Assembly: GCF_013116745.1 (NCBI RefSeq)
Contig: NZ_JABFOE010000003.1
Coordinates: 1 to 64,000, forward strand
Length of the DNA stretch: 64,000 nucleotides
Direction of reading: 5' to 3'
From: Arthrobacter sp. 260
GTDB lineage: Bacteria > Actinomycetota > Actinomycetes > Actinomycetales > Micrococcaceae
Shown here: positions 1-64,000 of the stretch, one piece after another
Layout: each line of letters starts with the position of its first letter
Position numbering within the stretch: the stretch's first letter is position 1
Position numbers and translations under genes: made by a program
The notes under the pieces: model-generated
The model's input: the letters and a program-made list of their open reading frames with translations, nothing else
Databases searched by the model: none
Told to the model about the DNA's origin: nothing

Positions 1-79
1 TCTTCTCAGCATCAGTCAGCTTCCGCTTAGGACCCTTCGGCCCCCGCTTCATCTGGGAAAGTTCACCTAACGCAGACAT
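1..79 (-). CDS. Partial N-terminus of an unrecognised basic protein
   Basis: An open frame begins with ATG at 79 and runs off the left edge. The visible 26 residues start MSALGELSQMKRGPKGPKRK and are strongly basic. The next residues (LTDAEK) could begin a helix of a DNA-binding protein or transposase, but nothing decides this. A GGACGGG stretch just upstream could serve as ribosome binding site. The frame contains a TTA leucine codon, rare in this window. The family cannot be assigned from so short a piece. Confidence 0.35.
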   Translation of the reverse strand, partial: MSALGELSQMKRGPKGPKRKLTDAEK

Positions 80-198
80 AACCCGTCCTTACCGGCCGCC
101 GGGGAAAGTGAGCGGGAGTAGCAGTCGGTTTCCGATCTGGCACCGTACCCATTCCGTCTCCTATCGAATCGTCATTGGTTCTCATGGTTGCAAGCGAT

Positions 199-218
199 CT
201 GAGAAAACGGTTTCTCAG
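199..218. promoter_or_regulatory. LacI-type operator candidate, left-edge intergenic region
   Basis: CTGAGAAAACGGTTTCTCAG is an inverted repeat with perfect 8-base arms around ACGG. Its core GAAAACGGTTTC resembles LacI-family operators and is two mismatches from GAAAGCGCTTTC found elsewhere in the window. It lies in the 219-base gap between the partial gene at the left edge and the end of the tartrate dehydratase gene, so it may control the leftward gene. Confidence 0.45.
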
Positions 219-260
219 GCGGCCTTAGTAGACAATAACGTGTGACGTGGCGCACGTCAA

Positions 261-274
261 GGAAAGCGGTTTCC
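261..274. promoter_or_regulatory. Second LacI-type operator candidate, left-edge intergenic region
   Basis: GGAAAGCGGTTTCC has GGAAA/TTTCC arms, and its core GAAAGCGGTTTC is one base from GAAAGCGCTTTC at the rhamnogalacturonan lyase promoter. It sits 59 bases from the dyad at 199-218. A third CGGTTTC copy occurs at 126-132. Confidence 0.45.
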
Positions 275-298
275 AACCGATCAAGCCGGCGACATATA

Positions 299-1465
299 TC
301 AGCCGTGCAGCGCGAGGAGGTGCTTGTAGAACGCTGATTTGAGTTCGAACCCGATCCCCGGCGCCTCGGTGGGACGGGCCCGGCCGCCCTGGACCACGGT
401 TTCGTCGGCAAAGCCGCCCGTCGGGAAAAATTCGCCGGGGTACGATTCGTTGCCTCCCAGCTTGAGAGCCGCGGCAATGTGCAGGGCGAACTGATGCCCA
501 CCGTGTGGGATGCAGGACCGCGGGGACCACCCGTACTCGGGCAGCAGTGCCTGGATCCGCAGATACTCCACCAGGCCGTACCCGAGGACGGGGTCGAACT
601 GGAGAATATCCTGGTCCGGTCGCATGCCGCCGTAACGCAACAGGTTGCGGGCGTCCGGCAATGAGAAGAGGTTCTCACCGGTGGCCATCGGGTGGGGATA
701 CCGTCCCCCGAGGGTGGCCTGCAGCTGGTAGTCCAGCGGGTCGCCCACTTCCTCGTACCAGAACAGGTTGTACGGGGCGATTGCGTCGGCGTAGGTGAGC
801 GCCGTCTCGAGGTCGAAGCGTCCGTTCACGTCCACCGCAAGGTTCTGACCGCTTCCTACCACCTCGATGGCCGCTTCGATCCGTCGCAGATCCTCTGCCA
901 GGCTCGCCCCGCCGATCTTCATCTTGGCTACCGTGTAACCGAGGCCAAGGAATTTTCTCATCTCGTCCTGGAGTTCAGGGAGTCCCTTGCCCGGTGCGTA
1001 GTACCCGCCGGCCGCGTAGACAAACACGTCCTCGTCGGGGGAACCGTCACCGTAGTTCTCCGAGAGGTAGCGGTAGAGCGGCTTGTCCTCGATTTTGGCA
1101 GCAAGGTCAAAGAGCGCCATGTCGAGAACGCCGACGGCGACAGAGCGTTCACCATGGCCACCTGGCTTCTCGTTCTGCATCACGATGTCCCAGATCTTCT
1201 CGGGCGAGAAGTTGGTGCCGTCCTCACGAAGGATGTCGTTCGGGTCTGCAGCCATCAGGCGGGGAATCACGCGGCGGCGGAGGATATCGCTTGCGCTGTA
1301 CCGGCCGTTGGAATTGAATCCATAGCCCACCAGCGGCTTGCCGTCGCGGATCACGTCGCTGACCACCGCGATGATCGACACGTCCATGGTGCTGAAGTCG
1401 ACCCAGGCGTTGCGCATGGTCGAGCTGATGGGCAGGGTTCCCTCGTGGATGGAAACGATCTTCAT
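299..1465 (-). CDS. tarD: D-tartrate dehydratase-like enzyme (enolase superfamily)
   Basis: Predicted to dehydrate a D-tartrate-like acid sugar to a 2-keto acid (oxaloacetate from tartrate) in the cytoplasm. The 388 residues resemble Bradyrhizobium TarD throughout: RNAWVDFSTM near 19, VGYGFNSNGRY near 46, NEKPGGHGERSVAVG near 98. Enolase-superfamily residues are visible: KMK at 181-183, metal ligands D212, E238/E239 and E264, and the PHGGH histidines at 321/324. GGAGG precedes the ATG. The gene is divergent from a GntR regulator with a dyad between them. Assignment rests on recognised similarity, so substrate could be a related acid sugar. Confidence 0.85.
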   Translation of the reverse strand: MKIVSIHEGTLPISSTMRNAWVDFSTMDVSIIAVVSDVIRDGKPLVGYGFNSNGRYSASDILRRRVIPRLMAADPNDILREDGTNFSPEKIWDIVMQNEKPGGHGERSVAVGVLDMALFDLAAKIEDKPLYRYLSENYGDGSPDEDVFVYAAGGYYAPGKGLPELQDEMRKFLGLGYTVAKMKIGGASLAEDLRRIEAAIEVVGSGQNLAVDVNGRFDLETALTYADAIAPYNLFWYEEVGDPLDYQLQATLGGRYPHPMATGENLFSLPDARNLLRYGGMRPDQDILQFDPVLGYGLVEYLRIQALLPEYGWSPRSCIPHGGHQFALHIAAALKLGGNESYPGEFFPTGGFADETVVQGGRARPTEAPGIGFELKSAFYKHLLALHG

Positions 1466-1479
1466 AATGAACCTCCAGT

Positions 1480-1494
1480 GTTATAAGTTATAAC
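1480..1494. promoter_or_regulatory. Operator candidate between tarD and its GntR regulator
   Basis: GTTATAAGTTATAAC is a perfect inverted repeat (7-base arms, one-base centre), AT-rich against a GC-rich background. It lies 15 bases upstream of the tarD start and within the divergent promoter region, as expected for the operator of the adjacent FCD/GntR protein. Confidence 0.6.
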
Positions 1495-1577
1495 TTGAGC
1501 CGGACGCTACCGGGCTGTTTGGGCAGTTGTCAACGGCACTGCGCCGAAGATCGGCGCTATCAGGAGAGAATGTTGCA

Positions 1578-2231
1578 GTGATCTACAAAACCAAAAGCGA
1601 CCTCGCCTACGCCGAAGTCCGGCAACGGATCCTGTCGGGTGCTATCCCGCCCGGTTCGCTGTTGCCGCAGCGACAACTGGCCGAGTCCCTGGGGATGAGC
1701 CTGACCCCGCTGCGGGAGGCGCTCAAGCGACTGATGTCCGAGGGCCTCGTGGAACTGGAAAGCCACCGTGATGCGCGAGTGTCCGCGATCAGCTCCCAGG
1801 AAATCAACGATTTCATGGATCTGCGCCTCGCCCTGGACCCGTTCGCCACCGCACTGGCCGCCGAACGTCACACCGACGCTGACGCGGCAGCCATGAAAGA
1901 GTCCTTCTCACGATTGCTGCCGGTGACCCGCGACCAGGGTGACGCCGCCCTCACGGCGCATCGGGATTTCCACGAGGCAATCTACCGCGGGTCCCACAAC
2001 CCGCGCCTGATCCACCTGCTCGATGAAATCTGGGACCTCTCGGATCGATACCGCCGCCTCGGCCTCTCGTTGCCGGAAAGCAGCGCGTCCCGTGAGCAGG
2101 ATCACGAGGAGCACGAGGACCTCCTGCGACTGGTCCTGGCCCGCCGCGGCGAGGACGCGCACCGGCTGATGGAAGGCCACGTGCGGCGTAGCGTCATCGG
2201 GCTGGCGGCAGAGGGTCTCGCCGGCAACTAG
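1578..2231 (+). CDS. GntR-family regulator, FadR/FCD type, divergent from tarD
   Basis: Predicted repressor of the adjacent tartrate dehydratase gene. The N-terminal winged helix (about residues 1-70) carries the GntR signature DLAYAEVRQRILSGAIPPG and LRQ/LAESLGMSLTPLREAL; an all-helical FCD ligand-binding domain follows (about 80-210). GTG at 1578 is preferred because AGGAGAG at 1562-1568 is well spaced; an in-frame ATG at 1527 would add 17 residues without homology. FCD domains usually sense small organic acids, which fits a tartrate-type inducer, but the ligand is inferred. Confidence 0.85.
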   Translation: MIYKTKSDLAYAEVRQRILSGAIPPGSLLPQRQLAESLGMSLTPLREALKRLMSEGLVELESHRDARVSAISSQEINDFMDLRLALDPFATALAAERHTDADAAAMKESFSRLLPVTRDQGDAALTAHRDFHEAIYRGSHNPRLIHLLDEIWDLSDRYRRLGLSLPESSASREQDHEEHEDLLRLVLARRGEDAHRLMEGHVRRSVIGLAAEGLAGN

Positions 2232-2261
2232 CAACAACCGGATGGGACCCCGCCTGACAGA

Positions 2262-2273
2262 AGTGGTACCACT
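2262..2273. promoter_or_regulatory. Palindrome upstream of the galactarate dehydratase gene
   Basis: AGTGGTACCACT is a perfect 12-base palindrome, 80 bases before the start of the L-talarate/galactarate dehydratase gene. It contains TGGTACCA, a common core of FCD/GntR operators. It may be a second binding site alongside the dyad at 2288-2302. Confidence 0.4.
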
Positions 2274-2287
2274 GGTGGCCTGTCACT

Positions 2288-2302
2288 ACTTGTATGACAA
2301 GT
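2288..2302. promoter_or_regulatory. FadR-type operator upstream of the talarate/galactarate operon
   Basis: ACTTGTATGACAAGT is an inverted repeat with perfect 6-base arms. It fits the FadR-subfamily operator pattern TNGTNNNACNA exactly. A further ACTTGTACTATGT half-like copy follows about 20 bases later. The likely binder is the FCD/GntR regulator encoded second in this operon. Confidence 0.6.
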
Positions 2303-2352
2303 TCGCTACTTGTACTATGTGTGAAAATACTTCCAACGGCGGGACACCCACC

Positions 2353-3534
2353 ATGAGCACACTTCAGCACGCAACCGACCCGCTGGCCGCGGTATCAGGC
2401 GGCGCAGCGACCACCGACCGGATTCGGCACGTGAAGCTCTCCACGCTGACCCTCCCGCTCACCACCGCGATCAGCGATGCCAAGGTGCTGACGGGTCGCC
2501 AGAAGCCAATGACTGAAATTGTCTTCCTCTTCGCCGACATCCGCTCCGAACAGGGTCATCACGGCACGGGTTTCAGCTACTCCAAACGGGCCGGTGGACC
2601 CGCCCAGTACGCGCACGCCAGGGAGGTGGCCGACAACCTGCTGGGGGAAGACCCCAGCGACATCGGTCGCGTCTACCAGAAGCTGCTCTGGGCTGGTGCG
2701 TCGGTGGGACGAAGCGGAGTCGCAACCCAGGCGATCGCGGCCCTGGACATCGCCCTTTACGACCTGTTGGCGAAGCGGGCCGGGCTACCGCTGGCGAAAC
2801 TGCTGGGTGCCTACCGGGACTCGGTAAGAACTTACAACACCTCCGGAGGCTTTCTGCAGGCCTCGATCGATGAGGTGAAGGAGCGGGCAACCGAGTCGCT
2901 GGAGGACGGTATCGGTGGCATCAAGATCAAGGTGGGCCACCCCGATTCAGCCGTTGACCTGTCACGCGTCGCCGCACTCAGGGAACACCTCGGTCCGTCA
3001 GTCCCCCTGATGGTGGATGCCAACCAGCAATGGGACCGGCCCACCGCCATGCGGATGGGGCGCACGCTCGAGCAGTTCAACCTCACCTGGATCGAGGAGC
3101 CCCTCGATGCTTACGACGCCGAGGGTCACGGCCAGCTGGCCCACGCCCTGGACACCCCGATCGCGACAGGTGAGATGCTTTCCAGCGTCAGCGAGCACAT
3201 CAACCTCATCACCCACCGAGCGGCCGACATCATCCAACCCGATGCACCACGCATTGGCGGAATTACGCCGTTCCTGCGGCTCGCGGCCCTGGCCGACCAG
3301 GCTGGCCTGCAACTGGCGCCCCACTTTGCCATGGAGATTCACCTGCACCTGGCCGCGGCCTACCCACGGGAGCCATGGGTGGAACACTTCGAGTGGCTGA
3401 ACCCGCTCTTCAACGAACGGTTGGAAACCGTCAATGGACGGATGATCGTGCCGAACCGCCCGGGCTTGGGGTTCACCCTCAGCGAGCAGGCTGCCGCGTG
3501 GACCACCGATTCGGTCGAGTTCGGCGTGCGATGA
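2353..3534 (+). CDS. L-talarate/galactarate dehydratase
   Basis: Predicted to dehydrate galactarate (mucate) and L-talarate to 5-keto-4-deoxy-glucarate. Galactarate is an oxidation product of galacturonic acid, the pectin backbone sugar. The 393 residues resemble Salmonella TalrD/GalrD along their length: SDAKVLTGRQKP at 41-52, GFSYSKRAGG, IKIKVG at 190-195 with K191/K193, D222 and N224, E248, E274 and H324. ATG at 2353 matches the N-terminus of that family; the frame is open further upstream without homology. The stop overlaps the next start (ATGA), so it forms an operon with the regulator and hydrolase that follow. Confidence 0.9.
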   Translation: MSTLQHATDPLAAVSGGAATTDRIRHVKLSTLTLPLTTAISDAKVLTGRQKPMTEIVFLFADIRSEQGHHGTGFSYSKRAGGPAQYAHAREVADNLLGEDPSDIGRVYQKLLWAGASVGRSGVATQAIAALDIALYDLLAKRAGLPLAKLLGAYRDSVRTYNTSGGFLQASIDEVKERATESLEDGIGGIKIKVGHPDSAVDLSRVAALREHLGPSVPLMVDANQQWDRPTAMRMGRTLEQFNLTWIEEPLDAYDAEGHGQLAHALDTPIATGEMLSSVSEHINLITHRAADIIQPDAPRIGGITPFLRLAALADQAGLQLAPHFAMEIHLHLAAAYPREPWVEHFEWLNPLFNERLETVNGRMIVPNRPGLGFTLSEQAAAWTTDSVEFGVR

Positions 3535-4238
3535 CGGCTCTCGCCACCCGGCTCGTTGACGAACTGCGGCAAAGCATCCTCGATGGACTGCTGGTGCCAG
3601 GCGACAAGCTCCCCTCCGAGTCAGCGCTGGAGAAGCAGTTCGCGGTCAGCCGGACGGTGGTGCGCGAGGCGCTCTCCCGCCTGCAGGCGTCCGGGCTGGT
3701 CGAAACCTACCGGGGTAAAGGGACCTTCGTGCTTACCAAGCCCACCGGTCAGCCGTTCACCGTCGAACCCGGCGGTATCCGCACCCATCAGGACCGGCTG
3801 GACCTCCTCGACTTCCGGATTGGGGTGGAAGGGGAGGCAGCGGCGCTGGCCGCCCGCCGCCACACCGCAGCCCAGCTTCGCTCCATCAGCGGGGCGCTCT
3901 CCGATTTCGGTGCCGCCGGGCAGTCCCCCCGGGCAGCCATCGAGGCGGACTTCGCGTTCCACCGCGGCATCGCCATCGCCTCCCATAACCGGTTCTACCT
4001 CGACCTGATCGCCTCCCTGGGGGCCTCGATGATCACCATGCCGCAGACGCGGCTGGCTCCCCAGGATGGCGTCGCCTCGGCCGCCGGCTTCGAGCTGGTG
4101 GGGGAAGAACATCTGGCGGTGTTCAACGCCGTGTCGGCTGGTGACGCGCAGGGCGCAGCAGCGGCGATGCGCACCCACCTCACCAATTCGCGCCTGCGGC
4201 TTTCACCCCACTCACCGCCGGCTGCCGCACATGGCTAA
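3531..4238 (+). CDS. GntR-family regulator, FadR/FCD type, of the galactarate operon
   Basis: Predicted autoregulated repressor of the acid-sugar operon. Residues 1-70 form the GntR winged helix (LVDELRQSILDGLLVPGDKL, ALEKQFAVSRTVVREALSRL); residues about 85-225 form the helical FCD domain, with the DFAFHRGIAIASHNR region that usually supplies metal or ligand contacts. The ATG overlaps the TGA of the dehydratase gene by the ATGA arrangement, which fixes the start and implies translational coupling. Length (235 residues) is normal. Confidence 0.88.
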   Translation: MTALATRLVDELRQSILDGLLVPGDKLPSESALEKQFAVSRTVVREALSRLQASGLVETYRGKGTFVLTKPTGQPFTVEPGGIRTHQDRLDLLDFRIGVEGEAAALAARRHTAAQLRSISGALSDFGAAGQSPRAAIEADFAFHRGIAIASHNRFYLDLIASLGASMITMPQTRLAPQDGVASAAGFELVGEEHLAVFNAVSAGDAQGAAAAMRTHLTNSRLRLSPHSPPAAAHG

Positions 4239-5379
4239 AGCCAGCGCCATCGGCGGGTACGAGGACTGGCCAGCGTTCATGACCAGTCGGAGACGGTTCG
4301 CCCCCACCTCCGCAGACAGCGAGCGCGTGGCCAATGTGGTGGGAGTGCCGGCACTGCCAGCGCCCGATGATTCGGCCTACACCGTCACGCGAAGTGAAGA
4401 GTCGGTAGTTGGGGGTGTGCGGGTGAGCCGCCTGAGCTGGCAACTGCCCTTCGGGCCGCCCACCTCAGCGCGGCTGGTGACTCCGCTGCACCACGAGGGA
4501 CGATTGCCCGGCCTGTTGTGGATGCACTGCCATGGCGGCAACAAGTGGCTGGGGGGCGAGCGGCTGGTCGACCTCGGCCAGGCGACCGACCCTGACGTCG
4601 TCGCTCTCCAGCGGAAGCTGTACGAGGGCCGGGCCGTCGCCAATGACTTTGCCCGGGCGGGTTTCGCGGTCCTGGTGCACGATGCCTTCAGCTGGGGAAG
4701 CCGCGGGTTCGTGTTGGATCCGGCACCGGAGCGGGCGGGTGATGCCCTCCGCGCCGCCACCGCCCAGTGGACCGCCGACGGGGTCCGCCCCAGCCCGGAA
4801 CTGACCTACAACACCCTGGCCGCCCAGCACGAGAATACGGTGGCGAAGGCGGCAGCGCTCCTGGGCACCAGCTACGCCGGGATGGTGGCATACGACGACC
4901 TGGTTGCCCTTGCCATCCTCCGGCAGCTCCCGGAAGTGGATCCGGACTGGGTCGGCGTCGGCGGCTTTTCCGGCGGCGGCGGGCGGGCACTGATGCTCGC
5001 AGCGCTGGATCAGCGGCTGACCGCCTGTGTGGTGTCATGCATGATGACCACTCATGAGTCGTTGTTCCCGGCGTACCTGGAGAGCCACTCATGGCTGCTG
5101 AGCACGCCGGGTCTCGCCGCCGTCTGCGACTGGCCAGCACTGTCATCCCTGGCTCCCACGACGCGCTTCCTCGTCCAGTACGCCCTTGACGACCCGCTCT
5201 TCCCCGTCGAGGGGATGCGTGACGCCGACAGGTTGCTCCGGGACCAGACGGACGCCGGGCCTGAGCACTACCGCGGCGCCTGGCACCCGGGTGGCCACAT
5301 CTTCACCGCTGCGATGCTGGCGGAGGCCGGCGCCCACCTCAGCACTGCCCTGCAGGAGGGGCTACCCGGGATTTCCTGA
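4231..5379 (+). CDS. Alpha/beta hydrolase of the acid-sugar operon
   Basis: A 382-residue hydrolase of unknown substrate. It has a MHCHGGN oxyanion-type strand near residue 98, a nucleophile elbow GFSGGGGR with Ser247, and likely acid and base partners in YALDDPLFP and AWHPGGH near the C-terminus. No signal peptide is present, so it should be cytoplasmic. The ATG overlaps the end of the upstream regulator gene by 8 bases, so it belongs to the galactarate operon. It could open a sugar lactone or remove an ester from an imported oligosaccharide; both roles are inferred from context. Confidence 0.75.
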   Translation: MAKASAIGGYEDWPAFMTSRRRFAPTSADSERVANVVGVPALPAPDDSAYTVTRSEESVVGGVRVSRLSWQLPFGPPTSARLVTPLHHEGRLPGLLWMHCHGGNKWLGGERLVDLGQATDPDVVALQRKLYEGRAVANDFARAGFAVLVHDAFSWGSRGFVLDPAPERAGDALRAATAQWTADGVRPSPELTYNTLAAQHENTVAKAAALLGTSYAGMVAYDDLVALAILRQLPEVDPDWVGVGGFSGGGGRALMLAALDQRLTACVVSCMMTTHESLFPAYLESHSWLLSTPGLAAVCDWPALSSLAPTTRFLVQYALDDPLFPVEGMRDADRLLRDQTDAGPEHYRGAWHPGGHIFTAAMLAEAGAHLSTALQEGLPGIS

Positions 5380-5382
5380 GGG

Positions 5383-6027
5383 TTAGCTGCCAGGTCCCGG
5401 ACCGGCGCCACGGCGGGGACGCACATTGACGGTGAGCACGGTGAACAGAAGACACCCCACCCCCGCGACGACCAGCGGGGAAAGCAGCCAGGCGATCACC
5501 CCGGCTACTGCGGCAACTGCGGCGATCAGCGCACCCCCAACCGGGTCACCGCTGGTCCGCCGCAGGCCCTCACGCACCGCCACCTTCCACCCTGTTTCCG
5601 GCGCCCAGTGAAAACCAACCTGCAATAGCGCGACCACCGTCGCGGCGATACCCAGGATGCCGACGCCAAGGATGACTGGCCACAGCACCAACACCTGCGT
5701 GGCGGCGAGGAAGCTGTTCAGCCCCAGGACAGCCGCGAGTGCCAGGGCGACCACCCCCACCAGGAGCCCTCCGGGCAGCGCGCGCAGGAAATCGGACCCA
5801 TAACTGCGGACGGTGCTCCGCTCCGCGCGAAGATACCGGTTCAGGTGCCGGGTGCCGGCGGCGATCGCCGCCGGAAGAGTAATGATCGCCAGTCCTGCCA
5901 GCGTGGTGAGCACTCCCGCCCAGATCACCTGGGCGAACAACTCCACCCGGTTGGTGGCGCCGGGCCACTTCAGTTCGGTGCCATCGGGTTCCGGGGGCAG
6001 TGGCCGCGGCCGGCGGCGGCCGATCAT
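5383..6027 (-). CDS. YesL/DUF624-like membrane protein, copy 1
   Basis: A 214-residue membrane protein with about five hydrophobic segments. It is a clear paralogue of the protein at 10932-11573: both share the pattern G-T-x-L-(K/R)-WPGA, LFA(Q/E)V(I/L)W, ITLPAA(I/L)AA and RHL(N/H)RYLRA(E/D)RST near the N-terminus. DUF624/YesL proteins are commonly encoded with oligosaccharide ABC importers such as Bacillus YesOPQ, where their role is unclear. This copy stands alone, divergent from a LacI regulator. ATG at 6027 follows a GGGGCGG stretch; a longer frame upstream has no similarity to the paralogue. Confidence 0.65.
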   Translation of the reverse strand: MIGRRRPRPLPPEPDGTELKWPGATNRVELFAQVIWAGVLTTLAGLAIITLPAAIAAGTRHLNRYLRAERSTVRSYGSDFLRALPGGLLVGVVALALAAVLGLNSFLAATQVLVLWPVILGVGILGIAATVVALLQVGFHWAPETGWKVAVREGLRRTSGDPVGGALIAAVAAVAGVIAWLLSPLVVAGVGCLLFTVLTVNVRPRRGAGPGPGS

Positions 6028-6158
6028 GCCGCCCCGCGCTCGGTGAAATGCCGCCGCGCCCTGGTTGCTGACCTGCCGACTGCTGCCACACTGCAAGAAA
6101 TCATAGTTACAGCATGACAGGCACTGGCGCGGCGGGAAAAGTGGGAGCAAGATGTCTA

Positions 6159-6170
6159 GAAAGCGCTTAC
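6159..6170. promoter_or_regulatory. LacI-type operator (GAAAGCGCTTTC family), lacI promoter
   Basis: GAAAGCGCTTAC is one base from the perfect palindrome GAAAGCGCTTTC found before the rhamnogalacturonan lyase gene. It lies between the divergent DUF624-like gene and the LacI gene at 6276, so it is a good candidate for autoregulation. Confidence 0.6.
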
Positions 6171-6275
6171 CCTCAGTGTGCAGCACGGCTGTCCACACCA
6201 GGCGCGTGCAACAATGCTAAGGGCACCGGCTGGGGACGAGCGTCCAGCGGGCCATCGGAAGGATACGCCGCAGCA

Positions 6276-7316
6276 ATGGAACCAGGCACCAACAAGCCGG
6301 CAGTAACACTCAACGATGTGGCGCTGGCCGCTGGAGTGTCGCTGGCAACCGCGTCCCGCTCCCTGAACGGGAGCGCCCGCAAAGTCAACGAGACCTACCG
6401 TCTGCGGGTGGTCGACGCCGCGCAGCGCCTCGGCTACATCCCCAACCTTTTCGCCCAGGCCGTCGCCAAGGGCACCACCACCACCGTCGCCCTGTTGGTC
6501 GCCGATATCTCGGACCCCTACTTCTCCACCATTGCGTCAGGGGTGATCAAAGCCGCAGAGACCGCGGGACTGGTGGTGACCATCGCGGTGACCGGCCGCA
6601 ATCCGGAGCGGGAACTGGCAACGGTTCGCGCCCTCCGCGGGCAACGTCCCCGGGTGATGATCCTCGCCGGATCGCGGGTCGCCGGCTCCCCGCAGGAAGC
6701 CGAGCTGCGCCGGGAACTGTCGGCGTTCGAGGAAAACGGTGGCCGGGTCGCCTTCATCAGCCAGGACGCCTCACCGTTTGCCACCGTGTTGCTGGATAAC
6801 CGCGGCGGCGCGCGTGCCCTCGCTGAATCCCTGGTCGGGCTGGGGTATCGCCGGTTTGCCGTCCTCGCCGGGCCGCCGGACATCGTTGCCGCCCAGGACC
6901 GGTTGCGGGGATTCCGCGACGCCCTGGCGGCCCATGACCTGGAGCTGGCCGACCGACACGTCATCCACACCGACTTCAACCGCGACGGCGGGTACCAGGG
7001 TGCCACCGAACTCGTCAGGAACGGACTCGACGACGTCGATCTGCTCTTCGCCGTAAGCGACGTGATGGCGATGGGCGCCATGTCGGCGCTCCGGGAGGCG
7101 GGCGTGGAACCCGGCCGGGATCTGGGCATCGCTGGCTACGACGATATTCCTACGGTCCGGGACATCACCCCTGCCCTCACCACTGTCCGTATCCCCCTCG
7201 AAGAGGTGGGACGCCGGGCGCTGGAGCTGTCCTTCGGCGTCGGTTCGGTTGCCGGAGCGGCCAACGGGCCGGTTGTCACCGAGGTCGTCTGCCGGGACAG
7301 CACCCCCCGCCGCTGA
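6276..7316 (+). CDS. LacI-family transcriptional regulator of the pectin locus
   Basis: A 346-residue LacI-family regulator. The helix-turn-helix is at about 11-32 (VTLNDVALAAGVSLATASRS) with the hinge near LFAQAVAKG, followed by a periplasmic-binding-like sensor domain (TTVALLVADISDPYFSTI onward). It is convergent, 7 bases apart, with the arabinofuranosidase gene that ends the importer operon. It carries a GAAAGCGCTTAC site in its own promoter. Related sites occur upstream of the importer operon and the rhamnogalacturonan lyase gene, so it is probably the repressor for pectin side-chain genes; the inducer is unknown. ATG 6276 gives the standard LacI N-terminus. Confidence 0.9.
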   Translation: MEPGTNKPAVTLNDVALAAGVSLATASRSLNGSARKVNETYRLRVVDAAQRLGYIPNLFAQAVAKGTTTTVALLVADISDPYFSTIASGVIKAAETAGLVVTIAVTGRNPERELATVRALRGQRPRVMILAGSRVAGSPQEAELRRELSAFEENGGRVAFISQDASPFATVLLDNRGGARALAESLVGLGYRRFAVLAGPPDIVAAQDRLRGFRDALAAHDLELADRHVIHTDFNRDGGYQGATELVRNGLDDVDLLFAVSDVMAMGAMSALREAGVEPGRDLGIAGYDDIPTVRDITPALTTVRIPLEEVGRRALELSFGVGSVAGAANGPVVTEVVCRDSTPRR

Positions 7317-7323
7317 ACCCGCG

Positions 7324-8859
7324 TCAGCCCAGGCGGGTCTCGATCTCAATGACGGACCAGGACAGGGCGGGCAGGCTCACCCGGACCTCCTGACCCCCTG
7401 CGGTGACATCCCGCAACGGTGTCATCCCCACGTGTTCACCCCGGGCCAGGTTGTTGGTGGTGAAGCGGTCCTGGCCCGCTGGCGTGCGCAGCACCTCCGC
7501 GCGGGTGACCCGCACAGCGTCCAGCCCGCGGAGGGTCAGTTCGACGTCGGCTGCTTCCTCCAACGACCGGTTGGCCAGGAAGAAGACCACCCGGCCGGTC
7601 TCCTCATTGAAGGTGGCGGCACCATCCACCAGGTCCGTGTCCCCGAAGCGTGCGTTCGTGTAACGGTCCGACTCGATGGTGAGCTGCAGGATCTGCCCCG
7701 TCGCCAGCTCGGCCATCCGGGCGAATGGCCAGAAGATGGTTTGCCGCCATGCGGGTCCACCCGCCTCGCTCCTGATGGGCGCGATCACATTGACCAGCTG
7801 TGCCTGGTTGGCGATCTTCACCCGGTCGCCGTGCCGGAGCAGCGAGTTCAGGAACGTCCCGACGACGACGGCGTCGGTCACGTTGTACTCGTCCTCAATC
7901 ACCCGGGGGTGCTCGCGCCAGCCGAGGTTGCCCACCTGTTCGGGGCTGTCGGCGTCCCCGGGGCGGGAGTACCAGACGTTCCACTCGTCAAAGGACAGAT
8001 TGATGTGTTTGCTGTGCTTGCCGCGGGCGCGGACCGCGTCAGCGGTGGCCACTACGGATTCGATGAACTGGTCCATGTCCCGCGCGCTGGCGAGGAAACT
8101 TCCGACGTCGCCGGCCTCCTCCTGGTAGTAGGCATGAAGGGAGATGTAGTCCACCTGGTCGTAGGTGTGGGCGAGGACTGTCTGTTCCCAGGCGCCGAAG
8201 GTCGGCATGTGGGCGTTGGAACTTCCGCAGGCGACGAGTTCCAGGGAGGGGTCTACCAGGCGCATCGCCTTGGCCGCCTCCTGGGCCAGGCGCCCGTATT
8301 CGTCGGCGGTCTTGTGGCCGATCTGCCAGGGTCCGTCCATCTCGTTTCCGAGGCACCACAGCTTGATGGCGAACGGGTCCTTGTGCCCGTTGGCCGCCCG
8401 CAGGTCCGAGAGGTAGGTGCCGCCAGGGTGGTTGGCGTACTCAACCAGCTCGCGGGCGGCATCGACACCGCGAGTGCCCAGGTTGATCGCCTCCATGATC
8501 TCCACCCCGGCCTGCCGCGACCAGTCGACGAACTCGTGGAGACCGAACACGTTGGTTTCGACAGTGTGCCAGGCGCCGTCCAGCCGGCGCGGGCGCTGCT
8601 CCACCGGGCCCATCCCGTCCTCCCAGTTGTACCCGGAGACGAAGTTACCGCCGGGGTAGCGCACCACCGTGGCGCCGAGCTCGCGGACCAGCTTCAGGAC
8701 GTCCTGCCGGAAACCTGCCTCGTCGGCCTCGGGGTGGCCGGGCTCGTAGATCCCGCTGTAGACGCACCGCCCCATGTGCTCCACGAAGGAGCCAAACAGC
8801 CGACGGGGTACCTCGCCGATGGTGAAATCCCTGTCGATCACAATACGTGCGCGGGCCAT
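7324..8859 (-). CDS. abfA: GH51 alpha-L-arabinofuranosidase
   Basis: Predicted to release terminal L-arabinofuranose from arabinan or arabinogalactan oligosaccharides inside the cell; no signal peptide is present. The 511 residues follow the GH51 pattern: IGEVPRRLFGSFVEHMGRCVY at the N-terminus, RYPGGNFVSGYNWEDG near 67, acid/base E173 in CLGNEMDGPWQ and nucleophile E292 in SFDEWNVWY, then a C-terminal beta domain. ATG 8859 is chosen because GAGGAGA precedes it. It is the last gene of the importer operon, 57 bases after the GH42 gene, and fits cleavage of rhamnogalacturonan-I side chains. Confidence 0.95.
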   Translation of the reverse strand: MARARIVIDRDFTIGEVPRRLFGSFVEHMGRCVYSGIYEPGHPEADEAGFRQDVLKLVRELGATVVRYPGGNFVSGYNWEDGMGPVEQRPRRLDGAWHTVETNVFGLHEFVDWSRQAGVEIMEAINLGTRGVDAARELVEYANHPGGTYLSDLRAANGHKDPFAIKLWCLGNEMDGPWQIGHKTADEYGRLAQEAAKAMRLVDPSLELVACGSSNAHMPTFGAWEQTVLAHTYDQVDYISLHAYYQEEAGDVGSFLASARDMDQFIESVVATADAVRARGKHSKHINLSFDEWNVWYSRPGDADSPEQVGNLGWREHPRVIEDEYNVTDAVVVGTFLNSLLRHGDRVKIANQAQLVNVIAPIRSEAGGPAWRQTIFWPFARMAELATGQILQLTIESDRYTNARFGDTDLVDGAATFNEETGRVVFFLANRSLEEAADVELTLRGLDAVRVTRAEVLRTPAGQDRFTTNNLARGEHVGMTPLRDVTAGGQEVRVSLPALSWSVIEIETRLG

Positions 8860-8916
8860 GACTCTCCTCGTGTTGGGCGGTGATGCAGGCTGGCGGTTCA
8901 AATGCTGGTGGACCGT

Positions 8917-10890
8917 TCAGGGCCGGCGCAGCAGCGCGTACCCGAAGGACTCGAGGTGCACCTTGTCCACTGCCTCACCAGTCAAAAGGTTGGTTCCGGA
9001 CACCTCGATGGCGACGGCGTCCGCGCCGTGGTTGATCAGGGTCGTCACTTCGCCACGCTGCGCGGCTTCAACGGTATCGGGCAGCCCCGCGAGCACGGGT
9101 TCGATGCCCGCGGTCGCGAAGACGTGTGCGCTCACCAGGCGTGCACCGTCGTCGTCAGGCACGGTGGCGAGATAGTAGGCCCGGCCTGCGCCGCTGACCC
9201 TGGTGGTGAACGCGGGTAGCCCCTGGGTACGGCCGCCGCTGAAGGTCGCCAGAACCTCGGCGTCGACGGTCGCGATCTCCTCCGCAAGGTACAGTCCGTC
9301 GAAGGTTGACTGGCCCAACGCCACCGGCGCGGTGCGTTGTCCGGGCCCCGACGATGCGGGCGGCACCAGCGCCCCGAAGTCCTCGAGGGTGATCCCGAGC
9401 AGGGGTCCCAACTGGGTGAGGAATCCGCCCTCACGGAAACGGTCGTGCTCGTCGACGATGTCGCTGAACGCTGTCACCAGCAGGTGACCGCCGCCCTGGA
9501 CGAAGCCGGTAAGGTTCGCTGCACCGTCGTCCGTCAACAGATACAGCTGGGGTGCAACGACCACCGCGTAGTCCTCCAGCCCGGAGGTCGGGAGCACCAG
9601 GTCCACCTGGACGTGTTGGCGGTGGATGGCCCGATACCAGCCCTGCACGCACTCGACGTAGTCCAGGACCACCGGGTGGTCGGGGTTTTCCAGGGCCCAC
9701 CAGTTCTCCCAGTCGAACACGATGGCCACGCGGGCATCCCGGGTGCCCGCGGGGAGCTCTGGCAGGGCGGCCAGCTCGAGGCCCAGGCCCTGCGCCTCAC
9801 GCCAGGTGCGGGTGGAAGTGCCGGCGTGCGGCAGCATCGCAGAGTGGAACTTTTCGGCCCCGGCGCGGGACTGTCGCCACTGGAAGAACAGGATGCCGTC
9901 GGCGCCCCGGCCCACGCTCTGCATGCTGAGCGCCTGCATCTGCCCGGGTGCTTTCGGGGCGTTGCTGGGCCGCCAGTTCAGGGCATTGGTGGACTGCTCC
10001 ATGAGGAGCCACGGCGTCCCGGGTTTCAGGGACCTCATCAGGTCCCGCTGGAACGCGCCAGCCCGGAAGCTTTCCGGGTCGTTGGGGTCGGGATAGCAGT
10101 CGTCGGAGATGACGTCCATCTCCTGCGCCCACTGCCAGTAGTTGGCTGGTTTGAAGGCGCCCATGAAGTTGGTGGTGATGGGCTGGCGCGCCCCGGCTGC
10201 CCGGATGATGTCGCGCTCCATCAGGTAGCACTGCAGGAGCATGTCGGAGGTGAACCGGCGGAAGTCGAGCAGCTGGCCGGGGTTGTGGCTGTAGGGCGCC
10301 TTGCGGGGTGGGTAAATGTGGTCAAACGATTCATAGTGCTGAGCCCAGAACCAGGTTCCCCAGGCCTCGTTCAGCGACTTAAGGGTTCCGTACCTAGCAC
10401 GCAACCAGTCACGGAACGCGTCGCGCGCTGAGTTGGAGTAGTCCAGGTTGAGGTGGCAGCCGTACTCGTTGTTGACATGCCACAGCACCACCGCCGGGTG
10501 GTCAACGTACCGTTCGGCGAGCCGCTTCACCAGTTCACCGGCAAGCCGGCGGTACGTCGGCGACGACGGCGCATAGTGCTGCCGACTGCCGTGCCAGTAC
10601 GTCGCACCGTTTTCGTCGGCGGCGAGGATCTCCGGGTAGGCAGCGGTCATCCATGGCGGCGGTGAGGCGGTCGCCGTCGCCAGATCCACGGCGATCCCTC
10701 CCTCGTGCAGCAGGTTGATGACCCGGTCGAGCCATCCGAAGTCGAAGACACCCTCCGCAGGCTGGATCCGCGACCAGGCGAAGATGCCCAGGCTCACCAT
10801 GGTGACCGACGCCTCTCGCATCCGTTCGACGTCGTCCGGCCAGACGGATTCGGGCCACTGTTCAGGGTTGTAATCGGCGCCGTAGTGCAC
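8917..10890 (-). CDS. GH42 beta-galactosidase
   Basis: Predicted intracellular beta-galactosidase for galactan or arabinogalactan side chains, comparable to Bacillus YesZ in context. The 657 residues begin MHYGADYNPEQWPESVWPDD, the typical GH42 N-terminus. Acid/base E142 lies in HVNNEYGCH and nucleophile E298 in LLMEQSTN; a trimerisation domain (about 390-590) and a small C-terminal beta domain follow. A GTG start at 10890 with AAAGGA eight bases upstream is preferred; the frame continues 203 codons further without homology and through the neighbouring gene. It lies 41 bases after the DUF624-like gene. Confidence 0.95.
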   Translation of the reverse strand: MHYGADYNPEQWPESVWPDDVERMREASVTMVSLGIFAWSRIQPAEGVFDFGWLDRVINLLHEGGIAVDLATATASPPPWMTAAYPEILAADENGATYWHGSRQHYAPSSPTYRRLAGELVKRLAERYVDHPAVVLWHVNNEYGCHLNLDYSNSARDAFRDWLRARYGTLKSLNEAWGTWFWAQHYESFDHIYPPRKAPYSHNPGQLLDFRRFTSDMLLQCYLMERDIIRAAGARQPITTNFMGAFKPANYWQWAQEMDVISDDCYPDPNDPESFRAGAFQRDLMRSLKPGTPWLLMEQSTNALNWRPSNAPKAPGQMQALSMQSVGRGADGILFFQWRQSRAGAEKFHSAMLPHAGTSTRTWREAQGLGLELAALPELPAGTRDARVAIVFDWENWWALENPDHPVVLDYVECVQGWYRAIHRQHVQVDLVLPTSGLEDYAVVVAPQLYLLTDDGAANLTGFVQGGGHLLVTAFSDIVDEHDRFREGGFLTQLGPLLGITLEDFGALVPPASSGPGQRTAPVALGQSTFDGLYLAEEIATVDAEVLATFSGGRTQGLPAFTTRVSGAGRAYYLATVPDDDGARLVSAHVFATAGIEPVLAGLPDTVEAAQRGEVTTLINHGADAVAIEVSGTNLLTGEAVDKVHLESFGYALLRRP

Positions 10891-10931
10891 GGGAATGGTC
10901 CTTTCGACCTGGGGAGGGACGTGGGAAGAGG

Positions 10932-11573
10932 TTACTTCGCCGGACGCTCGCGTTCCTTGACGGCGAGCACCGCGAAAACAAGGCAGCCCAGGCCGGGCAC
11001 CAGCAGTGGCAGCAGCTGCCAGGTCACGATACTGGTCAACAGCAGCGCGAGAACCAGCTGGATGATCGCTCCCGGATCGGTGATCAGTGACCTGGCGCCG
11101 TCCCGGAGGGCCCGCCTCCAGCCGTGCTCCGGGCTCCAGCGTGCCGCAGACTGCAACAGAATCAGCGCCACCAGCACCCCGGCGAGGGCTCCACCAGCGA
11201 CTACCACCTGCCATCCGGGCAGCACCCGGGTGCCCGCCAGGAGGAGGTTGAAGGAGAGCACGACGGCCGCCGCCGTCGTCGCCAGGCCAACGATCCAGCC
11301 GGTGCGCAGTGCCGCGCCGAAGTCCGACCACCATTGGCCGATGGTTGAGCGGTCGGCCCGCAGGTAGCGGTGCAGGTGACGGGTGGACGCGGCAAGCGCA
11401 GCGGGCAGGGTGACGATCAGCAGGCCACCTGCGACGGTGAGCACGCCAATCCACAACACCTCGGCGAACAGCGCGAACTTCCCTTCGGCACCCGGCCACC
11501 TGAGTGTGGTGCCGTCGGGCAAGTCGCGCCGCTGACGCTGGTTGCGGCCGCCCCGGAGGCTGAGCACTGTCAC
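10932..11573 (-). CDS. YesL/DUF624-like membrane protein, copy 2, of the importer operon
   Basis: A 213-residue membrane protein with about five hydrophobic segments, paralogous to the protein at 5383-6027. The GTG start at 11573 overlaps the stop of the upstream permease gene (GTGA), which indicates translational coupling. The gene order binding protein, two permeases, DUF624, GH42 parallels the Bacillus yes rhamnogalacturonan cluster, which supports the YesL-like assignment. Its molecular role is not known; an accessory function in oligosaccharide uptake is inferred from context only. Confidence 0.7.
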   Translation of the reverse strand: MTVLSLRGGRNQRQRRDLPDGTTLRWPGAEGKFALFAEVLWIGVLTVAGGLLIVTLPAALAASTRHLHRYLRADRSTIGQWWSDFGAALRTGWIVGLATTAAAVVLSFNLLLAGTRVLPGWQVVVAGGALAGVLVALILLQSAARWSPEHGWRRALRDGARSLITDPGAIIQLVLALLLTSIVTWQLLPLLVPGLGCLVFAVLAVKERERPAK

Positions 11574-12475
11574 CCCTTCAGGCCCTGGGTGGCAACCCCG
11601 GCCACGAGGAACCGCTGGAAGATGACGAAGAACAGCATCACCGGCAGGAGGGCGAGAACCGAGATCGCAACGGTCGCGCCGTAGTCGGAGGCACTGGATT
11701 GGTCGTTGAACACGCGCAGCGCCAACGGCAGCGGATAGTTCTCCGGCGAGTTGAGGTAGAGCAGCGGGCCGAGGAAGTCGTTCCAGCTCCAGATGAACGC
11801 GAAGATCGAGGAGGTGATCAGGGCGGGCTTGATCAGGGGGACGGTGATCGACCAGAAGATCCGCCAGTGCCCGCACCCGTCGATGCGGGCCGCCTCGTCC
11901 AGTTCCTTCGGCAGGTTCCTGATGAACTGGACAATCAGGAACACGAAGAATGCCTCGGTGGCGAGGAACTTGCCCACCAGCAGCGGGGCGAACGTGTCCA
12001 CCATGCCGAGGTTCCGGAAGATCATGTACTGCGGGATGATCAGCACGTGGAACGGCAGGAGCAGCGTGCCGATCATCATGGCGAAGAACAGCGGCCGGCC
12101 CTTGAAGTTCAGGCGGGCGAACGCGTAGGCCGCCATCGATGAGGAGATCACCGTGCCGATGACCGCCCCGATACCAAGGATGGTGGAGTTCCAGAAGAAC
12201 CTCCAGGTGGGGATGCCGGCGACACCCTCCATCACCTTGATGAAGTTGTCGAAGGTGGGGTTCTCGGGCAGCAGACCCTGGTTGGACCCGAACTCCGAGC
12301 TCGGCTTGAACGACGCGGAGATCATCCACACCAGTGGATACAGCACGACGACGGTCAGCAGCACGATGCCGACAATCCAGGCCACATTCGCTGCGGTCCG
12401 GCGGGGTGGCTGGCGACGCTTGTGAATGGGTTGCACCGGCGGGGGCGCGGTGGGGGTTGATTCGATGGTGCTCAT
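11570..12475 (-). CDS. Carbohydrate ABC transporter permease (MalG/CUT1 type)
   Basis: A 301-residue inner-membrane permease with six predicted helices, the first after a proline/basic N-terminal tail of about 30 residues. The cytoplasmic EAA loop that docks the ATPase is visible as EAARIDGCGHWRIFWSITVP near 190. It is coupled to its partner permease by an ATGA overlap at 12472-12475. No ATPase gene is present in the operon, so a shared MsiK/MalK-type ATPase encoded elsewhere is expected. Likely substrate is a rhamnogalacturonan or arabinogalactan oligosaccharide, by context. Confidence 0.93.
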   Translation of the reverse strand: MSTIESTPTAPPPVQPIHKRRQPPRRTAANVAWIVGIVLLTVVVLYPLVWMISASFKPSSEFGSNQGLLPENPTFDNFIKVMEGVAGIPTWRFFWNSTILGIGAVIGTVISSSMAAYAFARLNFKGRPLFFAMMIGTLLLPFHVLIIPQYMIFRNLGMVDTFAPLLVGKFLATEAFFVFLIVQFIRNLPKELDEAARIDGCGHWRIFWSITVPLIKPALITSSIFAFIWSWNDFLGPLLYLNSPENYPLPLALRVFNDQSSASDYGATVAISVLALLPVMLFFVIFQRFLVAGVATQGLKG

Positions 12476-13458
12476 TTGGTGTCACCTCCGTAGTGCACCC
12501 AGCTCTTGGAGGTGCGGAAGAGAATGAAAGCGAGGATGCCCACCGCGATCAGCAGAACCCAGGCCATCGCCGAGGCGTAGCCCATCTGATTGTTCGTGAA
12601 CGCGCGGGTGTAGAGGTAGACGGTGTAGAAGTTGGTGGCGCCCGCGGGACCCCCGGAGCCTGAGCCGATGATGTAGGCGGATGCGAAAATCTGGAAGGCG
12701 CCGATCATCTCCAACAGCAGGTTGAAGAAGATCACCGGCGAGAGCATCGGCAGGGTGACGCTGATGAACTTCCGCCAGGCCTTCGCCCCATCCACCGACG
12801 CAGCCTCGTAAAGTTCGGCTGGCACCTGCTTCAGTCCGGCCAGGAAGATGACCATCGGTGCGCCGAACTGCCAGACAGCCAGCAGGATCATCATGGGCAT
12901 GATCAGTGCTGGCACGCCGACCCAGCCACCCAGGTTGATCCCGAGGAAGCTGAGCCCGCTGTCAACCGGGCCCTCGGCGGAGAACATTGCCCGCCATACG
13001 ATCGCGATGCTCACCGAGGCGCCGATGAGACTCGGTGCGTAGAACGCCGAGCGGAAGAAACCGGACCCCTTCGACTTGTAGTTCAGCAGCATCGCGACGC
13101 CCAGGGCGGCCGCCAGCTTGATCGGTGTCCCCACCAGTACATAGATGAGGGTGATCTGGACCGAGCCCCAGAACACGGTGTCGCCGGCCATCCGTTCGAA
13201 ATTCGCCAGGCCTGACCATTCGGGGGCAGTGAAAAGGTTGTAGTCGGTGAAAGCCAGATAGAGGGAGAACAGCATGGGGCCCAAGGTCAAGGCGAAGAGT
13301 CCCACCAGCCAGGGGGCGAGGAAGGCGTACCCGGCGACCGTCTCCGAATTGCCCTTGCGTTTGGGGTGCCCGCCCGCCCGGCGGTTGCCCGCCGGACGGG
13401 CGCCGGGTTCGGCGGTTGTGCGGGTGTTTTGTGGCGCTGGCGCCGATCCCGTGGTCAT
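12472..13458 (-). CDS. Carbohydrate ABC transporter permease (MalF/CUT1 type)
   Basis: A 328-residue permease with a basic N-terminal extension of about 38 residues, six predicted helices, and the EAA loop EAASVDGAKAWRKFISVTLP. ATG 13458 with AGGAG upstream is chosen; the frame extends further into the binding-protein gene without homology. The gene starts 28 bases after the binding-protein gene and ends in an ATGA overlap with the second permease gene. Together they form the membrane channel of the importer. Confidence 0.93.
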   Translation of the reverse strand: MTTGSAPAPQNTRTTAEPGARPAGNRRAGGHPKRKGNSETVAGYAFLAPWLVGLFALTLGPMLFSLYLAFTDYNLFTAPEWSGLANFERMAGDTVFWGSVQITLIYVLVGTPIKLAAALGVAMLLNYKSKGSGFFRSAFYAPSLIGASVSIAIVWRAMFSAEGPVDSGLSFLGINLGGWVGVPALIMPMMILLAVWQFGAPMVIFLAGLKQVPAELYEAASVDGAKAWRKFISVTLPMLSPVIFFNLLLEMIGAFQIFASAYIIGSGSGGPAGATNFYTVYLYTRAFTNNQMGYASAMAWVLLIAVGILAFILFRTSKSWVHYGGDTK

Positions 13459-13486
13459 CACACTGCTCCTAGGCTCTACGGTCGGT

Positions 13487-14782
13487 TCAGCTGCCGAGGG
13501 TGACAGCGACCTCGTCGAAGAACTGCTGTGCAGCTTCCTCCGGCGTGATGGCTCCCAGACCGATTGAGGTACCGAGCGTGAGGAAGGTGTTCTCCAGCGC
13601 GCCGTAGCCGACGACGGGCGCGGCGGGAGGGTCTCCGATGCGGTCAGCGACGGAGTCGAGGTATTCCTTGACCCCCAGATCCGGCCCTTCGAGGCTTGCC
13701 CCTTCCAATGCGGTTTCCGAGGCGGGAACGCCGAGGCTGGCCCCAAAGATTGCGCCGACCTCCGGGCTGTTGATCAGGAACTCGACGAACGCCACTGCAG
13801 CTTCGGGGTGCTCGGTGCCCGCGGAAACCGCGTGCAGCATGCTGGGCTTCTGGTACAGGTCCTTGACCGAGGGGTCGCTGGTGGGCGGCGCCAGGATGGT
13901 CAGGTCCTCGGCGCCGGTGTCGCCGAGGTAGCCGCCCATGAAGTTGGACCAGGTCATTTCGCTTGCGGTGAGGTTGGACCCGAAGCCTGACTTCGGGGCA
14001 ACCTCTTCCAGCTGGCGGGCGGGGATGGTGACGTTGTCGCGCAAGCCCTGGGCGCTGCTCCAGAATTCGGCAAGCTCCTCCTGGGTGAAGTTCAGTTCTC
14101 CCTCGTCGGTGAACAGCTCACGGCCTTCCTGGCGCATCTGCAGTTCAAGGTTCTGGATGCGGCCGGTGTAGTCGGTGCCGCCGTAGACCTCTCCCCCGGA
14201 CGCCTCGGTGACGCTGGTCATATACGCGTCGTAGTCCTCCCAGGACGTGCCGCCTTCATATCCGGTAGCACCTGTTTCCTCAAGCACTGCCGGATTCTCG
14301 AAGAGGGACCAGGCGTTGTAGCCGGTGGGGACGGCGAGGGTCTGATCCTCGAGCCGACCGGTGGCCATCAGCGTCTCGTCGATGCCATCGGTGGTCAGGC
14401 CGTTGCCCTCGTATTCGGTGAGGTCAAGCAGCACGCCGTTCTCGCCGTACTGGCGAAGGTAGCTGTAGTCGAACTGCATGACGTCGGGCAGGCCGCCACC
14501 GGCAGCCTCGGTCTGGCGCTTCTCCCAGTACGCAGGGAAGTCCATGAAGGTGCCGTTGACGTCAATGTTCGGGTTCTCATCCTCAAACAGGGCGATGGCT
14601 TCCTCGTAGCGGGAGGCACGATCCTCGTTGCCCCACCAGGTGAAGTTGAGGGTGACTTCCTCATTCGGGTCGGGGGTTCCGCCGGCGTCGCCGCCGTTGC
14701 CACCGCAGGCGGTCAGCATCAGAACCGCTGCGACCGTGACCGCTACGCCGGACCCGGCGCGTCGTGAAAATTTGTTGAACAT
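13487..14782 (-). CDS. Sugar-binding lipoprotein of the ABC importer
   Basis: A 431-residue extracytoplasmic solute-binding protein (CUT1 family). The signal peptide ends in a lipobox LTAC with lipid-anchored Cys26, followed by a Gly/Asp-rich linker. The mature part shows family features such as LNFTWWGNEDRASRY and GGLPDVMQFDYSYLRQY. It is the first gene of the importer-GH42-GH51 operon. The promoter region contains one site of each LacI operator family (14860-14871 and 14886-14897). AGGAGG precedes the ATG. Ligand is predicted to be an RG-I-derived oligosaccharide. Confidence 0.93.
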   Translation of the reverse strand: MFNKFSRRAGSGVAVTVAAVLMLTACGGNGGDAGGTPDPNEEVTLNFTWWGNEDRASRYEEAIALFEDENPNIDVNGTFMDFPAYWEKRQTEAAGGGLPDVMQFDYSYLRQYGENGVLLDLTEYEGNGLTTDGIDETLMATGRLEDQTLAVPTGYNAWSLFENPAVLEETGATGYEGGTSWEDYDAYMTSVTEASGGEVYGGTDYTGRIQNLELQMRQEGRELFTDEGELNFTQEELAEFWSSAQGLRDNVTIPARQLEEVAPKSGFGSNLTASEMTWSNFMGGYLGDTGAEDLTILAPPTSDPSVKDLYQKPSMLHAVSAGTEHPEAAVAFVEFLINSPEVGAIFGASLGVPASETALEGASLEGPDLGVKEYLDSVADRIGDPPAAPVVGYGALENTFLTLGTSIGLGAITPEEAAQQFFDEVAVTLGS

Positions 14783-14859
14783 CTTTGTCCTCCTGGGAAC
14801 GGCTCAGATAACTGGTGAAGCTCTTCTGACCCGCTGGTACTATGACTTACATCACGGGG

Positions 14860-14871
14860 GAAAGCGCTCTC
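14860..14871. promoter_or_regulatory. LacI operator, GAAAGCGCTTTC family, at the importer promoter
   Basis: GAAAGCGCTCTC is one base from the perfect palindrome at 18608-18619. It lies 78-89 bases upstream of the binding-protein start, between the divergent importer operon and the esterase gene. Confidence 0.6.
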
Positions 14872-14885
14872 CGATGAGACTAAAT

Positions 14886-14897
14886 TGAATCGTCTCA
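14886..14897. promoter_or_regulatory. LacI operator, TGAATCGATTCA family, at the importer/esterase promoter
   Basis: TGAATCGTCTCA is close to the perfect palindrome TGAATCGATTCA in front of rhaI. It is 14 bases from the GAAAGCGCTCTC site, so the importer promoter may answer to both LacI regulators of the locus. Confidence 0.6.
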
Positions 14898-14972
14898 ATT
14901 TGCAAGGCTTTGTTCTGAAATACTGTGATCCAAGACTCCTCCGAGACGACAACGAGCTAAGGAAACCGCTAG

Positions 14973-15956
14973 ATGCCGCAGTTTGACCTCCCGCTCAGCG
15001 AGCTCCAGCAGTACCTCCCCGCCCGGAGTGAACCCGCGGATTTCGACGCCTTCTGGGAGAAGACCCTGGCCCAGGCCGCGTCCTTCACCCTTGATGCCCG
15101 CTTCGAGGAGGTCGACGCCGGATACTCGGAACTGGTGACCGAGGATGTCACCTTCGCTGGCTACGGGGGCCACCCCATCAAGGGGTGGCTGCTCCGGCCA
15201 CGCTCCGCGACCGGGCCGCTGCCCACCGTGGTGACGTACATCGGATACGGCGGCGGCAGGAGCCTCCTCGGTGAGTGGACCGCCATCCCGAGCGCCGGCG
15301 TCGCGCACTTCGTGATGGACCTGCGGGGCCAGGGCGCCGGACACCGGAGCGGCGACACCCCCGACCCCGGCGTGGGTGGGCCGCACTTTGGCGGTCATCT
15401 GACGCTAGGTATCGATTCCCCTGAAACCTACTACTACCGCCGGCTGTTCACTGACGCGGTCCGCGCGGTGGAGGCTGCCCAGTCGCACGCCTTCGTGGAC
15501 CGGGAGCGGGTGCTCATCTCGGGCGGAAGCCAAGGCGGCGCAATCGCGCTGGCCGCAGCCGCCCTGACACCCCTGCGGCTGGAGCACCCTCCGGTCGCCG
15601 CGATTGTCGACGTGCCGTTTCTCGCGCATGTTCGCAGGGCCACTGAACTGGTCAATACCGCCCCCTACAGCGAGCTGGTGCGCTACCTCGGGATCCAGCG
15701 CGGCCGCGAGGAGGAAGTCTTCGCGACGCTGGCCTATTTTGACGGGGTCAACTTCGCCGCCCGGGCGGGTATCCCGGCACTGTTCTCGGTGGGCCTGCTC
15801 GACGACATCTGCCCGCCGTCATGCGTGTACGCCGCCTACAACCACTACGCGGGGCCAAAGTCGATGAATGTCTTCCCGTACAACGGCCACGAGAACGGCG
15901 GACCCGCCCAGGCGGCCGAACACATCAGGTTCCAACGGGACGTCTTCTCCCGCTGA
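14973..15956 (+). CDS. CE7-family acetyl esterase (acetylxylan esterase/cephalosporin-C deacetylase type)
   Basis: Predicted to remove acetyl groups from imported oligosaccharides in the cytoplasm; no signal peptide is present. The 327 residues match the AXE1/CE7 family: N-terminal DLPLSELQQYLP, RGQGAGHRSGDTPD near 118, the family-typical GGSQGG elbow with Ser186, and partners D277/D278 and H306 in GHENGG. RG-I backbones are acetylated, which gives a reason for its place next to the importer. It is divergent from the importer operon and shares its operator region. Confidence 0.92.
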   Translation: MPQFDLPLSELQQYLPARSEPADFDAFWEKTLAQAASFTLDARFEEVDAGYSELVTEDVTFAGYGGHPIKGWLLRPRSATGPLPTVVTYIGYGGGRSLLGEWTAIPSAGVAHFVMDLRGQGAGHRSGDTPDPGVGGPHFGGHLTLGIDSPETYYYRRLFTDAVRAVEAAQSHAFVDRERVLISGGSQGGAIALAAAALTPLRLEHPPVAAIVDVPFLAHVRRATELVNTAPYSELVRYLGIQRGREEEVFATLAYFDGVNFAARAGIPALFSVGLLDDICPPSCVYAAYNHYAGPKSMNVFPYNGHENGGPAQAAEHIRFQRDVFSR

Positions 15957-15998
15957 GCGGCCAGGCTCAGCTCCTCACGAGGAGCTGAGCCTGGCCGC
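15957..15998. terminator. Bidirectional terminator hairpin between convergent esterase and lyase genes
   Basis: A perfect inverted repeat with two 20-base arms around a two-base centre starts immediately after the esterase stop codon and lies 17 bases from the lyase gene end. Such a stable GC-rich hairpin should stop transcription from both sides. Neither side has a strong U-tract. Confidence 0.8.
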
Positions 15999-16015
15999 CG
16001 GCAGGAAAGGGCGGG

Positions 16016-18589
16016 CTACCCGACCATTCCGAGGATGGTCCGGGCACCGTTATCGAGCACCGCGCGCGCCGGGGCGGGGACAACGTCGGGCTTCTTGGAC
16101 TGCCCCAGGAACTTCACGAACTTCTCCATTGCCTTGCGCACCTTCGCCAGATCACCCTGTGCGGCCGCACGTTCGGCCTGGGCCAGCGACGATTCCAGTT
16201 GCTTCGCCACCGGGCCAGCAACCTCCCCGCTGACGGTCAGGGTCTCGAGGGTGGAGCCGAGGGCGCTGACGATACCGGGGGTCCAGGCCTCAGGGACCGG
16301 AACCGCGGCGAAGTCCATATCCGAGGCGAGGTAGTAGCTCGGGTAGGACGGCTGGTTGTAGGTGGTGTTCTGGCGGGCCACCTCGGCCCGGTACTGCGGG
16401 TCGTGCATCAGCGTGGAGAGCTTATGCTCGGTTACCTCAGTGCTCAGGTAGACCCGAATTGCTGAACTGTCAGCGGTGCGGACAAACAGTTCCTCGCGCC
16501 AGTCCCCAAAGGCATCCGCGACCAGCGAGGGGTTGCCCTTGGTGCCGTTATTGGTACGGGTGCCGTCGGCGGTCAACAGGGTGCCGCGGGTCCAGTCGTC
16601 GATAGTGGGAGTGCCGTCGCCGGAGCCATTGACCAGTTGCGTGGTCAGGTCTGCAGCCCATTTGATGCTCATGTTGGTGCCCGGGGTCCGGGGTTCGAGA
16701 ATGTCGCCGGTCGAGCTGAGCAGCCCCGATGCGTCGGTGCCGCCCGGCATGCTCGACCAGACCTCGATCCCGTCGACGTCGGCACGGACGTCCCCGATCA
16801 TGCCGCGCCCGGTATCGCGCCCCGAGTAGGCACCGAAGAGCACTTCGCCGGTTGCCGCATCGCGGAGCGCCGATCCGTAGGGGGCATAGGCTCCACCCTC
16901 GTGCACGGTAAAAATCTCCAGCCCGGGCCGTTCCGGATCAATATCGGTCACGTGCATCGCATCGCCATGCCCCAGACCAGCTTCAACGCCGGGCGTCGCG
17001 CTGCCCTCAGGCATGGTGGCGAATGAGCTGTAGAGCAGGGAACCGTCGTCGTCGATCGTCGCTGAACCATAGACGATCTCCTGCCGGCCGTCGCCGTCCA
17101 CGTCAGCCGCGCTCAGCGAGTGGAACCCCTGAGTGTTGAGCGACCCGAACTCCGGGTCGGTGCCGGGGCGGCCGTGCGGGCTGTCGTTGAACGGGTTGCT
17201 CATGGGCGCGTGGCCACTGTCCACGTTCCATACGGTTGAGAGATTTTTACCGTCCCAGGTGTAGGCGGCCATTGTGGTGCGGGTGTAGTAGCCGCGGGCA
17301 AACACTGCCGACGGACGCTGGCCGTCCAGGTAGGCGACCCCCGAGAGGAAGCGGTCCACCCGGTTGCCGGGCTCGATGCGGCTCATCGCGTAGTCGCCCC
17401 ACATGAGGCCGTCGTCGCCCCGTCCGGGTTCATAGTCGACGGTTTGCAGTTCCTCGCCGGTGGCGCCATCGAAGACCGAGAGGTACTCGGGGCCGCTCAG
17501 GATGAAGCCTTCAAACGCCCGCAGGTTGTTCCGGGCGCTGCGCCCGGGCGCGTACTCGTCAATGAAGTAGTCGGCCAGGTCGCGGGCATTCGTATCCGAA
17601 AGCGGGTAGGCGTGGCGTGGGTCGATGCCGAAAGCCTCCTCAAGCGTTGCGGGCCAGTTGCCGGAAACCACCTCCGGGTGTTCGTGCCACTGGGTGAAGA
17701 GGTCAACGACATGTTCGTAGTAGTCGGCTGCGCTCTTGCGGTAGTCGTCGTCGTTGGCGTAACCGGCGGCAAGGTCGTCTTCCGGCATGGTGATGAAGCG
17801 CTCGTCGGTGACGTTGCCGGCGTCGTCGTAGGACAGGATTTTGGTGCCCGGCGCCGTTTTCATCATCATTTCGGTGCGGCCGTCGCCGTCAAAGTCATAG
17901 ACCATGAACTGGGTGTAGTGGGCGCCGGAGCGGATGTTGACGCCGAGGTCGATCCGGTGCAGCAGCGCGCCATCCATCGTGTAGGTGTCGATGTAGGTGT
18001 TGCCCGTGTAGCCAATCTGGGAGACGTCTTTGGAGTTTGTCGGCTCCCACTTGACCACGTACTCGAACTGTCCGTCGCCATCTGCGTCGCCGAGACTCAT
18101 GTCGTTTGCGGCATATGTGTAGTTCTCACCCGCCGGGGTGACCCCGTCAGCGGGTTTCTGGAGTGGAATTTCGGCATATCCCTGGGCCCAGGGGCTCACG
18201 TCCCCACTGCGGGCAAGCTCCACCCCGTCGACGACGGCGGCTACCTGGTAAGTGGCGGTGTCATCGGTGGCCGCGGGGTCGAGGTAATTGGTGCTGTCGG
18301 TAACCGTGGCGATCTTCTTGCCGTCGCGGTAGACGGCGAAGTCCGGGCCCGCCTGGCCGGTGGTGGTGGAACCGGTCACCTCGGTGGCCAGGAGACGCCA
18401 ACTGAGGAACGTGCCCTCGGTGGTGGCAGCCGCGACAAGTCCGCGGTCGAGGTGCTCCAGCTGGATCCCCGGCCGATTCTGGTGGTGGGCTGGTGCGGCG
18501 ACCGCAGGAAGGACGCCACCTCCAGCGATAAGGGCCAGGCTCAGAGCGAGCGTAGCTGGCACAGGAGTGAGGCGATAGCGAGTATTCAT
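16016..18589 (-). CDS. Secreted PL11 rhamnogalacturonan lyase with C-terminal extension
   Basis: Predicted to cleave the rhamnogalacturonan-I backbone by beta-elimination outside the cell. The 857-residue protein has a Sec signal peptide (hydrophobic core about 11-32, ending AVAAPA). It then matches YesW/YesX-type PL11: RGLVAAATTEGTFLSWRLL near 50, and calcium-binding propeller loops such as DADGDGQFEYVVKW, DFDGDGRTEMM and DVDGDGRQEIVYG. The last 80 residues form a helical, lysine-rich module resembling a FIMAH domain (GEVAGPVAKQLESSLAQAER), possibly for attachment. A GAAAGCGCTTTC operator and a TGAATC-like site lie just upstream. Confidence 0.94.
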   Translation of the reverse strand: MNTRYRLTPVPATLALSLALIAGGGVLPAVAAPAHHQNRPGIQLEHLDRGLVAAATTEGTFLSWRLLATEVTGSTTTGQAGPDFAVYRDGKKIATVTDSTNYLDPAATDDTATYQVAAVVDGVELARSGDVSPWAQGYAEIPLQKPADGVTPAGENYTYAANDMSLGDADGDGQFEYVVKWEPTNSKDVSQIGYTGNTYIDTYTMDGALLHRIDLGVNIRSGAHYTQFMVYDFDGDGRTEMMMKTAPGTKILSYDDAGNVTDERFITMPEDDLAAGYANDDDYRKSAADYYEHVVDLFTQWHEHPEVVSGNWPATLEEAFGIDPRHAYPLSDTNARDLADYFIDEYAPGRSARNNLRAFEGFILSGPEYLSVFDGATGEELQTVDYEPGRGDDGLMWGDYAMSRIEPGNRVDRFLSGVAYLDGQRPSAVFARGYYTRTTMAAYTWDGKNLSTVWNVDSGHAPMSNPFNDSPHGRPGTDPEFGSLNTQGFHSLSAADVDGDGRQEIVYGSATIDDDGSLLYSSFATMPEGSATPGVEAGLGHGDAMHVTDIDPERPGLEIFTVHEGGAYAPYGSALRDAATGEVLFGAYSGRDTGRGMIGDVRADVDGIEVWSSMPGGTDASGLLSSTGDILEPRTPGTNMSIKWAADLTTQLVNGSGDGTPTIDDWTRGTLLTADGTRTNNGTKGNPSLVADAFGDWREELFVRTADSSAIRVYLSTEVTEHKLSTLMHDPQYRAEVARQNTTYNQPSYPSYYLASDMDFAAVPVPEAWTPGIVSALGSTLETLTVSGEVAGPVAKQLESSLAQAERAAAQGDLAKVRKAMEKFVKFLGQSKKPDVVPAPARAVLDNGARTILGMVG

Positions 18590-18592
18590 CTT

Positions 18593-18604
18593 TGAATCCT
18601 TTCA
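18593..18604. promoter_or_regulatory. Possible TGAATCGATTCA-family site at the lyase start
   Basis: TGAATCCTTTCA is one base from TGAATCGTTTCA at the rhaM promoter. It overlaps the ribosome binding site AAGGA of the lyase gene, so its use as an operator is uncertain. Confidence 0.35.
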
Positions 18605-18607
18605 ATG

Positions 18608-18619
18608 GAAAGCGCTTTC
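18608..18619. promoter_or_regulatory. LacI operator, perfect GAAAGCGCTTTC palindrome, at the lyase promoter
   Basis: GAAAGCGCTTTC is a perfect 12-base palindrome 19-30 bases before the lyase ATG. It is the reference copy of the first operator family in this locus. Confidence 0.7.
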
Positions 18620-18760
18620 ACCAACCTAGGGCAGCCTGGATAGACGGTCAAGGGTGGGCGGGATCTTTGAGCGTGAAGCTCCGCCGTGCAGTGATGGGGC
18701 GAGGCAGTTCCAGCACCACCGGTCAGTACTGAGGTTGGCCTGCTCCCGCGAAGCACTACA

Positions 18761-19699
18761 TTAGGGCCGGCCGCGTCCCGTTGACAGCGGGCTGGCCGCC
18801 GGAACGTCCCGGTCACACCGCAGTACACCCTCGCTTACCCAGAGGCGTGCCCGGTGAACCGTCGACTCGCGCAGTGCTCCCACCTGCGCCTCGACCGCGT
18901 TGCTGCCACCCCAGTGGGGATGCGTGAAGTAGAAGACGACCGCCTCCTTTCCCCGTACGACGACGTCGGCATGCCGTCCCACTTGTCGGTCGCCGGCGTG
19001 GGATCCGGGAATGTCGAGAATGCGCCCCTGCGCGGACCATGTGACGCCGTCGTCGGAGCGATAGACGCGCTGGCCACACCACTCGTCCGCGATCAACCAC
19101 TGCCAGCCGTCGAGCGCGAAGACGTTCGGACCCTCGTGGGGCACGCCCCCGATGACCTGCCCTTCCACCGCGAAGGTGTGCCAGTCCTGGCTGACGGCAG
19201 CATGAGTTGTGGATCCGTCAGCTTCGTCCTTGTACCAAAGGCGCACGCGACCATCCGCTGTGGTGGCGACGGCGGCATCGATCACGTACCGGGAACCGAG
19301 GGCGAGGAACCCGTGGTGCTCCCACCGCACAAGGTCCGGGCTGGTGAGGTGGGCGATGTGCCGCTCATGTCCCGCCCAGGCCGACGGGACCCCGTGGATC
19401 CAGCTGAGATACATGTGGTACCGGTTCCCATCCCACGCGACCTCGGGTGCCCAGTGGGTGTGGCGGCCCGGAGTGTTGGCGGGATCCAGGCCCTCGACCA
19501 CCCCGCGGTAGCGCCAGGCCGCGCCGTCGTCGGACACAGCCGTGCCAATCCGGCTGCCATGCACCCACTCCACGCCGAGCCCTCGTGCATGCGGGCGCCG
19601 CTGGGTATAGAACATCCACCATTGACCGGTGCGCTGGTGCTGAATGACCGTGGGGTCGGTCGGCCCGCCCAGCGGGTCGGCCAGTAAAGGAGCGCTCAT
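18761..19699 (-). CDS. GH43-like five-bladed beta-propeller glycoside hydrolase
   Basis: A 312-residue protein with repeated propeller-blade motifs (WWMFYTQRRP, YHMYLSWIHG, WLIADEWCGQ). It has a GH43-style acidic triad in expected order: D15 in GGPTDPTVI, D141 in YVIDAAVA and E189 in PHEGPNVF. No signal peptide is present, so it acts inside the cell. It follows rhaM by 15 bases and is therefore probably made with the rhamnose genes, suggesting an arabinosyl-, galactosyl- or rhamnosyl-containing oligosaccharide. Exact GH family and substrate are not decided. Confidence 0.7.
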   Translation of the reverse strand: MSAPLLADPLGGPTDPTVIQHQRTGQWWMFYTQRRPHARGLGVEWVHGSRIGTAVSDDGAAWRYRGVVEGLDPANTPGRHTHWAPEVAWDGNRYHMYLSWIHGVPSAWAGHERHIAHLTSPDLVRWEHHGFLALGSRYVIDAAVATTADGRVRLWYKDEADGSTTHAAVSQDWHTFAVEGQVIGGVPHEGPNVFALDGWQWLIADEWCGQRVYRSDDGVTWSAQGRILDIPGSHAGDRQVGRHADVVVRGKEAVVFYFTHPHWGGSNAVEAQVGALRESTVHRARLWVSEGVLRCDRDVPAASPLSTGRGRP

Positions 19700-19714
19700 T
19701 GCCGGGACACCTTC

Positions 19715-20047
19715 TTAGGGGGCCAACTGGTCCTCGAGGTTGAAAACCTCCTCCAGGATCAGGAATCCTTCATCCGGGCGCCCCTCGAGTTCAATAAAGA
19801 AATCGCTCATCTGGGCCTGCCAGCGGCCGTTGACGTCAGTGGCGGCCATGGCGCGCTGGGCCGCGGCGAAGTCGTCAGCTTCCACGTAACCGATCAGCAG
19901 TCCATCCTGCCGCAGGAAGAGCGAATAGTTGTTCCACCCCGAATCCTTGAGAGCGTGCAGCATGTCGGGCCACACGGCGGCGTGACGCTCCCGGTACTCC
20001 TCCAGCCGGTCGGGCTTCACCTGCAGTTGGAAACAGACGCGTTCCAT
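19715..20047 (-). CDS. rhaM: L-rhamnose mutarotase
   Basis: Interconverts alpha and beta anomers of L-rhamnose to feed the isomerase. The 110 residues match RhaM/RhaU: start MERVCFQLQVKPDRLEEY, catalytic H22 in RHAAVWPDML, NNYSLFL near 39 and the tryptophan-containing end of the barrel. It starts 22 bases from a TGAATCGTTTCA operator and is followed by the GH43-like gene. Confidence 0.95.
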   Translation of the reverse strand: MERVCFQLQVKPDRLEEYRERHAAVWPDMLHALKDSGWNNYSLFLRQDGLLIGYVEADDFAAAQRAMAATDVNGRWQAQMSDFFIELEGRPDEGFLILEEVFNLEDQLAP

Positions 20048-20068
20048 GGCGCTCCTCCTCGAGTGGGG

Positions 20069-20080
20069 TGAATCGTTTCA
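20069..20080. promoter_or_regulatory. LacI operator, TGAATCGATTCA family, at the rhaM promoter
   Basis: TGAATCGTTTCA is a near-palindrome between the end of the LacI gene and rhaM. It differs by one base from the perfect dyad in front of rhaI, so rhaM and rhaI are probably co-regulated. Confidence 0.6.
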
Positions 20081-20117
20081 GACAGATGCTATCACTGACG
20101 ACGGCGAGCGGGGAGGC

Positions 20118-21116
20118 CTAGAGCGTGCTCCCCCGGCTGACAAGTTCTGGCTGGAAGATGACCTGCCGGCTCTCTGGCGAGAGCCCCTCGATTGCCTCAA
20201 GCAGCAGTTCGACGGCGGTGCGTCCCATCAGTTCGGTCGGTCGCCGCACCGTGGACAGGGGCACCACCGTGGACTGGGCGAAATCAATGTCGTCATAGCC
20301 GATCAGTGCAAGATCCTCGGGGATCCGCAGACCGCGGATCAAAAGTACTGCCTGCATGACGCCGATGGCCAGCAGGTCGTTGGCGCAGAAGATGCCATCT
20401 GGAAGTCCGTCCCGGCCCCGCTCGGCGAGCAGTTCGCCGGAGGCGCGTCCGGCGAGGACTGTCATAGCGGTGGCTTCGACCACCTCCAGCTGGGCATCGG
20501 GAACCTCGGCCACCGCCTGCTGCGCACCTTTGAGCCGGTCGGCGACCTGCAGGATGTCGGTCGAGGCGCCGACGAAAGCGATCCGCCGTCGTCCTCGGGA
20601 CAGCATGTGCTGCACGGCCATGTACCCACCGGCAACGTCGTCAACTGATACCGAGCTCACCCGGCCCTGCGGGTCCACCCGGTCCACAAGGACCACCGGG
20701 ACACCGTGGGCACTCAATTGCTCCAGTCGTGAATCGATGTTGCCGACGGGAGAGATCAGGACGCCCTTGACGCGCTGCTGCTCGAACACGTCGAGGTAGC
20801 GGCCCTCCCGGCCAACGTCGTGTGCGCTGTCCCCCAGTAGCACTGTGCTGTCCGATTCCGCTGCGCGGTCTTCCGCGGCGCGAGCCAGCGCCGAGAAGAA
20901 TGGGTTGCTCACATCCAGGACGATCAGGCCAATAGTACGGCTGAGGCCTGCCCGCAACTGGCGGGCCGCGTCGTTGCGCACGAAGCCGAGTTCGGAGATC
21001 ACTGCCAAGACCCGTTCACGGGTCTTTTCGGCGACGCGGTCAGGATTGTTGAGCACGTTGGAGACTGTCCCCACAGCCACCTGCGCCTGGTCGGCGACGT
21101 CCTTGATACTGACCAT
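20118..21116 (-). CDS. LacI-family regulator of the rhamnose genes
   Basis: A 332-residue LacI-family protein. The helix-turn-helix is at the N-terminus (SIKDVADQAQVAVGTVSNVL), the hinge near RNDAARQLRAG, and the sugar-binding-like sensor domain follows. It lies between rhaM and the divergent rhaI, and a perfect TGAATCGATTCA dyad is in the shared promoter region, so it probably represses the rhamnose genes and itself. The effector is likely L-rhamnose or an early intermediate; that is inferred. Confidence 0.9.
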   Translation of the reverse strand: MVSIKDVADQAQVAVGTVSNVLNNPDRVAEKTRERVLAVISELGFVRNDAARQLRAGLSRTIGLIVLDVSNPFFSALARAAEDRAAESDSTVLLGDSAHDVGREGRYLDVFEQQRVKGVLISPVGNIDSRLEQLSAHGVPVVLVDRVDPQGRVSSVSVDDVAGGYMAVQHMLSRGRRRIAFVGASTDILQVADRLKGAQQAVAEVPDAQLEVVEATAMTVLAGRASGELLAERGRDGLPDGIFCANDLLAIGVMQAVLLIRGLRIPEDLALIGYDDIDFAQSTVVPLSTVRRPTELMGRTAVELLLEAIEGLSPESRQVIFQPELVSRGSTL

Positions 21117-21233
21117 TCGGGTTCTCCTCGCTTCGCGGAACTACTGGACGGGGAGTGCGGCATCCTGCCGTGCTGCCTGCGAAAGATTGCTTGACACCGT
21201 CTCAGTGCCAAGGATACCTTTGAAACGTACCAA

Positions 21234-21245
21234 TGAATCGATTCA
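21234..21245. promoter_or_regulatory. LacI operator, perfect TGAATCGATTCA palindrome, lacI/rhaI promoter
   Basis: TGAATCGATTCA is a perfect 12-base palindrome in the 248-base divergent region between the LacI gene and rhaI. It is the reference copy for the second operator family of the locus. A partial TGAAACG copy lies about 14 bases away. Confidence 0.7.
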
Positions 21246-21364
21246 ATTTATGGTTCGCTTTATGACATTCGATCGCCTCCCGCGGCGGACGGCCCGATGA
21301 GTCGGTGCATAACAACTAAAGGCGCGCGCCGGCCCGGGCCAGCAGCGATAGATGTGGAGAAGCA

Positions 21365-22531
21365 ATGGTTGACCTGAGCCGAATATCGGCCACGCTGGAA
21401 CAGCTCGCCATCGAGGTGCCCTCCTGGGCTTACGGGAACTCCGGAACCCGCTTCAAGGTCTTCCAGACGGCCGGGACACCGCGCACCGTGCAGGAGAAGA
21501 TTGCCGACGCGGCGAAGGTCAACGAACTGACCGGGCTCGCGCCGTCGGTTGCCCTCCACATCCCGTGGGACAAGGTGGAGGATTACGCGGAGCTGTCCGG
21601 GTTCGCGGCTGACCACGGCATCAGGCTCGGCACGATCAACAGCAACACCTTCCAGGACGACCTTTACAAGTTCGGTTCGCTCACCCACAGTGACCCGGCA
21701 GTGCGCCGCAAAGCGATCGACCACATGTACGAGTGCATCGACGTCATGAACGTCACCGGCTCGCGGGATCTGAAAATCTGGCTGGCCGACGGCACCAACT
21801 ACCCCGGGCAGGGCGATATGCGCTCGCGTCAGGACTGGCTTCATGAATCCCTGCAGCAGGTCTACTCCCGGCTCGGGGCAGCTCAGCGGATGGTGCTTGA
21901 ATACAAGTTCTTCGAGCCGGCCTTCTATCACACCGACGTTCCTGACTGGGGTACCTCGTACGCCCACACGCTTGCCCTCGGAGAGAAGGCCCTGGTCTGC
22001 CTCGACACCGGACACCACGCTCCGGGCACCAACATCGAGTTCATCGTCGCGCAACTCATCCGCCTTGGAAAGCTGGGCTCCTTCGACTTCAATTCCCGTT
22101 TCTACGCCGACGACGACCTCATTGTCGGGGCAGCAGATCCGTTCCAGCTGTTCCGCATCATGTATGAGGTGGCCCGGGGTGGCGCACTCGACCCGGCCAG
22201 CAATGTGGCCCTGATGCTGGACCAGTGCCACAACCTTGAAGAGAAGATCCCCGGGCAGATCCGGTCGGTGCTGAATGTCCAGGAAATGGCCGCCCGCGCC
22301 CTCCTCGTCGATCGCACGGCACTCACCGCAGCCCAGGAAGCAGGCGACGTCCTCGGAGCCAACGCACTCTTCATGGATGCCTTCTACACCGATGTGCGGC
22401 CGGCACTCGCCGCGTGGCGTGAATCGCGCGGTCTTCCCGCGGACCCGCTGGCCGCCTACGCTGCCAGCGGATATCAGGAGAAAATCAACGCAGACCGCGA
22501 GGGCGGGCAGCAGGCAGGATGGGGCGCGTGA
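21365..22531 (+). CDS. rhaI: L-rhamnose isomerase (RhaI type)
   Basis: Converts L-rhamnose to L-rhamnulose in the cytoplasm. The 388 residues resemble the Pseudomonas/Rhizobium-type RhaI TIM barrel rather than the E. coli RhaA form: ALHIPWDK near 61, LGTINSNTFQDDLYKFGSL near 85, LKIWLADGTNYPGQGD near 138, and metal-site segments LEYKFFEPAFYHTD, CLDTGHHAPGTN and FDFNSRFYADDD. GGAGAAG precedes the ATG. First gene of a tightly coupled rhaI-aldolase/dehydrogenase-rhaB operon. Confidence 0.96.
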   Translation: MVDLSRISATLEQLAIEVPSWAYGNSGTRFKVFQTAGTPRTVQEKIADAAKVNELTGLAPSVALHIPWDKVEDYAELSGFAADHGIRLGTINSNTFQDDLYKFGSLTHSDPAVRRKAIDHMYECIDVMNVTGSRDLKIWLADGTNYPGQGDMRSRQDWLHESLQQVYSRLGAAQRMVLEYKFFEPAFYHTDVPDWGTSYAHTLALGEKALVCLDTGHHAPGTNIEFIVAQLIRLGKLGSFDFNSRFYADDDLIVGAADPFQLFRIMYEVARGGALDPASNVALMLDQCHNLEEKIPGQIRSVLNVQEMAARALLVDRTALTAAQEAGDVLGANALFMDAFYTDVRPALAAWRESRGLPADPLAAYAASGYQEKINADREGGQQAGWGA

Positions 22532-24579
22532 CAGTGAACAGCTCAACGATGTCAACGGTGGAGGACCTGATTGCCCGGTCCAACCGGCTCGGCGCGGACA
22601 AGCGGAACACCAACTACGCAGGCGGCAACACCTCGGCGAAAGGCGTCGGCACTGATCCGGTGACAGGCGAGAACGTGGAGTTGCTCTGGGTGAAGGGCTC
22701 CGGCGGTGACCTCGGAACGCTCACCGAACAGGGACTGGCGGTACTTCGCCTGGACCGGCTGCGTGCCCTGACCGCCGTGTATCCCGGCGTTGACCGGGAG
22801 GACGAAATGGTCGCGGCCTTCGACTACACCCTGCATGGAAAGGGCGGCGCAGCACCGTCGATCGACACGGCGATGCACGGCCTGGTCGATGCCGCCCACG
22901 TTGACCACCTGCACCCGGACTCCGGCATCGCTATCGCCACGGCCGTTGACGGCGAAGCGCTGACCGCTAAGATCTTTGGCGACAAGGTGCTCTGGGTACC
23001 CTGGCGCCGCCCCGGGTTCCAGCTGGGACTGGATATCGCGGCGATCAAGGCCGCCAACCCGCAGGCAGTCGGCACCATTCTCGGCGGTCACGGAATCACA
23101 GCCTGGGGCGAGACCTCCGGGGAGGCCGAACGCAACTCGCTGTGGATTATCGAGACCGCTGAACGCTACCTGGCGGAGAACTCGCGGCCGCAGCCGTTCG
23201 GCGCTCCACTGCCAGGCTATTCGGCCCTACCGGTGGACCAACGCCGCGCGAAGGCAGCCGCGCTGGCACCTGTCATTCGGGGCCTGGCTTCGACTGACAA
23301 GCCCCAACTCGGGCATTTCTGCGACGACGCCGCCGTCCTGCACTTCCTTGAGAGTGCCGAACACCCGCGGCTGGCGGGGTTGGGGACGTCCTGCCCCGAC
23401 CACTTCCTGCGCACCAAGGTCAAACCCCTGGTCCTGGACCTCCCGGCCGATGCGCCCGTCGAGGATGCCGTCGCCCGGCTGAAGGAACTGCACCAGGCCT
23501 ACCGGTCCGACTACCAGGACTACTACGACCGGCATGCGACAGCGGCGTCCCCCGCCATCCGGGGGGCGGACCCGGCGGTGGTGCTGGTTCCCGGCGTTGG
23601 CATGTTCAGCTTCGGTGCAACCAAGCAGACCGCCCGGGTCGCGGGTGAGTTCTACCTGAACGCCATCAACGTGATGCGGGGAGCGGAAGGTATTTCCACC
23701 TATTCCCCCATCGACGAGTCGGAGAAGTTCCGGATCGAGTACTGGGCGCTGGAGGAAGCGAAGCTTGCGCGTCTGCCCAAACCCAAGTCGCACGCCGGCC
23801 GGATCGCCCTGGTGACCGGGGCGGCGTCGGGCATCGGCAAGGCCATCGCCACCCGGCTGGCCGCGGAAGGCGCCTGCGTGGTGATCGCCGACCTGCACCT
23901 TGACAGCGCCCAGCAGGTCGCCGCAGAGCTCGGCGGCACCGACGTCGCAGTCGGCGTCCGGGCGGACGTCACCGATCCCGTCCAGGTGCGGCAGGCGATC
24001 GACGCCGCGGTGCTCGCCTTCGGCGGGCTGGACCTGGTGGTCAATAACGCCGGACTGTCGATTTCCAAGCCCCTGCTCGAAACCACCGAACAGGACTGGG
24101 ACCTGCAGCACAACGTCATGGCCAAGGGGTCCTTCCTGGTGTCCCAGGCGGCAGCGAAGGTGCTCATCGACCAGGAGATGGGTGGGGACATCATCTACAT
24201 CTCCTCGAAAAACTCGGTTTTCGCCGGCCCCAATAACATCGCCTACTCCGCCACAAAAGCGGACCAGGCGCACCAGGTGAGGCTGCTCGCCGCCGAACTC
24301 GGCGAGTACGGGGTCCGCGTCAACGGGATCAACCCCGATGGAGTGGTCCGCGGTTCGGGGATCTTCGCCGGCGGGTGGGGCGCAAAGCGTGCTGCGGTCT
24401 ACGGGGTCGACGAGGACAAACTCGGCGAGTACTACGCCCAGCGCACCCTGCTCAAGCGGGAGGTACTCCCAGAGAACGTGGCCAGCGCCGTCGCCGTCCT
24501 TACCTCCGACGCGCTGTCCCACACCACTGGGCTGCACATCCCCGTGGATGCGGGTGTTGCCGCGGCCTTCCTCCGATGA
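22528..24579 (+). CDS. rhaEW: Bifunctional rhamnulose-1-phosphate aldolase/L-lactaldehyde dehydrogenase
   Basis: Splits rhamnulose-1-phosphate to dihydroxyacetone phosphate and L-lactaldehyde and oxidises the latter. The N-terminal class II aldolase domain (about 1-400) has GGNTSAKG, zinc-binding histidines in HVDHLHPDSG, and GGHGITAWGE. The C-terminal short-chain dehydrogenase domain (about 425-680) has VTGAASGIGKAIA, NNAG and YSATK. Total length (683 residues) fits this fusion family. GTG 22528 overlaps the rhaI stop as GTGA; in-frame ATG 22519 and ATG 22549 are alternatives. The stop overlaps rhaB by ATGA. Confidence 0.95.
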   Translation: MTVNSSTMSTVEDLIARSNRLGADKRNTNYAGGNTSAKGVGTDPVTGENVELLWVKGSGGDLGTLTEQGLAVLRLDRLRALTAVYPGVDREDEMVAAFDYTLHGKGGAAPSIDTAMHGLVDAAHVDHLHPDSGIAIATAVDGEALTAKIFGDKVLWVPWRRPGFQLGLDIAAIKAANPQAVGTILGGHGITAWGETSGEAERNSLWIIETAERYLAENSRPQPFGAPLPGYSALPVDQRRAKAAALAPVIRGLASTDKPQLGHFCDDAAVLHFLESAEHPRLAGLGTSCPDHFLRTKVKPLVLDLPADAPVEDAVARLKELHQAYRSDYQDYYDRHATAASPAIRGADPAVVLVPGVGMFSFGATKQTARVAGEFYLNAINVMRGAEGISTYSPIDESEKFRIEYWALEEAKLARLPKPKSHAGRIALVTGAASGIGKAIATRLAAEGACVVIADLHLDSAQQVAAELGGTDVAVGVRADVTDPVQVRQAIDAAVLAFGGLDLVVNNAGLSISKPLLETTEQDWDLQHNVMAKGSFLVSQAAAKVLIDQEMGGDIIYISSKNSVFAGPNNIAYSATKADQAHQVRLLAAELGEYGVRVNGINPDGVVRGSGIFAGGWGAKRAAVYGVDEDKLGEYYAQRTLLKREVLPENVASAVAVLTSDALSHTTGLHIPVDAGVAAAFLR

Positions 24580-26084
24580 TCGACGACGCCCGGCCGGTGT
24601 TTGTCGCCGTCGACATCGGCGCCTCCTCGGGCCGGGTCATCCTGGGCCGGGTCGGGACAGACGGGCCGCGGCTGCAACTGGTGCACCGGTTTTCCAACGG
24701 TGCGGTCGAGGTCGATGGCACGCTGCGCTGGGACGTCCACTCCCTCTTTGAGCAGGTGCTTGCCGGGCTGACGCTGGCGTCGGGCGCACTGGAGCCCGGG
24801 GAACGGATCGCGAGCATCGGCGTGGACACCTGGGCGGTGGACTACGGGCTGATTGACGACGACGGCGCCCTCGCCACCCTGCCGTACAGCCACCGGGACG
24901 GACGCGGCGAGACTGCAGTCGCGGCGGTGCACCAGCGCATGGATTTCGATCGCCTGTACAGCACCACCGGCGTGCAGTTCCTTCCGTTCAACACGCTCTA
25001 CCAGCTGGCGTCCGAGGCCTCCCTTGAAGGGGTACAGGCGCTCCTGATCCCGGACCTGCTCTGCTTCTGGCTGACCGGCCGGCGGGCCAGCGAGGCGACC
25101 AATGCCTCCACCACGGGGCTCACGGACGCGCGCACCGGCGGCTGGGATCCCGGGATCCTTGCCCGGCTCGGGATTCCCGCTGGTCTTTTTCCGGCTCAGA
25201 TCGAGCCGGGTCAAACGCTGGGGATGCTGCTGCCCGGGATTTCCCGTCAGACCGGGTTGCCGCCGAACACAGCTGTCGTTGCGGTGGGTTCGCATGACAC
25301 GGCATCAGCGGTTGCCGCCGTCCCCGCCCTGGCTGAGGGGTTTGCCTACATTTCGTCGGGCACCTGGTCGCTGGTCGGCGTCGAGCTGGCCCAGCCGGTA
25401 CTCTCCCCCGCGAGCCGCACCGCCAACTTCACCAATGAACGCGGCATCGACGGGACAGTGAGGTACTTGCGGAATGTCGGCGGGCTGTGGCTGCTCCAGG
25501 AGTGCCTGCGCTCCTGGACCGACGCCGGAGATTCCCCCGACCTGGCGGCGCTGTTGGCAGAGGCGGCGTCCCTGCCCGCCGGGGGCCCACTGATCGATGC
25601 CGACTCGCCGGAGTTCATCCCGCCCGGGAACATGCCGCGGCGGATCCGGGACGCAGCCCACCGTGCCGGGGGTGTGGCATCTGCCGGACCGGCCGGCGTC
25701 GTGCGGTGCATTCTCGAGAGCCTCGCCGCCGCCTATGCGCGGACCGTGCGGCAGGCTGTCGACCTATCCGGGACCGAAGTGGACGTGGTGCACATAGTGG
25801 GAGGCGGTTCCCAGAACACCCTGCTGTGCCAGCTCACCGCCGACGCGACCGGGCTGCCGGTCGTGGCCGGCCCGGTCGAAGCCACGGCACTGGGCAATGT
25901 CATGGTGCAGGCGCGGGCGGCCGGCCTGCTGGGGGAGACCGCCTCGCTCGCCGACATCCGGGCTGCCGTGGCCCGGACCGCCGACACCACCCGGTACACG
26001 CCGCATGGGGAGGGTGGAGTGCAGGACGCCGTCACCGAACCGGCTCGACGACGGCACCTTCTGCCGGAACTCCGCTCTCCCTAA
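24576..26084 (+). CDS. rhaB: Rhamnulokinase
   Basis: Phosphorylates L-rhamnulose with ATP. The 502 residues are a FGGY-family kinase of RhaB type: phosphate-binding VAVDIGASSGRVILGR at 9-24, IGVDTWAVDYGLID near 80, SHDTASAVAAVP near 240, YISSGTWSLVGVE near 260 and the C-terminal IVGGGSQNTLLCQ adenosine-site motif. ATG 24576 overlaps the preceding stop. Its last 53 bases overlap the convergent M23-like gene on the other strand. Confidence 0.96.
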   Translation: MIDDARPVFVAVDIGASSGRVILGRVGTDGPRLQLVHRFSNGAVEVDGTLRWDVHSLFEQVLAGLTLASGALEPGERIASIGVDTWAVDYGLIDDDGALATLPYSHRDGRGETAVAAVHQRMDFDRLYSTTGVQFLPFNTLYQLASEASLEGVQALLIPDLLCFWLTGRRASEATNASTTGLTDARTGGWDPGILARLGIPAGLFPAQIEPGQTLGMLLPGISRQTGLPPNTAVVAVGSHDTASAVAAVPALAEGFAYISSGTWSLVGVELAQPVLSPASRTANFTNERGIDGTVRYLRNVGGLWLLQECLRSWTDAGDSPDLAALLAEAASLPAGGPLIDADSPEFIPPGNMPRRIRDAAHRAGGVASAGPAGVVRCILESLAAAYARTVRQAVDLSGTEVDVVHIVGGGSQNTLLCQLTADATGLPVVAGPVEATALGNVMVQARAAGLLGETASLADIRAAVARTADTTRYTPHGEGGVQDAVTEPARRRHLLPELRSP

Positions 26085-26718
26085 GGAGGGCCCAGCTGGC
26101 TCCGCGCGGCCACTCGCGGAACCCTTCAAAGGCGAGGGGAATGCCATGCGCTGTGGCGAGGTCCAGGCTATCCATGACCTGCAGGTGCACATGCGGTTGT
26201 GTCGAGTTGCCCGAGTTGCCGCACTCCCCGAGGAACTGGCCAGGGGCCACCGTGTCACCGACTGTAACGTTCAGCGAGCCCTTCCGGAGATGGACGAGGG
26301 CGACGTACTCGGCGGGACCAGCGGCAATCACCACGTAGTTACCGGCAATTGACGCCACCCCCTCCCGCAGCCGGGCGGCCTGGCCCAGCGCATAGGACAC
26401 CAGGGTGAACTGCGACCGGCGCGCCTCATGGTCGGGTTCACCGTCGTGCACTCGAACTACCGTTCCCGCCAGCGGCGCCAGGATCGGACGCCCGAAGGCA
26501 AAGAACCGGTCGACCGGTTCGGTGGAGAAGGCCGTCCGCCAGTCGTTTCGAATTGACGTACGCCGACGGTCATCCACCCCCACGAAGTCAATGGCATACC
26601 GACCGCCCAGCAGATCCGTTCCGTGGCTCGGCACGCGTCGGGCCGGGCTGTTCTCGGTCAGCCACCGACCCTCGAAGGGCAACGCCAAAGTGAATGGTTC
26701 ATGCACTGTGCCGACCAT
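26032..26718 (-). CDS. M23-family (LytM-like) peptidase without signal peptide
   Basis: A 228-residue protein with the M23 metallopeptidase zinc pattern: HGTDLLGGRYAIDF (H and D, about 32-45), LVHL near 165 and QPHVHLQ near 194. M23 enzymes usually cut peptidoglycan cross-links, but no signal peptide or membrane segment is seen, so this may act inside the cell or not be a peptidoglycan enzyme. The gene overlaps the end of rhaB on the opposite strand and is separated from the upstream cupin gene by a large hairpin. Confidence 0.75.
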   Translation of the reverse strand: MVGTVHEPFTLALPFEGRWLTENSPARRVPSHGTDLLGGRYAIDFVGVDDRRRTSIRNDWRTAFSTEPVDRFFAFGRPILAPLAGTVVRVHDGEPDHEARRSQFTLVSYALGQAARLREGVASIAGNYVVIAAGPAEYVALVHLRKGSLNVTVGDTVAPGQFLGECGNSGNSTQPHVHLQVMDSLDLATAHGIPLAFEGFREWPRGASWALLRESGVPAEGAVVEPVR

Positions 26719-26744
26719 TTGCTCATTCTAGGACTGCTACGCAG

Positions 26745-26808
26745 GAAACGGCCCGGAGGGCAGGAATCGCCGATTGCAACCGGCGGGTCTGTTCCTCAGG
26801 GCCGTTTC
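26745..26808 (-). terminator. Hairpin after the VOC-cupin operon
   Basis: GAAACGGCCC at 26745-26754 pairs with GGGCCGTTTC at 26799-26808, and inner AGGAA/TTCCT and CGCCG/CGGCG segments extend the stem into a 64-base structure. It lies 21 bases past the cupin gene and 27 bases before the M23-like gene, as expected for a terminator, though a leader structure for the M23 mRNA is possible. Confidence 0.6.
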
Positions 26809-26829
26809 TGGACGGGTAGCTAGCGCCCT

Positions 26830-27198
26830 CTAGGGTCGCCACTCCTGGATGATCCGCGGGCTCGCGTGGATGCACATCATGGACAGGGTGACATCGCCGT
26901 TGTTGGTGAACCCGTGCCAGGTGTCAGGCGGCACCACGATGGTCTGGTCCGTGAGACCACCCTGGGACTCCTCGCCCACCAGGAACGTCGCTGCTCCGGA
27001 GAGGACCACCCACGTCTCGGAGTAGGGATGACGATGCTGGGCGACGCCCTGTCCCGGCTCGAACTGGACCCGGAAGAACGAAACACCGGATCCGTAGGAC
27101 TCGCCTTCGAAGCGGATGGTCCTGCTGCCGTCCAACCTCAGCTGGTCGGCGTCGACGACCCTGGCCGTGCCCGGCAGGGGCTGGGCATCCCGTCTCAT
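26830..27198 (-). CDS. Small cupin-domain protein
   Basis: A 122-residue single-domain cupin. The first motif is seen in GVAQHRHPYSETWVVLSGAATF (about 54-75, ligands H56, H58 and E62) and the second in VPPDTWHGFTNNGD (about 92-105). Substrate is unknown; such proteins may be isomerases, dioxygenases or sensors. The gene lies 9 bases after a VOC-family gene and is probably co-transcribed with it. Confidence 0.85.
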   Translation of the reverse strand: MRRDAQPLPGTARVVDADQLRLDGSRTIRFEGESYGSGVSFFRVQFEPGQGVAQHRHPYSETWVVLSGAATFLVGEESQGGLTDQTIVVPPDTWHGFTNNGDVTLSMMCIHASPRIIQEWRP

Positions 27199-27207
27199 CG
27201 TGCGGCC

Positions 27208-27654
27208 TCACGCGTCCGACGGTTGCGAGTATTTCTGCTGAACGGCGTCCCAGTCACCGGCGGCGGCAATGGGGTCAATCCACATGATCTCCCACTCGTG
27301 CCCGTCCGGGTCGGCGAAGGACCGCGAGCGCATGAAACCGTGATCCTGGGTCATGCCTTCGGTGGCCCCCGCGTCCACCGCCCTGGCGAGGAGGGAGTCG
27401 ATGTCTTCCGGTGCCTCGACACTGAGCGCGTGAATTGCTGCCGTGGTGGAGGTGGTATCGGCGATCTCCTTGGAGGTGAACTGCCGGAAGTGGTCGTGGC
27501 TGAGGACCATGAGGTGGATGGTCTCGCTCACCACGATCGCTGCGGCATTATCGTCGGAGAAGTCAGGGTTAAGCGTCCAGCCAAGGCTGGTGTAGAACGC
27601 CTTCGACGCCTCGACGTTCGTCACGGGCAGATTGATGAAGAGTTGGTGCGACAT
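27208..27654 (-). CDS. VOC-superfamily (glyoxalase/bleomycin-resistance-like) protein
   Basis: A 148-residue two-module VOC protein of the type annotated as glyoxalase-like or PhnB-like. N-terminal LFINLPVTNVEASKAFYTSLGW and C-terminal SFADPDGHEWEIMWID are diagnostic. AGGAG precedes the ATG. It starts the VOC-cupin operon and is divergent from an ArsR-like regulator gene. The substrate is unknown. Confidence 0.88.
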   Translation of the reverse strand: MSHQLFINLPVTNVEASKAFYTSLGWTLNPDFSDDNAAAIVVSETIHLMVLSHDHFRQFTSKEIADTTSTTAAIHALSVEAPEDIDSLLARAVDAGATEGMTQDHGFMRSRSFADPDGHEWEIMWIDPIAAAGDWDAVQQKYSQPSDA

Positions 27655-27739
27655 CTGGGCTCCTGGGGTTTCCTGGGATGGGTGAACTTCGGTGCCCCTA
27701 GTCTCCAGAACTGATCATCGTTGCGGCTAGTCTTTCGAT

Positions 27740-28720
27740 GTGGATCGAAACGTAGTGACGTTCAGGTTGGGCGCCGACGACATCGGGCTCCTCCGCTTTG
27801 GTGTTTCGCCGGGGATAGAACTGGCCCACGCGGTCCGGGCCCTGCAATCGACGGGGAGCAGGCCGCTGCAGTGGGGGTGGTTCCGGAACATCCGGGCTTC
27901 AATCCCTGCTGACGCCTTCGCCATCCTGCGACTGGTCATCCCCCCGTCCGGCTACTTCCCAGATTTCCTCACCGGCCCCATTACCGCCGACACCTCCCCC
28001 GAGGAGGAACTCGATAACCTCCGCCGGACGGCCCCGGAAGTCGTCCAGGTTCATCTGGGCAAGCTCCTCAAACTGGCCACGGGACAACGCCACGCAACAA
28101 TCACTGCACTCGTCAGCAACCCGGCCAAAGCCCAGGCCCGGATCGCCGAGGCGTGGGAGGAAATGTGGTCCGCGGTCATGGCTCCCCACTGGGAACAACT
28201 CCGCAGGATCCTACACGCGGACATCGCCCACCGGTCCCGCAGCATTGTCGATGCAGGAACAACAACAATGATCGGTTCACTCCACGAACGGGTGAGCTGG
28301 GACGGCAGTAACGTCAACGTTCGGATGCATAGTTGGAGCGAAGTGGTGCCCTGTGAAGGCAGTGGAATGCTGCTGGTCCCCACAGTCATCGGCAGTCCCT
28401 GGTGTTCAGTCCTCACCGAAAAGCCAGTGCAACCTACCCTCTTCTACCCGGCCCACGGCGTGACCAACACCTGGTATCAGGTGGGGCACACGGCCGAAAA
28501 GGCGCTTTCAGCACTTCTCGGCGAGGGACGCGCACGCGTGCTCCTCAGCCTTACCGGCCCTCGGTCCACCACCGAGACGGCCGCCCTCTGCAATCTCGCA
28601 CTCTCGACCGCATCCCACCATCTCACCCTGCTCCGCGACGCCGGTCTGATTGCCAGTGCCCGGCAGGGGAGCCAGGTACTTCACTCACGGACGTTACTCG
28701 GCGATTCCCTCACCGGGTAG
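27740..28720 (+). CDS. ArsR-like winged-helix regulator with N-terminal DUF5937-type domain
   Basis: A 326-residue regulator. The C-terminal 75 residues form a winged helix of ArsR/SmtB type (RARVLLSLTGPRSTTETAAL, LSTASHHLTLLRDAGLI). The N-terminal 240 residues resemble the DUF5937-type domain of actinobacterial regulators. The GTG start at 27740 gives MDRNVVTFRLGADD. It is divergent from the VOC-cupin operon and may control it. The C-terminal helix-turn-helix lacks cysteine metal ligands, so metal sensing is unlikely. Confidence 0.82.
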   Translation: MDRNVVTFRLGADDIGLLRFGVSPGIELAHAVRALQSTGSRPLQWGWFRNIRASIPADAFAILRLVIPPSGYFPDFLTGPITADTSPEEELDNLRRTAPEVVQVHLGKLLKLATGQRHATITALVSNPAKAQARIAEAWEEMWSAVMAPHWEQLRRILHADIAHRSRSIVDAGTTTMIGSLHERVSWDGSNVNVRMHSWSEVVPCEGSGMLLVPTVIGSPWCSVLTEKPVQPTLFYPAHGVTNTWYQVGHTAEKALSALLGEGRARVLLSLTGPRSTTETAALCNLALSTASHHLTLLRDAGLIASARQGSQVLHSRTLLGDSLTG

Positions 28721-28784
28721 CGCCCCACACGGTCGGCATCCAGAGCTGGCATCGGGCGCCGAAACGCACCGAGCCCCTCACCCG

Positions 28785-29279
28785 TCATAGTGCGAGCTTG
28801 AATCCTTCATGAGACGCGGTGAAGCCGAGCCGTGCATAGAATCTGTGCGCATCAGCCCTGGACTTGTCGGTGGTGAGCTGGACCAGGGAGCATTCCCGCC
28901 GTTCCGCTTCCTCGATCGCCCAGGTGATCATGGCTGCCCCGAGCCCGGCGGACCGGTAGCCCCCTGCCACCCGCACCGCCTCGATTTGGGCGCGTAATGC
29001 TCCACGTCGCGCCAAACCGGGCAGAACGCTGAACTGCAGGGTTCCGACGACGACGCCGTCAACGGTTGCCACCACCAGCTGATGCGCCGGATCCGCGTCG
29101 ATCGATGCGAAGGCAGTCAGGTAGGGCTCAAGCGACTCGCCACCGTCAATTCGGTCACGGGTGCGCCCCAGCCGGTCGTCCGCGAGCAGTGCCACGATCG
29201 GGTATACATCCTCGGTGACGGCCGGTCTGAGTTCGGCAGTCAGCCCATTTGAAAGGTCAATTGTTTTCAACTGTGCCAT
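28785..29279 (-). CDS. GNAT-family N-acetyltransferase
   Basis: A 164-residue GNAT acetyltransferase. The acetyl-CoA-binding pyrophosphate loop is in YRSAGLGAAMITWAIEEAE (Q/RxxGxG/A pattern, about 108-126), and the C-terminal RADAHRFYARLGF strand-helix is typical. The substrate is unknown. It is convergent with the ArsR-like gene and divergent from the formamidase gene. Confidence 0.88.
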   Translation of the reverse strand: MAQLKTIDLSNGLTAELRPAVTEDVYPIVALLADDRLGRTRDRIDGGESLEPYLTAFASIDADPAHQLVVATVDGVVVGTLQFSVLPGLARRGALRAQIEAVRVAGGYRSAGLGAAMITWAIEEAERRECSLVQLTTDKSRADAHRFYARLGFTASHEGFKLAL

Positions 29280-29368
29280 CGCCCCAACTTACTCTCCGAT
29301 CTCCGGCGTGAGGCGGATGCCCTCGTGGCGAACTTGTCAGCGCCCCACCCCCGACATAGCATCCAGTA

Positions 29369-30367
29369 ATGGATGCCGTTGAATACACTCCGCGCCGCGA
29401 TCAGTTGGTCTACACCTTCGGTGGCGCCGCGCCGGTGATGACCGTCCAGCCCGGGACGGTGCTGAAACTTTGGTCTGAAGACGCCTTTAATCATGCGCTG
29501 ACCAGCGTCGATGATCTGTCCAGCGAGAAGGTCGACCTGCGGTTCGTGAACCCCCAGACCGGGCCGTTCTACGTGGCAGGCGCTGAGCCCGGAGACACGC
29601 TGGCCATCCACATCGTGGATCTGACGCCAGCCCGTTCCTGGGGTGCGTCCGCCACCATCCCCTTCTTCGGCGGTTTGACCAGCACCGACCGGACCGCGTT
29701 CCTCCAGGAACCGTTGCCGGACACCACCTGGATCTATCACGTGGATACGGCCCGGCAGATGGTCGGTTTCCAGGCGCGGCACACCGACTTCGAGGTAGCC
29801 CTGCCACTCGAACCGATGCTTGGCACCATCGGCGTGGCGCCACCCGGGGGCGAGGTGCGCTCTTCACTGGTGCCCGAACGGTTCGGCGGGAACATGGACT
29901 CTCCCGAGGTCAAAGCGGGAACCACCGTCTACCTCGGCGTGAACGTCGAAGGCGCGCTGTTCTCGATTGGAGACGGGCACTACCGCCAGGGCGAAGGCGA
30001 GGCGTGCGGCACAGCCGTCGAAGGCGCCATGAACTCGACCATCATCGTCGAATTGATCAAGGGCGGAGCGCCCGCCTGGCCGAGGCTAGAGAGCGACAGC
30101 CACTGGATGGCTGTCGGTTCCTCCCGGCCCATGGAGGATTCCTGGCGGATCGGCCAGGTCGAAATGGTGCGATGGTTCGAGGAACTCTTCGGACTCCACC
30201 AAATGGACGCCTACCAACTCCTGACCCAGACTGCGTTGGCACCTATCGCCAACGCTGTGGACGCCAACTACAGCGTGGTCATCAAGGCGGCCAAGAACCT
30301 CTTCCCCCGGGCACATGCCTTTGACGGAATACATGACGAGCTGCGACGACGCAGCCAGAACCTCTAG
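29369..30367 (+). CDS. Acetamidase/formamidase family protein
   Basis: Predicted to hydrolyse a short-chain amide to ammonia and a carboxylate. The 332 residues have FmdA_AmdA features: GTVLKLWSEDAFN near 31, GPFYVAGAEPGDTLAIHI near 65, LPLEPMLGTIGVAP near 148, GGNMDSPEVKAGTTVYLGV near 170 and the GDGHYRQGEGEACGTAVEGA segment near 205. The gene is followed 9 bases later by an SDR gene, suggesting a two-gene operon. True substrate may be another amide. Confidence 0.88.
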   Translation: MDAVEYTPRRDQLVYTFGGAAPVMTVQPGTVLKLWSEDAFNHALTSVDDLSSEKVDLRFVNPQTGPFYVAGAEPGDTLAIHIVDLTPARSWGASATIPFFGGLTSTDRTAFLQEPLPDTTWIYHVDTARQMVGFQARHTDFEVALPLEPMLGTIGVAPPGGEVRSSLVPERFGGNMDSPEVKAGTTVYLGVNVEGALFSIGDGHYRQGEGEACGTAVEGAMNSTIIVELIKGGAPAWPRLESDSHWMAVGSSRPMEDSWRIGQVEMVRWFEELFGLHQMDAYQLLTQTALAPIANAVDANYSVVIKAAKNLFPRAHAFDGIHDELRRRSQNL

Positions 30368-30376
30368 GAGAAACCG

Positions 30377-31138
30377 ATGGACCTACAACTCGGCGGACTG
30401 ACAGCACTGGTGACCGGCGGGACCAAGGGAATTGGGCGTGCCATCGTTGACTCCTTCGCAGCCGAGGGCGCCAATGTCGCGTTCTGCGCCCGGAATGCCT
30501 CGGAGATCACAGCGACCGAGGAAGCCCTGTCAGGAAGCGCCGGGCGGATCGTCGGTACCGCAATGGATATGGGCGATGCGGATGCTGTCGCAGCCTGGGT
30601 AGCAGACGCCGCATCGACCTTCGGCGGGATCGACATGGTGGTGAGCAATGTCAGCGCCCTGGCCATACCCGACACCGACGAGAACTGGGAAGCCTCACTT
30701 CGGGTCGACCTGATGGGAACTGTCCGGCTGGTGAAGGCCGCACTGCCCCACCTGGTACAGAGCAACGCGGCGTCAATAATCGCAATCTCGAGCGTCTCTG
30801 GCCGTGAAGTGGATTTTGCCTCCGGTCCCTATGGGACGGTCAAGTCCGCCCTCATCGCCTACATGGCGGGACTCGCCTTCCAGCTGGCGGACCAGGGAAT
30901 TCGCGCTAACACGGTCTCCCCCGGCAACACTTTCCACGAGGGCGGGGTGTGGCAAAGCATCGAAGAGGGCAACCCCGACCTGTTCAACATGGCGATGGGG
31001 TTGAACCCGACGCACCGGATGGGCACACCGCAGGAGGTCGCCGATACGGTGGTCTTCGTCTCCAGCCCACGGTCCAGTCGAACCACCGGCGCCAACATTC
31101 TGGTGGACGGTGGACTGTCGCGGGGGATTCAGTTCTGA
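30377..31138 (+). CDS. Short-chain dehydrogenase/reductase
   Basis: A 253-residue classical SDR. The cofactor motif TGGTKGIGRAI is at about 14-24, the catalytic serine in ISSVSG, and YxxxK in YGTVK near 155. The downstream C-terminal SSPRSSRTTGANILVDGGLS is typical of this fold. AGGAG precedes the ATG. Co-transcribed with the formamidase-like gene; substrate unknown. Confidence 0.9.
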   Translation: MDLQLGGLTALVTGGTKGIGRAIVDSFAAEGANVAFCARNASEITATEEALSGSAGRIVGTAMDMGDADAVAAWVADAASTFGGIDMVVSNVSALAIPDTDENWEASLRVDLMGTVRLVKAALPHLVQSNAASIIAISSVSGREVDFASGPYGTVKSALIAYMAGLAFQLADQGIRANTVSPGNTFHEGGVWQSIEEGNPDLFNMAMGLNPTHRMGTPQEVADTVVFVSSPRSSRTTGANILVDGGLSRGIQF

Positions 31139-31141
31139 AGC

Positions 31142-31156
31142 TGGGGAAATTCCCCA
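31142..31156. terminator. Short palindrome after the formamidase-SDR operon
   Basis: TGGGGAAATTCCCCA (7-base arms, single-base centre) lies 4 bases after the SDR stop, in the gap before the convergent DUF1206 gene. It may be a weak terminator; the absence of a loop makes this uncertain. Confidence 0.35.
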
Positions 31157-31277
31157 CTCCATGAAGTGGATCCGGTGTTTTGATAACCACCGATATTCAA
31201 TTGTTCTCGGGGCTTCAATTCTGTTTGGCTGCACCCTCCGCAGCTTTTGGTCAGAGCAACGGCCACCATGGCGGCAG

Positions 31278-32105
31278 TTACATCCGGCCGAACCGCGCGC
31301 GGATAACCGCAAAGATCCCGTAGCAGATCAGGCCAGCAGCGATGGCCACCAGCACTGCATCGCCAAACGGGTGGTCCTGCAGCGCCTTCAGGCTGCCGTC
31401 CAGCCCCGTGGACTCCGACGGCCGGTTGGTGACGGCAGCGACAACGAACAGCAGGCCGACCAGGAGCAGCGCTGCCCCCTTCGCCACATGGCCCACGACC
31501 CCCAGCGCGTCGATTACCGCTCCACGACGTGAGTCTTCGAAGTGCTGCAGCTCTGGCCTGAAAGTCCTGCGCAGTCCTTTGACCACAAAGTACCCTCCGA
31601 TCCCCAACAGCGTTCCACCCACCACCAGCACGGCGACGAGTCCGAGGGGGTGCGCCATCATGGTCTGGGTGAAATCCCTGGTGAACTCGCTCGAGTCGGG
31701 TCCGTCCCCCATGGCGAACCTTCCCATCGTCACCGCCATGACACCGTAGGTGACCGCCAGGGACCCCGACGAAATGGCTTTCTCCAGCCGCTTCCCCACG
31801 GCATTCCGGCGGTACCGGAGGGTGGCTTCACTGAGCTGCCACAGGGCAAGTCCCGCGCAGCCGACCGCGCAAGCCCACATGGTCCAGGGCCCGACGGTCC
31901 CTGAGGCCAGCTGTTCCAGGGCTCCGGTGGGTTCGGCCTGGCCGGTTCCCCCGAATGCCACCTGCAGTGCGATGACACCGATGAGGATGTGAACCACCGC
32001 CAGCACCGCGAACCCAAACCGGGCGAGGACGTCCAGTGCCACCCCGTCGGTGATCTTCTCGGCGGTATCCGCGATCCCGGACCCAGTGCTTTCCTCAGCT
32101 GCCAC
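31278..32105 (-). CDS. DUF1206-family membrane protein
   Basis: A 275-residue membrane protein with six helices in three two-helix repeats, the DUF1206 pattern common in actinobacteria (LARFGFAVLAVVHILIGVIA, LAVTYGVMAVTMGRFA, VGHVAKGAALLLVGLLFVVA, each followed by a second helix). Function unknown. GTG 32105 is preferred because GGGGGAG lies six bases upstream; the frame extends 33 codons further without similarity. Confidence 0.85.
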   Translation of the reverse strand: MAAEESTGSGIADTAEKITDGVALDVLARFGFAVLAVVHILIGVIALQVAFGGTGQAEPTGALEQLASGTVGPWTMWACAVGCAGLALWQLSEATLRYRRNAVGKRLEKAISSGSLAVTYGVMAVTMGRFAMGDGPDSSEFTRDFTQTMMAHPLGLVAVLVVGGTLLGIGGYFVVKGLRRTFRPELQHFEDSRRGAVIDALGVVGHVAKGAALLLVGLLFVVAAVTNRPSESTGLDGSLKALQDHPFGDAVLVAIAAGLICYGIFAVIRARFGRM

Positions 32106-32164
32106 GCGTTCTCCCCCAGTTTCCAGTCGCTCCACCCTATCCGCGTCAGTGAGTGGCACGGAAA

Positions 32165-32196
32165 ACGTCGGGGCTGCTGGCGGGCAGCCCCGACGT
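32165..32196 (-). terminator. Terminator hairpin after the TipAS-type regulator gene
   Basis: Perfect 13-base arms (ACGTCGGGGCTGC and its complement) enclose a 6-base loop. It lies 20 bases past the end of the MerR-family gene and before the DUF1206 start, so it separates two same-strand genes. Confidence 0.75.
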
Positions 32197-32215
32197 GTGT
32201 GCAACCGCCGTCCGG

Positions 32216-32971
32216 TTAGAGCACCAGGTCCGCGTAAACCCGCAGTGAGTCCCGCACAAACTCGGCGCCCTTCTGACCGCCGTAGTTCTTCGCGAAGCGG
32301 GGGTCGGCGACATACATGTCACCGAGGCCCAGCACATACTCCTTCGACAACTGCTCACCTGAACGGGGGACCCCAGGGGCCTGCGAGAGCCATTCAATAT
32401 GCCGCGCGGCCAGGCTCTGCGCTGTGCCACTGTCAGGGGTGATGCCATCTGCGGCAGCCTGAGTCCACTCAGCCCCAAGTTCAGCCGCCTGCCGCCGGAA
32501 CACTGCCTTCTCGGCGTCGGTCTTGGACCGCCACCAGGCGTCACCCTGGGCGTACGCGTCCTTACCCCACCGCTCTTCGACCTCGTCCTTGTACTGCGTG
32601 TGATCAAATCCGTTAAACATGTTCTCTGCCACGAGTTCCTCGCCCTCTTCCAATCGATTTACTGTGTATTCGACCGACGCAATCTGCAACGCCAGCCTGT
32701 CCCGTTCCTGGCGCAGCCAGTCGAGGTGACGGTGCAGCGATTCAACTGGTTCCGCCGCGCCCGCGAGGACTTCTGCAATGGCGGGAAGGCCCAGGCCCAG
32801 TTCGCGAAGCATGAGGATGCGTTGCAGACGGACCAGCGTGGCGTCGTCGTAATAGCGGTACCCGTTGGCGCCGATCCGCGACGGCAGCAGCAGACCCAGG
32901 TCACCGTAATGCCTGAGTGTCCTGCTGGTGGTGCCTGCCAGCCGGGCAATTTCCTGGATGGGCCAGTCCAT
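32216..32971 (-). CDS. MerR-family regulator with TipAS antibiotic-recognition-like domain
   Basis: A 251-residue regulator. The MerR helix-turn-helix is at 1-70 (IQEIARLAGTTSRTLRHYGD, NGYRYYDDATLVRLQRI), followed by a coiled-coil dimerisation helix (about 80-118) and a TipAS-like globin-fold domain (about 130-250) that in TipAL binds thiopeptide-like drugs. ATG 32971 is chosen on the GGGAGGAGG upstream. A TTGACG/CGTCAA dyad lies 40 bases upstream within a likely promoter. No efflux or resistance gene is adjacent, so it may act elsewhere or on itself. Confidence 0.88.
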   Translation of the reverse strand: MDWPIQEIARLAGTTSRTLRHYGDLGLLLPSRIGANGYRYYDDATLVRLQRILMLRELGLGLPAIAEVLAGAAEPVESLHRHLDWLRQERDRLALQIASVEYTVNRLEEGEELVAENMFNGFDHTQYKDEVEERWGKDAYAQGDAWWRSKTDAEKAVFRRQAAELGAEWTQAAADGITPDSGTAQSLAARHIEWLSQAPGVPRSGEQLSKEYVLGLGDMYVADPRFAKNYGGQKGAEFVRDSLRVYADLVL

Positions 32972-33010
32972 CCCGCCTCCTCCCGTTCGGTGTGGTGTCA
33001 ACGCTAATAG

Positions 33011-33025
33011 TTGACGCTACGTCAA
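33011..33025 (-). promoter_or_regulatory. MerR-type operator/promoter of the TipAS regulator gene
   Basis: TTGACGCTACGTCAA has perfect 6-base arms around three bases. Read on the minus strand, it sits between a TTGACC and a TATTAG element 16 bases apart, the arrangement in which MerR-family proteins remodel promoters. Autoregulation is likely. Confidence 0.5.
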
Positions 33026-33242
33026 GGTCAAGACGGTCGGGGGGCATCTCCGCCGACCCCCTTCCGGGCAGTGAATGAGCGATGCTACAGTTCGATGACG
33101 AAGCCAACGGCGGGCGTCCTGCACGGGAGCGCTATCAACCAGGTGGACCTGCACATCGACCAACCCGCAGCTCTCTGGAACCGCCCCCGTAGAAATCCCG
33201 GCCGGGCGAGTGACGACAGTTGCCCACCACGGGAGAGTTACT

Positions 33243-33734
33243 TTGAGTACCAACGACGACGAGCGTTTCCTGACCGCCGCGATTTCGCTGGCCGTTGACA
33301 ATGTCACCAACGACGGCGGCCCCTTCGGAGCGGTGATCGTTACCGGTGACGGACGGGCCTTCGACGGGGTCAACCGGGTCACGGCGAACAACGACCCGAC
33401 CGCCCACGCCGAGGTAATGGCCATCCGGAACGCGTGCACGGCGCTGGAAACCTTCGACCTGTCAGGCAGCACCCTCTACACCAGCTGTGAGCCCTGCCCC
33501 ATGTGCCTGTCGGCGGCACTCTGGGCACGGGTGGAGACCGTTGTCTACGCTGCGGACCGATTCGATGCGGAGCAAGCTGGCTTCGATGACGCAGTTTTCT
33601 ACAACTTCTTCGCCACCCCTGTGGAGGAACGATCAATGCCAGTCCGGCATTTCGTTCCGGCAGCGGGATCATCGATTCCCGCCACAGCACCGTTCGATGC
33701 GTGGCGGAGCCTCACCGCGCGGGTGGACTACTGA
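33243..33734 (+). CDS. Nucleoside deaminase (guanine/cytosine deaminase-like, CDA fold)
   Basis: Predicted zinc-dependent deaminase of a purine base or nucleoside. The 163 residues carry HAE in TAHAEVMAIR and PCPMC in YTSCEPCPMCLSAALW, the two halves of the zinc site, and a C-terminal segment like guanine deaminase rather than tRNA-adenosine deaminase. TTG 33243 is chosen as start because GGGAGAG lies 5 bases upstream; an in-frame GTG at 33210 is less well placed. A 240-base intergenic region lies before it with no recognised riboswitch. Confidence 0.85.
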   Translation: MSTNDDERFLTAAISLAVDNVTNDGGPFGAVIVTGDGRAFDGVNRVTANNDPTAHAEVMAIRNACTALETFDLSGSTLYTSCEPCPMCLSAALWARVETVVYAADRFDAEQAGFDDAVFYNFFATPVEERSMPVRHFVPAAGSSIPATAPFDAWRSLTARVDY

Positions 33735-33749
33735 CCCACCCGACGACCG

Positions 33750-34037
33750 TCAGGACCGGATGGAGAGGCGGACCGTCATCACGTCGCCTTCGGCAAGCCC
33801 CTCAGCCTTCCTGACCGCCGCCTTGACCGGGACGAGGTAGCTTTCATCCTGCGGGAAGAGCGACGTCGGCCAGGTGCTGCCGCCGATCCCGGCGTCGACC
33901 GGGATCATCCCCCACCCGTAGCTCACGATGCCGGATTGCTCCCGCAGCAGCTGGCATTCGTCCGGCGGCACCGTGACAAAGTACCAGGGTGCGGGGCCTT
34001 TCCAATGCCACAGCGTTCCCTCGAATTCGAGTTCCAT
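33750..34037 (-). CDS. DUF1905-domain protein
   Basis: A 95-residue small protein matching DUF1905: LEFEGTLWHWKGPAPWYFVTVP at the start and WPTSLFPQDESYLVPVKAAVRKA in the middle. The fold is a small beta-barrel of unknown function. It is convergent with the deaminase gene. Confidence 0.88.
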   Translation of the reverse strand: MELEFEGTLWHWKGPAPWYFVTVPPDECQLLREQSGIVSYGWGMIPVDAGIGGSTWPTSLFPQDESYLVPVKAAVRKAEGLAEGDVMTVRLSIRS

Positions 34038-34081
34038 CCCGAGCCTCCCTGCCCGACCGTCCGTCGTCGGCTGCGACCACT

Positions 34082-35347
34082 TTATCGGGGTGGGTGAGTC
34101 CCTGGGAGGCCGCTCTCCGGTCGAAGGGGGGCGTCCTGGGACGGATGACTCTGGATCCCCGCCGGGCGGGCCAGCAGTTCAATCGCCAGAACCGTGATGC
34201 CCACCAAGGCCACCGCCCAGACAGCGACGGTGACGGTAGGCTCCGGCCAGAGGACCAGGACGGCCAGGGCCACCACGACGACGGTGCCCTCCGCTGCCCG
34301 ACGGTAGCGGGCCAGCCAGTGCTGCCAGCGCGCTGGTTGGCCTGCGCCCGTCCGGCCAGTGCCAAGGTCGGCGAACCGGGCGAGCCCGCCGCGGAACCGT
34401 TGCGCCGCGGGAGATCGGCCGGTAAGGAACATGACGAGCACCACCACCAGCGCCCCAGCAAAGATGACCCGGATACTGGTCTGCAACGGGGAGAGCAGAA
34501 TATCAATCAACCGCTCCGCCGCGCCCGGAGTCTGCACACCGGATTCAATGGCGTTCAGATAGTAGGCCCGACCCAGTGCGAGCCCGAGTGCGAGGACCGC
34601 CATCACCACGGTGATGCTGAAACCCAGTGCGCCCACCGCTCGCCGCCGCGATCCTGGGGGAGCCACTGCGACGGCGCCGACGGCTAGGGCAAGAACGAGA
34701 AACGCAAGGATGAGGGCACCCCGATCCAGGACAGCAATGGCCCGGCCCGCCCGCGCCAGTTCGGGTGACTGGAAAATGGTGACTTCCGCATCGATCTCCG
34801 GAATTCTCGATGCTATCGCCACCCCCTCCTGCATCAGGCGATCCTTGACCCGCGAAATGATGTCGCCGGTGGAAATGGTCACAGCACCACTGTCATCAAC
34901 CCCGATGACACCGACGGGTTGACCGGTGAGCACTCCGACAAGTCGCTGGTGAGCCTCCCGGTTGGCAGTAATCCACAGTTCCTCGAACTCGGGGGTGGTC
35001 ACCAGCCAGGAAGCAGCGGCGTCAATCCGGTCGTGAGCCTGGTCGGCGATGACCGGCGCCAGCCCTTCGACCAGCGGTTCCGCCCGGGGCGCTTGATCAG
35101 TCAGACCGGTCAACGCGTCCAACGCCAATTGTTCGACGTCAACCGCCGCGGCGATCCGGTTGGTGACCTGCTCAGCGATCGCTGCCTGAAGCACCGGGTC
35201 GGCTGCGAGCGGCGCGACGGTCTCCACATAGCGATCCGTGTTCAGGACCTCGGCGCGGAGAAACAGTGCCGGCACTGCCACCAGCATCAGGGCGCCAGTC
35301 ACCACGACCATCACGATCGAGGTGACCCACCGCTTCGATGCCATCAT
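34082..35347 (-). CDS. Multi-pass membrane protein of unknown function
   Basis: A 421-residue protein with an N-terminal helix (about 7-28), an extracytoplasmic helical region of about 170 residues, and five to six hydrophobic helices between 205 and 395. The pattern resembles large actinobacterial integral membrane proteins of unassigned function. No catalytic motif is seen. It lies downstream of, and on the same strand as, the SHOCT and DUF6325 genes. Confidence 0.7.
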   Translation of the reverse strand: MMASKRWVTSIVMVVVTGALMLVAVPALFLRAEVLNTDRYVETVAPLAADPVLQAAIAEQVTNRIAAAVDVEQLALDALTGLTDQAPRAEPLVEGLAPVIADQAHDRIDAAASWLVTTPEFEELWITANREAHQRLVGVLTGQPVGVIGVDDSGAVTISTGDIISRVKDRLMQEGVAIASRIPEIDAEVTIFQSPELARAGRAIAVLDRGALILAFLVLALAVGAVAVAPPGSRRRAVGALGFSITVVMAVLALGLALGRAYYLNAIESGVQTPGAAERLIDILLSPLQTSIRVIFAGALVVVLVMFLTGRSPAAQRFRGGLARFADLGTGRTGAGQPARWQHWLARYRRAAEGTVVVVALAVLVLWPEPTVTVAVWAVALVGITVLAIELLARPAGIQSHPSQDAPLRPESGLPGTHPPR

Positions 35348-35356
35348 CGGAACCCG

Positions 35357-35632
35357 TCAGGCCAGCAATCTGGACTTGGCAGCGGCAAACTCCTCAGGGG
35401 TCAACACGCCGCTGCTATGCAGCTGGGCGAGCCTCGCCAGCTGGTCAGCCAATTGGTCAGCGCCCGCATGCGGGCGGGGCGGGCCCGTCGCTGCAGCGGA
35501 TTCCCGCGACCGGTCGTGCGCCCGACGGCTGGCTTCCGCCGTCGGGCCCTGCGCCTGCCCCGTCACTGACGGATCAGCCGTTGGCACGACGGCCCCGAGG
35601 AGTCCTGGTCTGCCCTGCCTACCGAATGGCAT
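35357..35632 (-). CDS. Small SHOCT-domain protein
   Basis: A 91-residue hydrophilic protein. The C-terminal 30 residues form a SHOCT motif (LARLAQLHSSGVLTPEEFAAAKSRLLA), a short helical pair thought to help oligomerisation. The first 60 residues are low-complexity and probably disordered. It lies 9 bases from the membrane-protein gene that follows and probably shares its mRNA. Confidence 0.75.
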   Translation of the reverse strand: MPFGRQGRPGLLGAVVPTADPSVTGQAQGPTAEASRRAHDRSRESAAATGPPRPHAGADQLADQLARLAQLHSSGVLTPEEFAAAKSRLLA

Positions 35633-35671
35633 TGTCTGCCACCTCTCATCAGCCGTGAAGCCGGCTACGCG

Positions 35672-36100
35672 TCAGCTCGCCGCCACACCGTCAGCCTGGA
35701 ATGCTTCAACGACGGTTTCGTGTGGAATGCGGACATGCAGGACCGTCACCCCTCCTGAATTCCGGACATCCTCCGTCAGGCGCCGCGCCCACCGGTGCTC
35801 AAGCGTGACCAGGACCGCCGACTCGTTCGCCCCCACCGACTCAGCAGCGACAGCGATATCCGTTTCGCTCAACAGGGTGATTGGTCGAGGGTCTACCACC
35901 AGCCGGGACCAAGCATCCGGCAGGTCGTCGCCCAGATCGCGAACACTGAGGATTCCCTGCGGATCCCGGGCCAGGGTCACCACATCCAGGAGGGCCACCG
36001 CGCCGGACTCGACGGCCTCGTTCAGGGAATAGGCAACACTTTGGTCAATCTCGGGGCTCGGGAAGGTGCAGATGAGTACTTCGACTGGGCCGACTCGCAT
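35672..36100 (-). CDS. DUF6325-family protein
   Basis: A 142-residue protein matching a family found beside SHOCT proteins in actinobacteria (GPVEVLICTFPSPEIDQSVA, LLDVVTLARDPQGILSVRD). Related to the DUF1269 group; function unknown. First gene of the leftward cluster with the SHOCT and membrane-protein genes, divergent from the LuxR-type regulator. Confidence 0.75.
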   Translation of the reverse strand: MRVGPVEVLICTFPSPEIDQSVAYSLNEAVESGAVALLDVVTLARDPQGILSVRDLGDDLPDAWSRLVVDPRPITLLSETDIAVAAESVGANESAVLVTLEHRWARRLTEDVRNSGGVTVLHVRIPHETVVEAFQADGVAAS

Positions 36101-36166
36101 CAGGGTTCCCTCTCCACGGCCACACTGGATTCGATCCCATTTTCCTTATCTTTAGGGGCTGACTAA

Positions 36167-36185
36167 ATCACCCGGTATGGGTGAT
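36167..36185. promoter_or_regulatory. Dyad in the divergent region upstream of the LuxR-type regulator
   Basis: ATCACCCGGTATGGGTGAT has 7-base arms around GGTAT. It lies in the 273-base region between the DUF6325 gene and the LuxR-type regulator and could be an operator for either. Outer ACTAA/TTAGT segments extend the symmetry. Confidence 0.45.
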
Positions 36186-36373
36186 CTGCTCAGATTAGTT
36201 GTGCGGGCACAGTTACTTCAGGATCGGAAATTCCGGTTGGGCAACGTGTTTATTGAAAAAACGCTCTTGTGCTTGGCGCAAGGAACTCCCACGATTGATA
36301 TCAACGGACGGGTTCTGCTGCAGGGGACGCGTTAGACCGCCCGCGAGGTCGTCGTGTAAGGACTGGGAAATCC

Positions 36374-39052
36374 ATGGTCACATATGGAGCAGTTGCAGCA
36401 GCGAAAGTCAGGGTGCCCGCCCCGGACCGGTTTGCGCTGCACCGGCCCCGATTGGAGCGGGATCTGGATCCACTGCTGCAAGGAGATGCCCGTGCGGCAC
36501 TGCTGACTGCCGGGACTGGATTCGGCAAGACCACCCTTGCAGCCCAGTGGGCGTCGCGCGGCAGCGCAAGCGGTCAGACCATAGCCTGGCTCACCATCGA
36601 TCCCGACGACGACCAGCCACCCCGGTTCTGGTCCCTGATGTTGGCGGCCCTCGAAGAAGCCACTCCGGCGCTCGGGGTGGGACAGCTCCGCCACTATCCG
36701 GTCCCGGAGTCGGCTGGCGAGAACGCCTTCATCGACGGTGTGATCACTACGATCGCAGCGGCAGGCGAACCGATTGTCTTCGTCATCGACGACTGTCACC
36801 GACTTCAGGATCGCGGTGTGCTCCAGGATCTGGACTATTTCCTCCTTCGTTCGCCCCCAAACCTGCGGTTCATGCTGCTGGGACGGTCATTGCCGAACCT
36901 CGCAGCCCTCTACCAGCTGAACCTTGAGGACTCGTCGATCAAAGTGACCTGCGCTTCACTCGCCTTTACCCGGCGGGAACTCGTTCGTTTCATCAATGGA
37001 TCGCCGCTCGACGTGGACCGGGTGCTTGAGCTCACCGAGGGGTGGCCCGCCGCGGTCCGGTTGGCGAAACGACAGCCAGCGGCGCTCAGCCGCCAGGATC
37101 CACCCAACACACTGTCCGATCCCCTGTTCGCGCAATTGATGCAACCGCTCTTCGATTCCTACCCTCCCGACCTGCAGGAACTGCTGCTCACCGTGTCGAT
37201 CCTCGAGGATTTCAGCGCTGAGGACGTCACCCACGCTGTGGGACGCCCCGACGGCACGAGAGTGATCGCGCGTCTGCGTGCGGAGACCGGACTGGTGCTA
37301 GAAGTCAGCGGTCAGCCCGGAGGTCCAGACCGGTACCGTCTCCACCGCCTGCTACAGCGATTCCTCACCGTTCAGGCAGCAGCCCATCCCCAGGGCGTTC
37401 TTGCTGCGGCCCATTCCCGCCTGGCGGCCTGGCTACCCGGGCAGGAACGCCACGCGGAAGCTCTCGCGCATGCGGCCAACACCAACGATCCCCGGGTTGT
37501 GCAACAAACCCTCGCGGCCAGCGGCCTGGCCCTGCTCTGGAGCGGTGACACCGCCCAGATCCTCGAACTGGCCGACCAGCCCCACAGTCGTCAGCTGGAT
37601 GAGCTGGGGCTCCTGTTGAGCGCAATCGCCGTCCTGGACGGAGACCCGTCGGTTGCGGCCAACTGCCTCGACCTACTCCGACGCCATGGCACCCCGAACC
37701 AGCTGCCCGGCACGTTCGCCACGCTCGCGACCGGGCTCCAGGGCCAGGTGCTGCTGTCCCAAGGCCGGTTCTTCGAGGCAGTCGAGCTGCTGGAAGCGTT
37801 TGGCGCGCATCCACCCCATGATGATCTTGACCTGTTTCTGACGAACATCCTGGGTGCGGCGCTCGTTGGCGTCGGCCGTTTCGACGAGGCGCTATCCCTC
37901 TCCGGCCAGGGAACGCGGGTGGCGCACGACCTGGGAAACATGCGGGCCCTGGTTGACGCACGTTCGGTTGCTGCGGCCGTCCACGCGGCGCGGGAAAACT
38001 TCGGTATGGCACGGATGGAGGCAGCATGGGCCATCCGCCATGGTGACGAGGCGGCGCTTCGCTATCGGCCCAGTCTCCGGCCGGCCCATCTCATTGCGGC
38101 GTGGTGCGCCTACCATGCCCTGGATGACGGATCAGCCCGGCTCCACAACGCGTACGTCCGGCGTGCGGACTCGGCCGCCCCCGTCATCGCCCAGTCCACC
38201 TCGAAGTTGGCACTCATTCTTGAGTTCCTCAGCGGCGAGCATCGCCACGACGCCGCGGCAGCCCTGCTGGACCGCGTGCGTTTCGACCTGGTGCACACTG
38301 CACTCCCCCAGGACGTCGCCATCTGCTCCCTGCAGACCGCCTCAATGCTGCTGCAGTTGAGGCACGGCGATGCACTCGAAACGCTCAAATCCGAGCTTCG
38401 CCAGCAACAGGGTGTCAGCGGCGAGCTACACACCATTTCTGCGTGGGAGCTCCTCGCGGCCGGCCACCTCACCGCCGCACGGAAACTCCTCACGGCGGTC
38501 ACCTCCGGTTACGTCGAAAGCCAAAGCCGCTGCACGGTACTCACGGCCTGGGCTTTAACCTGCCGGATCGCCCTGGACGAGGAGCGTGCCTATCAGACCC
38601 GTGCAGCACTCAGCGAGGCTCTTCGACTGGGAGCTGATTACGGGATGCTGCGGGCTTTCGCTTTCGCCGGGCCCGAAGTGCGCGCGGCAGTTGTTCGTGA
38701 ACAGGGCTACTTCCCGGCGTATGGTCAGGCGATTGCGCGGATCGCGCGTTTCCAGGCCAGTACACCCAGCGCGTTCTGCCCGCCGCTTACGCACCGCGAA
38801 CTGGACCTGTTGACGCTGCTGCCCACCTTCGCGACCGTCGACGAGATCGCTGAACGTCTGCTCATCTCCACCAATACCGTCAAGACCCACGTCCGCGGGA
38901 TCTACCGCAAGCTCGGTGCGACGTCCCGCAGGGAAGCCATCGCTATCGCTCAAGATTTGGGTCTGCTACCCCCACCGGCGCCAGCGCCCATCAGCTCAAC
39001 GGCGTCCCTCGATGGATCGCTCCACCTTCTCAACCACCGCTACGGTAACTGA
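36374..39052 (+). CDS. Large LuxR-family ATP-binding regulator (MalT/LAL-like)
   Basis: An 892-residue STAND-type transcription regulator. The N-terminal ATPase module has Walker A AGTGFGKTT near 47 and Walker B FVIDDCH near 137. A long helical repeat region (about 330-770) follows, with a C-terminal LuxR helix-turn-helix (LTHRELDLLTLLP through STNTVKTHVRGIYRKLGATSRREA). Such proteins integrate a ligand signal with ATP state. It heads an operon with a PLDc_N/SHOCT protein and a channel-like protein; the ligand is unknown. Confidence 0.9.
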   Translation: MVTYGAVAAAKVRVPAPDRFALHRPRLERDLDPLLQGDARAALLTAGTGFGKTTLAAQWASRGSASGQTIAWLTIDPDDDQPPRFWSLMLAALEEATPALGVGQLRHYPVPESAGENAFIDGVITTIAAAGEPIVFVIDDCHRLQDRGVLQDLDYFLLRSPPNLRFMLLGRSLPNLAALYQLNLEDSSIKVTCASLAFTRRELVRFINGSPLDVDRVLELTEGWPAAVRLAKRQPAALSRQDPPNTLSDPLFAQLMQPLFDSYPPDLQELLLTVSILEDFSAEDVTHAVGRPDGTRVIARLRAETGLVLEVSGQPGGPDRYRLHRLLQRFLTVQAAAHPQGVLAAAHSRLAAWLPGQERHAEALAHAANTNDPRVVQQTLAASGLALLWSGDTAQILELADQPHSRQLDELGLLLSAIAVLDGDPSVAANCLDLLRRHGTPNQLPGTFATLATGLQGQVLLSQGRFFEAVELLEAFGAHPPHDDLDLFLTNILGAALVGVGRFDEALSLSGQGTRVAHDLGNMRALVDARSVAAAVHAARENFGMARMEAAWAIRHGDEAALRYRPSLRPAHLIAAWCAYHALDDGSARLHNAYVRRADSAAPVIAQSTSKLALILEFLSGEHRHDAAAALLDRVRFDLVHTALPQDVAICSLQTASMLLQLRHGDALETLKSELRQQQGVSGELHTISAWELLAAGHLTAARKLLTAVTSGYVESQSRCTVLTAWALTCRIALDEERAYQTRAALSEALRLGADYGMLRAFAFAGPEVRAAVVREQGYFPAYGQAIARIARFQASTPSAFCPPLTHRELDLLTLLPTFATVDEIAERLLISTNTVKTHVRGIYRKLGATSRREAIAIAQDLGLLPPPAPAPISSTASLDGSLHLLNHRYGN

Positions 39053-39081
39053 CCATTTTCCACATCTCAGGAGGCCAAACA

Positions 39082-39510
39082 ATGAGCATCAATTTCTGGG
39101 ACTTTTTCTGGGCGACCCTGGTCTTCTTCCTGCTCGTGTCCTATCTGTCGCTGCTGTTCTTCGTGCTCGCTGACATCATCAGAAACCGTGAGATGGGCCG
39201 GTGGGTGAAGTTCGTCTGGATTCTGCTCCTTGTCTTCCTTCCCTTCCTCACCGCCCTGGCGTACCTGATTGCCCACGGTCAGGCGATGACACTGCGGGCG
39301 GAGGCGCTGAACGAGATGTCCCGGGCGCAGGTCGCCGGATCGGTGAGCAACGAGGAGGCAACAGCGGTGAACCAGCTCAAGACTGCCAAAACCCTGCTGG
39401 ATGAGCGGGCTATCACCCAGACCGAGTTCCAGCGTCTGAAGGAAAGCATCCTGCAGAACTTGCCCTTCAGCTCTGGGCGGTCCTCCGAATCGGGTCCCCT
39501 GCCTCAGTGA
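39082..39510 (+). CDS. PLDc_N-type membrane protein with SHOCT tail
   Basis: A 142-residue protein with two transmembrane helices (about 8-30 and 42-65) matching the phospholipase-D-N-terminal-like membrane anchor (LADIIRNREMGRWVKFVWIL), then a cytoplasmic helix and SHOCT motif (LLDERAITQTEFQRLKESIL, about 108-128). It lies 29 bases after the LuxR-type gene and overlaps the channel gene by GTGA. Confidence 0.8.
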   Translation: MSINFWDFFWATLVFFLLVSYLSLLFFVLADIIRNREMGRWVKFVWILLLVFLPFLTALAYLIAHGQAMTLRAEALNEMSRAQVAGSVSNEEATAVNQLKTAKTLLDERAITQTEFQRLKESILQNLPFSSGRSSESGPLPQ

Positions 39511-40076
39511 CAGCTTCCGGGCAACGACGAACCAGCCAGCCGACACCCTTTCAGGACCTCGACCAGCGACGGCGGCGGGAAGTGGTGCTCCTGGCCGCAG
39601 TCCGCGGAGCTGCAACCATTACCGCCATTCTGGGGGTGTACTTCCTGGTGCCGGTCACGGGCTTCAGCAACGGCATGCCGATCGCGGCCTGGGTGCGATT
39701 GATCGCGATCGTCCTCATCTTCGGCGTCGCCATGGTGCTTCAGGTCCAGTTGATCATCACTGCACATGTGCCCCAGGTGCGTGCGGCGGAAGCCGTCGTC
39801 GTGAGCGTGGTCCTTTTCCTCTGCCTCTTCTCATTGCTCTACGCGTCGATCGCCGTGACCGATCCGGCGTCGTTCAGTGAAGAACTTGACCGGGTGGACG
39901 CCCTGTATTTCACCACCGCCACCTTCGCGACGGTCGGTTTCGGTGATGTTGTCCCGGCGAGCAGTCTCGCCCGCGTAGCTGTCACCATCCAGATGATCGG
40001 TGGGCTGGGGCTGCTGGTGATGATCGCCAAAGTGGTGTTCTATGCGGCGCGGCAAGGACTGAGCAGAAGACCCTAG
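39507..40076 (+). CDS. Two-pore-helix potassium-channel-like protein
   Basis: A 189-residue membrane protein with four hydrophobic helices. The last two enclose a pore loop with the selectivity-filter sequence TVGFGD near 147 (TTATFATVGFGDVVPAS), which fits Ion_trans_2-type potassium channels. No cytoplasmic RCK domain is present. The GTG start overlaps the previous stop, so it is translationally coupled to the PLDc_N/SHOCT protein. Confidence 0.85.
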   Translation: MTASGQRRTSQPTPFQDLDQRRRREVVLLAAVRGAATITAILGVYFLVPVTGFSNGMPIAAWVRLIAIVLIFGVAMVLQVQLIITAHVPQVRAAEAVVVSVVLFLCLFSLLYASIAVTDPASFSEELDRVDALYFTTATFATVGFGDVVPASSLARVAVTIQMIGGLGLLVMIAKVVFYAARQGLSRRP

Positions 40077-40234
40077 CCCCAGTTGTTATGGACCTTTCCG
40101 CGCGTCTGCAGGTGGCCGGAGGTGCAGTACCGTATCGTAAAATCGATGCTTAGCGGTTTCTCATGTCTGTCTCATCCAGCTTTATTACGCTGGCAATGGC
40201 GCAACACAGCGTATTACAGGAGCGGAAGGAAGCT

Positions 40235-41080
40235 ATGAGTAGTTCCTTGGACAGGGCTGAACCCCTCGAGATGGATGAACCGGCTGCCAGAGACGTCTCT
40301 GCCAGCACCGTCCCGACGGCAAACACGTCGCTGGACAATGAGTGGGTCCGCATCCGGCTCATCAAATCGGTGCTGATCCTCGCCATTCCCGTGGCCCTCC
40401 TGAGTTTCCTCAGCGGCGTGCTCTGGCTCGCCATCCACCGGTCGACCCCCGAGAACTTCGACCGGATCCATTTTTGGTTCTACTTCTTCGATGTGGGCAG
40501 GGAAATCAACGTGCCCACCTGGTTCAGTGCCGGGCTCTGGATCCTTACCGGGGTGGTGGCTGGGTACTTCGCGCGGAAGGCGTCGAGATTCCGGAAGTCC
40601 TGGTGGCTGTTCGCCAGCGTCTGCGTCTTCTTCTCCCTCGACGAGACGCTCGAGCTCCACGAGCGGCTGGATCTGATCGGTGGACGCATCGCCCTGTTGC
40701 TGCCTTTCGAGGTGGGCTTCACCTGGGTGATTCCCGGGATCGCGATCGCCACGGTGCTGGTCCTTCTCCTGCTCCGACTCGTTCTGTCCCTTCCCCCGTC
40801 CGTCCGCAACGGCATCATTCTTGCCGGTGCCACTTTCGTCACCGGCGCTGTTGTTGTCGAAACCCTTGGCGGCTACTGGTTGGACGCGAACGGCATGACC
40901 TGGCACTTCTTCCTCATGGTGCTTGTCGAGGAAACGCTGGAAATGGCCGGGGTGGCGCTGTGCCTCGCCTCCCTGCTGCACCTGCTGGAGTACCGACGGG
41001 TGGACGGAGGCACCGCCTACCGCATGGCCGAACGCCTCCCCGATCAGCCGCGACGTCGGAAACGCGCTACCCGGGCGTGA
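40235..41080 (+). CDS. Multi-pass membrane protein with paired DETLEL/EETLEM motifs
   Basis: A 281-residue protein with about seven hydrophobic segments after a 40-residue acidic, probably cytoplasmic N-terminus. Two helices carry similar acidic motifs, SLDETLELHERLD (about 135-147) and LVEETLEMAGVAL (about 228-240), that might coordinate a metal or polar substrate in the membrane. The family is not recognised. ATG 40235 with AAGGAAG upstream is preferred; the frame is open 24 codons earlier. Confidence 0.65.
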   Translation: MSSSLDRAEPLEMDEPAARDVSASTVPTANTSLDNEWVRIRLIKSVLILAIPVALLSFLSGVLWLAIHRSTPENFDRIHFWFYFFDVGREINVPTWFSAGLWILTGVVAGYFARKASRFRKSWWLFASVCVFFSLDETLELHERLDLIGGRIALLLPFEVGFTWVIPGIAIATVLVLLLLRLVLSLPPSVRNGIILAGATFVTGAVVVETLGGYWLDANGMTWHFFLMVLVEETLEMAGVALCLASLLHLLEYRRVDGGTAYRMAERLPDQPRRRKRATRA

Positions 41081-41081
41081 C

Positions 41082-41885
41082 CTAGCCCGCGGTCCGGAGG
41101 TAGTCCAGCTGGGCGGCAACCGAGGCCTCCGCAGCGCGCCGCACCGAGCGGTCGACGTCCGCATAGACCAAGTCGGTGACCTGCTGCACCGAGGCTTCAG
41201 CCCCGATTGCTGTCAGGGCGGCACGGACCTGGTCCAGCCGCTCCCGTCGGTGCAGTAGGTACGCCCGCGAGATCGCGGCAAGATCCGGGAGCATCGGCCC
41301 GTGGCCCGGAAGCACGGCGGCAGGGCCCAACCCGCCGAGCCGCTCCAGGGAGGCCAGATAGGGCCCAAGGCGGCCGTCGGGATAATCAATGATGGTGGTC
41401 CCCCGGCCCAGGATTGTGTCACCTGTCAGGATGGACCCGGCGTCGCCGTCGTCGGGAAGGACAAAACACACCGAGTCGGAGGTGTGCCCCGGAGTGGCAA
41501 GCACCCGGATGCGCACACCCGCGGCGAAGATCTCCTCGCCATCGACCAGCGGGGGCCCACCATGGCAGTGAGCGGGGTCCAGCGCCCGCACCGGCGCACC
41601 AGTCAGGTGATGGAAGCGGTCACTCGCCGCAGTGTGATCGGAGTGCCGGTGCGTGATCAGGACCAGCTCCACCGGACCGGTCCCGGCGAGCGCAGCGAGA
41701 TGGTCATCGTCCAGCGGGCCCGGATCGACCACGACAGCGGGCCGCTCGGTCAGGTGATCTGCCGCTGGCGCCGCGATGAGATAGGAGTTGGTGCCCTCCA
41801 GACTCATGGGACCGGGGTTGGGTGCCAGCCGGTAGCGGGTCTGCGGACTGCTGGAAACCAGGCCGGGTGTTGTGGGGTTGGGCAT
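41082..41885 (-). CDS. MBL-fold metallo-hydrolase
   Basis: A 267-residue metallo-beta-lactamase-fold hydrolase of the LACTB2-like group. The zinc motif THRHSDH is near 87-93, followed by LATPGHTSDSVCF near 128 and GDTILGRG near 155, then a helical C-terminus. Likely hydrolyses a thioester, lactone or RNA end; the substrate is not defined. It is convergent with the previous gene and divergent from the Nudix gene. Confidence 0.88.
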   Translation of the reverse strand: MPNPTTPGLVSSSPQTRYRLAPNPGPMSLEGTNSYLIAAPAADHLTERPAVVVDPGPLDDDHLAALAGTGPVELVLITHRHSDHTAASDRFHHLTGAPVRALDPAHCHGGPPLVDGEEIFAAGVRIRVLATPGHTSDSVCFVLPDDGDAGSILTGDTILGRGTTIIDYPDGRLGPYLASLERLGGLGPAAVLPGHGPMLPDLAAISRAYLLHRRERLDQVRAALTAIGAEASVQQVTDLVYADVDRSVRRAAEASVAAQLDYLRTAG

Positions 41886-41937
41886 GCGTCTACCCTAGTT
41901 CCTGCCCTTGGCTGCCCGGTCGGATAGAGTGCGCAGC

Positions 41938-42579
41938 ATGAGCAGTTCGTCCCGCGGCACACCGACAGTTCCACGGCTGGCCGTCAGCGTCCTGATGGTG
42001 CGTGGGGAGGAGATCTTCATCCAGAACCGCTCCCACACCATGGATTTCGCCGCCGGTGCGGTGGTGTTTCCCGGCGGCAGGGTGGACGACGTCGACCGCG
42101 TCACCGCACAGTCCCTGCCCGCGCCGTCGTCGCTCCTGTCGGCCCATGCACGGTGCTGGGCGGAAACCAGTATCGCTGCCGGTCGGAACGCCGACCCCGC
42201 TGCCGGGGCGGGAGTGCTGTTGGCGGCAGCGGTCCGGGAGGTGCGGGAAGAGACCGGGGCTATTCTGTCCCCGCGGGACCTGACGCCCTGGGCCAACTGG
42301 ATCACGCCCGCCAGTTACGGCAAACGTTTCGACACGTACTTCTACCTGACCGTGCTTGCGCCCACCCTGGCTCCCCAGCATCAGACCACTGAGGCGGATT
42401 CGTCCCACTGGTCCCCGGTGAGGAGCATTCTGGCGGGTGCTGCTGCGGGGACACTGGAGCTGATGCGGCCCACCGAAGCGCTGCTGCAGGAGTTGGCCGA
42501 TCTCCCTGGGACCCTGCCACAGGCACTTGAACCGGTCCTGCGGGCACCCCGCCGCATTACGCCGGTGGGAACGCTCTAG
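41938..42579 (+). CDS. Nudix hydrolase (NUDT7/NUDT19-like)
   Basis: A 213-residue Nudix hydrolase. The Nudix box helix is visible as AAVREVREETGAI (REVREE core, about 103-112), preceded by VVFPGGRVDDVD. The long insertion between the PGG strand and the Nudix box resembles NUDT7/8/19-type proteins acting on CoA derivatives or ADP-ribose; substrate is inferred. ATG 41938 is preferred to an upstream TTG. Confidence 0.85.
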   Translation: MSSSSRGTPTVPRLAVSVLMVRGEEIFIQNRSHTMDFAAGAVVFPGGRVDDVDRVTAQSLPAPSSLLSAHARCWAETSIAAGRNADPAAGAGVLLAAAVREVREETGAILSPRDLTPWANWITPASYGKRFDTYFYLTVLAPTLAPQHQTTEADSSHWSPVRSILAGAAAGTLELMRPTEALLQELADLPGTLPQALEPVLRAPRRITPVGTL

Positions 42580-42685
42580 GGGTCCACACGCAGGTACTTG
42601 TCTGCACTCTCCCCGATATTGGGGTGGAGGCAGTACTCTCTGAAGAAGGTCGCCGCCTGAGGTGGCGCGTTGATGGGGGAAATCA

Positions 42686-42940
42686 ATGAACTGGATCCGC
42701 ACACACCGGTGGTTCACGGCCGGACTAGGTGCCGCCGTCGTCGGACTGGCCCTGGTGATCACCGCCGCGGCGACTCAACCATCGCGGGAGTTTGGCTGGT
42801 TTGCCTATGCGCCCCTGGCTGATGCAGTGTTCCTGCCCGGCCCTACAGCGAGGGAAATGTTCGGTATCGGCCTGGCATCGTTGGGGCTGATCGTCATTAC
42901 CGGATCGCTGGGATACCTTCGCGGCCGGCGGACGCAATGA
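42686..42940 (+). CDS. Tiny two-helix membrane protein, first of three
   Basis: An 84-residue protein with two transmembrane helices (about 10-30 and 60-78) and a short loop with FGWFAYAPL, a phrase common in small actinobacterial membrane proteins. It opens an operon of three small membrane proteins joined by overlaps. Function unknown. Confidence 0.7.
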   Translation: MNWIRTHRWFTAGLGAAVVGLALVITAAATQPSREFGWFAYAPLADAVFLPGPTAREMFGIGLASLGLIVITGSLGYLRGRRTQ

Positions 42941-43236
42941 ACTCATTCACCATCCGTCCGGTGGCCGTGTGGCTCCTCGTCCTTTCGGCTGTGCTGATCC
43001 TCGGAGGGGTGTCACTGTTGCTCGGCACCTACCCGATCGCGCCGGTCTTCCCAACGACCCAAGATGGCGCGGTGAGCATCGCCTACTCGTCAGACCTGGT
43101 CCTCGCGGTCGACGGCGGATCGTGGGTTCCTGATCGGCGTGCCGTGTGGGGCGGGGTGCTGCTGGTCGGTGGACTGATGGTGAGTGCAACGGCCGCCGGG
43201 TGGCGGCTGGGACGGAAGGCCGCCGGCCATGAGTGA
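42937..43236 (+). CDS. Tiny two-helix membrane protein, second of three
   Basis: A 99-residue protein with helices at about 8-28 and 68-90 and a 40-residue loop predicted outside the membrane (containing APVFPTTQDGAVSIAYSSDL). The ATG overlaps the preceding stop (ATGA). No family recognised. Confidence 0.7.
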   Translation: MNSFTIRPVAVWLLVLSAVLILGGVSLLLGTYPIAPVFPTTQDGAVSIAYSSDLVLAVDGGSWVPDRRAVWGGVLLVGGLMVSATAAGWRLGRKAAGHE

Positions 43237-43492
43237 GGCAAAACGCCCCCGTATCAGTCAGCCTTTGATGGTCCTGCTGCTCGGTGTCGGGCTGGTAGTG
43301 GTGGGGACACTCATTGCGATAGTGCCTGGACTGATTCCGGCCGACACCACCTCCCTTGGTGACGGTTTCTCTACGTCCAGTGGAGGCGGGCTGGCCATCC
43401 GGCCGCTCGGTGTCGCGTTGCTCGCTGGCGGGATCGGCATCGGCGCGGCCGTGCTGGGCTATCTGTTCGGGTCACGACGCCGGACGACCTAG
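43229..43492 (+). CDS. Tiny two-helix membrane protein, third of three
   Basis: An 87-residue protein with helices at about 13-34 and 58-80 and a Ser/Gly-rich loop. It starts eight bases inside the end of the previous gene. Shares the two-helix plan with the other two members; no family recognised. Confidence 0.68.
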   Translation: MSEAKRPRISQPLMVLLLGVGLVVVGTLIAIVPGLIPADTTSLGDGFSTSSGGGLAIRPLGVALLAGGIGIGAAVLGYLFGSRRRTT

Positions 43493-43533
43493 GTTCTGCC
43501 ATCCCCCCTCGGAGCGGTGCGCACCAACGGGCG

Positions 43534-44319
43534 CTAGACGTCGGGGACGCTGGAGGACACCACGACGCTTCCTGACGCATCGCGGATCTGCAGTTGGGAA
43601 ACGTCCTCCCGCATCAGGGCTGCGTTCATTCGGCAGGTAATGGTCTGTTCCGCTCCGAAGAACGTCCCCGAGGTCAGTTCCGTACCGTCTTCGCTGACCA
43701 GGATGACTTCGAAGATCTCGCCTTCGGCCAGACCATCAACCTCCAGAACCGTTTCGGTCCCCCAGGTATGGGCGACCAGTGCGGCGTCGAAGGAGGTCCC
43801 ATCCGGAATCGTCGGGAAGGTGACTTCCTCGACAGCGCCGAGGGCCCCGGGCGGGCCCTCCGGGGGCGCCTGCAGCAGGGCGGAGACTGCTGAACCACCC
43901 AGCCCACCCAGAATGAGCAGTCCTGCTGCTGCGAGCCCGAGGAACGCCACCCGGGACCGGGGGGCACGGCGGCCGTTGGTGGGGCGAGTACCGCCAAGTC
44001 GCCGACCAGCAGGACGACTGCCAATCAGTTGAGGATCGGCGGTGGTCGATGGCCGAGTGGGCACCGCATGATCAGTGGAATCGCCGGAGGTGGCTGCGAA
44101 GACGCGACTGGCCAACCCGGGAGGGAGATCGGGCTCCTCCCAGTCGAGGCCGGATTGCGCGAGCCGGTCGGAAACCTCCTGCAGTGCACGGTATTCAGTG
44201 AGCATCCCGGGATCGGCAGCGCAGGCAAGATCAAACTCGCGTTGCTCCTCGCCACTGAGGTCACCGGCCAGGGCAGCGGCGATCAGGCGGTCGCGTCGAC
44301 TCATTGGTTCTTCGGTCAC
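43534..44319 (-). CDS. Membrane-anchored anti-sigma factor (RskA-like)
   Basis: A 261-residue predicted anti-sigma factor. The N-terminal 70 residues are the sigma-binding helical part (RDRLIAAALAGDLSGEEQRE), one transmembrane helix lies at about 122-145, and an extracytoplasmic RskA-type beta domain follows (GTETVLEVDGLAEGEIFEVILVSEDG, residues about 190-255). The HxxxCxxC zinc motif of ZAS anti-sigma factors is absent, as in RskA. The ATG overlaps the sigma-factor stop (ATGA). Confidence 0.88.
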   Translation of the reverse strand: MTEEPMSRRDRLIAAALAGDLSGEEQREFDLACAADPGMLTEYRALQEVSDRLAQSGLDWEEPDLPPGLASRVFAATSGDSTDHAVPTRPSTTADPQLIGSRPAGRRLGGTRPTNGRRAPRSRVAFLGLAAAGLLILGGLGGSAVSALLQAPPEGPPGALGAVEEVTFPTIPDGTSFDAALVAHTWGTETVLEVDGLAEGEIFEVILVSEDGTELTSGTFFGAEQTITCRMNAALMREDVSQLQIRDASGSVVVSSSVPDV

Positions 44320-44855
44320 TTCTCCTCCTCCTCTCCCAGAATCTCGCGGAGCGCTTTCAGTCCGTAGTACATCCGTGTGCGCAGCGTCCCTACCGGGACA
44401 CCGCTGGTCTCGTGCAGTTGCTGATAGGTCATGCCATTGAGATGGACCGCCACAATGATGTCGCGGTGCTCGGGGCTCAACCTGGCCAGGCCGCCCGACA
44501 ACACAATCCGGTCGTCAACTGTTTCCACCACTGCGACGGCGGGGGCATCGACTTCCATCAACTCATTCGTGGTGGGAGTGGGGCGGCGGGCCCGGGCTTT
44601 GATCTCGTCGATCACCACGTTGCGGGCGATCGCAAACAGCCAGGTCCGTTCCGACCCACGCTCGGAATGGTAGCGATCCCGCGCCCGCCATGCTCGCACG
44701 AACGTCTCCTGGACGCAGTCTTCGGCGATGGTCGAGTCGCGGGTGCTGTTGAGCGCGAATCCATAAATGGCCCGCGCATGCTCGGCGAACGCCTGGTGCA
44801 CGTCGAAAACACCCGCAGATTGCCTGAACAGGCCGACCACCCTCTCTTCGCTCAT
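44316..44855 (-). CDS. ECF-family RNA polymerase sigma factor (SigK-like)
   Basis: A 179-residue ECF sigma factor. Region 2 (about 16-85, with AEDCVQETFVRAWRARDRY and TWLFAIARNVVIDEIKAR) and region 4 (about 115-170, LSPEHRDIIVAVHLNGMTYQ then GVPVGTLRTRMYYGLKALR) are complete. ATG 44855 is preferred; in-frame GTGs a few codons upstream are alternatives. It is co-translated with its anti-sigma factor and divergent from the CHRD protein gene, a probable target. Confidence 0.93.
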   Translation of the reverse strand: MSEERVVGLFRQSAGVFDVHQAFAEHARAIYGFALNSTRDSTIAEDCVQETFVRAWRARDRYHSERGSERTWLFAIARNVVIDEIKARARRPTPTTNELMEVDAPAVAVVETVDDRIVLSGGLARLSPEHRDIIVAVHLNGMTYQQLHETSGVPVGTLRTRMYYGLKALREILGEEEEK

Positions 44856-45034
44856 CGTCCGAAGCGTCGCTTCCACCCGTTCACCCACCTCTACCTCGGA
44901 AGGGGGTACTGCTGTGAGGTGTCGGGCGTTCACCGGTAGCGCCAGAAAAGTTGTGATGAACGTTTGGCCGCAGTGGCGAGTATACCTTCGTACGTTGGCA
45001 CCGACCCGCGGCGCCGCGCACCGAAAGGGACACC

Positions 45035-45745
45035 ATGAAGACGACAAAGAAGGCACGATTTGCCGCTGTAGCGGGAGCGACCGGCGCGGTGGCGTTGCTG
45101 GCGGTTGCCGGCGCAGCACCAGCAGCGGCGGAAACTGTGGTCGACCGCCCCGACAGCTTCACCAGCTCGTACACGGTCGCGGCCACCCCTGATCAGGTAG
45201 TTGGACCCGACGGCGCGTTGGCACCCGGCGAACCCGGGGCGATGGGCACGTTCAACTTCATGATCAACTCCGATTCGGAGATCATCTGCTACGACATCAC
45301 GCTCAACGGCGTGACCCCTCCCTACGAGAGCGGCGCGAAGACTGCCACCCACATCCACGAAGCGGTCGCCGGTGAGAGTGGACCCCCACGGCTCGCCTTC
45401 CCCAACCCGGAGGGTGATGGCGTCCTGACAAGCTCCGGCTGCCTCCAGGGCCCGTTCACCACCGGACTTGAGGGCGACGACGGCGTCGACACCGGGGAAG
45501 GGTTCTCCCTGAAGGAGATCGAGGCCAACCCCGCCGGATTCTCAGCGGATACCCACACCTCCACCTACGTTCCCGGTGCAGTCCGCGGTCAGCTGACCCT
45601 GCTGCCAGCCGGCGGTGCTGACACCGGCGTGGCGATGAGCCCTGCCGAGGAAACGGGCGCAACACTGCCCCTGACACTCGGTGCTGTTGGCGCCGTCGCG
45701 CTCGGTGCGGTCATGGTGGCACGGTCCCGCGCACGGACTGCCTAA
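45035..45745 (+). CDS. Secreted CHRD-domain protein with C-terminal anchor
   Basis: A 236-residue exported protein. A Sec signal peptide (about 1-32) precedes a CHRD-like domain (about 40-190) with the typical THIHEAVAGESGPPRLAF segment and a matching C-terminal VPGAVRGQLTL. A C-terminal hydrophobic helix (about 205-226) and a basic tail suggest membrane retention; no LPXTG sorting signal is present. It is divergent from the ECF sigma gene and probably under its control. Biochemical role unknown. Confidence 0.82.
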   Translation: MKTTKKARFAAVAGATGAVALLAVAGAAPAAAETVVDRPDSFTSSYTVAATPDQVVGPDGALAPGEPGAMGTFNFMINSDSEIICYDITLNGVTPPYESGAKTATHIHEAVAGESGPPRLAFPNPEGDGVLTSSGCLQGPFTTGLEGDDGVDTGEGFSLKEIEANPAGFSADTHTSTYVPGAVRGQLTLLPAGGADTGVAMSPAEETGATLPLTLGAVGAVALGAVMVARSRARTA

Positions 45746-45937
45746 CCAGGCGCCGCCCAGGAATGGGTCGGTGTCCCGCGGGATGCTGGGGTCCTGCGGG
45801 GCGCCGCAGTCCCGCGGGGCACCGCGTCCGTGCTCCCCCCCCATGGGCTAATGGCATGGGGAAACTCAGATCGAATTCTCAGGAAATGGGAGTACCGTCC
45901 AGGTATACCCGCATGAGCTGAATCAGGGAGATGGACC

Positions 45938-47113
45938 ATGAATCGTACCTGGCGAAACTGGGCACCGGCCGTCGCGATCACCGCCGTCGTCGGGGCGGGG
46001 GCTCTGGTTGTCCCGCTCACCGCGAACGCCGCAGTTGACCTCCCGGATCTGACTGCTGTCGAAGTCCTTGAACTGGCGACCAGCCATTCGGTTGACACTC
46101 TCTCCGGCACCATCGAGCAGACCTCCGATCTCGGGCTTCCCGATCTGTCCCTTCTGGGTGGGGCTGGCGGCAGCGCGAACGGAACCACGGGCGGCGCCAA
46201 CGCTGCGCCCGGCGCCACATCCGACGCCGACACACCCTCAACCCCCGGGGCCTCAGTCCTGGAGCTGCTCACCGCCCCTCACACCGCCCGCGTCTACCTG
46301 GCGGGCCCGTCGCAGGCCCGCATTCAGGTGCTCGACGACATGGCCGAGCGAAATGTCATCCTCAATGGCACCGACCTCTGGTTCTACGACTCCGAAGACA
46401 ACGCGGCGGTCCACGCCACGCTCCCTGACCGGACGCTCACCAGTGAGGACATCGATTATCTCGAAGGCCTTCCGGACGTTCCGACTCCGGACCAGCTGGC
46501 GGCGCAGTTCCTGGAGAAGGCGGACCCGACCACTGAGGTTTCGGTCGGACCCGACCGGTCGGTGGCAGGCCGTGCGGCATACCAGCTGATCCTGACACCC
46601 CGCGCTGATGACACCCTCATCGCCTCCATCACCGTCGATGTTGACGGCGACACCGGCCTTCCGCTGGCGGTCAGCGTCGCTGCGGCTGACAGTTCCGAGC
46701 CAGCGTTCAGCGTCGCCTACACCGATATCAGTTTTGACGCCCCACCTGCCGGGATCTTTGACTTCACCCCGCCCGCCGGGGCAACCGTCACCGAGGCGCC
46801 TGATCACGCCCGGGAGGGCGACCCCGGTACGGCGGAATCGCACGATGGGGATCCCTCGAACGACCCGGCGGAGAACTCTTCTAAGCCCACCGTCACCGGG
46901 ACCGGCTGGGGGACAGTGCTGGAGTTCCCGGCAGGAGACTTCCCGGCGAACGCCGGCGAGCTAACCGGTATGATCGACCAGCTGAGCACTCCGGTGGAGG
47001 CCGGGCGCCTCCTGCAGACCCGCCTGCTGAACATCCTGCTTACCGACGACGGGAGGGTCCTGGTCGGGTCGGTTCCCGCCGACCGGCTCCAGGCAGTTGC
47101 CGACGGCGAGTGA
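45938..47113 (+). CDS. Exported LolA-like protein (outer-membrane-lipoprotein carrier fold)
   Basis: A 391-residue exported protein. Signal peptide 1-31 ends ANA. A LolA-like domain (about 35-285) includes LELATSHSVDTLSGTIEQTS and VYLAGPSQARIQVLDDMAER, interrupted by a Gly/Ala/Thr-rich low-complexity stretch, and is followed by an Asp/Ser-rich linker and a 70-residue C-terminal domain. In Gram-positive bacteria such domains probably bind lipid or sense the envelope. It overlaps the following ABC ATPase start (GTGA), suggesting a joint role. Confidence 0.8.
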   Translation: MNRTWRNWAPAVAITAVVGAGALVVPLTANAAVDLPDLTAVEVLELATSHSVDTLSGTIEQTSDLGLPDLSLLGGAGGSANGTTGGANAAPGATSDADTPSTPGASVLELLTAPHTARVYLAGPSQARIQVLDDMAERNVILNGTDLWFYDSEDNAAVHATLPDRTLTSEDIDYLEGLPDVPTPDQLAAQFLEKADPTTEVSVGPDRSVAGRAAYQLILTPRADDTLIASITVDVDGDTGLPLAVSVAAADSSEPAFSVAYTDISFDAPPAGIFDFTPPAGATVTEAPDHAREGDPGTAESHDGDPSNDPAENSSKPTVTGTGWGTVLEFPAGDFPANAGELTGMIDQLSTPVEAGRLLQTRLLNILLTDDGRVLVGSVPADRLQAVADGE

Positions 47114-48090
47114 GCGATCCAACCCTGCTGGAGGGTCCGGTCGTTCAGACCCGCGGGCTCACCAAGCGATTCGGTGGGCAGAACGTTCTGGACGGCATCG
47201 ACCTCACCGTCCCACGAGGGTCAGTTTTCGGTTTCCTCGGACCCAATGGGTCGGGGAAAACCACCACCATCCGGATCCTGTTGGGGCTGGCCACCGCAAC
47301 CTCGGGTGAGGTAGAGGTGCTGGGGCGCAGCATTCCCAAACACCTGCCCGAGGTTCTCCCCCGGGTAGGTGCGCTCGTGGAGGGCCCGGGCTTTTACCCG
47401 TTCCTGTCGGGGCGAGCCAACCTGCATCGTCTCGACGCAGCCGACCGCTTTGTCGATCCGTCGACCCGCCGCGCCCGGACCGACCGGGCCCTCGAACGGG
47501 TGGGGCTGTCGCAGGCGGCGGACAAAAAGGTGGGCGCGTATTCGCTGGGGATGAAGCAACGCCTGGGCATCGCCAATGCGCTCCTCACCCACCGGGATCT
47601 GATCGTGCTCGACGAACCCACCAATGGTCTTGACCCACAGGGCACCCGCGAGGTGCGCCACCTGGTGCACTCGCTGACCGCTGAGGGGACCACCGTCTTC
47701 GTATCGAGTCACCTGCTGGCGGAGGTGGAACAGATTTGCTCGCATGTGGCGGTCCTCCGAGCGGGACGGCTGGTCGCGCAGGGGTCGCTGAGTGAGCTGC
47801 GGGACGCCGGGCAGACCCGGGTGGAAGTGCTCACGCCCGACCCCGACGGCTGCCTCGCAGTCCTGACACGCCTGGGGTTGCTCCCACAACGGTCCACGCC
47901 GGTCCACTACACACCGCACGCGGGGATTGAAGCGGTCAGCGCACCGCTCCCGGACCAGATCGCGCCACACACCATCGTCGCCGCACTGGTTGCCGCCGGG
48001 GTCCGGGTAACCGGGTTCACCGTCGACCAGATGGGGCTCGAGGAACTCTTCGTGGCGCTGACCGGAGAGGGGTTCGACGTTGTCCAGTGA
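47110..48090 (+). CDS. ABC transporter ATP-binding protein
   Basis: A 326-residue ABC ATPase of the drug/lipid exporter group (CcmA-like). Walker A GPNGSGKTTT is near 44-53, the signature YSLGMKQRLGIANAL near 143, and Walker B LIVLDEPTNGLD near 163. The C-terminal 100 residues are a regulatory extension. The GTG start overlaps the end of the LolA-like gene and the stop overlaps the permease start, so the three are coupled. Confidence 0.93.
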   Translation: MSDPTLLEGPVVQTRGLTKRFGGQNVLDGIDLTVPRGSVFGFLGPNGSGKTTTIRILLGLATATSGEVEVLGRSIPKHLPEVLPRVGALVEGPGFYPFLSGRANLHRLDAADRFVDPSTRRARTDRALERVGLSQAADKKVGAYSLGMKQRLGIANALLTHRDLIVLDEPTNGLDPQGTREVRHLVHSLTAEGTTVFVSSHLLAEVEQICSHVAVLRAGRLVAQGSLSELRDAGQTRVEVLTPDPDGCLAVLTRLGLLPQRSTPVHYTPHAGIEAVSAPLPDQIAPHTIVAALVAAGVRVTGFTVDQMGLEELFVALTGEGFDVVQ

Positions 48091-48937
48091 CACGGGAGCG
48101 CGCAACGCCGAGCAGAGACCGGCCTCCGGGCTGGTTTTTCTGGCATCCGAGCTGACCCTCCTCTTCCGACGCCGACGGACCTGGGCGCTGCTGCTTGCCC
48201 TCGCGGCGATTCCCGTCATGATTGCCGTGGCGGTGCGGCTGACCTCCGGCCCACCCAGCGGCCGGGGGCCAGCCTTCCTTGACCAGATCACCCAGAACGG
48301 GCTCTTTGTCGCGGTAGCGGCCATCACCGTGGCCATCCCCCTCTTCCTGCCCCTTACCGTGGGTGTGGTGGCGGGGGACACCGTCGCCGGCGAAGCCAGT
48401 ACCGGCACCCTGCGCTACCTCCTGGTCGCGCCGGTGGGCCGCGGGCGGCTCCTGCTGGTCAAGTTCACTGGGGCGGTGGTGTTCTGTCTCGCGGCAACCC
48501 TCGCCGTCGTCCTAGCGGGCACCCTCATCGGTGCCGCACTGTTCCCGGTGGGCCCCGTCACCCTGCTCTCCGGGGACACCGTCGGCGTCGCGGAATCACT
48601 CCTGCGGTCAGCTCTGATCTGCGCTTACGTCACGGTTTCCCTGACCGGATTGTGCGCCGTCGGCCTGTTCATCTCCACGCTCACCGATGTGCCGGTGGGG
48701 GCGATGGCCGCGACCGTGGTGATCTCCGTTGTCTCCCAGGTGCTGGGCCAGCTTCCCCAGCTGGAATGGCTGCACCCCTGGCTTCTGAGCCAGTACTGGT
48801 TCGGGTTCGCGGACCTGCTTCGGCAGCCGATCGAATGGTCGTCGTTCGCTGCGAACGCCCTCCTCCAGTCGGGCTACGTGCTGGTCTTCGGTGCCCTCGC
48901 CTACGGCCGGTTCACCACTCGTGACGTCCTGGCCTGA
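48080..48937 (+). CDS. ABC-2 type transporter permease
   Basis: A 285-residue permease with six predicted helices, including the ABC-2 pattern with a long first extracytoplasmic segment and the GEASTGTLRYLLVAPVGRGR region typical of NatB/ABC-2 permeases. A TTG start at 48080, 11 bases inside the ATPase gene and after GAGAGGGG, is the best start. It partners the ATPase upstream; substrate unknown. Confidence 0.9.
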   Translation: MSSDTGARNAEQRPASGLVFLASELTLLFRRRRTWALLLALAAIPVMIAVAVRLTSGPPSGRGPAFLDQITQNGLFVAVAAITVAIPLFLPLTVGVVAGDTVAGEASTGTLRYLLVAPVGRGRLLLVKFTGAVVFCLAATLAVVLAGTLIGAALFPVGPVTLLSGDTVGVAESLLRSALICAYVTVSLTGLCAVGLFISTLTDVPVGAMAATVVISVVSQVLGQLPQLEWLHPWLLSQYWFGFADLLRQPIEWSSFAANALLQSGYVLVFGALAYGRFTTRDVLA

Positions 48938-48958
48938 ACAACCCCACGGCACACGAAA

Positions 48959-48998
48959 GAGGCGGCACCAGCAGCAATGATGCTGCCCGCGCCGCCTC
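48959..48998. terminator. Bidirectional terminator between ABC permease and malate synthase genes
   Basis: GAGGCGGC at 48959-48966 pairs with GCCGCCTC at 48991-48998, and an inner GCAGCA/TGCTGC hairpin (48971-48986) lies in the loop. It lies between two convergent genes. Confidence 0.75.
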
Positions 48999-49012
48999 CT
49001 TGGCGTGGAAGG

Positions 49013-50611
49013 TCAGTCCACCAGCTCGTAGGCGGGCAGGGTGAGGAAGTCCGTGTACTCCTCGGAGATGCAGATGTCGGCGATGAGACGGCTCGCCGGC
49101 TCGTAGAACCGGGTGAACGCCTCCTCGCCCACCTCGCCGCGGAGCCGTTCGGTCTCTTCGGCGAGGATGTCGGTGACCAGTTCGGGGGTCACTGTGTTTC
49201 CGGTGTCGGTCAGCTGCACCTTGTTGCGGATCTGCTGCCAGACCTGGGACCGCGAGATCTCCGCCGTTGCTGCGTCCTCCATCAGGTTGTGGATCGCCAC
49301 CGCACCGTTACCGGAGAGCCACACCGCCACATAGGCGACCGCGACATAGAGGTTGGCATGCATCCCGGCCTCGGTCACGTCCCCTTCCGCTGAGGCGACG
49401 TCCAGAAGCTGCGCGGCGGTCACCTCCACCTCAGGACGCTGCCGGTCGATCTGGTTCGGGCGCTCCCCCAGGACACCGTCGAAGACCTCCTTGCACAGGG
49501 GCACCATGTCCGGGTGGGCCACCCAGGAGCCGTCGAAGCCGTCGGTCGCTTCGCGCTCCTTGTCTGCCTTTACCTTGGCGAAGGCCTGTTCGGTGACGGC
49601 GGGCTCGCGGCGGTTGGGGATGAACGCTGCCATGCCGCCCATGGCAAAGGCTCCCCGGCGGTGGCAGGTCTTGACCAGCAGTTCCGTGTAGGCGCGCATG
49701 AATGGGGCGGTCATCGACACACTGGCGCGATCCGGCAGCACGAATTCGCTACCGCCATCACGGAAGTACTTGATAATGCTGAACAGGTAATCCCAGCGCC
49801 CGGCGTTCAGGCCCGAGGCGTGGTCCTTCAGCTCAAACAGGATCTCGTCCATCTCGAATGCGGCCGGAATGGTCTCAATCAGCACGGTCGCCCGGACCGA
49901 CCCCTGGGGCACGCCCACGTAGTCCTGTGCGAACACGAAGACATCATTCCAGAGCCGTGCCTCGAGGTGGCTTTCGAGCTTCGGCAGGTAGTAGTAGGGG
50001 CCGCTGCCGTTCTCGAGCAGGTGCTTGGCGTTGTGGAAGAAGTGCAGCCCGAAGTCCACCAGCGCACCGACAGCCGGTTCGCCGTCGATGGTGATGTTCT
50101 TCTCTGGCAGGTGCCAACCGCGAGGGCGGGCGACGACGACGGCGAGGGGCGCGTCAGTGCGCAACGCGTATTCCTTGCCTTCGGGCGAGGTGTAGCTGAG
50201 CTGCCCGCGTGCGGCGTCGAAGAGGTTCAGCTGGGAGTCGATCACGTTGTGCCAGGTCGGCGCCGACGCGTCCTCAAGGTCAGCGAGCCACACCTTCGCG
50301 CCCGAGTTCAGTGCGTTGATGGCCATCTTGGCGGGGGATGCTGGTCCGGTCATCTCAACGCGCCGGTCCTGCAGTTGCGGCGGGGCGCCGGCGACGGTCC
50401 AGTCACCGGCGCGAACCTCCTGCGTCTCGGGGAGGAAATCCAGCCGGCCGGTCGCAGCGGCCTCTTCGCGGCGACCGTTCCGTGCCGCCAGCCGCTCGTC
50501 GCGGGTTCCACGGAAACGCTGGTGCAGCTCTTCGAGGAAGGTGAGCGCCTCGGGCGTAAGGATGGTGTCTGCCCGATCAACTGGGAGTGGGTGCCTGGGT
50601 TCGATAGTCAT
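49013..50611 (-). CDS. aceB: Malate synthase (A type)
   Basis: Condenses glyoxylate and acetyl-CoA to malate in the glyoxylate shunt. The 532 residues match malate synthase A: LADLEDASAPTWHN near 115, VVVARPRGWHLPEKN near 160 with the catalytic arginine, ATVLIETIPAAFEMDEIL near 243, GRWDYLFSIIKY near 270 and GFDGSWVAHPDMVPL near 373. ATG 50611 with AGGAGCTC upstream is preferred over a longer frame. Isocitrate lyase is not adjacent, so the genes are split. It is divergent from an IclR regulator with a dyad between them. Confidence 0.96.
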   Translation of the reverse strand: MTIEPRHPLPVDRADTILTPEALTFLEELHQRFRGTRDERLAARNGRREEAAATGRLDFLPETQEVRAGDWTVAGAPPQLQDRRVEMTGPASPAKMAINALNSGAKVWLADLEDASAPTWHNVIDSQLNLFDAARGQLSYTSPEGKEYALRTDAPLAVVVARPRGWHLPEKNITIDGEPAVGALVDFGLHFFHNAKHLLENGSGPYYYLPKLESHLEARLWNDVFVFAQDYVGVPQGSVRATVLIETIPAAFEMDEILFELKDHASGLNAGRWDYLFSIIKYFRDGGSEFVLPDRASVSMTAPFMRAYTELLVKTCHRRGAFAMGGMAAFIPNRREPAVTEQAFAKVKADKEREATDGFDGSWVAHPDMVPLCKEVFDGVLGERPNQIDRQRPEVEVTAAQLLDVASAEGDVTEAGMHANLYVAVAYVAVWLSGNGAVAIHNLMEDAATAEISRSQVWQQIRNKVQLTDTGNTVTPELVTDILAEETERLRGEVGEEAFTRFYEPASRLIADICISEEYTDFLTLPAYELVD

Positions 50612-50766
50612 GTACTGAGCTCCTGTCGTTTGCCCGCCGGGAAGGCGGGAGCCGCTGCTGGCACGATGGTGCGGGAAGGTGCAACGCAAACACTCTCACG
50701 TCCCGATTTCATATTATGGATATTATTATCTGACAGATGGAATCGCAACCCGGATTGGATTACTGA

Positions 50767-50781
50767 TTCCACTCAGTGGAA
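50767..50781. promoter_or_regulatory. IclR operator candidate between aceB and iclR
   Basis: TTCCACTCAGTGGAA has perfect 6-base arms. A third half-site, TTTCCAC, occurs about 25 bases further toward the IclR gene. These lie in the 246-base divergent region and are the best candidates for IclR binding. Confidence 0.5.
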
Positions 50782-50857
50782 AATAGGATAGTCTGACAAA
50801 AGTTTCCACCTCGCGAGTCAAGCCTGCTGATGGAAGCCCGAGAGCTGGGAGTGTTAC

Positions 50858-51619
50858 ATGGCCGAGAAAGCGGCTGGTGGCGGCGTGCAGTCCGTCGAGC
50901 GGGTCTTCGAACTGCTCGAACTCATTACGGACGCCGGCGGTGAGGTCTCCCTCAGTGAACTCTCCTCCTCCACCGACCTTCCCCTGCCGACCATCCACCG
51001 TCTGCTGCGAACCCTGGTCACCAAGGGATATGCCCGTCAGCTCCCTAACCGCCGGTACGCGCTGGGGCCCCGCCTCATCCGGCTTGGTGAAGGGGCCAAC
51101 AAACAGCTCGGCGCCCTCGCACGCCCGCAGCTGAAGCACCTCGTCGACAGCCTGGGCGAAACCTCCAACATGGCGGTCCTGGACTCGGACATGGTCATCT
51201 ACATTGCGCAGGTGCCCTCACCGCACTCCATGCGCATGTTCACCGAGGTGGGCCGTCGCGCCCACACCCATGACACCGGCGTCGGGAAGGCAATCCTGGC
51301 GCAGCTGAGCAACGACGCCGTCCGGAGCATCGTTGCCCGGGCCGGGATGCCCACTCCCACCGAAAAAAGCCTCAAGACCATCGACGAGCTGCTCGCCGAA
51401 CTGGACCTCATCCGCGAGCGCGGCTACTCGATCGATGAGCAGGAGCAGGAACTCGGTGTCAGGTGTTTCGCGATGGCTGTGCCCAACGCTCCGACACCGA
51501 GCGCCATCTCCGTGTCCGGACCGGTCTCCCGCGTCGATGAGCATTTTGCCGAGAAGGCAGTGCCCCTGCTGCGCGAAGCGGTCCGCTCCATTGCCGAAGA
51601 ACTCAACCTCACCTCCTGA
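50858..51619 (+). CDS. IclR-family transcriptional regulator
   Basis: A 253-residue IclR protein. The winged helix is at about 8-68 (GGVQSVERVFELLELITDAG, LPLPTIHRLLRTLV) and the effector domain at about 80-250, with the conserved GVRCFAMAVPNAPTPSAISVSGP near the C-terminus. It is divergent from malate synthase, whose expression it probably controls in response to glyoxylate or a related metabolite. GGGAG precedes the ATG. Confidence 0.93.
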   Translation: MAEKAAGGGVQSVERVFELLELITDAGGEVSLSELSSSTDLPLPTIHRLLRTLVTKGYARQLPNRRYALGPRLIRLGEGANKQLGALARPQLKHLVDSLGETSNMAVLDSDMVIYIAQVPSPHSMRMFTEVGRRAHTHDTGVGKAILAQLSNDAVRSIVARAGMPTPTEKSLKTIDELLAELDLIRERGYSIDEQEQELGVRCFAMAVPNAPTPSAISVSGPVSRVDEHFAEKAVPLLREAVRSIAEELNLTS

Positions 51620-51682
51620 CCCGGATCGAGGCCCACCGCGTCCCGGTACCAGGGAAATCCGGCCGGGAGTATCATCCTCGGC

Positions 51683-52312
51683 ATGGACACTGGTGGCATA
51701 AACATTGAGGTGCACCCCGCCACGGTTGAACGGTTCGACGACGTCGCCTCCCTGCTGCGCCCACGCCGGGATGATGCGTCAGCCTGCTGGTGCCTGGCCT
51801 TCCGACTGACCTCCGGCGAATTCAACTCCCTGACTCCGGCACAGCAACCCGATCGATTGCGGGAGCTCTGCCGCGACACCCCACCACCGGGCGTCGTCGC
51901 CTATCTGGGAGGGGAGCCCGTCGGCTGGTGTGGAATGGGGCCCCGGTCCGGGATGGAACGCCTGGTGCGCTCCCGCACCATCCCGAAGGTGGACGAAGTT
52001 CCCGTGTGGAGCGTCGTGTGCTTCGTGGTGAAGACGGGCCACCGCCGCCAGGGGATCGGGCACGCGCTCCTGACGGGGGTGATTGACTACGCCAGGGCGA
52101 ACGGGGCTCCCGCGCTGGAGGCCTACCCGGTCGATCCCGAGGGCTCGCGCATCAGCCCTACCCTTGCGTTCGTCGGGACCACCGGCATGTTTGAAGGTGC
52201 CGGGTTCAGGCGCATCCTCAAGACCGACGCACGCAGCGGTGGTTTGCCCCGGTGGCTGATGCGCCTTGATCTGCAGCCGGTCATCGAAGGAGCCGGGACC
52301 GGCCCGGTTTAG
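51683..52312 (+). CDS. GNAT-family N-acetyltransferase
   Basis: A 209-residue GNAT protein of the type with an N-terminal ACWCLAFRLTSGEFN segment. The acetyl-CoA loop HRRQGIGHALLTGVIDYARA is at about 116-135, followed by ALEAYPVD and FEGAGFRRI. Substrate unknown. Its stop codon shares bases with the end of the convergent VOC reading frame. Confidence 0.85.
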   Translation: MDTGGINIEVHPATVERFDDVASLLRPRRDDASACWCLAFRLTSGEFNSLTPAQQPDRLRELCRDTPPPGVVAYLGGEPVGWCGMGPRSGMERLVRSRTIPKVDEVPVWSVVCFVVKTGHRRQGIGHALLTGVIDYARANGAPALEAYPVDPEGSRISPTLAFVGTTGMFEGAGFRRILKTDARSGGLPRWLMRLDLQPVIEGAGTGPV

Positions 52313-52675
52313 TCAACGAAGAGGCAGAACGGATGGCCCGCCGGGTCGAGATAGACCCGCACATCGTCCTGCGGCTGGAACTCCGCGAGGGAGGCGCCCA
52401 GGGCCCCCCGCGTGCGCGCCCGCCTCGTCGAGGTCATCAACCTGGATGTCCAGGTGCATCATCATCGGCGGATCCGTCGGCCCCGCCGGCCAGACCGGCC
52501 GCACATAGTTGGTTTCGGTCTGGAAGGACAGTCCCGCGCCGCCGTCGGGTGCCGACAGGATCACCCAGTCGGACTCCTCGATCCGCACTTCCCAACCCAT
52601 CAGCCGCTGATAAAACCGCGCCAGCTCCACGGCATCCGGTGAATCCAGGACCGTGGCAGTGAATGTGAACCGCAT
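52309..52675 (-). pseudogene. VOC-superfamily gene broken by a one-base frameshift
   Basis: The first 90 codons from ATG 52675 encode a normal VOC/glyoxalase start (TATVLDSPDAVELARFYQRL, MMMHLDIQVDDLDEAG). The natural ending, with VRVYLDPAGHPFCLFVD and TAA at 52309, is in another frame. Removing one C from the six-C run at 52404-52409 joins the two into an intact 121-residue protein. Without this correction the frame yields an unrelated proline/arginine-rich tail. This is either a real frameshift or a homopolymer sequencing error. Confidence 0.8.
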
Positions 52676-52766
52676 GGTGCGTCCTTTCGTCGCAACTTTT
52701 GGTGCAGATCCTAGCCGGTTTCCGCGCACAGGGGCGGTTCCCACAGGGATGAACGTAAGGTGAAGT

Positions 52767-53786
52767 ATGGATGCCGTCGAAGCACTCAACGAAATTGCCT
52801 TCTGGCTCGAACGCCAGACCGCGCCCACGTTCAAAATCAAGGCCTTCCGCAACGCAGCCGCCATCCTGGGTGAGCTTTCCCCCGGCGAGATTGCAGCCAG
52901 AGCCAGGGACGGCCGGCTCAAGCGGATGAAAGGCATTGGGGCACGCACTTTCGAGGTTGTCTCCCAGGCCGTCGGCGGGCAGGTTCCGGACTATCTCGCG
53001 GAACTCCGTGAGCACGCTGCCCAGCCCCTCGCGACGGGTGGCCAGGAGCTCAGAAAATCACTCCGCGGGGATCTGCACAGCCACAGTAATTGGTCCGACG
53101 GCGGCAGCCCTATCCCACTCATGGTGCAGGCCGCCCGCGCGCTCGGCCACCAGTACCTCGCACTGACGGACCACTCGCCCAACCTCACCGTCGCCAATGG
53201 GCTGAGCGCCGAACGGCTCCTGGAGCAGTTGGAGGTGGTCACGGCGCTCAACGACGACGGCGACGACGGGTTCACGCTCCTCGCCGGCATCGAGGTCGAT
53301 ATCCTCGAGGACGGCACCCTCGACCAGACCCCCGAACTGCTGGGCCGGCTCGACGTCGTCGTCGCCAGCGTGCACTCCAAGCTTCGCGCGGACCCGGCCA
53401 CAATGACCCGCCGGATGCTTGGCGGTGTACGACAGCCCCAGACGAACATCCTGGGACACTGCACCGGCCGCCTCGTTCAGGGAGCCCGGGGGACGCGCCC
53501 GCCGTCGGACTTTGATGCTGCAGCGGTCTTTGCCGCCTGCGTCGAGAACAATGTAGCGGTGGAGATCAACTCGCGGCCCGAGCGTCAGGATCCCCCCGAT
53601 GACCTGATCCGGATGGCCCTGGACGCGGGATGCCTGTTCAGCATCGACAGCGACGCCCATGCACCCGGCCAGCTGGACTTCCTGCAGTATGGAGCCGAGC
53701 GCGCCGAGGCGAACGGTGTTCCCACCGACCGGATCATCACCACCTGGCCCCAGGACCGGCTGCTCAGCTGGCTGCAGGGCGGCTAG
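52767..53786 (+). CDS. PHP-domain protein with N-terminal helix-hairpin-helix (PolX-like without polymerase core)
   Basis: A 339-residue protein. The N-terminal 90 residues resemble the helical 8-kDa/HhH part of family X polymerases (LERQTAPTFKIKAFRNAAAI, RMKGIGARTFEVV). The PHP phosphoesterase domain follows (about 95-335): GDLHSHSNWSDG, YLALTDHSPNL, ASVHSKL, LGHCTGR, EINSRPERQDPP and SIDSDAHAPGQL provide the metal ligands. The nucleotidyltransferase palm of full-length bacterial PolX is missing. A nuclease or phosphoesterase role in DNA repair is likely. Confidence 0.88.
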   Translation: MDAVEALNEIAFWLERQTAPTFKIKAFRNAAAILGELSPGEIAARARDGRLKRMKGIGARTFEVVSQAVGGQVPDYLAELREHAAQPLATGGQELRKSLRGDLHSHSNWSDGGSPIPLMVQAARALGHQYLALTDHSPNLTVANGLSAERLLEQLEVVTALNDDGDDGFTLLAGIEVDILEDGTLDQTPELLGRLDVVVASVHSKLRADPATMTRRMLGGVRQPQTNILGHCTGRLVQGARGTRPPSDFDAAAVFAACVENNVAVEINSRPERQDPPDDLIRMALDAGCLFSIDSDAHAPGQLDFLQYGAERAEANGVPTDRIITTWPQDRLLSWLQGG

Positions 53787-53835
53787 GGTGACCAAGCCGG
53801 CCAGACCAGACCAGACACCACAGCAGGGAACCTTG

Positions 53836-54600
53836 ATGAAAGCAGCACCAAACGCACACGCCCGGACCCTGGTGGTGACTGGGGCCGGCTCGGGGATTGG
53901 GCGTGCCGTCGCCCGGCAGTTCCTGGCTGCAGGATTCGACGTCGTCCTTGCGGGGAGGAGGCGGGAAGCGCTGGAGGCCACCGCTGGCGACCACCCCCGC
54001 GCCCACGTTGTCCCCACCGATGTGACCGAGCCCGCCGACGTCGAGCGCTTGTTCGATTTTGTCCGCACCGAGCTGGGTTCGCTGGGCGTGCTTTTCAACA
54101 ATGCAGGCGTGTTCGGGCCGGCCGGAGCGGTCGACGAGATCTCCCCCGCGGACTGGGCGGACACCCTCGCGGTCAACCTGACCGGAGCGTTCCTGTGCGC
54201 TGCCGCCGCAGTCCGCCTCATGAAAAGCCAGCAGCCGCAGGGCGGACGGATCATCAACAACGGGTCAATCTCCGCGCACGCGCCGCGGCCCCTCTCGGTC
54301 GCCTACACCACCACCAAGCACGCGATCACCGGCCTGACGAAGTCGATCGAACTGGACGGCCGGCCGTTCGGCATCACCTGCGGACAGATCGACATTGGAA
54401 ACGCCCACACGCAGATCATGGAGACCATCGGCGTCAACGGCGGAGCCCTGCAGGCGGATGGCTCCCGACGCCCGGAACCGACGTTCCCGGTGGAGGAAGC
54501 GGCCCGGGCGGTGCTTCTGATGGCGCAACTGCCCGCATCGGCGTCGGTGGGGTCCCTGCTGATCACCGCCAGCGGTATGCCCTTCGTCGGGCGAGGCTGA
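53836..54600 (+). CDS. Short-chain dehydrogenase/reductase
   Basis: A 254-residue classical SDR with VTGAGSGIGRAVA near 14, NNAGVFG near 89, catalytic serine in NNGSISAHAPR and YTTTK near 158. ATG 53836 gives the usual short N-terminus; the frame is open upstream through the PHP gene. It follows the PHP gene by 49 bases. Substrate unknown. Confidence 0.9.
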   Translation: MKAAPNAHARTLVVTGAGSGIGRAVARQFLAAGFDVVLAGRRREALEATAGDHPRAHVVPTDVTEPADVERLFDFVRTELGSLGVLFNNAGVFGPAGAVDEISPADWADTLAVNLTGAFLCAAAAVRLMKSQQPQGGRIINNGSISAHAPRPLSVAYTTTKHAITGLTKSIELDGRPFGITCGQIDIGNAHTQIMETIGVNGGALQADGSRRPEPTFPVEEAARAVLLMAQLPASASVGSLLITASGMPFVGRG

Positions 54601-54616
54601 CCGGGCCGCCGGGGTC

Positions 54617-54883
54617 TCAGGTATACCAGAACCAGTTCGGCGGGCTCCAGGACGACGGCACCTCGTGTCCGTTGAACCTGCCGCACACCGAGCAGGAGTA
54701 ATTGACTGAGGCCGCAATATACTCGTCGGCCCCCGCCGGGATCCTGGCCGGGACAAAGTCCTCATAGATGAGGTACTCATCGGTGTCGCAGTCGCTACAC
54801 CATGGCAAGCCTGGGTCGTGTTCCCTGACCGCTCCGGTAGATGTCCGAGCCTGATTGAGGTTGTACGAATCGAAGGTTGCCAT
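54617..54883 (-). CDS. Small protein with a four-cysteine zinc-ribbon pattern
   Basis: An 88-residue protein with CSDC near 28-31 and CSVC near 66-69, spaced like a zinc ribbon, and an aromatic C-terminus (PPNWFWYT). No family recognised. ATG 54883 follows GGAG. It is convergent with the SDR gene. Confidence 0.7.
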   Translation of the reverse strand: MATFDSYNLNQARTSTGAVREHDPGLPWCSDCDTDEYLIYEDFVPARIPAGADEYIAASVNYSCSVCGRFNGHEVPSSWSPPNWFWYT

Positions 54884-55058
54884 CGAAATCACCACTCCAG
54901 CCAGCTGTTTGTGCAGCTATTTTTCTTGCAGATCCCCTTGTGAGTGACCCCACCCTAGTCCTGTCCGGCCAAACAGGGAAGGGAATCAATTAGCCGTCGC
55001 TAACATATTGAATTCGGTTGAAACTTCCACTTTCGGTAGTTCTTGGCACAATAGGAGA

Positions 55059-55460
55059 ATGCCAACCCGGATTCCCCTTTCCACACCCGCCCTCCCCGCC
55101 GCCCAGGCTGCGACCCTTCGCCGAGCACTTACCGACCGTGAAGACGTCACAGTCTTTGTCGATGGCACCGCGATGAGGCTGCCCGCGGAGGCCCGGGATG
55201 CGGTGGTCGATCTGCTGCGGAGGCTTGCCGACGGCGACGCCGTCACGGTCACGTCTGCGGCCGAAACCCTGACCACTTCCCAGGCCGCCGCGGCAGCCGG
55301 AATTTCACATACCTACCTGCGGAATCTCACTGATGCAGGTGTTATTCCAGTGGAATATCGAGGCACTCACCGGCGGATTAGGTCACAGGATGTGGCAGCC
55401 TGGCTTGCCACCCAAAAAGGGGACTCCAAAATCGATTCAGCCGATAAAGATCGGGATTAG
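55059..55460 (+). CDS. Excisionase/antitoxin-type HTH protein
   Basis: A 133-residue protein. Residues 1-75 have the alpha/beta pattern of some antitoxin-type proteins (TDREDVTVFVDGTAMRLPAE), and residues 75-120 form an excisionase-type helix-turn-helix (LTTSQAAAAAGISHTYLRNL, YRGTHRRIRSQDVAAWL). Such proteins are often paired with PIN-domain toxins, but none follows; the next gene is convergent. AGGAG lies only one base from the ATG, so the start may be leaderless or the 55008 TTG could be used. Confidence 0.75.
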   Translation: MPTRIPLSTPALPAAQAATLRRALTDREDVTVFVDGTAMRLPAEARDAVVDLLRRLADGDAVTVTSAAETLTTSQAAAAAGISHTYLRNLTDAGVIPVEYRGTHRRIRSQDVAAWLATQKGDSKIDSADKDRD

Positions 55461-55479
55461 AAAATAGTTTAAGTATTGG

Positions 55480-56691
55480 TCAGATTCGAGGCCGTCTGGC
55501 CCATTTCCTGGCTTTCAGCGCCAGATGAAGCTCCAGGCGCACATGACCGTTGAGCGGGTCGGCCCCGATAATGGCCCGGATGCGCGCCAGCCGGTTGTAC
55601 ACACTGCTGCGGTGCAGGTGGAGCTGTGACGCAACGTCCTGGACGGAGCCGTTCTTGTCGTACAGCAGTTCCAGCACCGGCAGCAGCTCGGCGTTGCGGT
55701 CATGTTCCTCGATCTCTGCGAAGTACACCGAGTTGGCTGCAGTAACTTTCCAGCCGCCAGCCGCCAGGAACTGATAACTGCCGGTGGCCCGGTAGTGGGT
55801 CACCGGGCCAAGCCCCTCGTCGACCGCCGACGCCTGGACGGCGTGACGGGCCTGACCATACGCCTTCGGGAGGTCCCGCAGGTCCAGGAACTGCTCACTG
55901 AGCCCCAGCAGAGCTACCCCGCCGCGGCCGCCTTCGCGTTTGGCGTGCTCGCTGTCATACCGACGCAGGATATCGGTGTAATCGCCGCCCGCCACCCCGC
56001 CGGTGAGCAGAAGCACCGCGAGCATCGGGGTGCCGGCGCTGAAAAGCACCGAACCCACCCCCACAGTTGCCTGGAGGGCGGCACTGCGGTGGGTGAGCAG
56101 GCTTGCCTGCGGATCGGCAGGTTCCGGGATGCCGGTCCGTGCGAACAGCACCGCTACCTGCCAGGGCGCCGTGTTGTGGAGCTCAGCCCATCCCGCGAGG
56201 TTGTCAGTGGCCGCCGCGGTTCCGTCGCACGCGGCCAGAAAGGTGGCCTCACGCTTTTTTCGATGCTCCGACGCAGCGGTATTGCCCTCCAGAAGCAGTG
56301 ACGCCAGGTGGTCCAGGTCGCCGCGTACCTTCGGGAGCTGCCGCAGAATGTCGTCGGGCAACTCTTCGTCCGCTTCCTGCTGCACCCACAGGTAGCCCAC
56401 CCGGAATCCACGGACCAGCAGGGGAACACACACCCGGCCGAGCATCCCCAGAGAAGGGTTGGCGGGAAGGACCACCGGCCGCACAGCCGATGAAATGCCG
56501 TGCTGCAATTGCCACTGGCTGACGTCGTCCGGCACCTTCTTGCTGAGCAGAAAGTTGACGCGCACCCGGTCGGCCGCTGACTGATGGCTGCTGTAGGCCA
56601 GCAGCACACCGTCCAGATCCTCCAGCGACAGGCCCCGCCCCAACCGCGCCGCAATGGCCTCGACGGCCCCGTCCACTCCGTCTGACTGCAT
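55480..56691 (-). CDS. PucR/CdaR-family regulator, divergent from alanine dehydrogenase (AdeR-like)
   Basis: A 403-residue regulator of the PucR C-terminal HTH family. The C-terminal 60 residues hold the helix-turn-helix (LLYDKNGSVQDVASQLHLHR, SSVYNRLARIRAIIGADPL). The long N-terminal region has a GGDEF-related/PucR-like sensing fold. In Bacillus, the PucR-family AdeR activates ald; here the gene is divergent from ald, so the same role is inferred. Two dyads lie between the genes. Confidence 0.88.
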   Translation of the reverse strand: MQSDGVDGAVEAIAARLGRGLSLEDLDGVLLAYSSHQSAADRVRVNFLLSKKVPDDVSQWQLQHGISSAVRPVVLPANPSLGMLGRVCVPLLVRGFRVGYLWVQQEADEELPDDILRQLPKVRGDLDHLASLLLEGNTAASEHRKKREATFLAACDGTAAATDNLAGWAELHNTAPWQVAVLFARTGIPEPADPQASLLTHRSAALQATVGVGSVLFSAGTPMLAVLLLTGGVAGGDYTDILRRYDSEHAKREGGRGGVALLGLSEQFLDLRDLPKAYGQARHAVQASAVDEGLGPVTHYRATGSYQFLAAGGWKVTAANSVYFAEIEEHDRNAELLPVLELLYDKNGSVQDVASQLHLHRSSVYNRLARIRAIIGADPLNGHVRLELHLALKARKWARRPRI

Positions 56692-56741
56692 CGCTTCATG
56701 CTACGGGTGGCGCTCCGGAGACGACAATTGATGCGCAAAGG

Positions 56742-56757
56742 GTCGACAGTTGTCGAC
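56742..56757. promoter_or_regulatory. Dyad in the pucR-ald divergent region
   Basis: GTCGACAGTTGTCGAC is an inverted repeat with perfect 6-base arms around AGTT. A related CGACAATTG half-copy lies at 56722-56730. These are candidate binding sites for the PucR-type regulator. Confidence 0.45.
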
Positions 56758-56781
56758 TTCGGTGCCGCAGGGTCATGTGCT

Positions 56782-56797
56782 AGTGAACTGGATCACA
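56782..56797. promoter_or_regulatory. CRP/GlxR-like site upstream of ald
   Basis: AGTGAACTGGATCACA fits the CRP/GlxR consensus core GTGA-N6-TCAC. It lies about 175 bases before the ald start, beside the PucR-type dyad, and suggests cAMP-linked control, as for many actinobacterial catabolic genes. Confidence 0.45.
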
Positions 56798-56970
56798 ACC
56801 CTCGTAATGGCCGGGTTGACGCCGAACCCGGTCGCCGCGGACCCTCGGCCCCGGGCTCGGCGACGAAAGCCGGGCCCGGTTGTCCTGTCCAGGTGGCGGG
56901 CGGCGTCCGTAGGCTAGGGGCAGGTCCGACAGGGCCTCACCCGCACCATCGAAAGTGAACGGAGAATCCC

Positions 56971-58083
56971 GTGATCGTCGGCGTTCCAAAAGAAGTCAAG
57001 AACAATGAGTTCCGCGTAGCCATTACCGCTTCCGGGGTGCATGAGTTCCGCACGACCGGTCATACGGTCCTGGTTGAGAAGGACGCCGGGGCGGGTTCAA
57101 ACATCACCGACGCAGAGTACGTGGCCGCAGGCGCGGAGATTGTCTCCTCGGCTGATGAACTGTGGTCGCGCTCTGACATGGTGCTCAAGGTCAAGGAGCC
57201 GATCACCGAGGAGTACCATCGGTTCCGTGCCGGGCTGATCCTCTTCACCTACCTGCATCTCGCCGCCGAACCGGAGCTGACCCAGGCACTGATGGATGCT
57301 GGCGTCACCGCCATCGCCTACGAGACCGTGCAGGACGGCCGTTCCCTTCCGCTCCTCGCCCCCATGTCCGAGGTCGCCGGCCGCCTATCCGTGCAGGTGG
57401 GTGCCCAGGTGATGACAGCCCCCGCGGGTGGGCCGGGTCTGCTGCTGGGCGGGGTCCCCGGGGTTCGCCCCGCGAAGGTCGTAGTGCTCGGCGCCGGGGT
57501 TGCCGGAACGAACGCCGCGGCGATGGCCGTCGGAACGGGAGCGGAGGTCACCGTCCTGGACATCAACATCGGGCGGCTTCGCGAGCTCGACGCGCTGTAC
57601 GCCGGACGGATCAAGACGATTGCCTCGAACGCGTTCGAGATTGAGCGGGCCGTTCTCGACGCCGACCTGGTGATCGGATCAGTGCTGATTCCCGGAGCCA
57701 GGGCTCCGAAGCTGGTGACCAATCAGATGGTTTCGCGGATGAAGCCGGGGAGCGTGCTGGTCGACATCGCCGTCGACCAGGGCGGATGCTTCGAGGATTC
57801 CCATGTCACCACCCACCAGGATCCGACCTTCACCGTGCATAATTCGTTGTTCTACTGCGTGGGGAATATGCCCGGCGCGGTGCCCAACACCTCAACCTAC
57901 GCGCTGACCAACGTCACGCTGCGCTATGCGGTGGCCCTGGCCAACCGGGGCGTGCGCGGCGCCTTCGAAGCGGATCCGGCACTGGCCCAGGGACTGAATA
58001 TTGCTGCGGGACAGGTGGCTCACCACTCAGTCTCCGAAGCCCATGGGCTGGCCCTGACGGCTGACTGGCGGGACCTGGTCTAG
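56971..58083 (+). CDS. ald: Alanine dehydrogenase
   Basis: Oxidatively deaminates L-alanine to pyruvate and ammonia with NAD. The 370 residues match Ald including residue numbers: R15 and K75 for pyruvate, H96 catalytic (YLHLAAEPEL), the NAD-binding VVLGAGVAGTNAA near 171-183 and the DIAVDQGG catalytic aspartate D269. The GTG start at 56971 gives MIVGVPKEVKNNEFRV, the standard N-terminus. Confidence 0.97.
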   Translation: MIVGVPKEVKNNEFRVAITASGVHEFRTTGHTVLVEKDAGAGSNITDAEYVAAGAEIVSSADELWSRSDMVLKVKEPITEEYHRFRAGLILFTYLHLAAEPELTQALMDAGVTAIAYETVQDGRSLPLLAPMSEVAGRLSVQVGAQVMTAPAGGPGLLLGGVPGVRPAKVVVLGAGVAGTNAAAMAVGTGAEVTVLDINIGRLRELDALYAGRIKTIASNAFEIERAVLDADLVIGSVLIPGARAPKLVTNQMVSRMKPGSVLVDIAVDQGGCFEDSHVTTHQDPTFTVHNSLFYCVGNMPGAVPNTSTYALTNVTLRYAVALANRGVRGAFEADPALAQGLNIAAGQVAHHSVSEAHGLALTADWRDLV

Positions 58084-58084
58084 C

Positions 58085-59104
58085 TCATTCCTGGTGGGTG
58101 GCCTCGATGATCCGCAGGGCGGCGACGCTGTCCTGCGGATCCACCGGCGGCGGCGTCCCATGAAGCATTGCGGAGGCCATCAGCTCGTAGAACCTGGGGT
58201 ACTGGCCCTTCTCGGTGCTCACCTTCGTGGCGTCGGCGTCGAATCCGAGCAACCCCCAGGCCAGCTCATCCTCCACTCCATACAGGGGATCAGTGGGTAG
58301 CATGCCCGCAACGATTGACGGCTCCTGAACGTCCACTCCCCATTTGGAGTACGCCGACGTGGATCCGACCACCCTGAAGCGTGGCGCCGCCTGGGGTGCC
58401 AGCGCGTTCATCCACAGATGACTGATGGTCCCGTTGGCGTGGCGCAGGGCGAGGAAGGCGTCGTCGTCAGGGCCGCCGTCGCCCCGGTGGGCGGCAAGCT
58501 CCGCATACTGCAGTTCCGCCGGCCCGAACAGCGTCAGTGCCTGGTCGATCAAATGCGGCCCCAGATCGTAGAGGATCCCCCCACCGTCGCCCGCGGGGGC
58601 GCCCTTCCACGGCTTGGAGAGGACCGGTTTGAAGGATTCCATCCGGGATTCGAACCGCCGGATGCTGCCGAGCAGGCCTTCATCGACCAGTTTTCGAACC
58701 GTGAGGAAGTCCCCGTCCCAGCGCCGGTTCTGGAAAACGGTCAGGACGCTCCCGCGTGATCGGGCCAGTTCGATCAACCGGACGCCGTCAGCGGTATCAA
58801 TGACGAAAGGCTTGTCGACGACGACGGCGAGGCCGGCGTTCAGCGCATCCGTTGCCAGCGGGGCATGGGTTCCGGGTGGCGTGCTGATCACCGCCAGGTC
58901 AAGGTCCTTGGCCCGGGCAAACGCGTCCTGCGCTGTAGGGACCACCAGGACGCCCGGATAGAGCACCTCGGCTTCGGCCTTCCTGGCGGGGTCGGACGTA
59001 ACGATGACGTCGAGTGAGTAGCCAGGATCAGCGTGGATGAAGGGGGCGTGGAACACGCGCCCTCCGAGGCCGTAACCGAACACTGCGGTGCGGATTGTCG
59101 TCAT
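58085..59104 (-). CDS. Gfo/Idh/MocA-family oxidoreductase
   Basis: A 339-residue NAD(P)-dependent oxidoreductase. The Rossmann motif FGYGLGGRVFHAPFI is at 9-23, VVDKPF near 95-100 marks the family EKP site, and LYDLGPHLIDQAL near 180 is the usual catalytic helix. Substrate is probably a sugar or inositol-like polyol, but unknown. It ends next to ald, convergently. Confidence 0.9.
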   Translation of the reverse strand: MTTIRTAVFGYGLGGRVFHAPFIHADPGYSLDVIVTSDPARKAEAEVLYPGVLVVPTAQDAFARAKDLDLAVISTPPGTHAPLATDALNAGLAVVVDKPFVIDTADGVRLIELARSRGSVLTVFQNRRWDGDFLTVRKLVDEGLLGSIRRFESRMESFKPVLSKPWKGAPAGDGGGILYDLGPHLIDQALTLFGPAELQYAELAAHRGDGGPDDDAFLALRHANGTISHLWMNALAPQAAPRFRVVGSTSAYSKWGVDVQEPSIVAGMLPTDPLYGVEDELAWGLLGFDADATKVSTEKGQYPRFYELMASAMLHGTPPPVDPQDSVAALRIIEATHQE

Positions 59105-59169
59105 CCGCCCAGCCTACTGGTCACCGCTCGGCCTCTGCCGTTCAGGCGGGCTGCCCTGGGGGTGTTGGC

Positions 59170-59361
59170 TCAAGCCCAGAGGCTGTCAGCCCAGGCTGCG
59201 TCACGCAGGTAGTCGCGGGCTGGGCCAACTTCCCACAGTTCCCCGCGCGAGGCGAGAACCCCCAGATCACGCATGTCCTCAAGGGTGTCCGGCGAACATC
59301 CCAGGGCTTCGCTGAGTTCCCGTTCGTCTGTGGCCAAGATGACATCGTTGCTTGCCGCCAT
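59170..59361 (-). CDS. 63-residue acidic protein, last gene of the NWEWPK-peptide operon
   Basis: A 63-residue acidic protein without signal peptide, ending WADSLWA. The middle (LSEALGCSPDTLEDMRDLGV) could be a small helix-turn-helix, so it may be a DNA-binding protein; alternatively it may be a leader-type peptide for the adjacent LanB-like enzyme. ATG 59361 has GAGGAAGGA 10 bases upstream; a TTG three codons earlier is less suitable. It lies 51 bases after the enzyme gene and is probably in the same operon. Confidence 0.6.
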   Translation of the reverse strand: MAASNDVILATDERELSEALGCSPDTLEDMRDLGVLASRGELWEVGPARDYLRDAAWADSLWA

Positions 59362-59412
59362 GGTGTTCAAATCCTTCCTCGGTAACCTTGGGTGGTTCGG
59401 TACTCATCGCGC

Positions 59413-60483
59413 CTAGTTCTGGTCGTAGGAAGCAGCCTCCCGCTCGATGCTCCAGGAGCGGGCATACAGACCGAGCACTCCCTCCTCGCGAGTGGTGAAA
59501 CCCAGCCGGTTCAGGGTCATGTGTGCCTGGTACACGGTGAGGTGTTGCGCACTGCGGCTGACCCGCATCTTGTCGGCGCGGTACAGGTAGTTGTCGATCG
59601 CCCGAGCGTACCGGCGACGCCAGTTCTGGGCTGCGGATTCAGAGGCCGTCGCCGCCATCAGACCGTGGAACGCAGGCACCCGTGCGGCCACCTGGGCGGA
59701 CAATGCGTCCCGCACACCCCCGGAGCGCGGGCCCAGGTCTGCGGTGCACGTGCGGAGGTGGCTGTCCCAGTAGAAGTCCCACGAGATACGGCGGCGGTCA
59801 GGCCAGCCGGCCGATCGCGGGCCCTTCATCATGGCGCGTGCGGAATCGAACAGGATCAGTGCCCCAAACGCGGAGCGGCTCTGCATTTTGGGGAAGCGTT
59901 TCGTGGCCCAGGCGGCGAGTTCGGAGGACAGCTCGAAGACTTCTTCGGCCAGCTGCAGACCGTCGACGCCCCCGTACTTCACCAACTCGGCCTCAAGCCG
60001 CGGTTCGACGTCGATGGCTGCGGCCTGCGACGGAAAGTTTCCGGCGGGGCGGGAAAAGTTCTGGCGCACCCTCAGCTCCGACAGGATGCCGGCAGGGCTG
60101 GTCTCGTGGTGGCCGGGCAGCGACCCATGCTCCACGGTAGGAGGCTTGTTCGGCGCCTGGTACTTGTCCAGTGCGTGGTCCGGGCGTCGATCGGCGCCCG
60201 CCAACCCGCCGTGTTGCAGTGCGCTTAGGAAGGACTGCAGTTGAGCGGTCACCGCGGGGCACGCGAGGACATGCAGCTGCACATGGGCCCCCGCTGGTTC
60301 CTCACACCGTGTGAAGAACCAGCGGCTGGCTCCCAATTTCTGAGCCTGCGCCGCCAGTGGGGTGACCAGGTCTCCAATGATGCCGTCCGCTACATCGAAG
60401 CCACCGGTAAAGACGGAGAGGTGCCACCATTGAGCGCTGTCTGCTGTTCGTGAGGCGATGCGAACTGCTGTCAGCTGGCTCAT
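59413..60483 (-). CDS. Stand-alone LanB C-terminal-domain-like protein (thiopeptide-type/SpaB_C-like)
   Basis: A 356-residue protein resembling the C-terminal elimination domain of lantibiotic dehydratases and the related thiopeptide-type enzymes. Its N-terminus has the family pattern: QWWHLSVFTGGFD (about 18-30), a helix, then RWFFTRCEEPAGAHVQLHV (about 54-72), corresponding to the W-(Y/F)-F-x-R-Y-x-D-P-x-H-L-R-L-R signature. The canonical RLR end is altered to QLH. No glutamylation-domain LanB is nearby. It starts 87 bases after the NWEWPK peptide gene, so the peptide is its likely partner or substrate. Confidence 0.65.
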   Translation of the reverse strand: MSQLTAVRIASRTADSAQWWHLSVFTGGFDVADGIIGDLVTPLAAQAQKLGASRWFFTRCEEPAGAHVQLHVLACPAVTAQLQSFLSALQHGGLAGADRRPDHALDKYQAPNKPPTVEHGSLPGHHETSPAGILSELRVRQNFSRPAGNFPSQAAAIDVEPRLEAELVKYGGVDGLQLAEEVFELSSELAAWATKRFPKMQSRSAFGALILFDSARAMMKGPRSAGWPDRRRISWDFYWDSHLRTCTADLGPRSGGVRDALSAQVAARVPAFHGLMAATASESAAQNWRRRYARAIDNYLYRADKMRVSRSAQHLTVYQAHMTLNRLGFTTREEGVLGLYARSWSIEREAASYDQN

Positions 60484-60570
60484 GGCCCTTTCCTTCCGGA
60501 TATATGGTCACCGCCACTGGGGCGAGTCTGTTGTGCTGTCCCGCCGATCAGATCCGGCGCGAACAGCCAG

Positions 60571-60741
60571 CTATTTGGGCCACTCCCAATTGCTGGCCAC
60601 CACTGTCTTGGGCCATTCCCAATTGGCAGCGACGACCGTTTTCGGCCATTCCCAGTTGGCTGCACTGAGTGCTGGGCTTGCGGGTGCCACGACGCCGATG
60701 ACAACCAGAAGTCCAGCTGCGGTACCGACAATCTTTTTCAC
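60571..60741 (-). CDS. Secreted 56-residue peptide with three NWEWPK repeats
   Basis: A GTG start at 60741 with GGAGGGG seven bases upstream gives 56 residues. Residues 1-27 are a Sec signal peptide (KK, hydrophobic core to 19, ending PALSA). The rest consists of the units ANWEWPKTVVA (28-38), ANWEWPKTVVA (39-49) and SNWEWPK (50-56). The units share amino acids but differ at many synonymous positions, a sign of selection on the peptide. It heads an operon with the LanB-like protein and is divergent from a LuxR-type regulator. No known family is recognised; candidate secreted signal or modified peptide. Confidence 0.8.
   Translation of the reverse strand: MKKIVGTAAGLLVVIGVVAPASPALSAANWEWPKTVVAANWEWPKTVVASNWEWPK
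60574..60660 (-). repeat. Three in-frame 33-base repeat units encoding NWEWPKTVVA
   Basis: Units lie at 60628-60660, 60595-60627 and 60574-60594 (last one truncated by the stop). The first two encode identical 11-residue units yet differ at seven codons, all synonymous. The third differs from the second at three codons, one of which changes Ala to Ser. Protein sequence is therefore conserved beyond DNA identity. Confidence 0.9.
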
Positions 60742-61120
60742 GAGATTCCCCTCCGAGTGGCTGCCAGTGGTGCTTGACCGGCAAGGAGTAGCCGGTATCC
60801 CTACAATGCGGCGGCCGCTCTGCCCCTGTCCAGCCGGATCACCACCCTGTTCTGGACATGGCCTAAAGAGGACTAGACGCGATCTGAGGGCAGTGATCAA
60901 AGGTACCCGAATGATCCGGAAAGGCCGCTCTGACATGGGGATTCGTCACATCCGACCGGTTCCTGCCAAAGTCCCTGATATTGATGTCATTAAGTGGACA
61001 TGTCATGATTTAACCGGGCCATTTTGGGCAGGTCAGCTCGCACAGACACCAAATCGTTCGACGGTGAAACGGGTCTGTAGGCTACAGTCAGGCGTGCCGC
61101 CATGCCGGGGAGGAAAGTTC
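60742..61120. promoter_or_regulatory. Divergent promoter region of the peptide operon and its regulator
   Basis: This 379-base gap holds no supported gene. TGGACATG occurs at 60853-60860 and 60995-61002, TGACATG at 60931-60937, and ATGTCAT copies at 60984-60990 and 61000-61006; these related boxes may be binding sites of the adjacent LuxR-type regulator. An ACCGGC/GCCGGT hairpin (60777-60796) lies in the likely peptide mRNA leader. Promoter elements could not be assigned with confidence. Confidence 0.4.
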
Positions 61121-62089
61121 ATGCTTGACGGAATATGCCTGGAACTCTATCGCTACGCCGTCGCCCATCCGGGCTGGACACGGCAGCAAGTTTCCGAGGC
61201 CCTCGGCTACACCCTGCGGGACATCGACGCTGCCATGGAGCAACTGACCCAGCGCAAGCTGCTCAGTGTCCACGCCGCGGACCCCGACGCCTATGTCGCG
61301 GTCTCGCCTGATGTTGCGCTGGCGGATCTGGTGGACGCGGACGAGCGCCTGGTACAGGACCTCAGGAGCCGGATCAGCACCAAACGCCGGGAGTTGTCCG
61401 GACTGGTCCCCCTTTACCTGGAGGCCCGCAAGGAAGTGATTTCCAGCGCTTCAGTGGAGGTCCTGGAAGATCCGCATCTGATCCAGCGTGTCCTCATCGA
61501 GTATGGCCGGGATGTTTCGGAGCAGGTCCTGATGGCCGTCCCCGGCCAGGGCGCCAATGCCGACTTCCAGGAGGAGAACGTCCGAAAGGATCTCGACCTG
61601 CTGAAGCAAGGGGTCAGCCGAAGGAACCTTTACGATCTCAGCACCCGGGACCATATGCCGACCCGTAAAGCGGTCAAGCTGATAGCGGCGGCGGGCGGCC
61701 AGTTCAGGACACTGCCCTCGGTTCCTTTTCGGATGCTGATCTTCGACCGGAAGCTGGCCGTTGTGGCACGCCAGCTCAACAGCACCGATAAGGCCGCGAT
61801 GATGATCCGGGATCCCAGCCTGGTCAGTGTCTTCATCAAGGTGTTCAATTCGACCTGGGAGTTCGCTGACCCGTTCGTGGCCGAGGAGGAAACCACCTCA
61901 GCGCTCAGCGGTACCCAACAAGCCATCCTCGCAGGACTGGCTGCGGGGTACTCGGACGAGGTCATTGCCCGCCGGTTGGATCTGAGCGTGCGGACGTGTC
62001 GACGCCATATCGCCTGGATGCTCGAAACGCTGAAGGCCGACAGTCGTTTTCAGGCTGGGGCCAAAGCGAGGGACGCGGGCTGGATCTGA
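61121..62089 (+). CDS. LuxR-type regulator with TrmB-like N-terminal HTH, divergent from the peptide operon
   Basis: A 322-residue regulator. The N-terminal 70 residues form a winged helix of TrmB-like type (LELYRYAVAHPGWTRQQVSE), a middle domain with phospholipase-D/TrmB-like pattern follows, and the C-terminal 60 residues are a LuxR helix-turn-helix (ILAGLAAGYSDEVIARRLDL, SVRTCRRHIAWMLETL). Similar regulators occur beside actinobacterial natural-product and RiPP genes. ATG 61121 has GGGGAGGAAAG upstream. It probably controls the NWEWPK peptide operon. Confidence 0.8.
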   Translation: MLDGICLELYRYAVAHPGWTRQQVSEALGYTLRDIDAAMEQLTQRKLLSVHAADPDAYVAVSPDVALADLVDADERLVQDLRSRISTKRRELSGLVPLYLEARKEVISSASVEVLEDPHLIQRVLIEYGRDVSEQVLMAVPGQGANADFQEENVRKDLDLLKQGVSRRNLYDLSTRDHMPTRKAVKLIAAAGGQFRTLPSVPFRMLIFDRKLAVVARQLNSTDKAAMMIRDPSLVSVFIKVFNSTWEFADPFVAEEETTSALSGTQQAILAGLAAGYSDEVIARRLDLSVRTCRRHIAWMLETLKADSRFQAGAKARDAGWI

Positions 62090-62136
62090 GGCAACACTCG
62101 TTGCTCATTGGTTAACCGCTGGCTTAGACTGCGTGA

Positions 62137-63432
62137 GTGAACTCACACGCAAACCTTGATCCGACATCCCTGCCCGCAGAAACCGAGGCGGCGCTCGTTC
62201 GAGCAGTCGACTCGGCCCACCGTCATGAGGCGTTGTTTTCCGATCGGGCTGCCAACATCAAGCAATCGGCGGTACGGGATGTCTTCGACATTTCCATCCA
62301 GCCGGGCCTGGTCTCGCTGGCCGGAGGAAGCCCCTATCTTCGGTCCCTGCCCCTGCAGGAGCTCGGCAACACTGCACAGCGGATCATCGCCGACCACGGC
62401 CTGGAAGCCTTGCAGTACGGCGGAGGTCAGGGGATGGAGAAACTCCGCCGCCAGATTTGCGAGGTCATGGCAGCAGAGGGGATCACAGGTGCTGATCCCG
62501 ACGATTTGGTCATCACGACCGGATCACAGTCGGCGCAGGACGTCGCCGCCAAGGTCTTCTGCAATCCCGGCGACGTCATCCTCTGCGAGGACCCCACCTA
62601 CGTGGGGGCGCTAAACACCTTCGAGGCGTACCAGGTGGATGTCCAGGCGGTCGCGATGGATGACAATGGTCTGGTCCCTGAGGAACTCCAGAAGAGGATC
62701 ACCGAGCTTCAGGCCGAGGGCCGCACCATCAAGGCGCTCTACACGATCCCCAGCTTCAACAATCCCAGTGGGATCACTCTCGCGGCAGACCGGCGGCAGG
62801 TCATTGTCGACATCTGCACCGCCCACAACATCCTGATCCTGGAGGACAATCCGTACGGGCTGTTGCGCTTCGACGGCAAGCCGTTGACGCCCATGCGGGA
62901 GGGCAACCCTGACGACGTCATCTACCTGGGGTCCTTCTCCAAGATTTTCGCGCCGGGTGTGCGACTGGGGTGGGCGCTGGTGCCCAAGCATTTGCACCGG
63001 CGCTTCTATCTCGCCTGCGAGGCTGTGGTGCTGTGCCCGTCTCCCCTGACCCAGATGCTGGTCTCGGCCTACCTCAGCGACTACGACTGGCTGGGACACC
63101 TGGAAAATACCCGGGAGCTCTACAGCGAGCGGTGCTCCACCATGCTGGCGGCCCTGGAGCAGCACCTGCCTGCGTCGGTGACATGGACCCGCCCAGACGG
63201 TGGATTCTTCATCTGGGTTACCCTGCCCGAAGGGATCGACACCTACCCGCTGCTCTACCAGGCGATCGATGCGGGAGTGGTGTTTATCCCCGGCGCTGCA
63301 TTCACGCCCTCCGATGAGCCGTCCAACAAGCTACGGCTCGCCTTCAGCGCCGTCTCCAGTGAAGATATCGTCACGGGCATCGAGCGGCTTGCCCCGATCC
63401 TGCAGAAGGCCATCGAGGTGAACCGTGCGTAA
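62137..63432 (+). CDS. PLP-dependent aminotransferase (2-aminoadipate/valine-pyruvate type)
   Basis: A 431-residue fold-type I aminotransferase of the MocR-related/LysN group without the GntR domain. YGGGQGMEKLRRQI near 94, TTGSQSAQDVAAKV near 128, TIPSFNNPSGITL near 207, EDNPYGLLRFDG near 238 and the PLP lysine in LGSFSKIFAPGVRLGW near 268-283 are visible. GTG 62137 is the likely start. Substrate may be 2-aminoadipate, branched-chain or aromatic amino acid. It is downstream of the LuxR gene on the same strand but probably independent of it. Confidence 0.9.
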   Translation: MNSHANLDPTSLPAETEAALVRAVDSAHRHEALFSDRAANIKQSAVRDVFDISIQPGLVSLAGGSPYLRSLPLQELGNTAQRIIADHGLEALQYGGGQGMEKLRRQICEVMAAEGITGADPDDLVITTGSQSAQDVAAKVFCNPGDVILCEDPTYVGALNTFEAYQVDVQAVAMDDNGLVPEELQKRITELQAEGRTIKALYTIPSFNNPSGITLAADRRQVIVDICTAHNILILEDNPYGLLRFDGKPLTPMREGNPDDVIYLGSFSKIFAPGVRLGWALVPKHLHRRFYLACEAVVLCPSPLTQMLVSAYLSDYDWLGHLENTRELYSERCSTMLAALEQHLPASVTWTRPDGGFFIWVTLPEGIDTYPLLYQAIDAGVVFIPGAAFTPSDEPSNKLRLAFSAVSSEDIVTGIERLAPILQKAIEVNRA

Positions 63433-63439
63433 GCGGAAG

Positions 63440-63676
63440 CTAGCGGTTCCGGGAACGCAGGCGATCCAGGACCACCGAGACGGCCAACAGCAGGACGGCA
63501 AGAATCAGCAGCCGGACAACAAAGTTCAGTTCGGGGAAGAGGAACTGCAGCAGGGTTGATCCGAGGAAAGCTGCCAGAAGCATCGGCAGCAGCCGCTTCA
63601 GATAGGAGCCGGTGGACGTCGGGGTGTTGGCGCGGTCACGGTCGGGTCGCTGACCCGGTCTGGGATTATTTGGCAT
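63440..63676 (-). CDS. Small membrane protein
   Basis: A 78-residue protein with a proline/arginine-rich cytoplasmic N-terminus (about 1-25) and two closely spaced hydrophobic helices (about 28-48 and 52-70) with a basic end. No family recognised. It is 28 bases after the E2 gene on the same strand and may be co-transcribed. Confidence 0.65.
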   Translation of the reverse strand: MPNNPRPGQRPDRDRANTPTSTGSYLKRLLPMLLAAFLGSTLLQFLFPELNFVVRLLILAVLLLAVSVVLDRLRSRNR

Positions 63677-63704
63677 AAGGGTTTCCAGCCTAAGCGAGAA
63701 AACG

Positions 63705-64000
63705 TCAGTCGAGCAGCAGTGCTGGTTCTTCCAGGATGGATGCGACGTCGGCCATGAACCGCGCGCTCAGATCCCCGTCGACCACCCGGTGGTCGAAGGA
63801 TCCGCCCAGCGTGGTGATCCACCGTGGGACAACGACGCCGTCGACCACCCAGGGTTTCTGTTTGATCGTCCCGAAGGCCACGATCGCCACCTCACCGGGA
63901 TTGATGATCGGCGTCCCGGTGTCGATGCCGAGGGCTCCGATGTTCGTGACCGTCAGCGACCCACCCTGCATCTGTGCCGGCTGGGTTTTCCCTGCCCGGG
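63705..64000 (-). CDS. C-terminal part of 2-oxoacid dehydrogenase E2 (dihydrolipoamide acyltransferase)
   Basis: The gene continues past the right edge; about 98 C-terminal residues are visible. They match the E2 catalytic domain: [31 protein letters not shown], and the active-site DHRVVDGD with catalytic histidine and aspartate. The partner E1 and lipoyl domains lie outside the window; branched-chain or pyruvate dehydrogenase cannot be told apart here. Confidence 0.93.

Follow-up and report, generated by a model that had tools for sequence, protein, structure and literature searches.

A tiny W-x-W gene between a regulator and a remodelled LanB_C-like gene suggests an undescribed peptide signal in Arthrobacter

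A stretch of 64,000 nucleotides from Arthrobacter sp. 260 (contig NZ_JABFOE010000003.1, positions 1 to 64,000), which we refer to as the window, contains a short open reading frame in which a tryptophan-rich motif is repeated behind an apparent secretion signal, between genes for a LanB-like protein and a LuxR-type regulator. This arrangement raises the question of whether the frame is a genuine gene and, if so, whether its product is a secreted signal, an antimicrobial or a modified multi-core peptide, the three possibilities named in a preliminary description of the locus. Actinobacteria are known mostly for small-molecule signals, and no regulator of the TrmB/LuxR type is known to us to bind a peptide. 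A search of the literature (open-licence PMC papers) returned no description of such a cassette or peptide circuit in Actinobacteria, and the motif strings gave only unrelated matches.

The peptide gene and its conserved setting

The protein-coding features of the cassette in the window, with the parts of the peptide gene, are as follows.

59170..59370, minus strand: small conserved ORF of 66 aa downstream of the LanB_C-like gene, a possible cassette member with no Pfam family
59413..60483, minus strand: orphan LanB_C-like protein (PF14028), 356 aa (Pfam Lant_dehydr_C, E 3.5e-20)
60571..60741 including the stop, minus strand: gene for the W-x-W precursor of 56 aa, starting with GTG (translation; homologues in 53/53 named loci that have the regulator and a divergent LanB_C)
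60574..60594, minus strand: unit 3, SNWEWPK, C-terminal (codon comparison)
60595..60627, minus strand: unit 2, ANWEWPKTVVA (codon comparison)
60628..60660, minus strand: unit 1, ANWEWPKTVVA (codon comparison)
60661..60741, minus strand: Sec-type signal peptide, residues 1-27, with a PALSA end (inspection; hydrophobic-stretch scores of homologues)
60748..60754, minus strand: ribosome site GGAGGGG of the peptide gene (sequence)
61121..62089, plus strand: regulator of 322 aa, with a TrmB-like N-terminal part bearing a PLD-like/TrmB effector domain and a LuxR-type (GerE) C-terminal HTH (Pfam and structure model)

Translated from the GTG at 60741 to 60571 on the minus strand, the precursor reads VKKIVGTAAGLLVVIGVVAPASPALSA-ANWEWPKTVVA-ANWEWPKTVVA-SNWEWPK*, which bears out the Sec signal and three units of the preliminary description, Sec signals being called here by inspection and a hydrophobicity score. 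The codon counts given there were also exact: between units 1 and 2, 7 of 11 codons differ, always synonymously, and between units 2 and 3, 3 of 7 do, including one Ala-to-Ser change. A recent duplication of the units was set aside in view of the seven differing codons of units 1 and 2. As had been claimed, the peptide belongs to no known family that we could recognize, since no match in Pfam, NCBIfam or PADLOC reached the cut-off; its sole NCBIfam line was SGM_5486, at 12.9 bits against a cut-off of 35. The region 59000-62200 had no Rfam match up to E 1.

To place the gene among relatives we used a set of loci obtained by scanning titled genome records with an alignment of the regulator, from which the best 80 of 523 confirmed loci were kept. 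These comprise 53 loci with a divergent LanB_C-like gene, 2 with neither LanB_C nor peptide, and 25 distant regulators without a cassette. In all 53 loci with regulator and divergent LanB_C, which share kinship and do not amount to 53 independent events, the gap holds a small ORF that is preceded by a ribosome site and contains [WY]xW. In dinucleotide-shuffled gaps (20 rounds) the same detector picked up 2.25 of 53 on average and never more than 4, and on the antisense strand it picked up 5. The preliminary description had proposed a real gene family with conserved neighbours, a view to which absence of the peptide beside a retained enzyme and regulator would be damaging; no such case occurs among the 53, and in the two loci that lack the peptide, those of A. 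gandavensis JCM 13316 (L164) and Arthrobacter sp. ATA002 (L167), the regulator is present but LanB_C is absent as well.

Within the genus the regulator is present in 38 of 38 genomes. A small ORF with one to three [SN]W[DE]WPK copies adjoins it in 30/30 genus loci fetched, LanB_C coming next in every one, and the remaining eight genomes are alike, as seen directly (L031, L032, L033, L038, L039) or via matching contig coordinates (L142, L146, L148). The 66-aa ORF adjoins LanB_C in 15 of the 20 twenty-kb loci and was not found in L101-L103, L107 and L108. A mobile element was considered and rejected, the genus loci having the same chromosomal neighbours and LanB_C having no plasmid match. On the other side of the regulator, an aminotransferase-family gene (62137-63432, plus strand) follows in 19 of the 20 twenty-kb loci, sometimes at a distance, and an ORF of its size and place stays in L164.

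The cassette was seen in the Arthrobacter group, in the MAG locus L184 and in G045. It does not accompany every bearer of the regulator, since no cassette-like case emerged when W-x-W ORFs were sought within 900 bases upstream of distant regulators (24 of the 25 loci L044-L068, L058 having given no match, and the 25 cassette-less named loci). Of four matches in that scan, three lie on the regulator's strand (L060, L062, L064) and one, in L172, is divergent but antisense to its LanB_C; a separate look at 11 loci gave three W-x-W matches in L172 and one in L178, all unconvincing. In three of the 25 distant-regulator loci (L172, L177, L178) a LanB_C relative lies on the same strand as the regulator. 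L084, L085 and L086 (G009, G027, G033) are additional, distant copies of the regulator, with 28-35% identity, situated 14-19 kb from the cassette, and no convincing W-x-W ORF was found beside them.

A constant core in variable precursors

Across these loci the W-x-W core is the constant part of the precursor, and neither the signal peptide nor the repeats are essential to it. A Sec-type signal is present in 38 of the 53 precursors and absent from 15, with L143 counted as signal-bearing; 33 of 53 have a single core copy. The secreted repeat peptide of the preliminary description is therefore a family trait in its core only, and not in its secretion or repetition. Signal-bearing forms carry one to three SWDWPK or NWEWPK units, four or six VWDWPQ units, or a single AWDW, IWDW, IWDWKN or IWGWPQKT end. 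Forms with no signal include MEKATGSTVSIKSWEWF, MEKVTGSTVSIKSWEWF, MKKATAPVSIKSWEWF, MKKVTAPVSIKSWEWF and MNRIRISVAGSKSWEWF, and the gene has seven residues, MKSWDWF, in five named loci (L158, L159, L161, L166, L176). A. yangruifuii has this MKSWDWF form, whereas the A. agilis type strain has a signal followed by repeats. The three SWDWPK units of H5 (L121) are not preceded by a signal. Among more distant relatives, L184 encodes MTASAARRIWAWPESWPILGRK, and G045 has YDWP near its end (read by eye). The core lies 0 to 10 residues from the stop, or 14 in L143, where the second unit is broken. Most cores retain Asp or Glu, and Pro-Lys is conserved across the whole SWDWPK/NWEWPK clade.

In a tree of the regulators, the 13 signal-less SWEWF/SWDWF forms cluster with the two peptide-less loci at a support of 91/92, which is under the tool's mark for firm support. 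H5 falls among signal-bearing relatives (99/89), and the signal has thus most likely been lost at least there. The deep forks of this tree are unsure, and L108, L184 and L178 sit on long branches. One sequence titled Vibrio cholerae strain 35D (L133, WNZI01000025.1) has the Arthrobacter cassette and groups with the A. agilis-type regulators; its label looks wrong.

The strong amino-acid selection that had been supposed from three units is supported by comparison between genes. Among 12 A. agilis-type genes, pairwise differences in the core number 125 synonymous and 0 nonsynonymous; the corresponding counts are 19 and 0 for 4 A. subterraneus-type genes and 37 and 0 for unit pairs inside one gene, although genes and units were picked by the core pattern (two intact cores), which biases the nonsynonymous counts of the core downwards. 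In the same 12 genes pN/pS is 0.37 for the signal region and 0.64 for the spacers, and the signal region is accordingly under purifying selection in the genes measured.

The regulator, the divergent gap and a candidate peptide signal

The LuxR-type regulator named in the preliminary description is confirmed by a GerE match (PF00196, E 7.7e-8), and the structure model shows an N-terminal part of the TrmB/PLD-like effector type. No TPR domain was matched in Pfam up to E 0.1, the matches being to GerE and other HTH families, and at the same threshold there was no autoinducer-binding domain. The protein thus differs from LuxR/AHL regulators in having no such domain at that threshold, and from the TrmB family (TrmBL2, TrmB) in its extra C-terminal LuxR-type HTH.

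Three conserved elements were identified in the non-coding DNA around the peptide gene.

60985..61005, minus strand: operator-like box A, TGACATGTCCACTTAATGACA (enrichment; no second copy in the genome with up to 3 mismatches allowed)
60842..60863, minus strand: operator-like box B, GGCCATGTCCAGAACAGGGTGG (4 close genomes each have their sole perfect match here)
60505..60526, minus strand: conserved leader element CTCGCCCCAGTGGCGGTGACCA before the LanB_C start (alignment of 15 sequences)

Box A is the nearer to the regulator, and box B lies roughly 110-170 bases before the peptide start in the loci inspected. The sequence GGACATGTCC, with at most one mismatch, occurs 46 times in 36 of the 53 gaps, against 0.66 occurrences in a control of single-base (not dinucleotide) shuffles; an exact six-base probe found only one of the two boxes in 4 of 16 loci inspected. 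Searched in its 21-base form with up to 3 mismatches allowed, box A gave a single occurrence in each of 6/6 genomes, always at the cassette locus, while the control gave one match in one genome, and no target of a wider box A regulon was found outside the locus in these 6 genomes. Matches to box B with 3 mismatches are no commoner elsewhere than in the control. The leader element, as CGCCCCAGYGGNGGTRACCA, is likewise found once per genome before LanB_C in 5/5 genomes, with a control of 0. It contains a possible small hairpin (60505-60526, minus strand, and the gaps of L119-L175) and may control LanB_C translation. Promoter-like or terminator-like sites of the simple consensus kind were not found between 60400 and 61200.

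The reading that we favour, with a probability of about one in two, is that the cassette would operate as a closed peptide-signal circuit, Rgg-like in its working but made of different proteins. The small gene would supply a W-x-W peptide in one or more copies; in most species the Sec signal would export the precursor and proteases would free the units, and the TVVA spacer of the window resembles, by inspection, sites of the signal-peptidase type. The peptide would then re-enter the cell, probably via an oligopeptide permease (the genome has eight SBP_bac_5 matches, of the oligopeptide-binding type), and act on the divergently encoded TrmB/LuxR-type regulator, which would control its own promoter and a peptide-LanB_C operon through the boxes between them. 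We infer both this operon and the direction of the regulation. The LanB_C-like protein, having kept a peptide-handling fold and largely lost its elimination residues, would most likely bind or mature the peptide.

A peptide signal is favoured because the divergent layout, the boxes, the C-terminal W-x-W core and the occurrence of leader-bearing and leaderless precursors match Rgg systems, the PatS group being similar. SHPs and leaderless peptides occur within one kind of Rgg system (PMC13361665), and the pheromone of RtgR/RtgS carries a Trp-X-Trp motif (PMC7018657). Like RtgR/RtgS and like RopB with its leaderless SIP, MWLLLLFL, the present cassette has a small ORF divergent from the adjoining regulator, and it shares with these systems a W-x-W near the C-terminus and precursors with and without a leader (PMC7018657, PMC13361665). 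The pairing of a small peptide gene with a regulator, a trait of RRNPP/Rgg systems, is found at 53/53 LanB_C loci, with the regulator alone in L164 and L167. Unlike Rgg systems, the present one occurs in another phylum, has a TrmB/LuxR-like regulator with no TPR match, and combines a Sec signal, tandem copies and an orphan LanB_C after the peptide. PatS, HetN and PatX of cyanobacteria offer a second likeness, since there a single short motif (RG(S/T)GR) occurs in several distinct precursors and acts on the transcription factor HetR (PMC7761841); regulator and motif are unrelated to ours, and the available part of that source describes no divergent peptide-enzyme cassette.

Several observations tell against the favoured circuit. 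It would be odd for a signal to control nothing but its own synthesis, and the occurrence of box A at this locus alone fits a product that is itself an effector. The 15 of 53 precursors that have no signal leave export unexplained in those species, the second unit of L143 is broken, and the regulator may have another input, as L164 and L167 keep it without peptide or LanB_C. Still, the conservation of the tiny W-x-W gene between the regulator and the remodelled LanB_C gene, in one branch as a gene of seven residues, suggests an undescribed peptide signal, and a signal is favoured over the antimicrobial that the preliminary description had offered beside it. We tentatively extend this to a pheromone system of Actinobacteria in which a TrmB/LuxR-type protein might be the receptor of the W-x-W peptide and a catalytically dead LanB domain its dedicated binding or maturation partner, with precursors that are multi-copy and secreted or only seven codons long. 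Such a candidate would be compact, comprising two adjacent proteins and a hexapeptide that can be synthesized, and the natural series from multi-copy secreted precursor to seven-residue gene would help in asking how secretion leaders come and go in peptide signals. Genes of 7 aa are easily overlooked by annotation, and comparable systems may therefore have been missed elsewhere.

The LanB_C-like partner and alternative readings

The main alternative is a minimal RiPP locus, in which the W-x-W peptide would be the substrate of the LanB_C-like protein for a new chemistry based on Trp, Asp/Glu or Lys and be exported as an effector (an antimicrobial or metal ligand), the regulator serving only as a switch. 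The structure model gives the protein a LanB elimination/pyridine-synthase fold about equally close to the pyridine synthases TbtD and PbtD, and regulator relatives do stand beside RiPP genes. In Cellulomonas uda, a YcaO gene (L171:1301-3223) and a Cys/Ser/Thr-rich small ORF ending in CSSSSSTSTCSSTTSTTSCTA (L171:4709-4882, plus strand) lie beside a regulator of the same family in what looks like a thiopeptide-type locus, and Zimmermannella (L172) and Paeniglutamicibacter (L177) have LanB_N/LanB_C pairs by theirs. Of the HMxxNR motif, H is retained by 50 and N by 49 of the 53 orphans, and the restriction of box A to the cassette locus would suit a product that is the output.

Against this stand the state of the protein and the make-up of the peptide. 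The Arg/Arg/Glu positions (RxR and E), which we take from work on NisB to be catalytic in the elimination domain, are complete in 8/8 partnered homologues and in 1/53 orphans (L162), in a count that left out L117 and L149 (length), L118 (no match), L178 (too divergent) and L122; among the partnered homologues LanB_N is Pfam-confirmed in L113, L172 and L177, while L111, L112, L114, L115 and L116 have only similar upstream frames. The protein of the window has Q, H and E at these positions; MibB has RxR in the alignment. With the LanB_N of L177 as query, 0/9 Arthrobacter-type genomes matched and both positive controls (G059, G724) did; a PF04738 search gave 0/18, but carries no weight by itself, its control giving 0/14. 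The core has no need of Ser, Thr or Cys, which are absent from NWEWPK, VWDWPQ and IWDWKN, SWDWPK having one Ser and the window's TVVA spacer one Thr. No exporter, protease or immunity gene is among the 12 window genes tested for synteny, and the Sec-type signal of most precursors is not a usual RiPP leader. The cassette therefore differs from class I LanB elimination domains (NisB, MibB, MadB) and the pyridine synthases TbtD, PbtD and TsrL in that no LanB_N was found, RxR/E is incomplete in 52/53 orphans and the core does without Ser, Thr and Cys.

On these grounds the RiPP locus is less likely than the signal circuit. Its ordinary form, lanthipeptide-style modification by the LanB_C-like protein, is unlikely given the eroded catalytic residues and the lack of a LanB_N in the 9 Arthrobacter-type genomes, and so is that part of the multi-core modified peptide envisaged earlier. 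The "LanB-like" neighbour of the preliminary description is real as a PF14028 match, but is an orphan elimination-domain protein with eroded residues, and presents a RiPP enzyme domain retained after the loss of its partner and most of its catalytic residues.

A second alternative makes the small ORF a regulatory leader, either a translated attenuator or an arrest peptide, that would set the level of LanB_C expression, for example through Trp supply or ribosome stalling. Its position would suit this: in the window 87 bases separate the peptide gene from the LanB_C start on the same strand, in 50 of the 53 loci, those measured, the ORF stops 76-121 nt short of LanB_C, and the conserved leader element lies before the LanB_C start. 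The shortest ORF, of 7 aa, has two Trp codons, and hairpin-like sequences follow the ORF in some relatives (by eye). We nevertheless consider attenuation quite improbable, because residues other than Trp are conserved (Asp/Glu in most cores, Pro-Lys in the SWDWPK/NWEWPK clade), up to six tandem units behind a Sec signal would be of no use to an attenuator, and the distance from core to stop varies in a way unlike a stall site; the search of 60400-61200 yielded no terminator-like site of the simple consensus kind.

Least probable of all is a cofactor peptide that would bind the LanB_C-like protein or the regulator within the producer, its Sec signals serving for disposal only, for while the signal-less precursors and the joint absence of peptide and LanB_C in L164 and L167 would fit it, the Sec-type signal is kept in most precursors and its region is under constraint in the 12 genes measured.

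One cassette locus (L134) sits on the chromosome of Arthrobacter sp. UMCV2, for which luxR-type genes are listed, some of them induced by dimethylhexadecylamine, none being equated with the present regulator in the available part of that source (PMC9659744).
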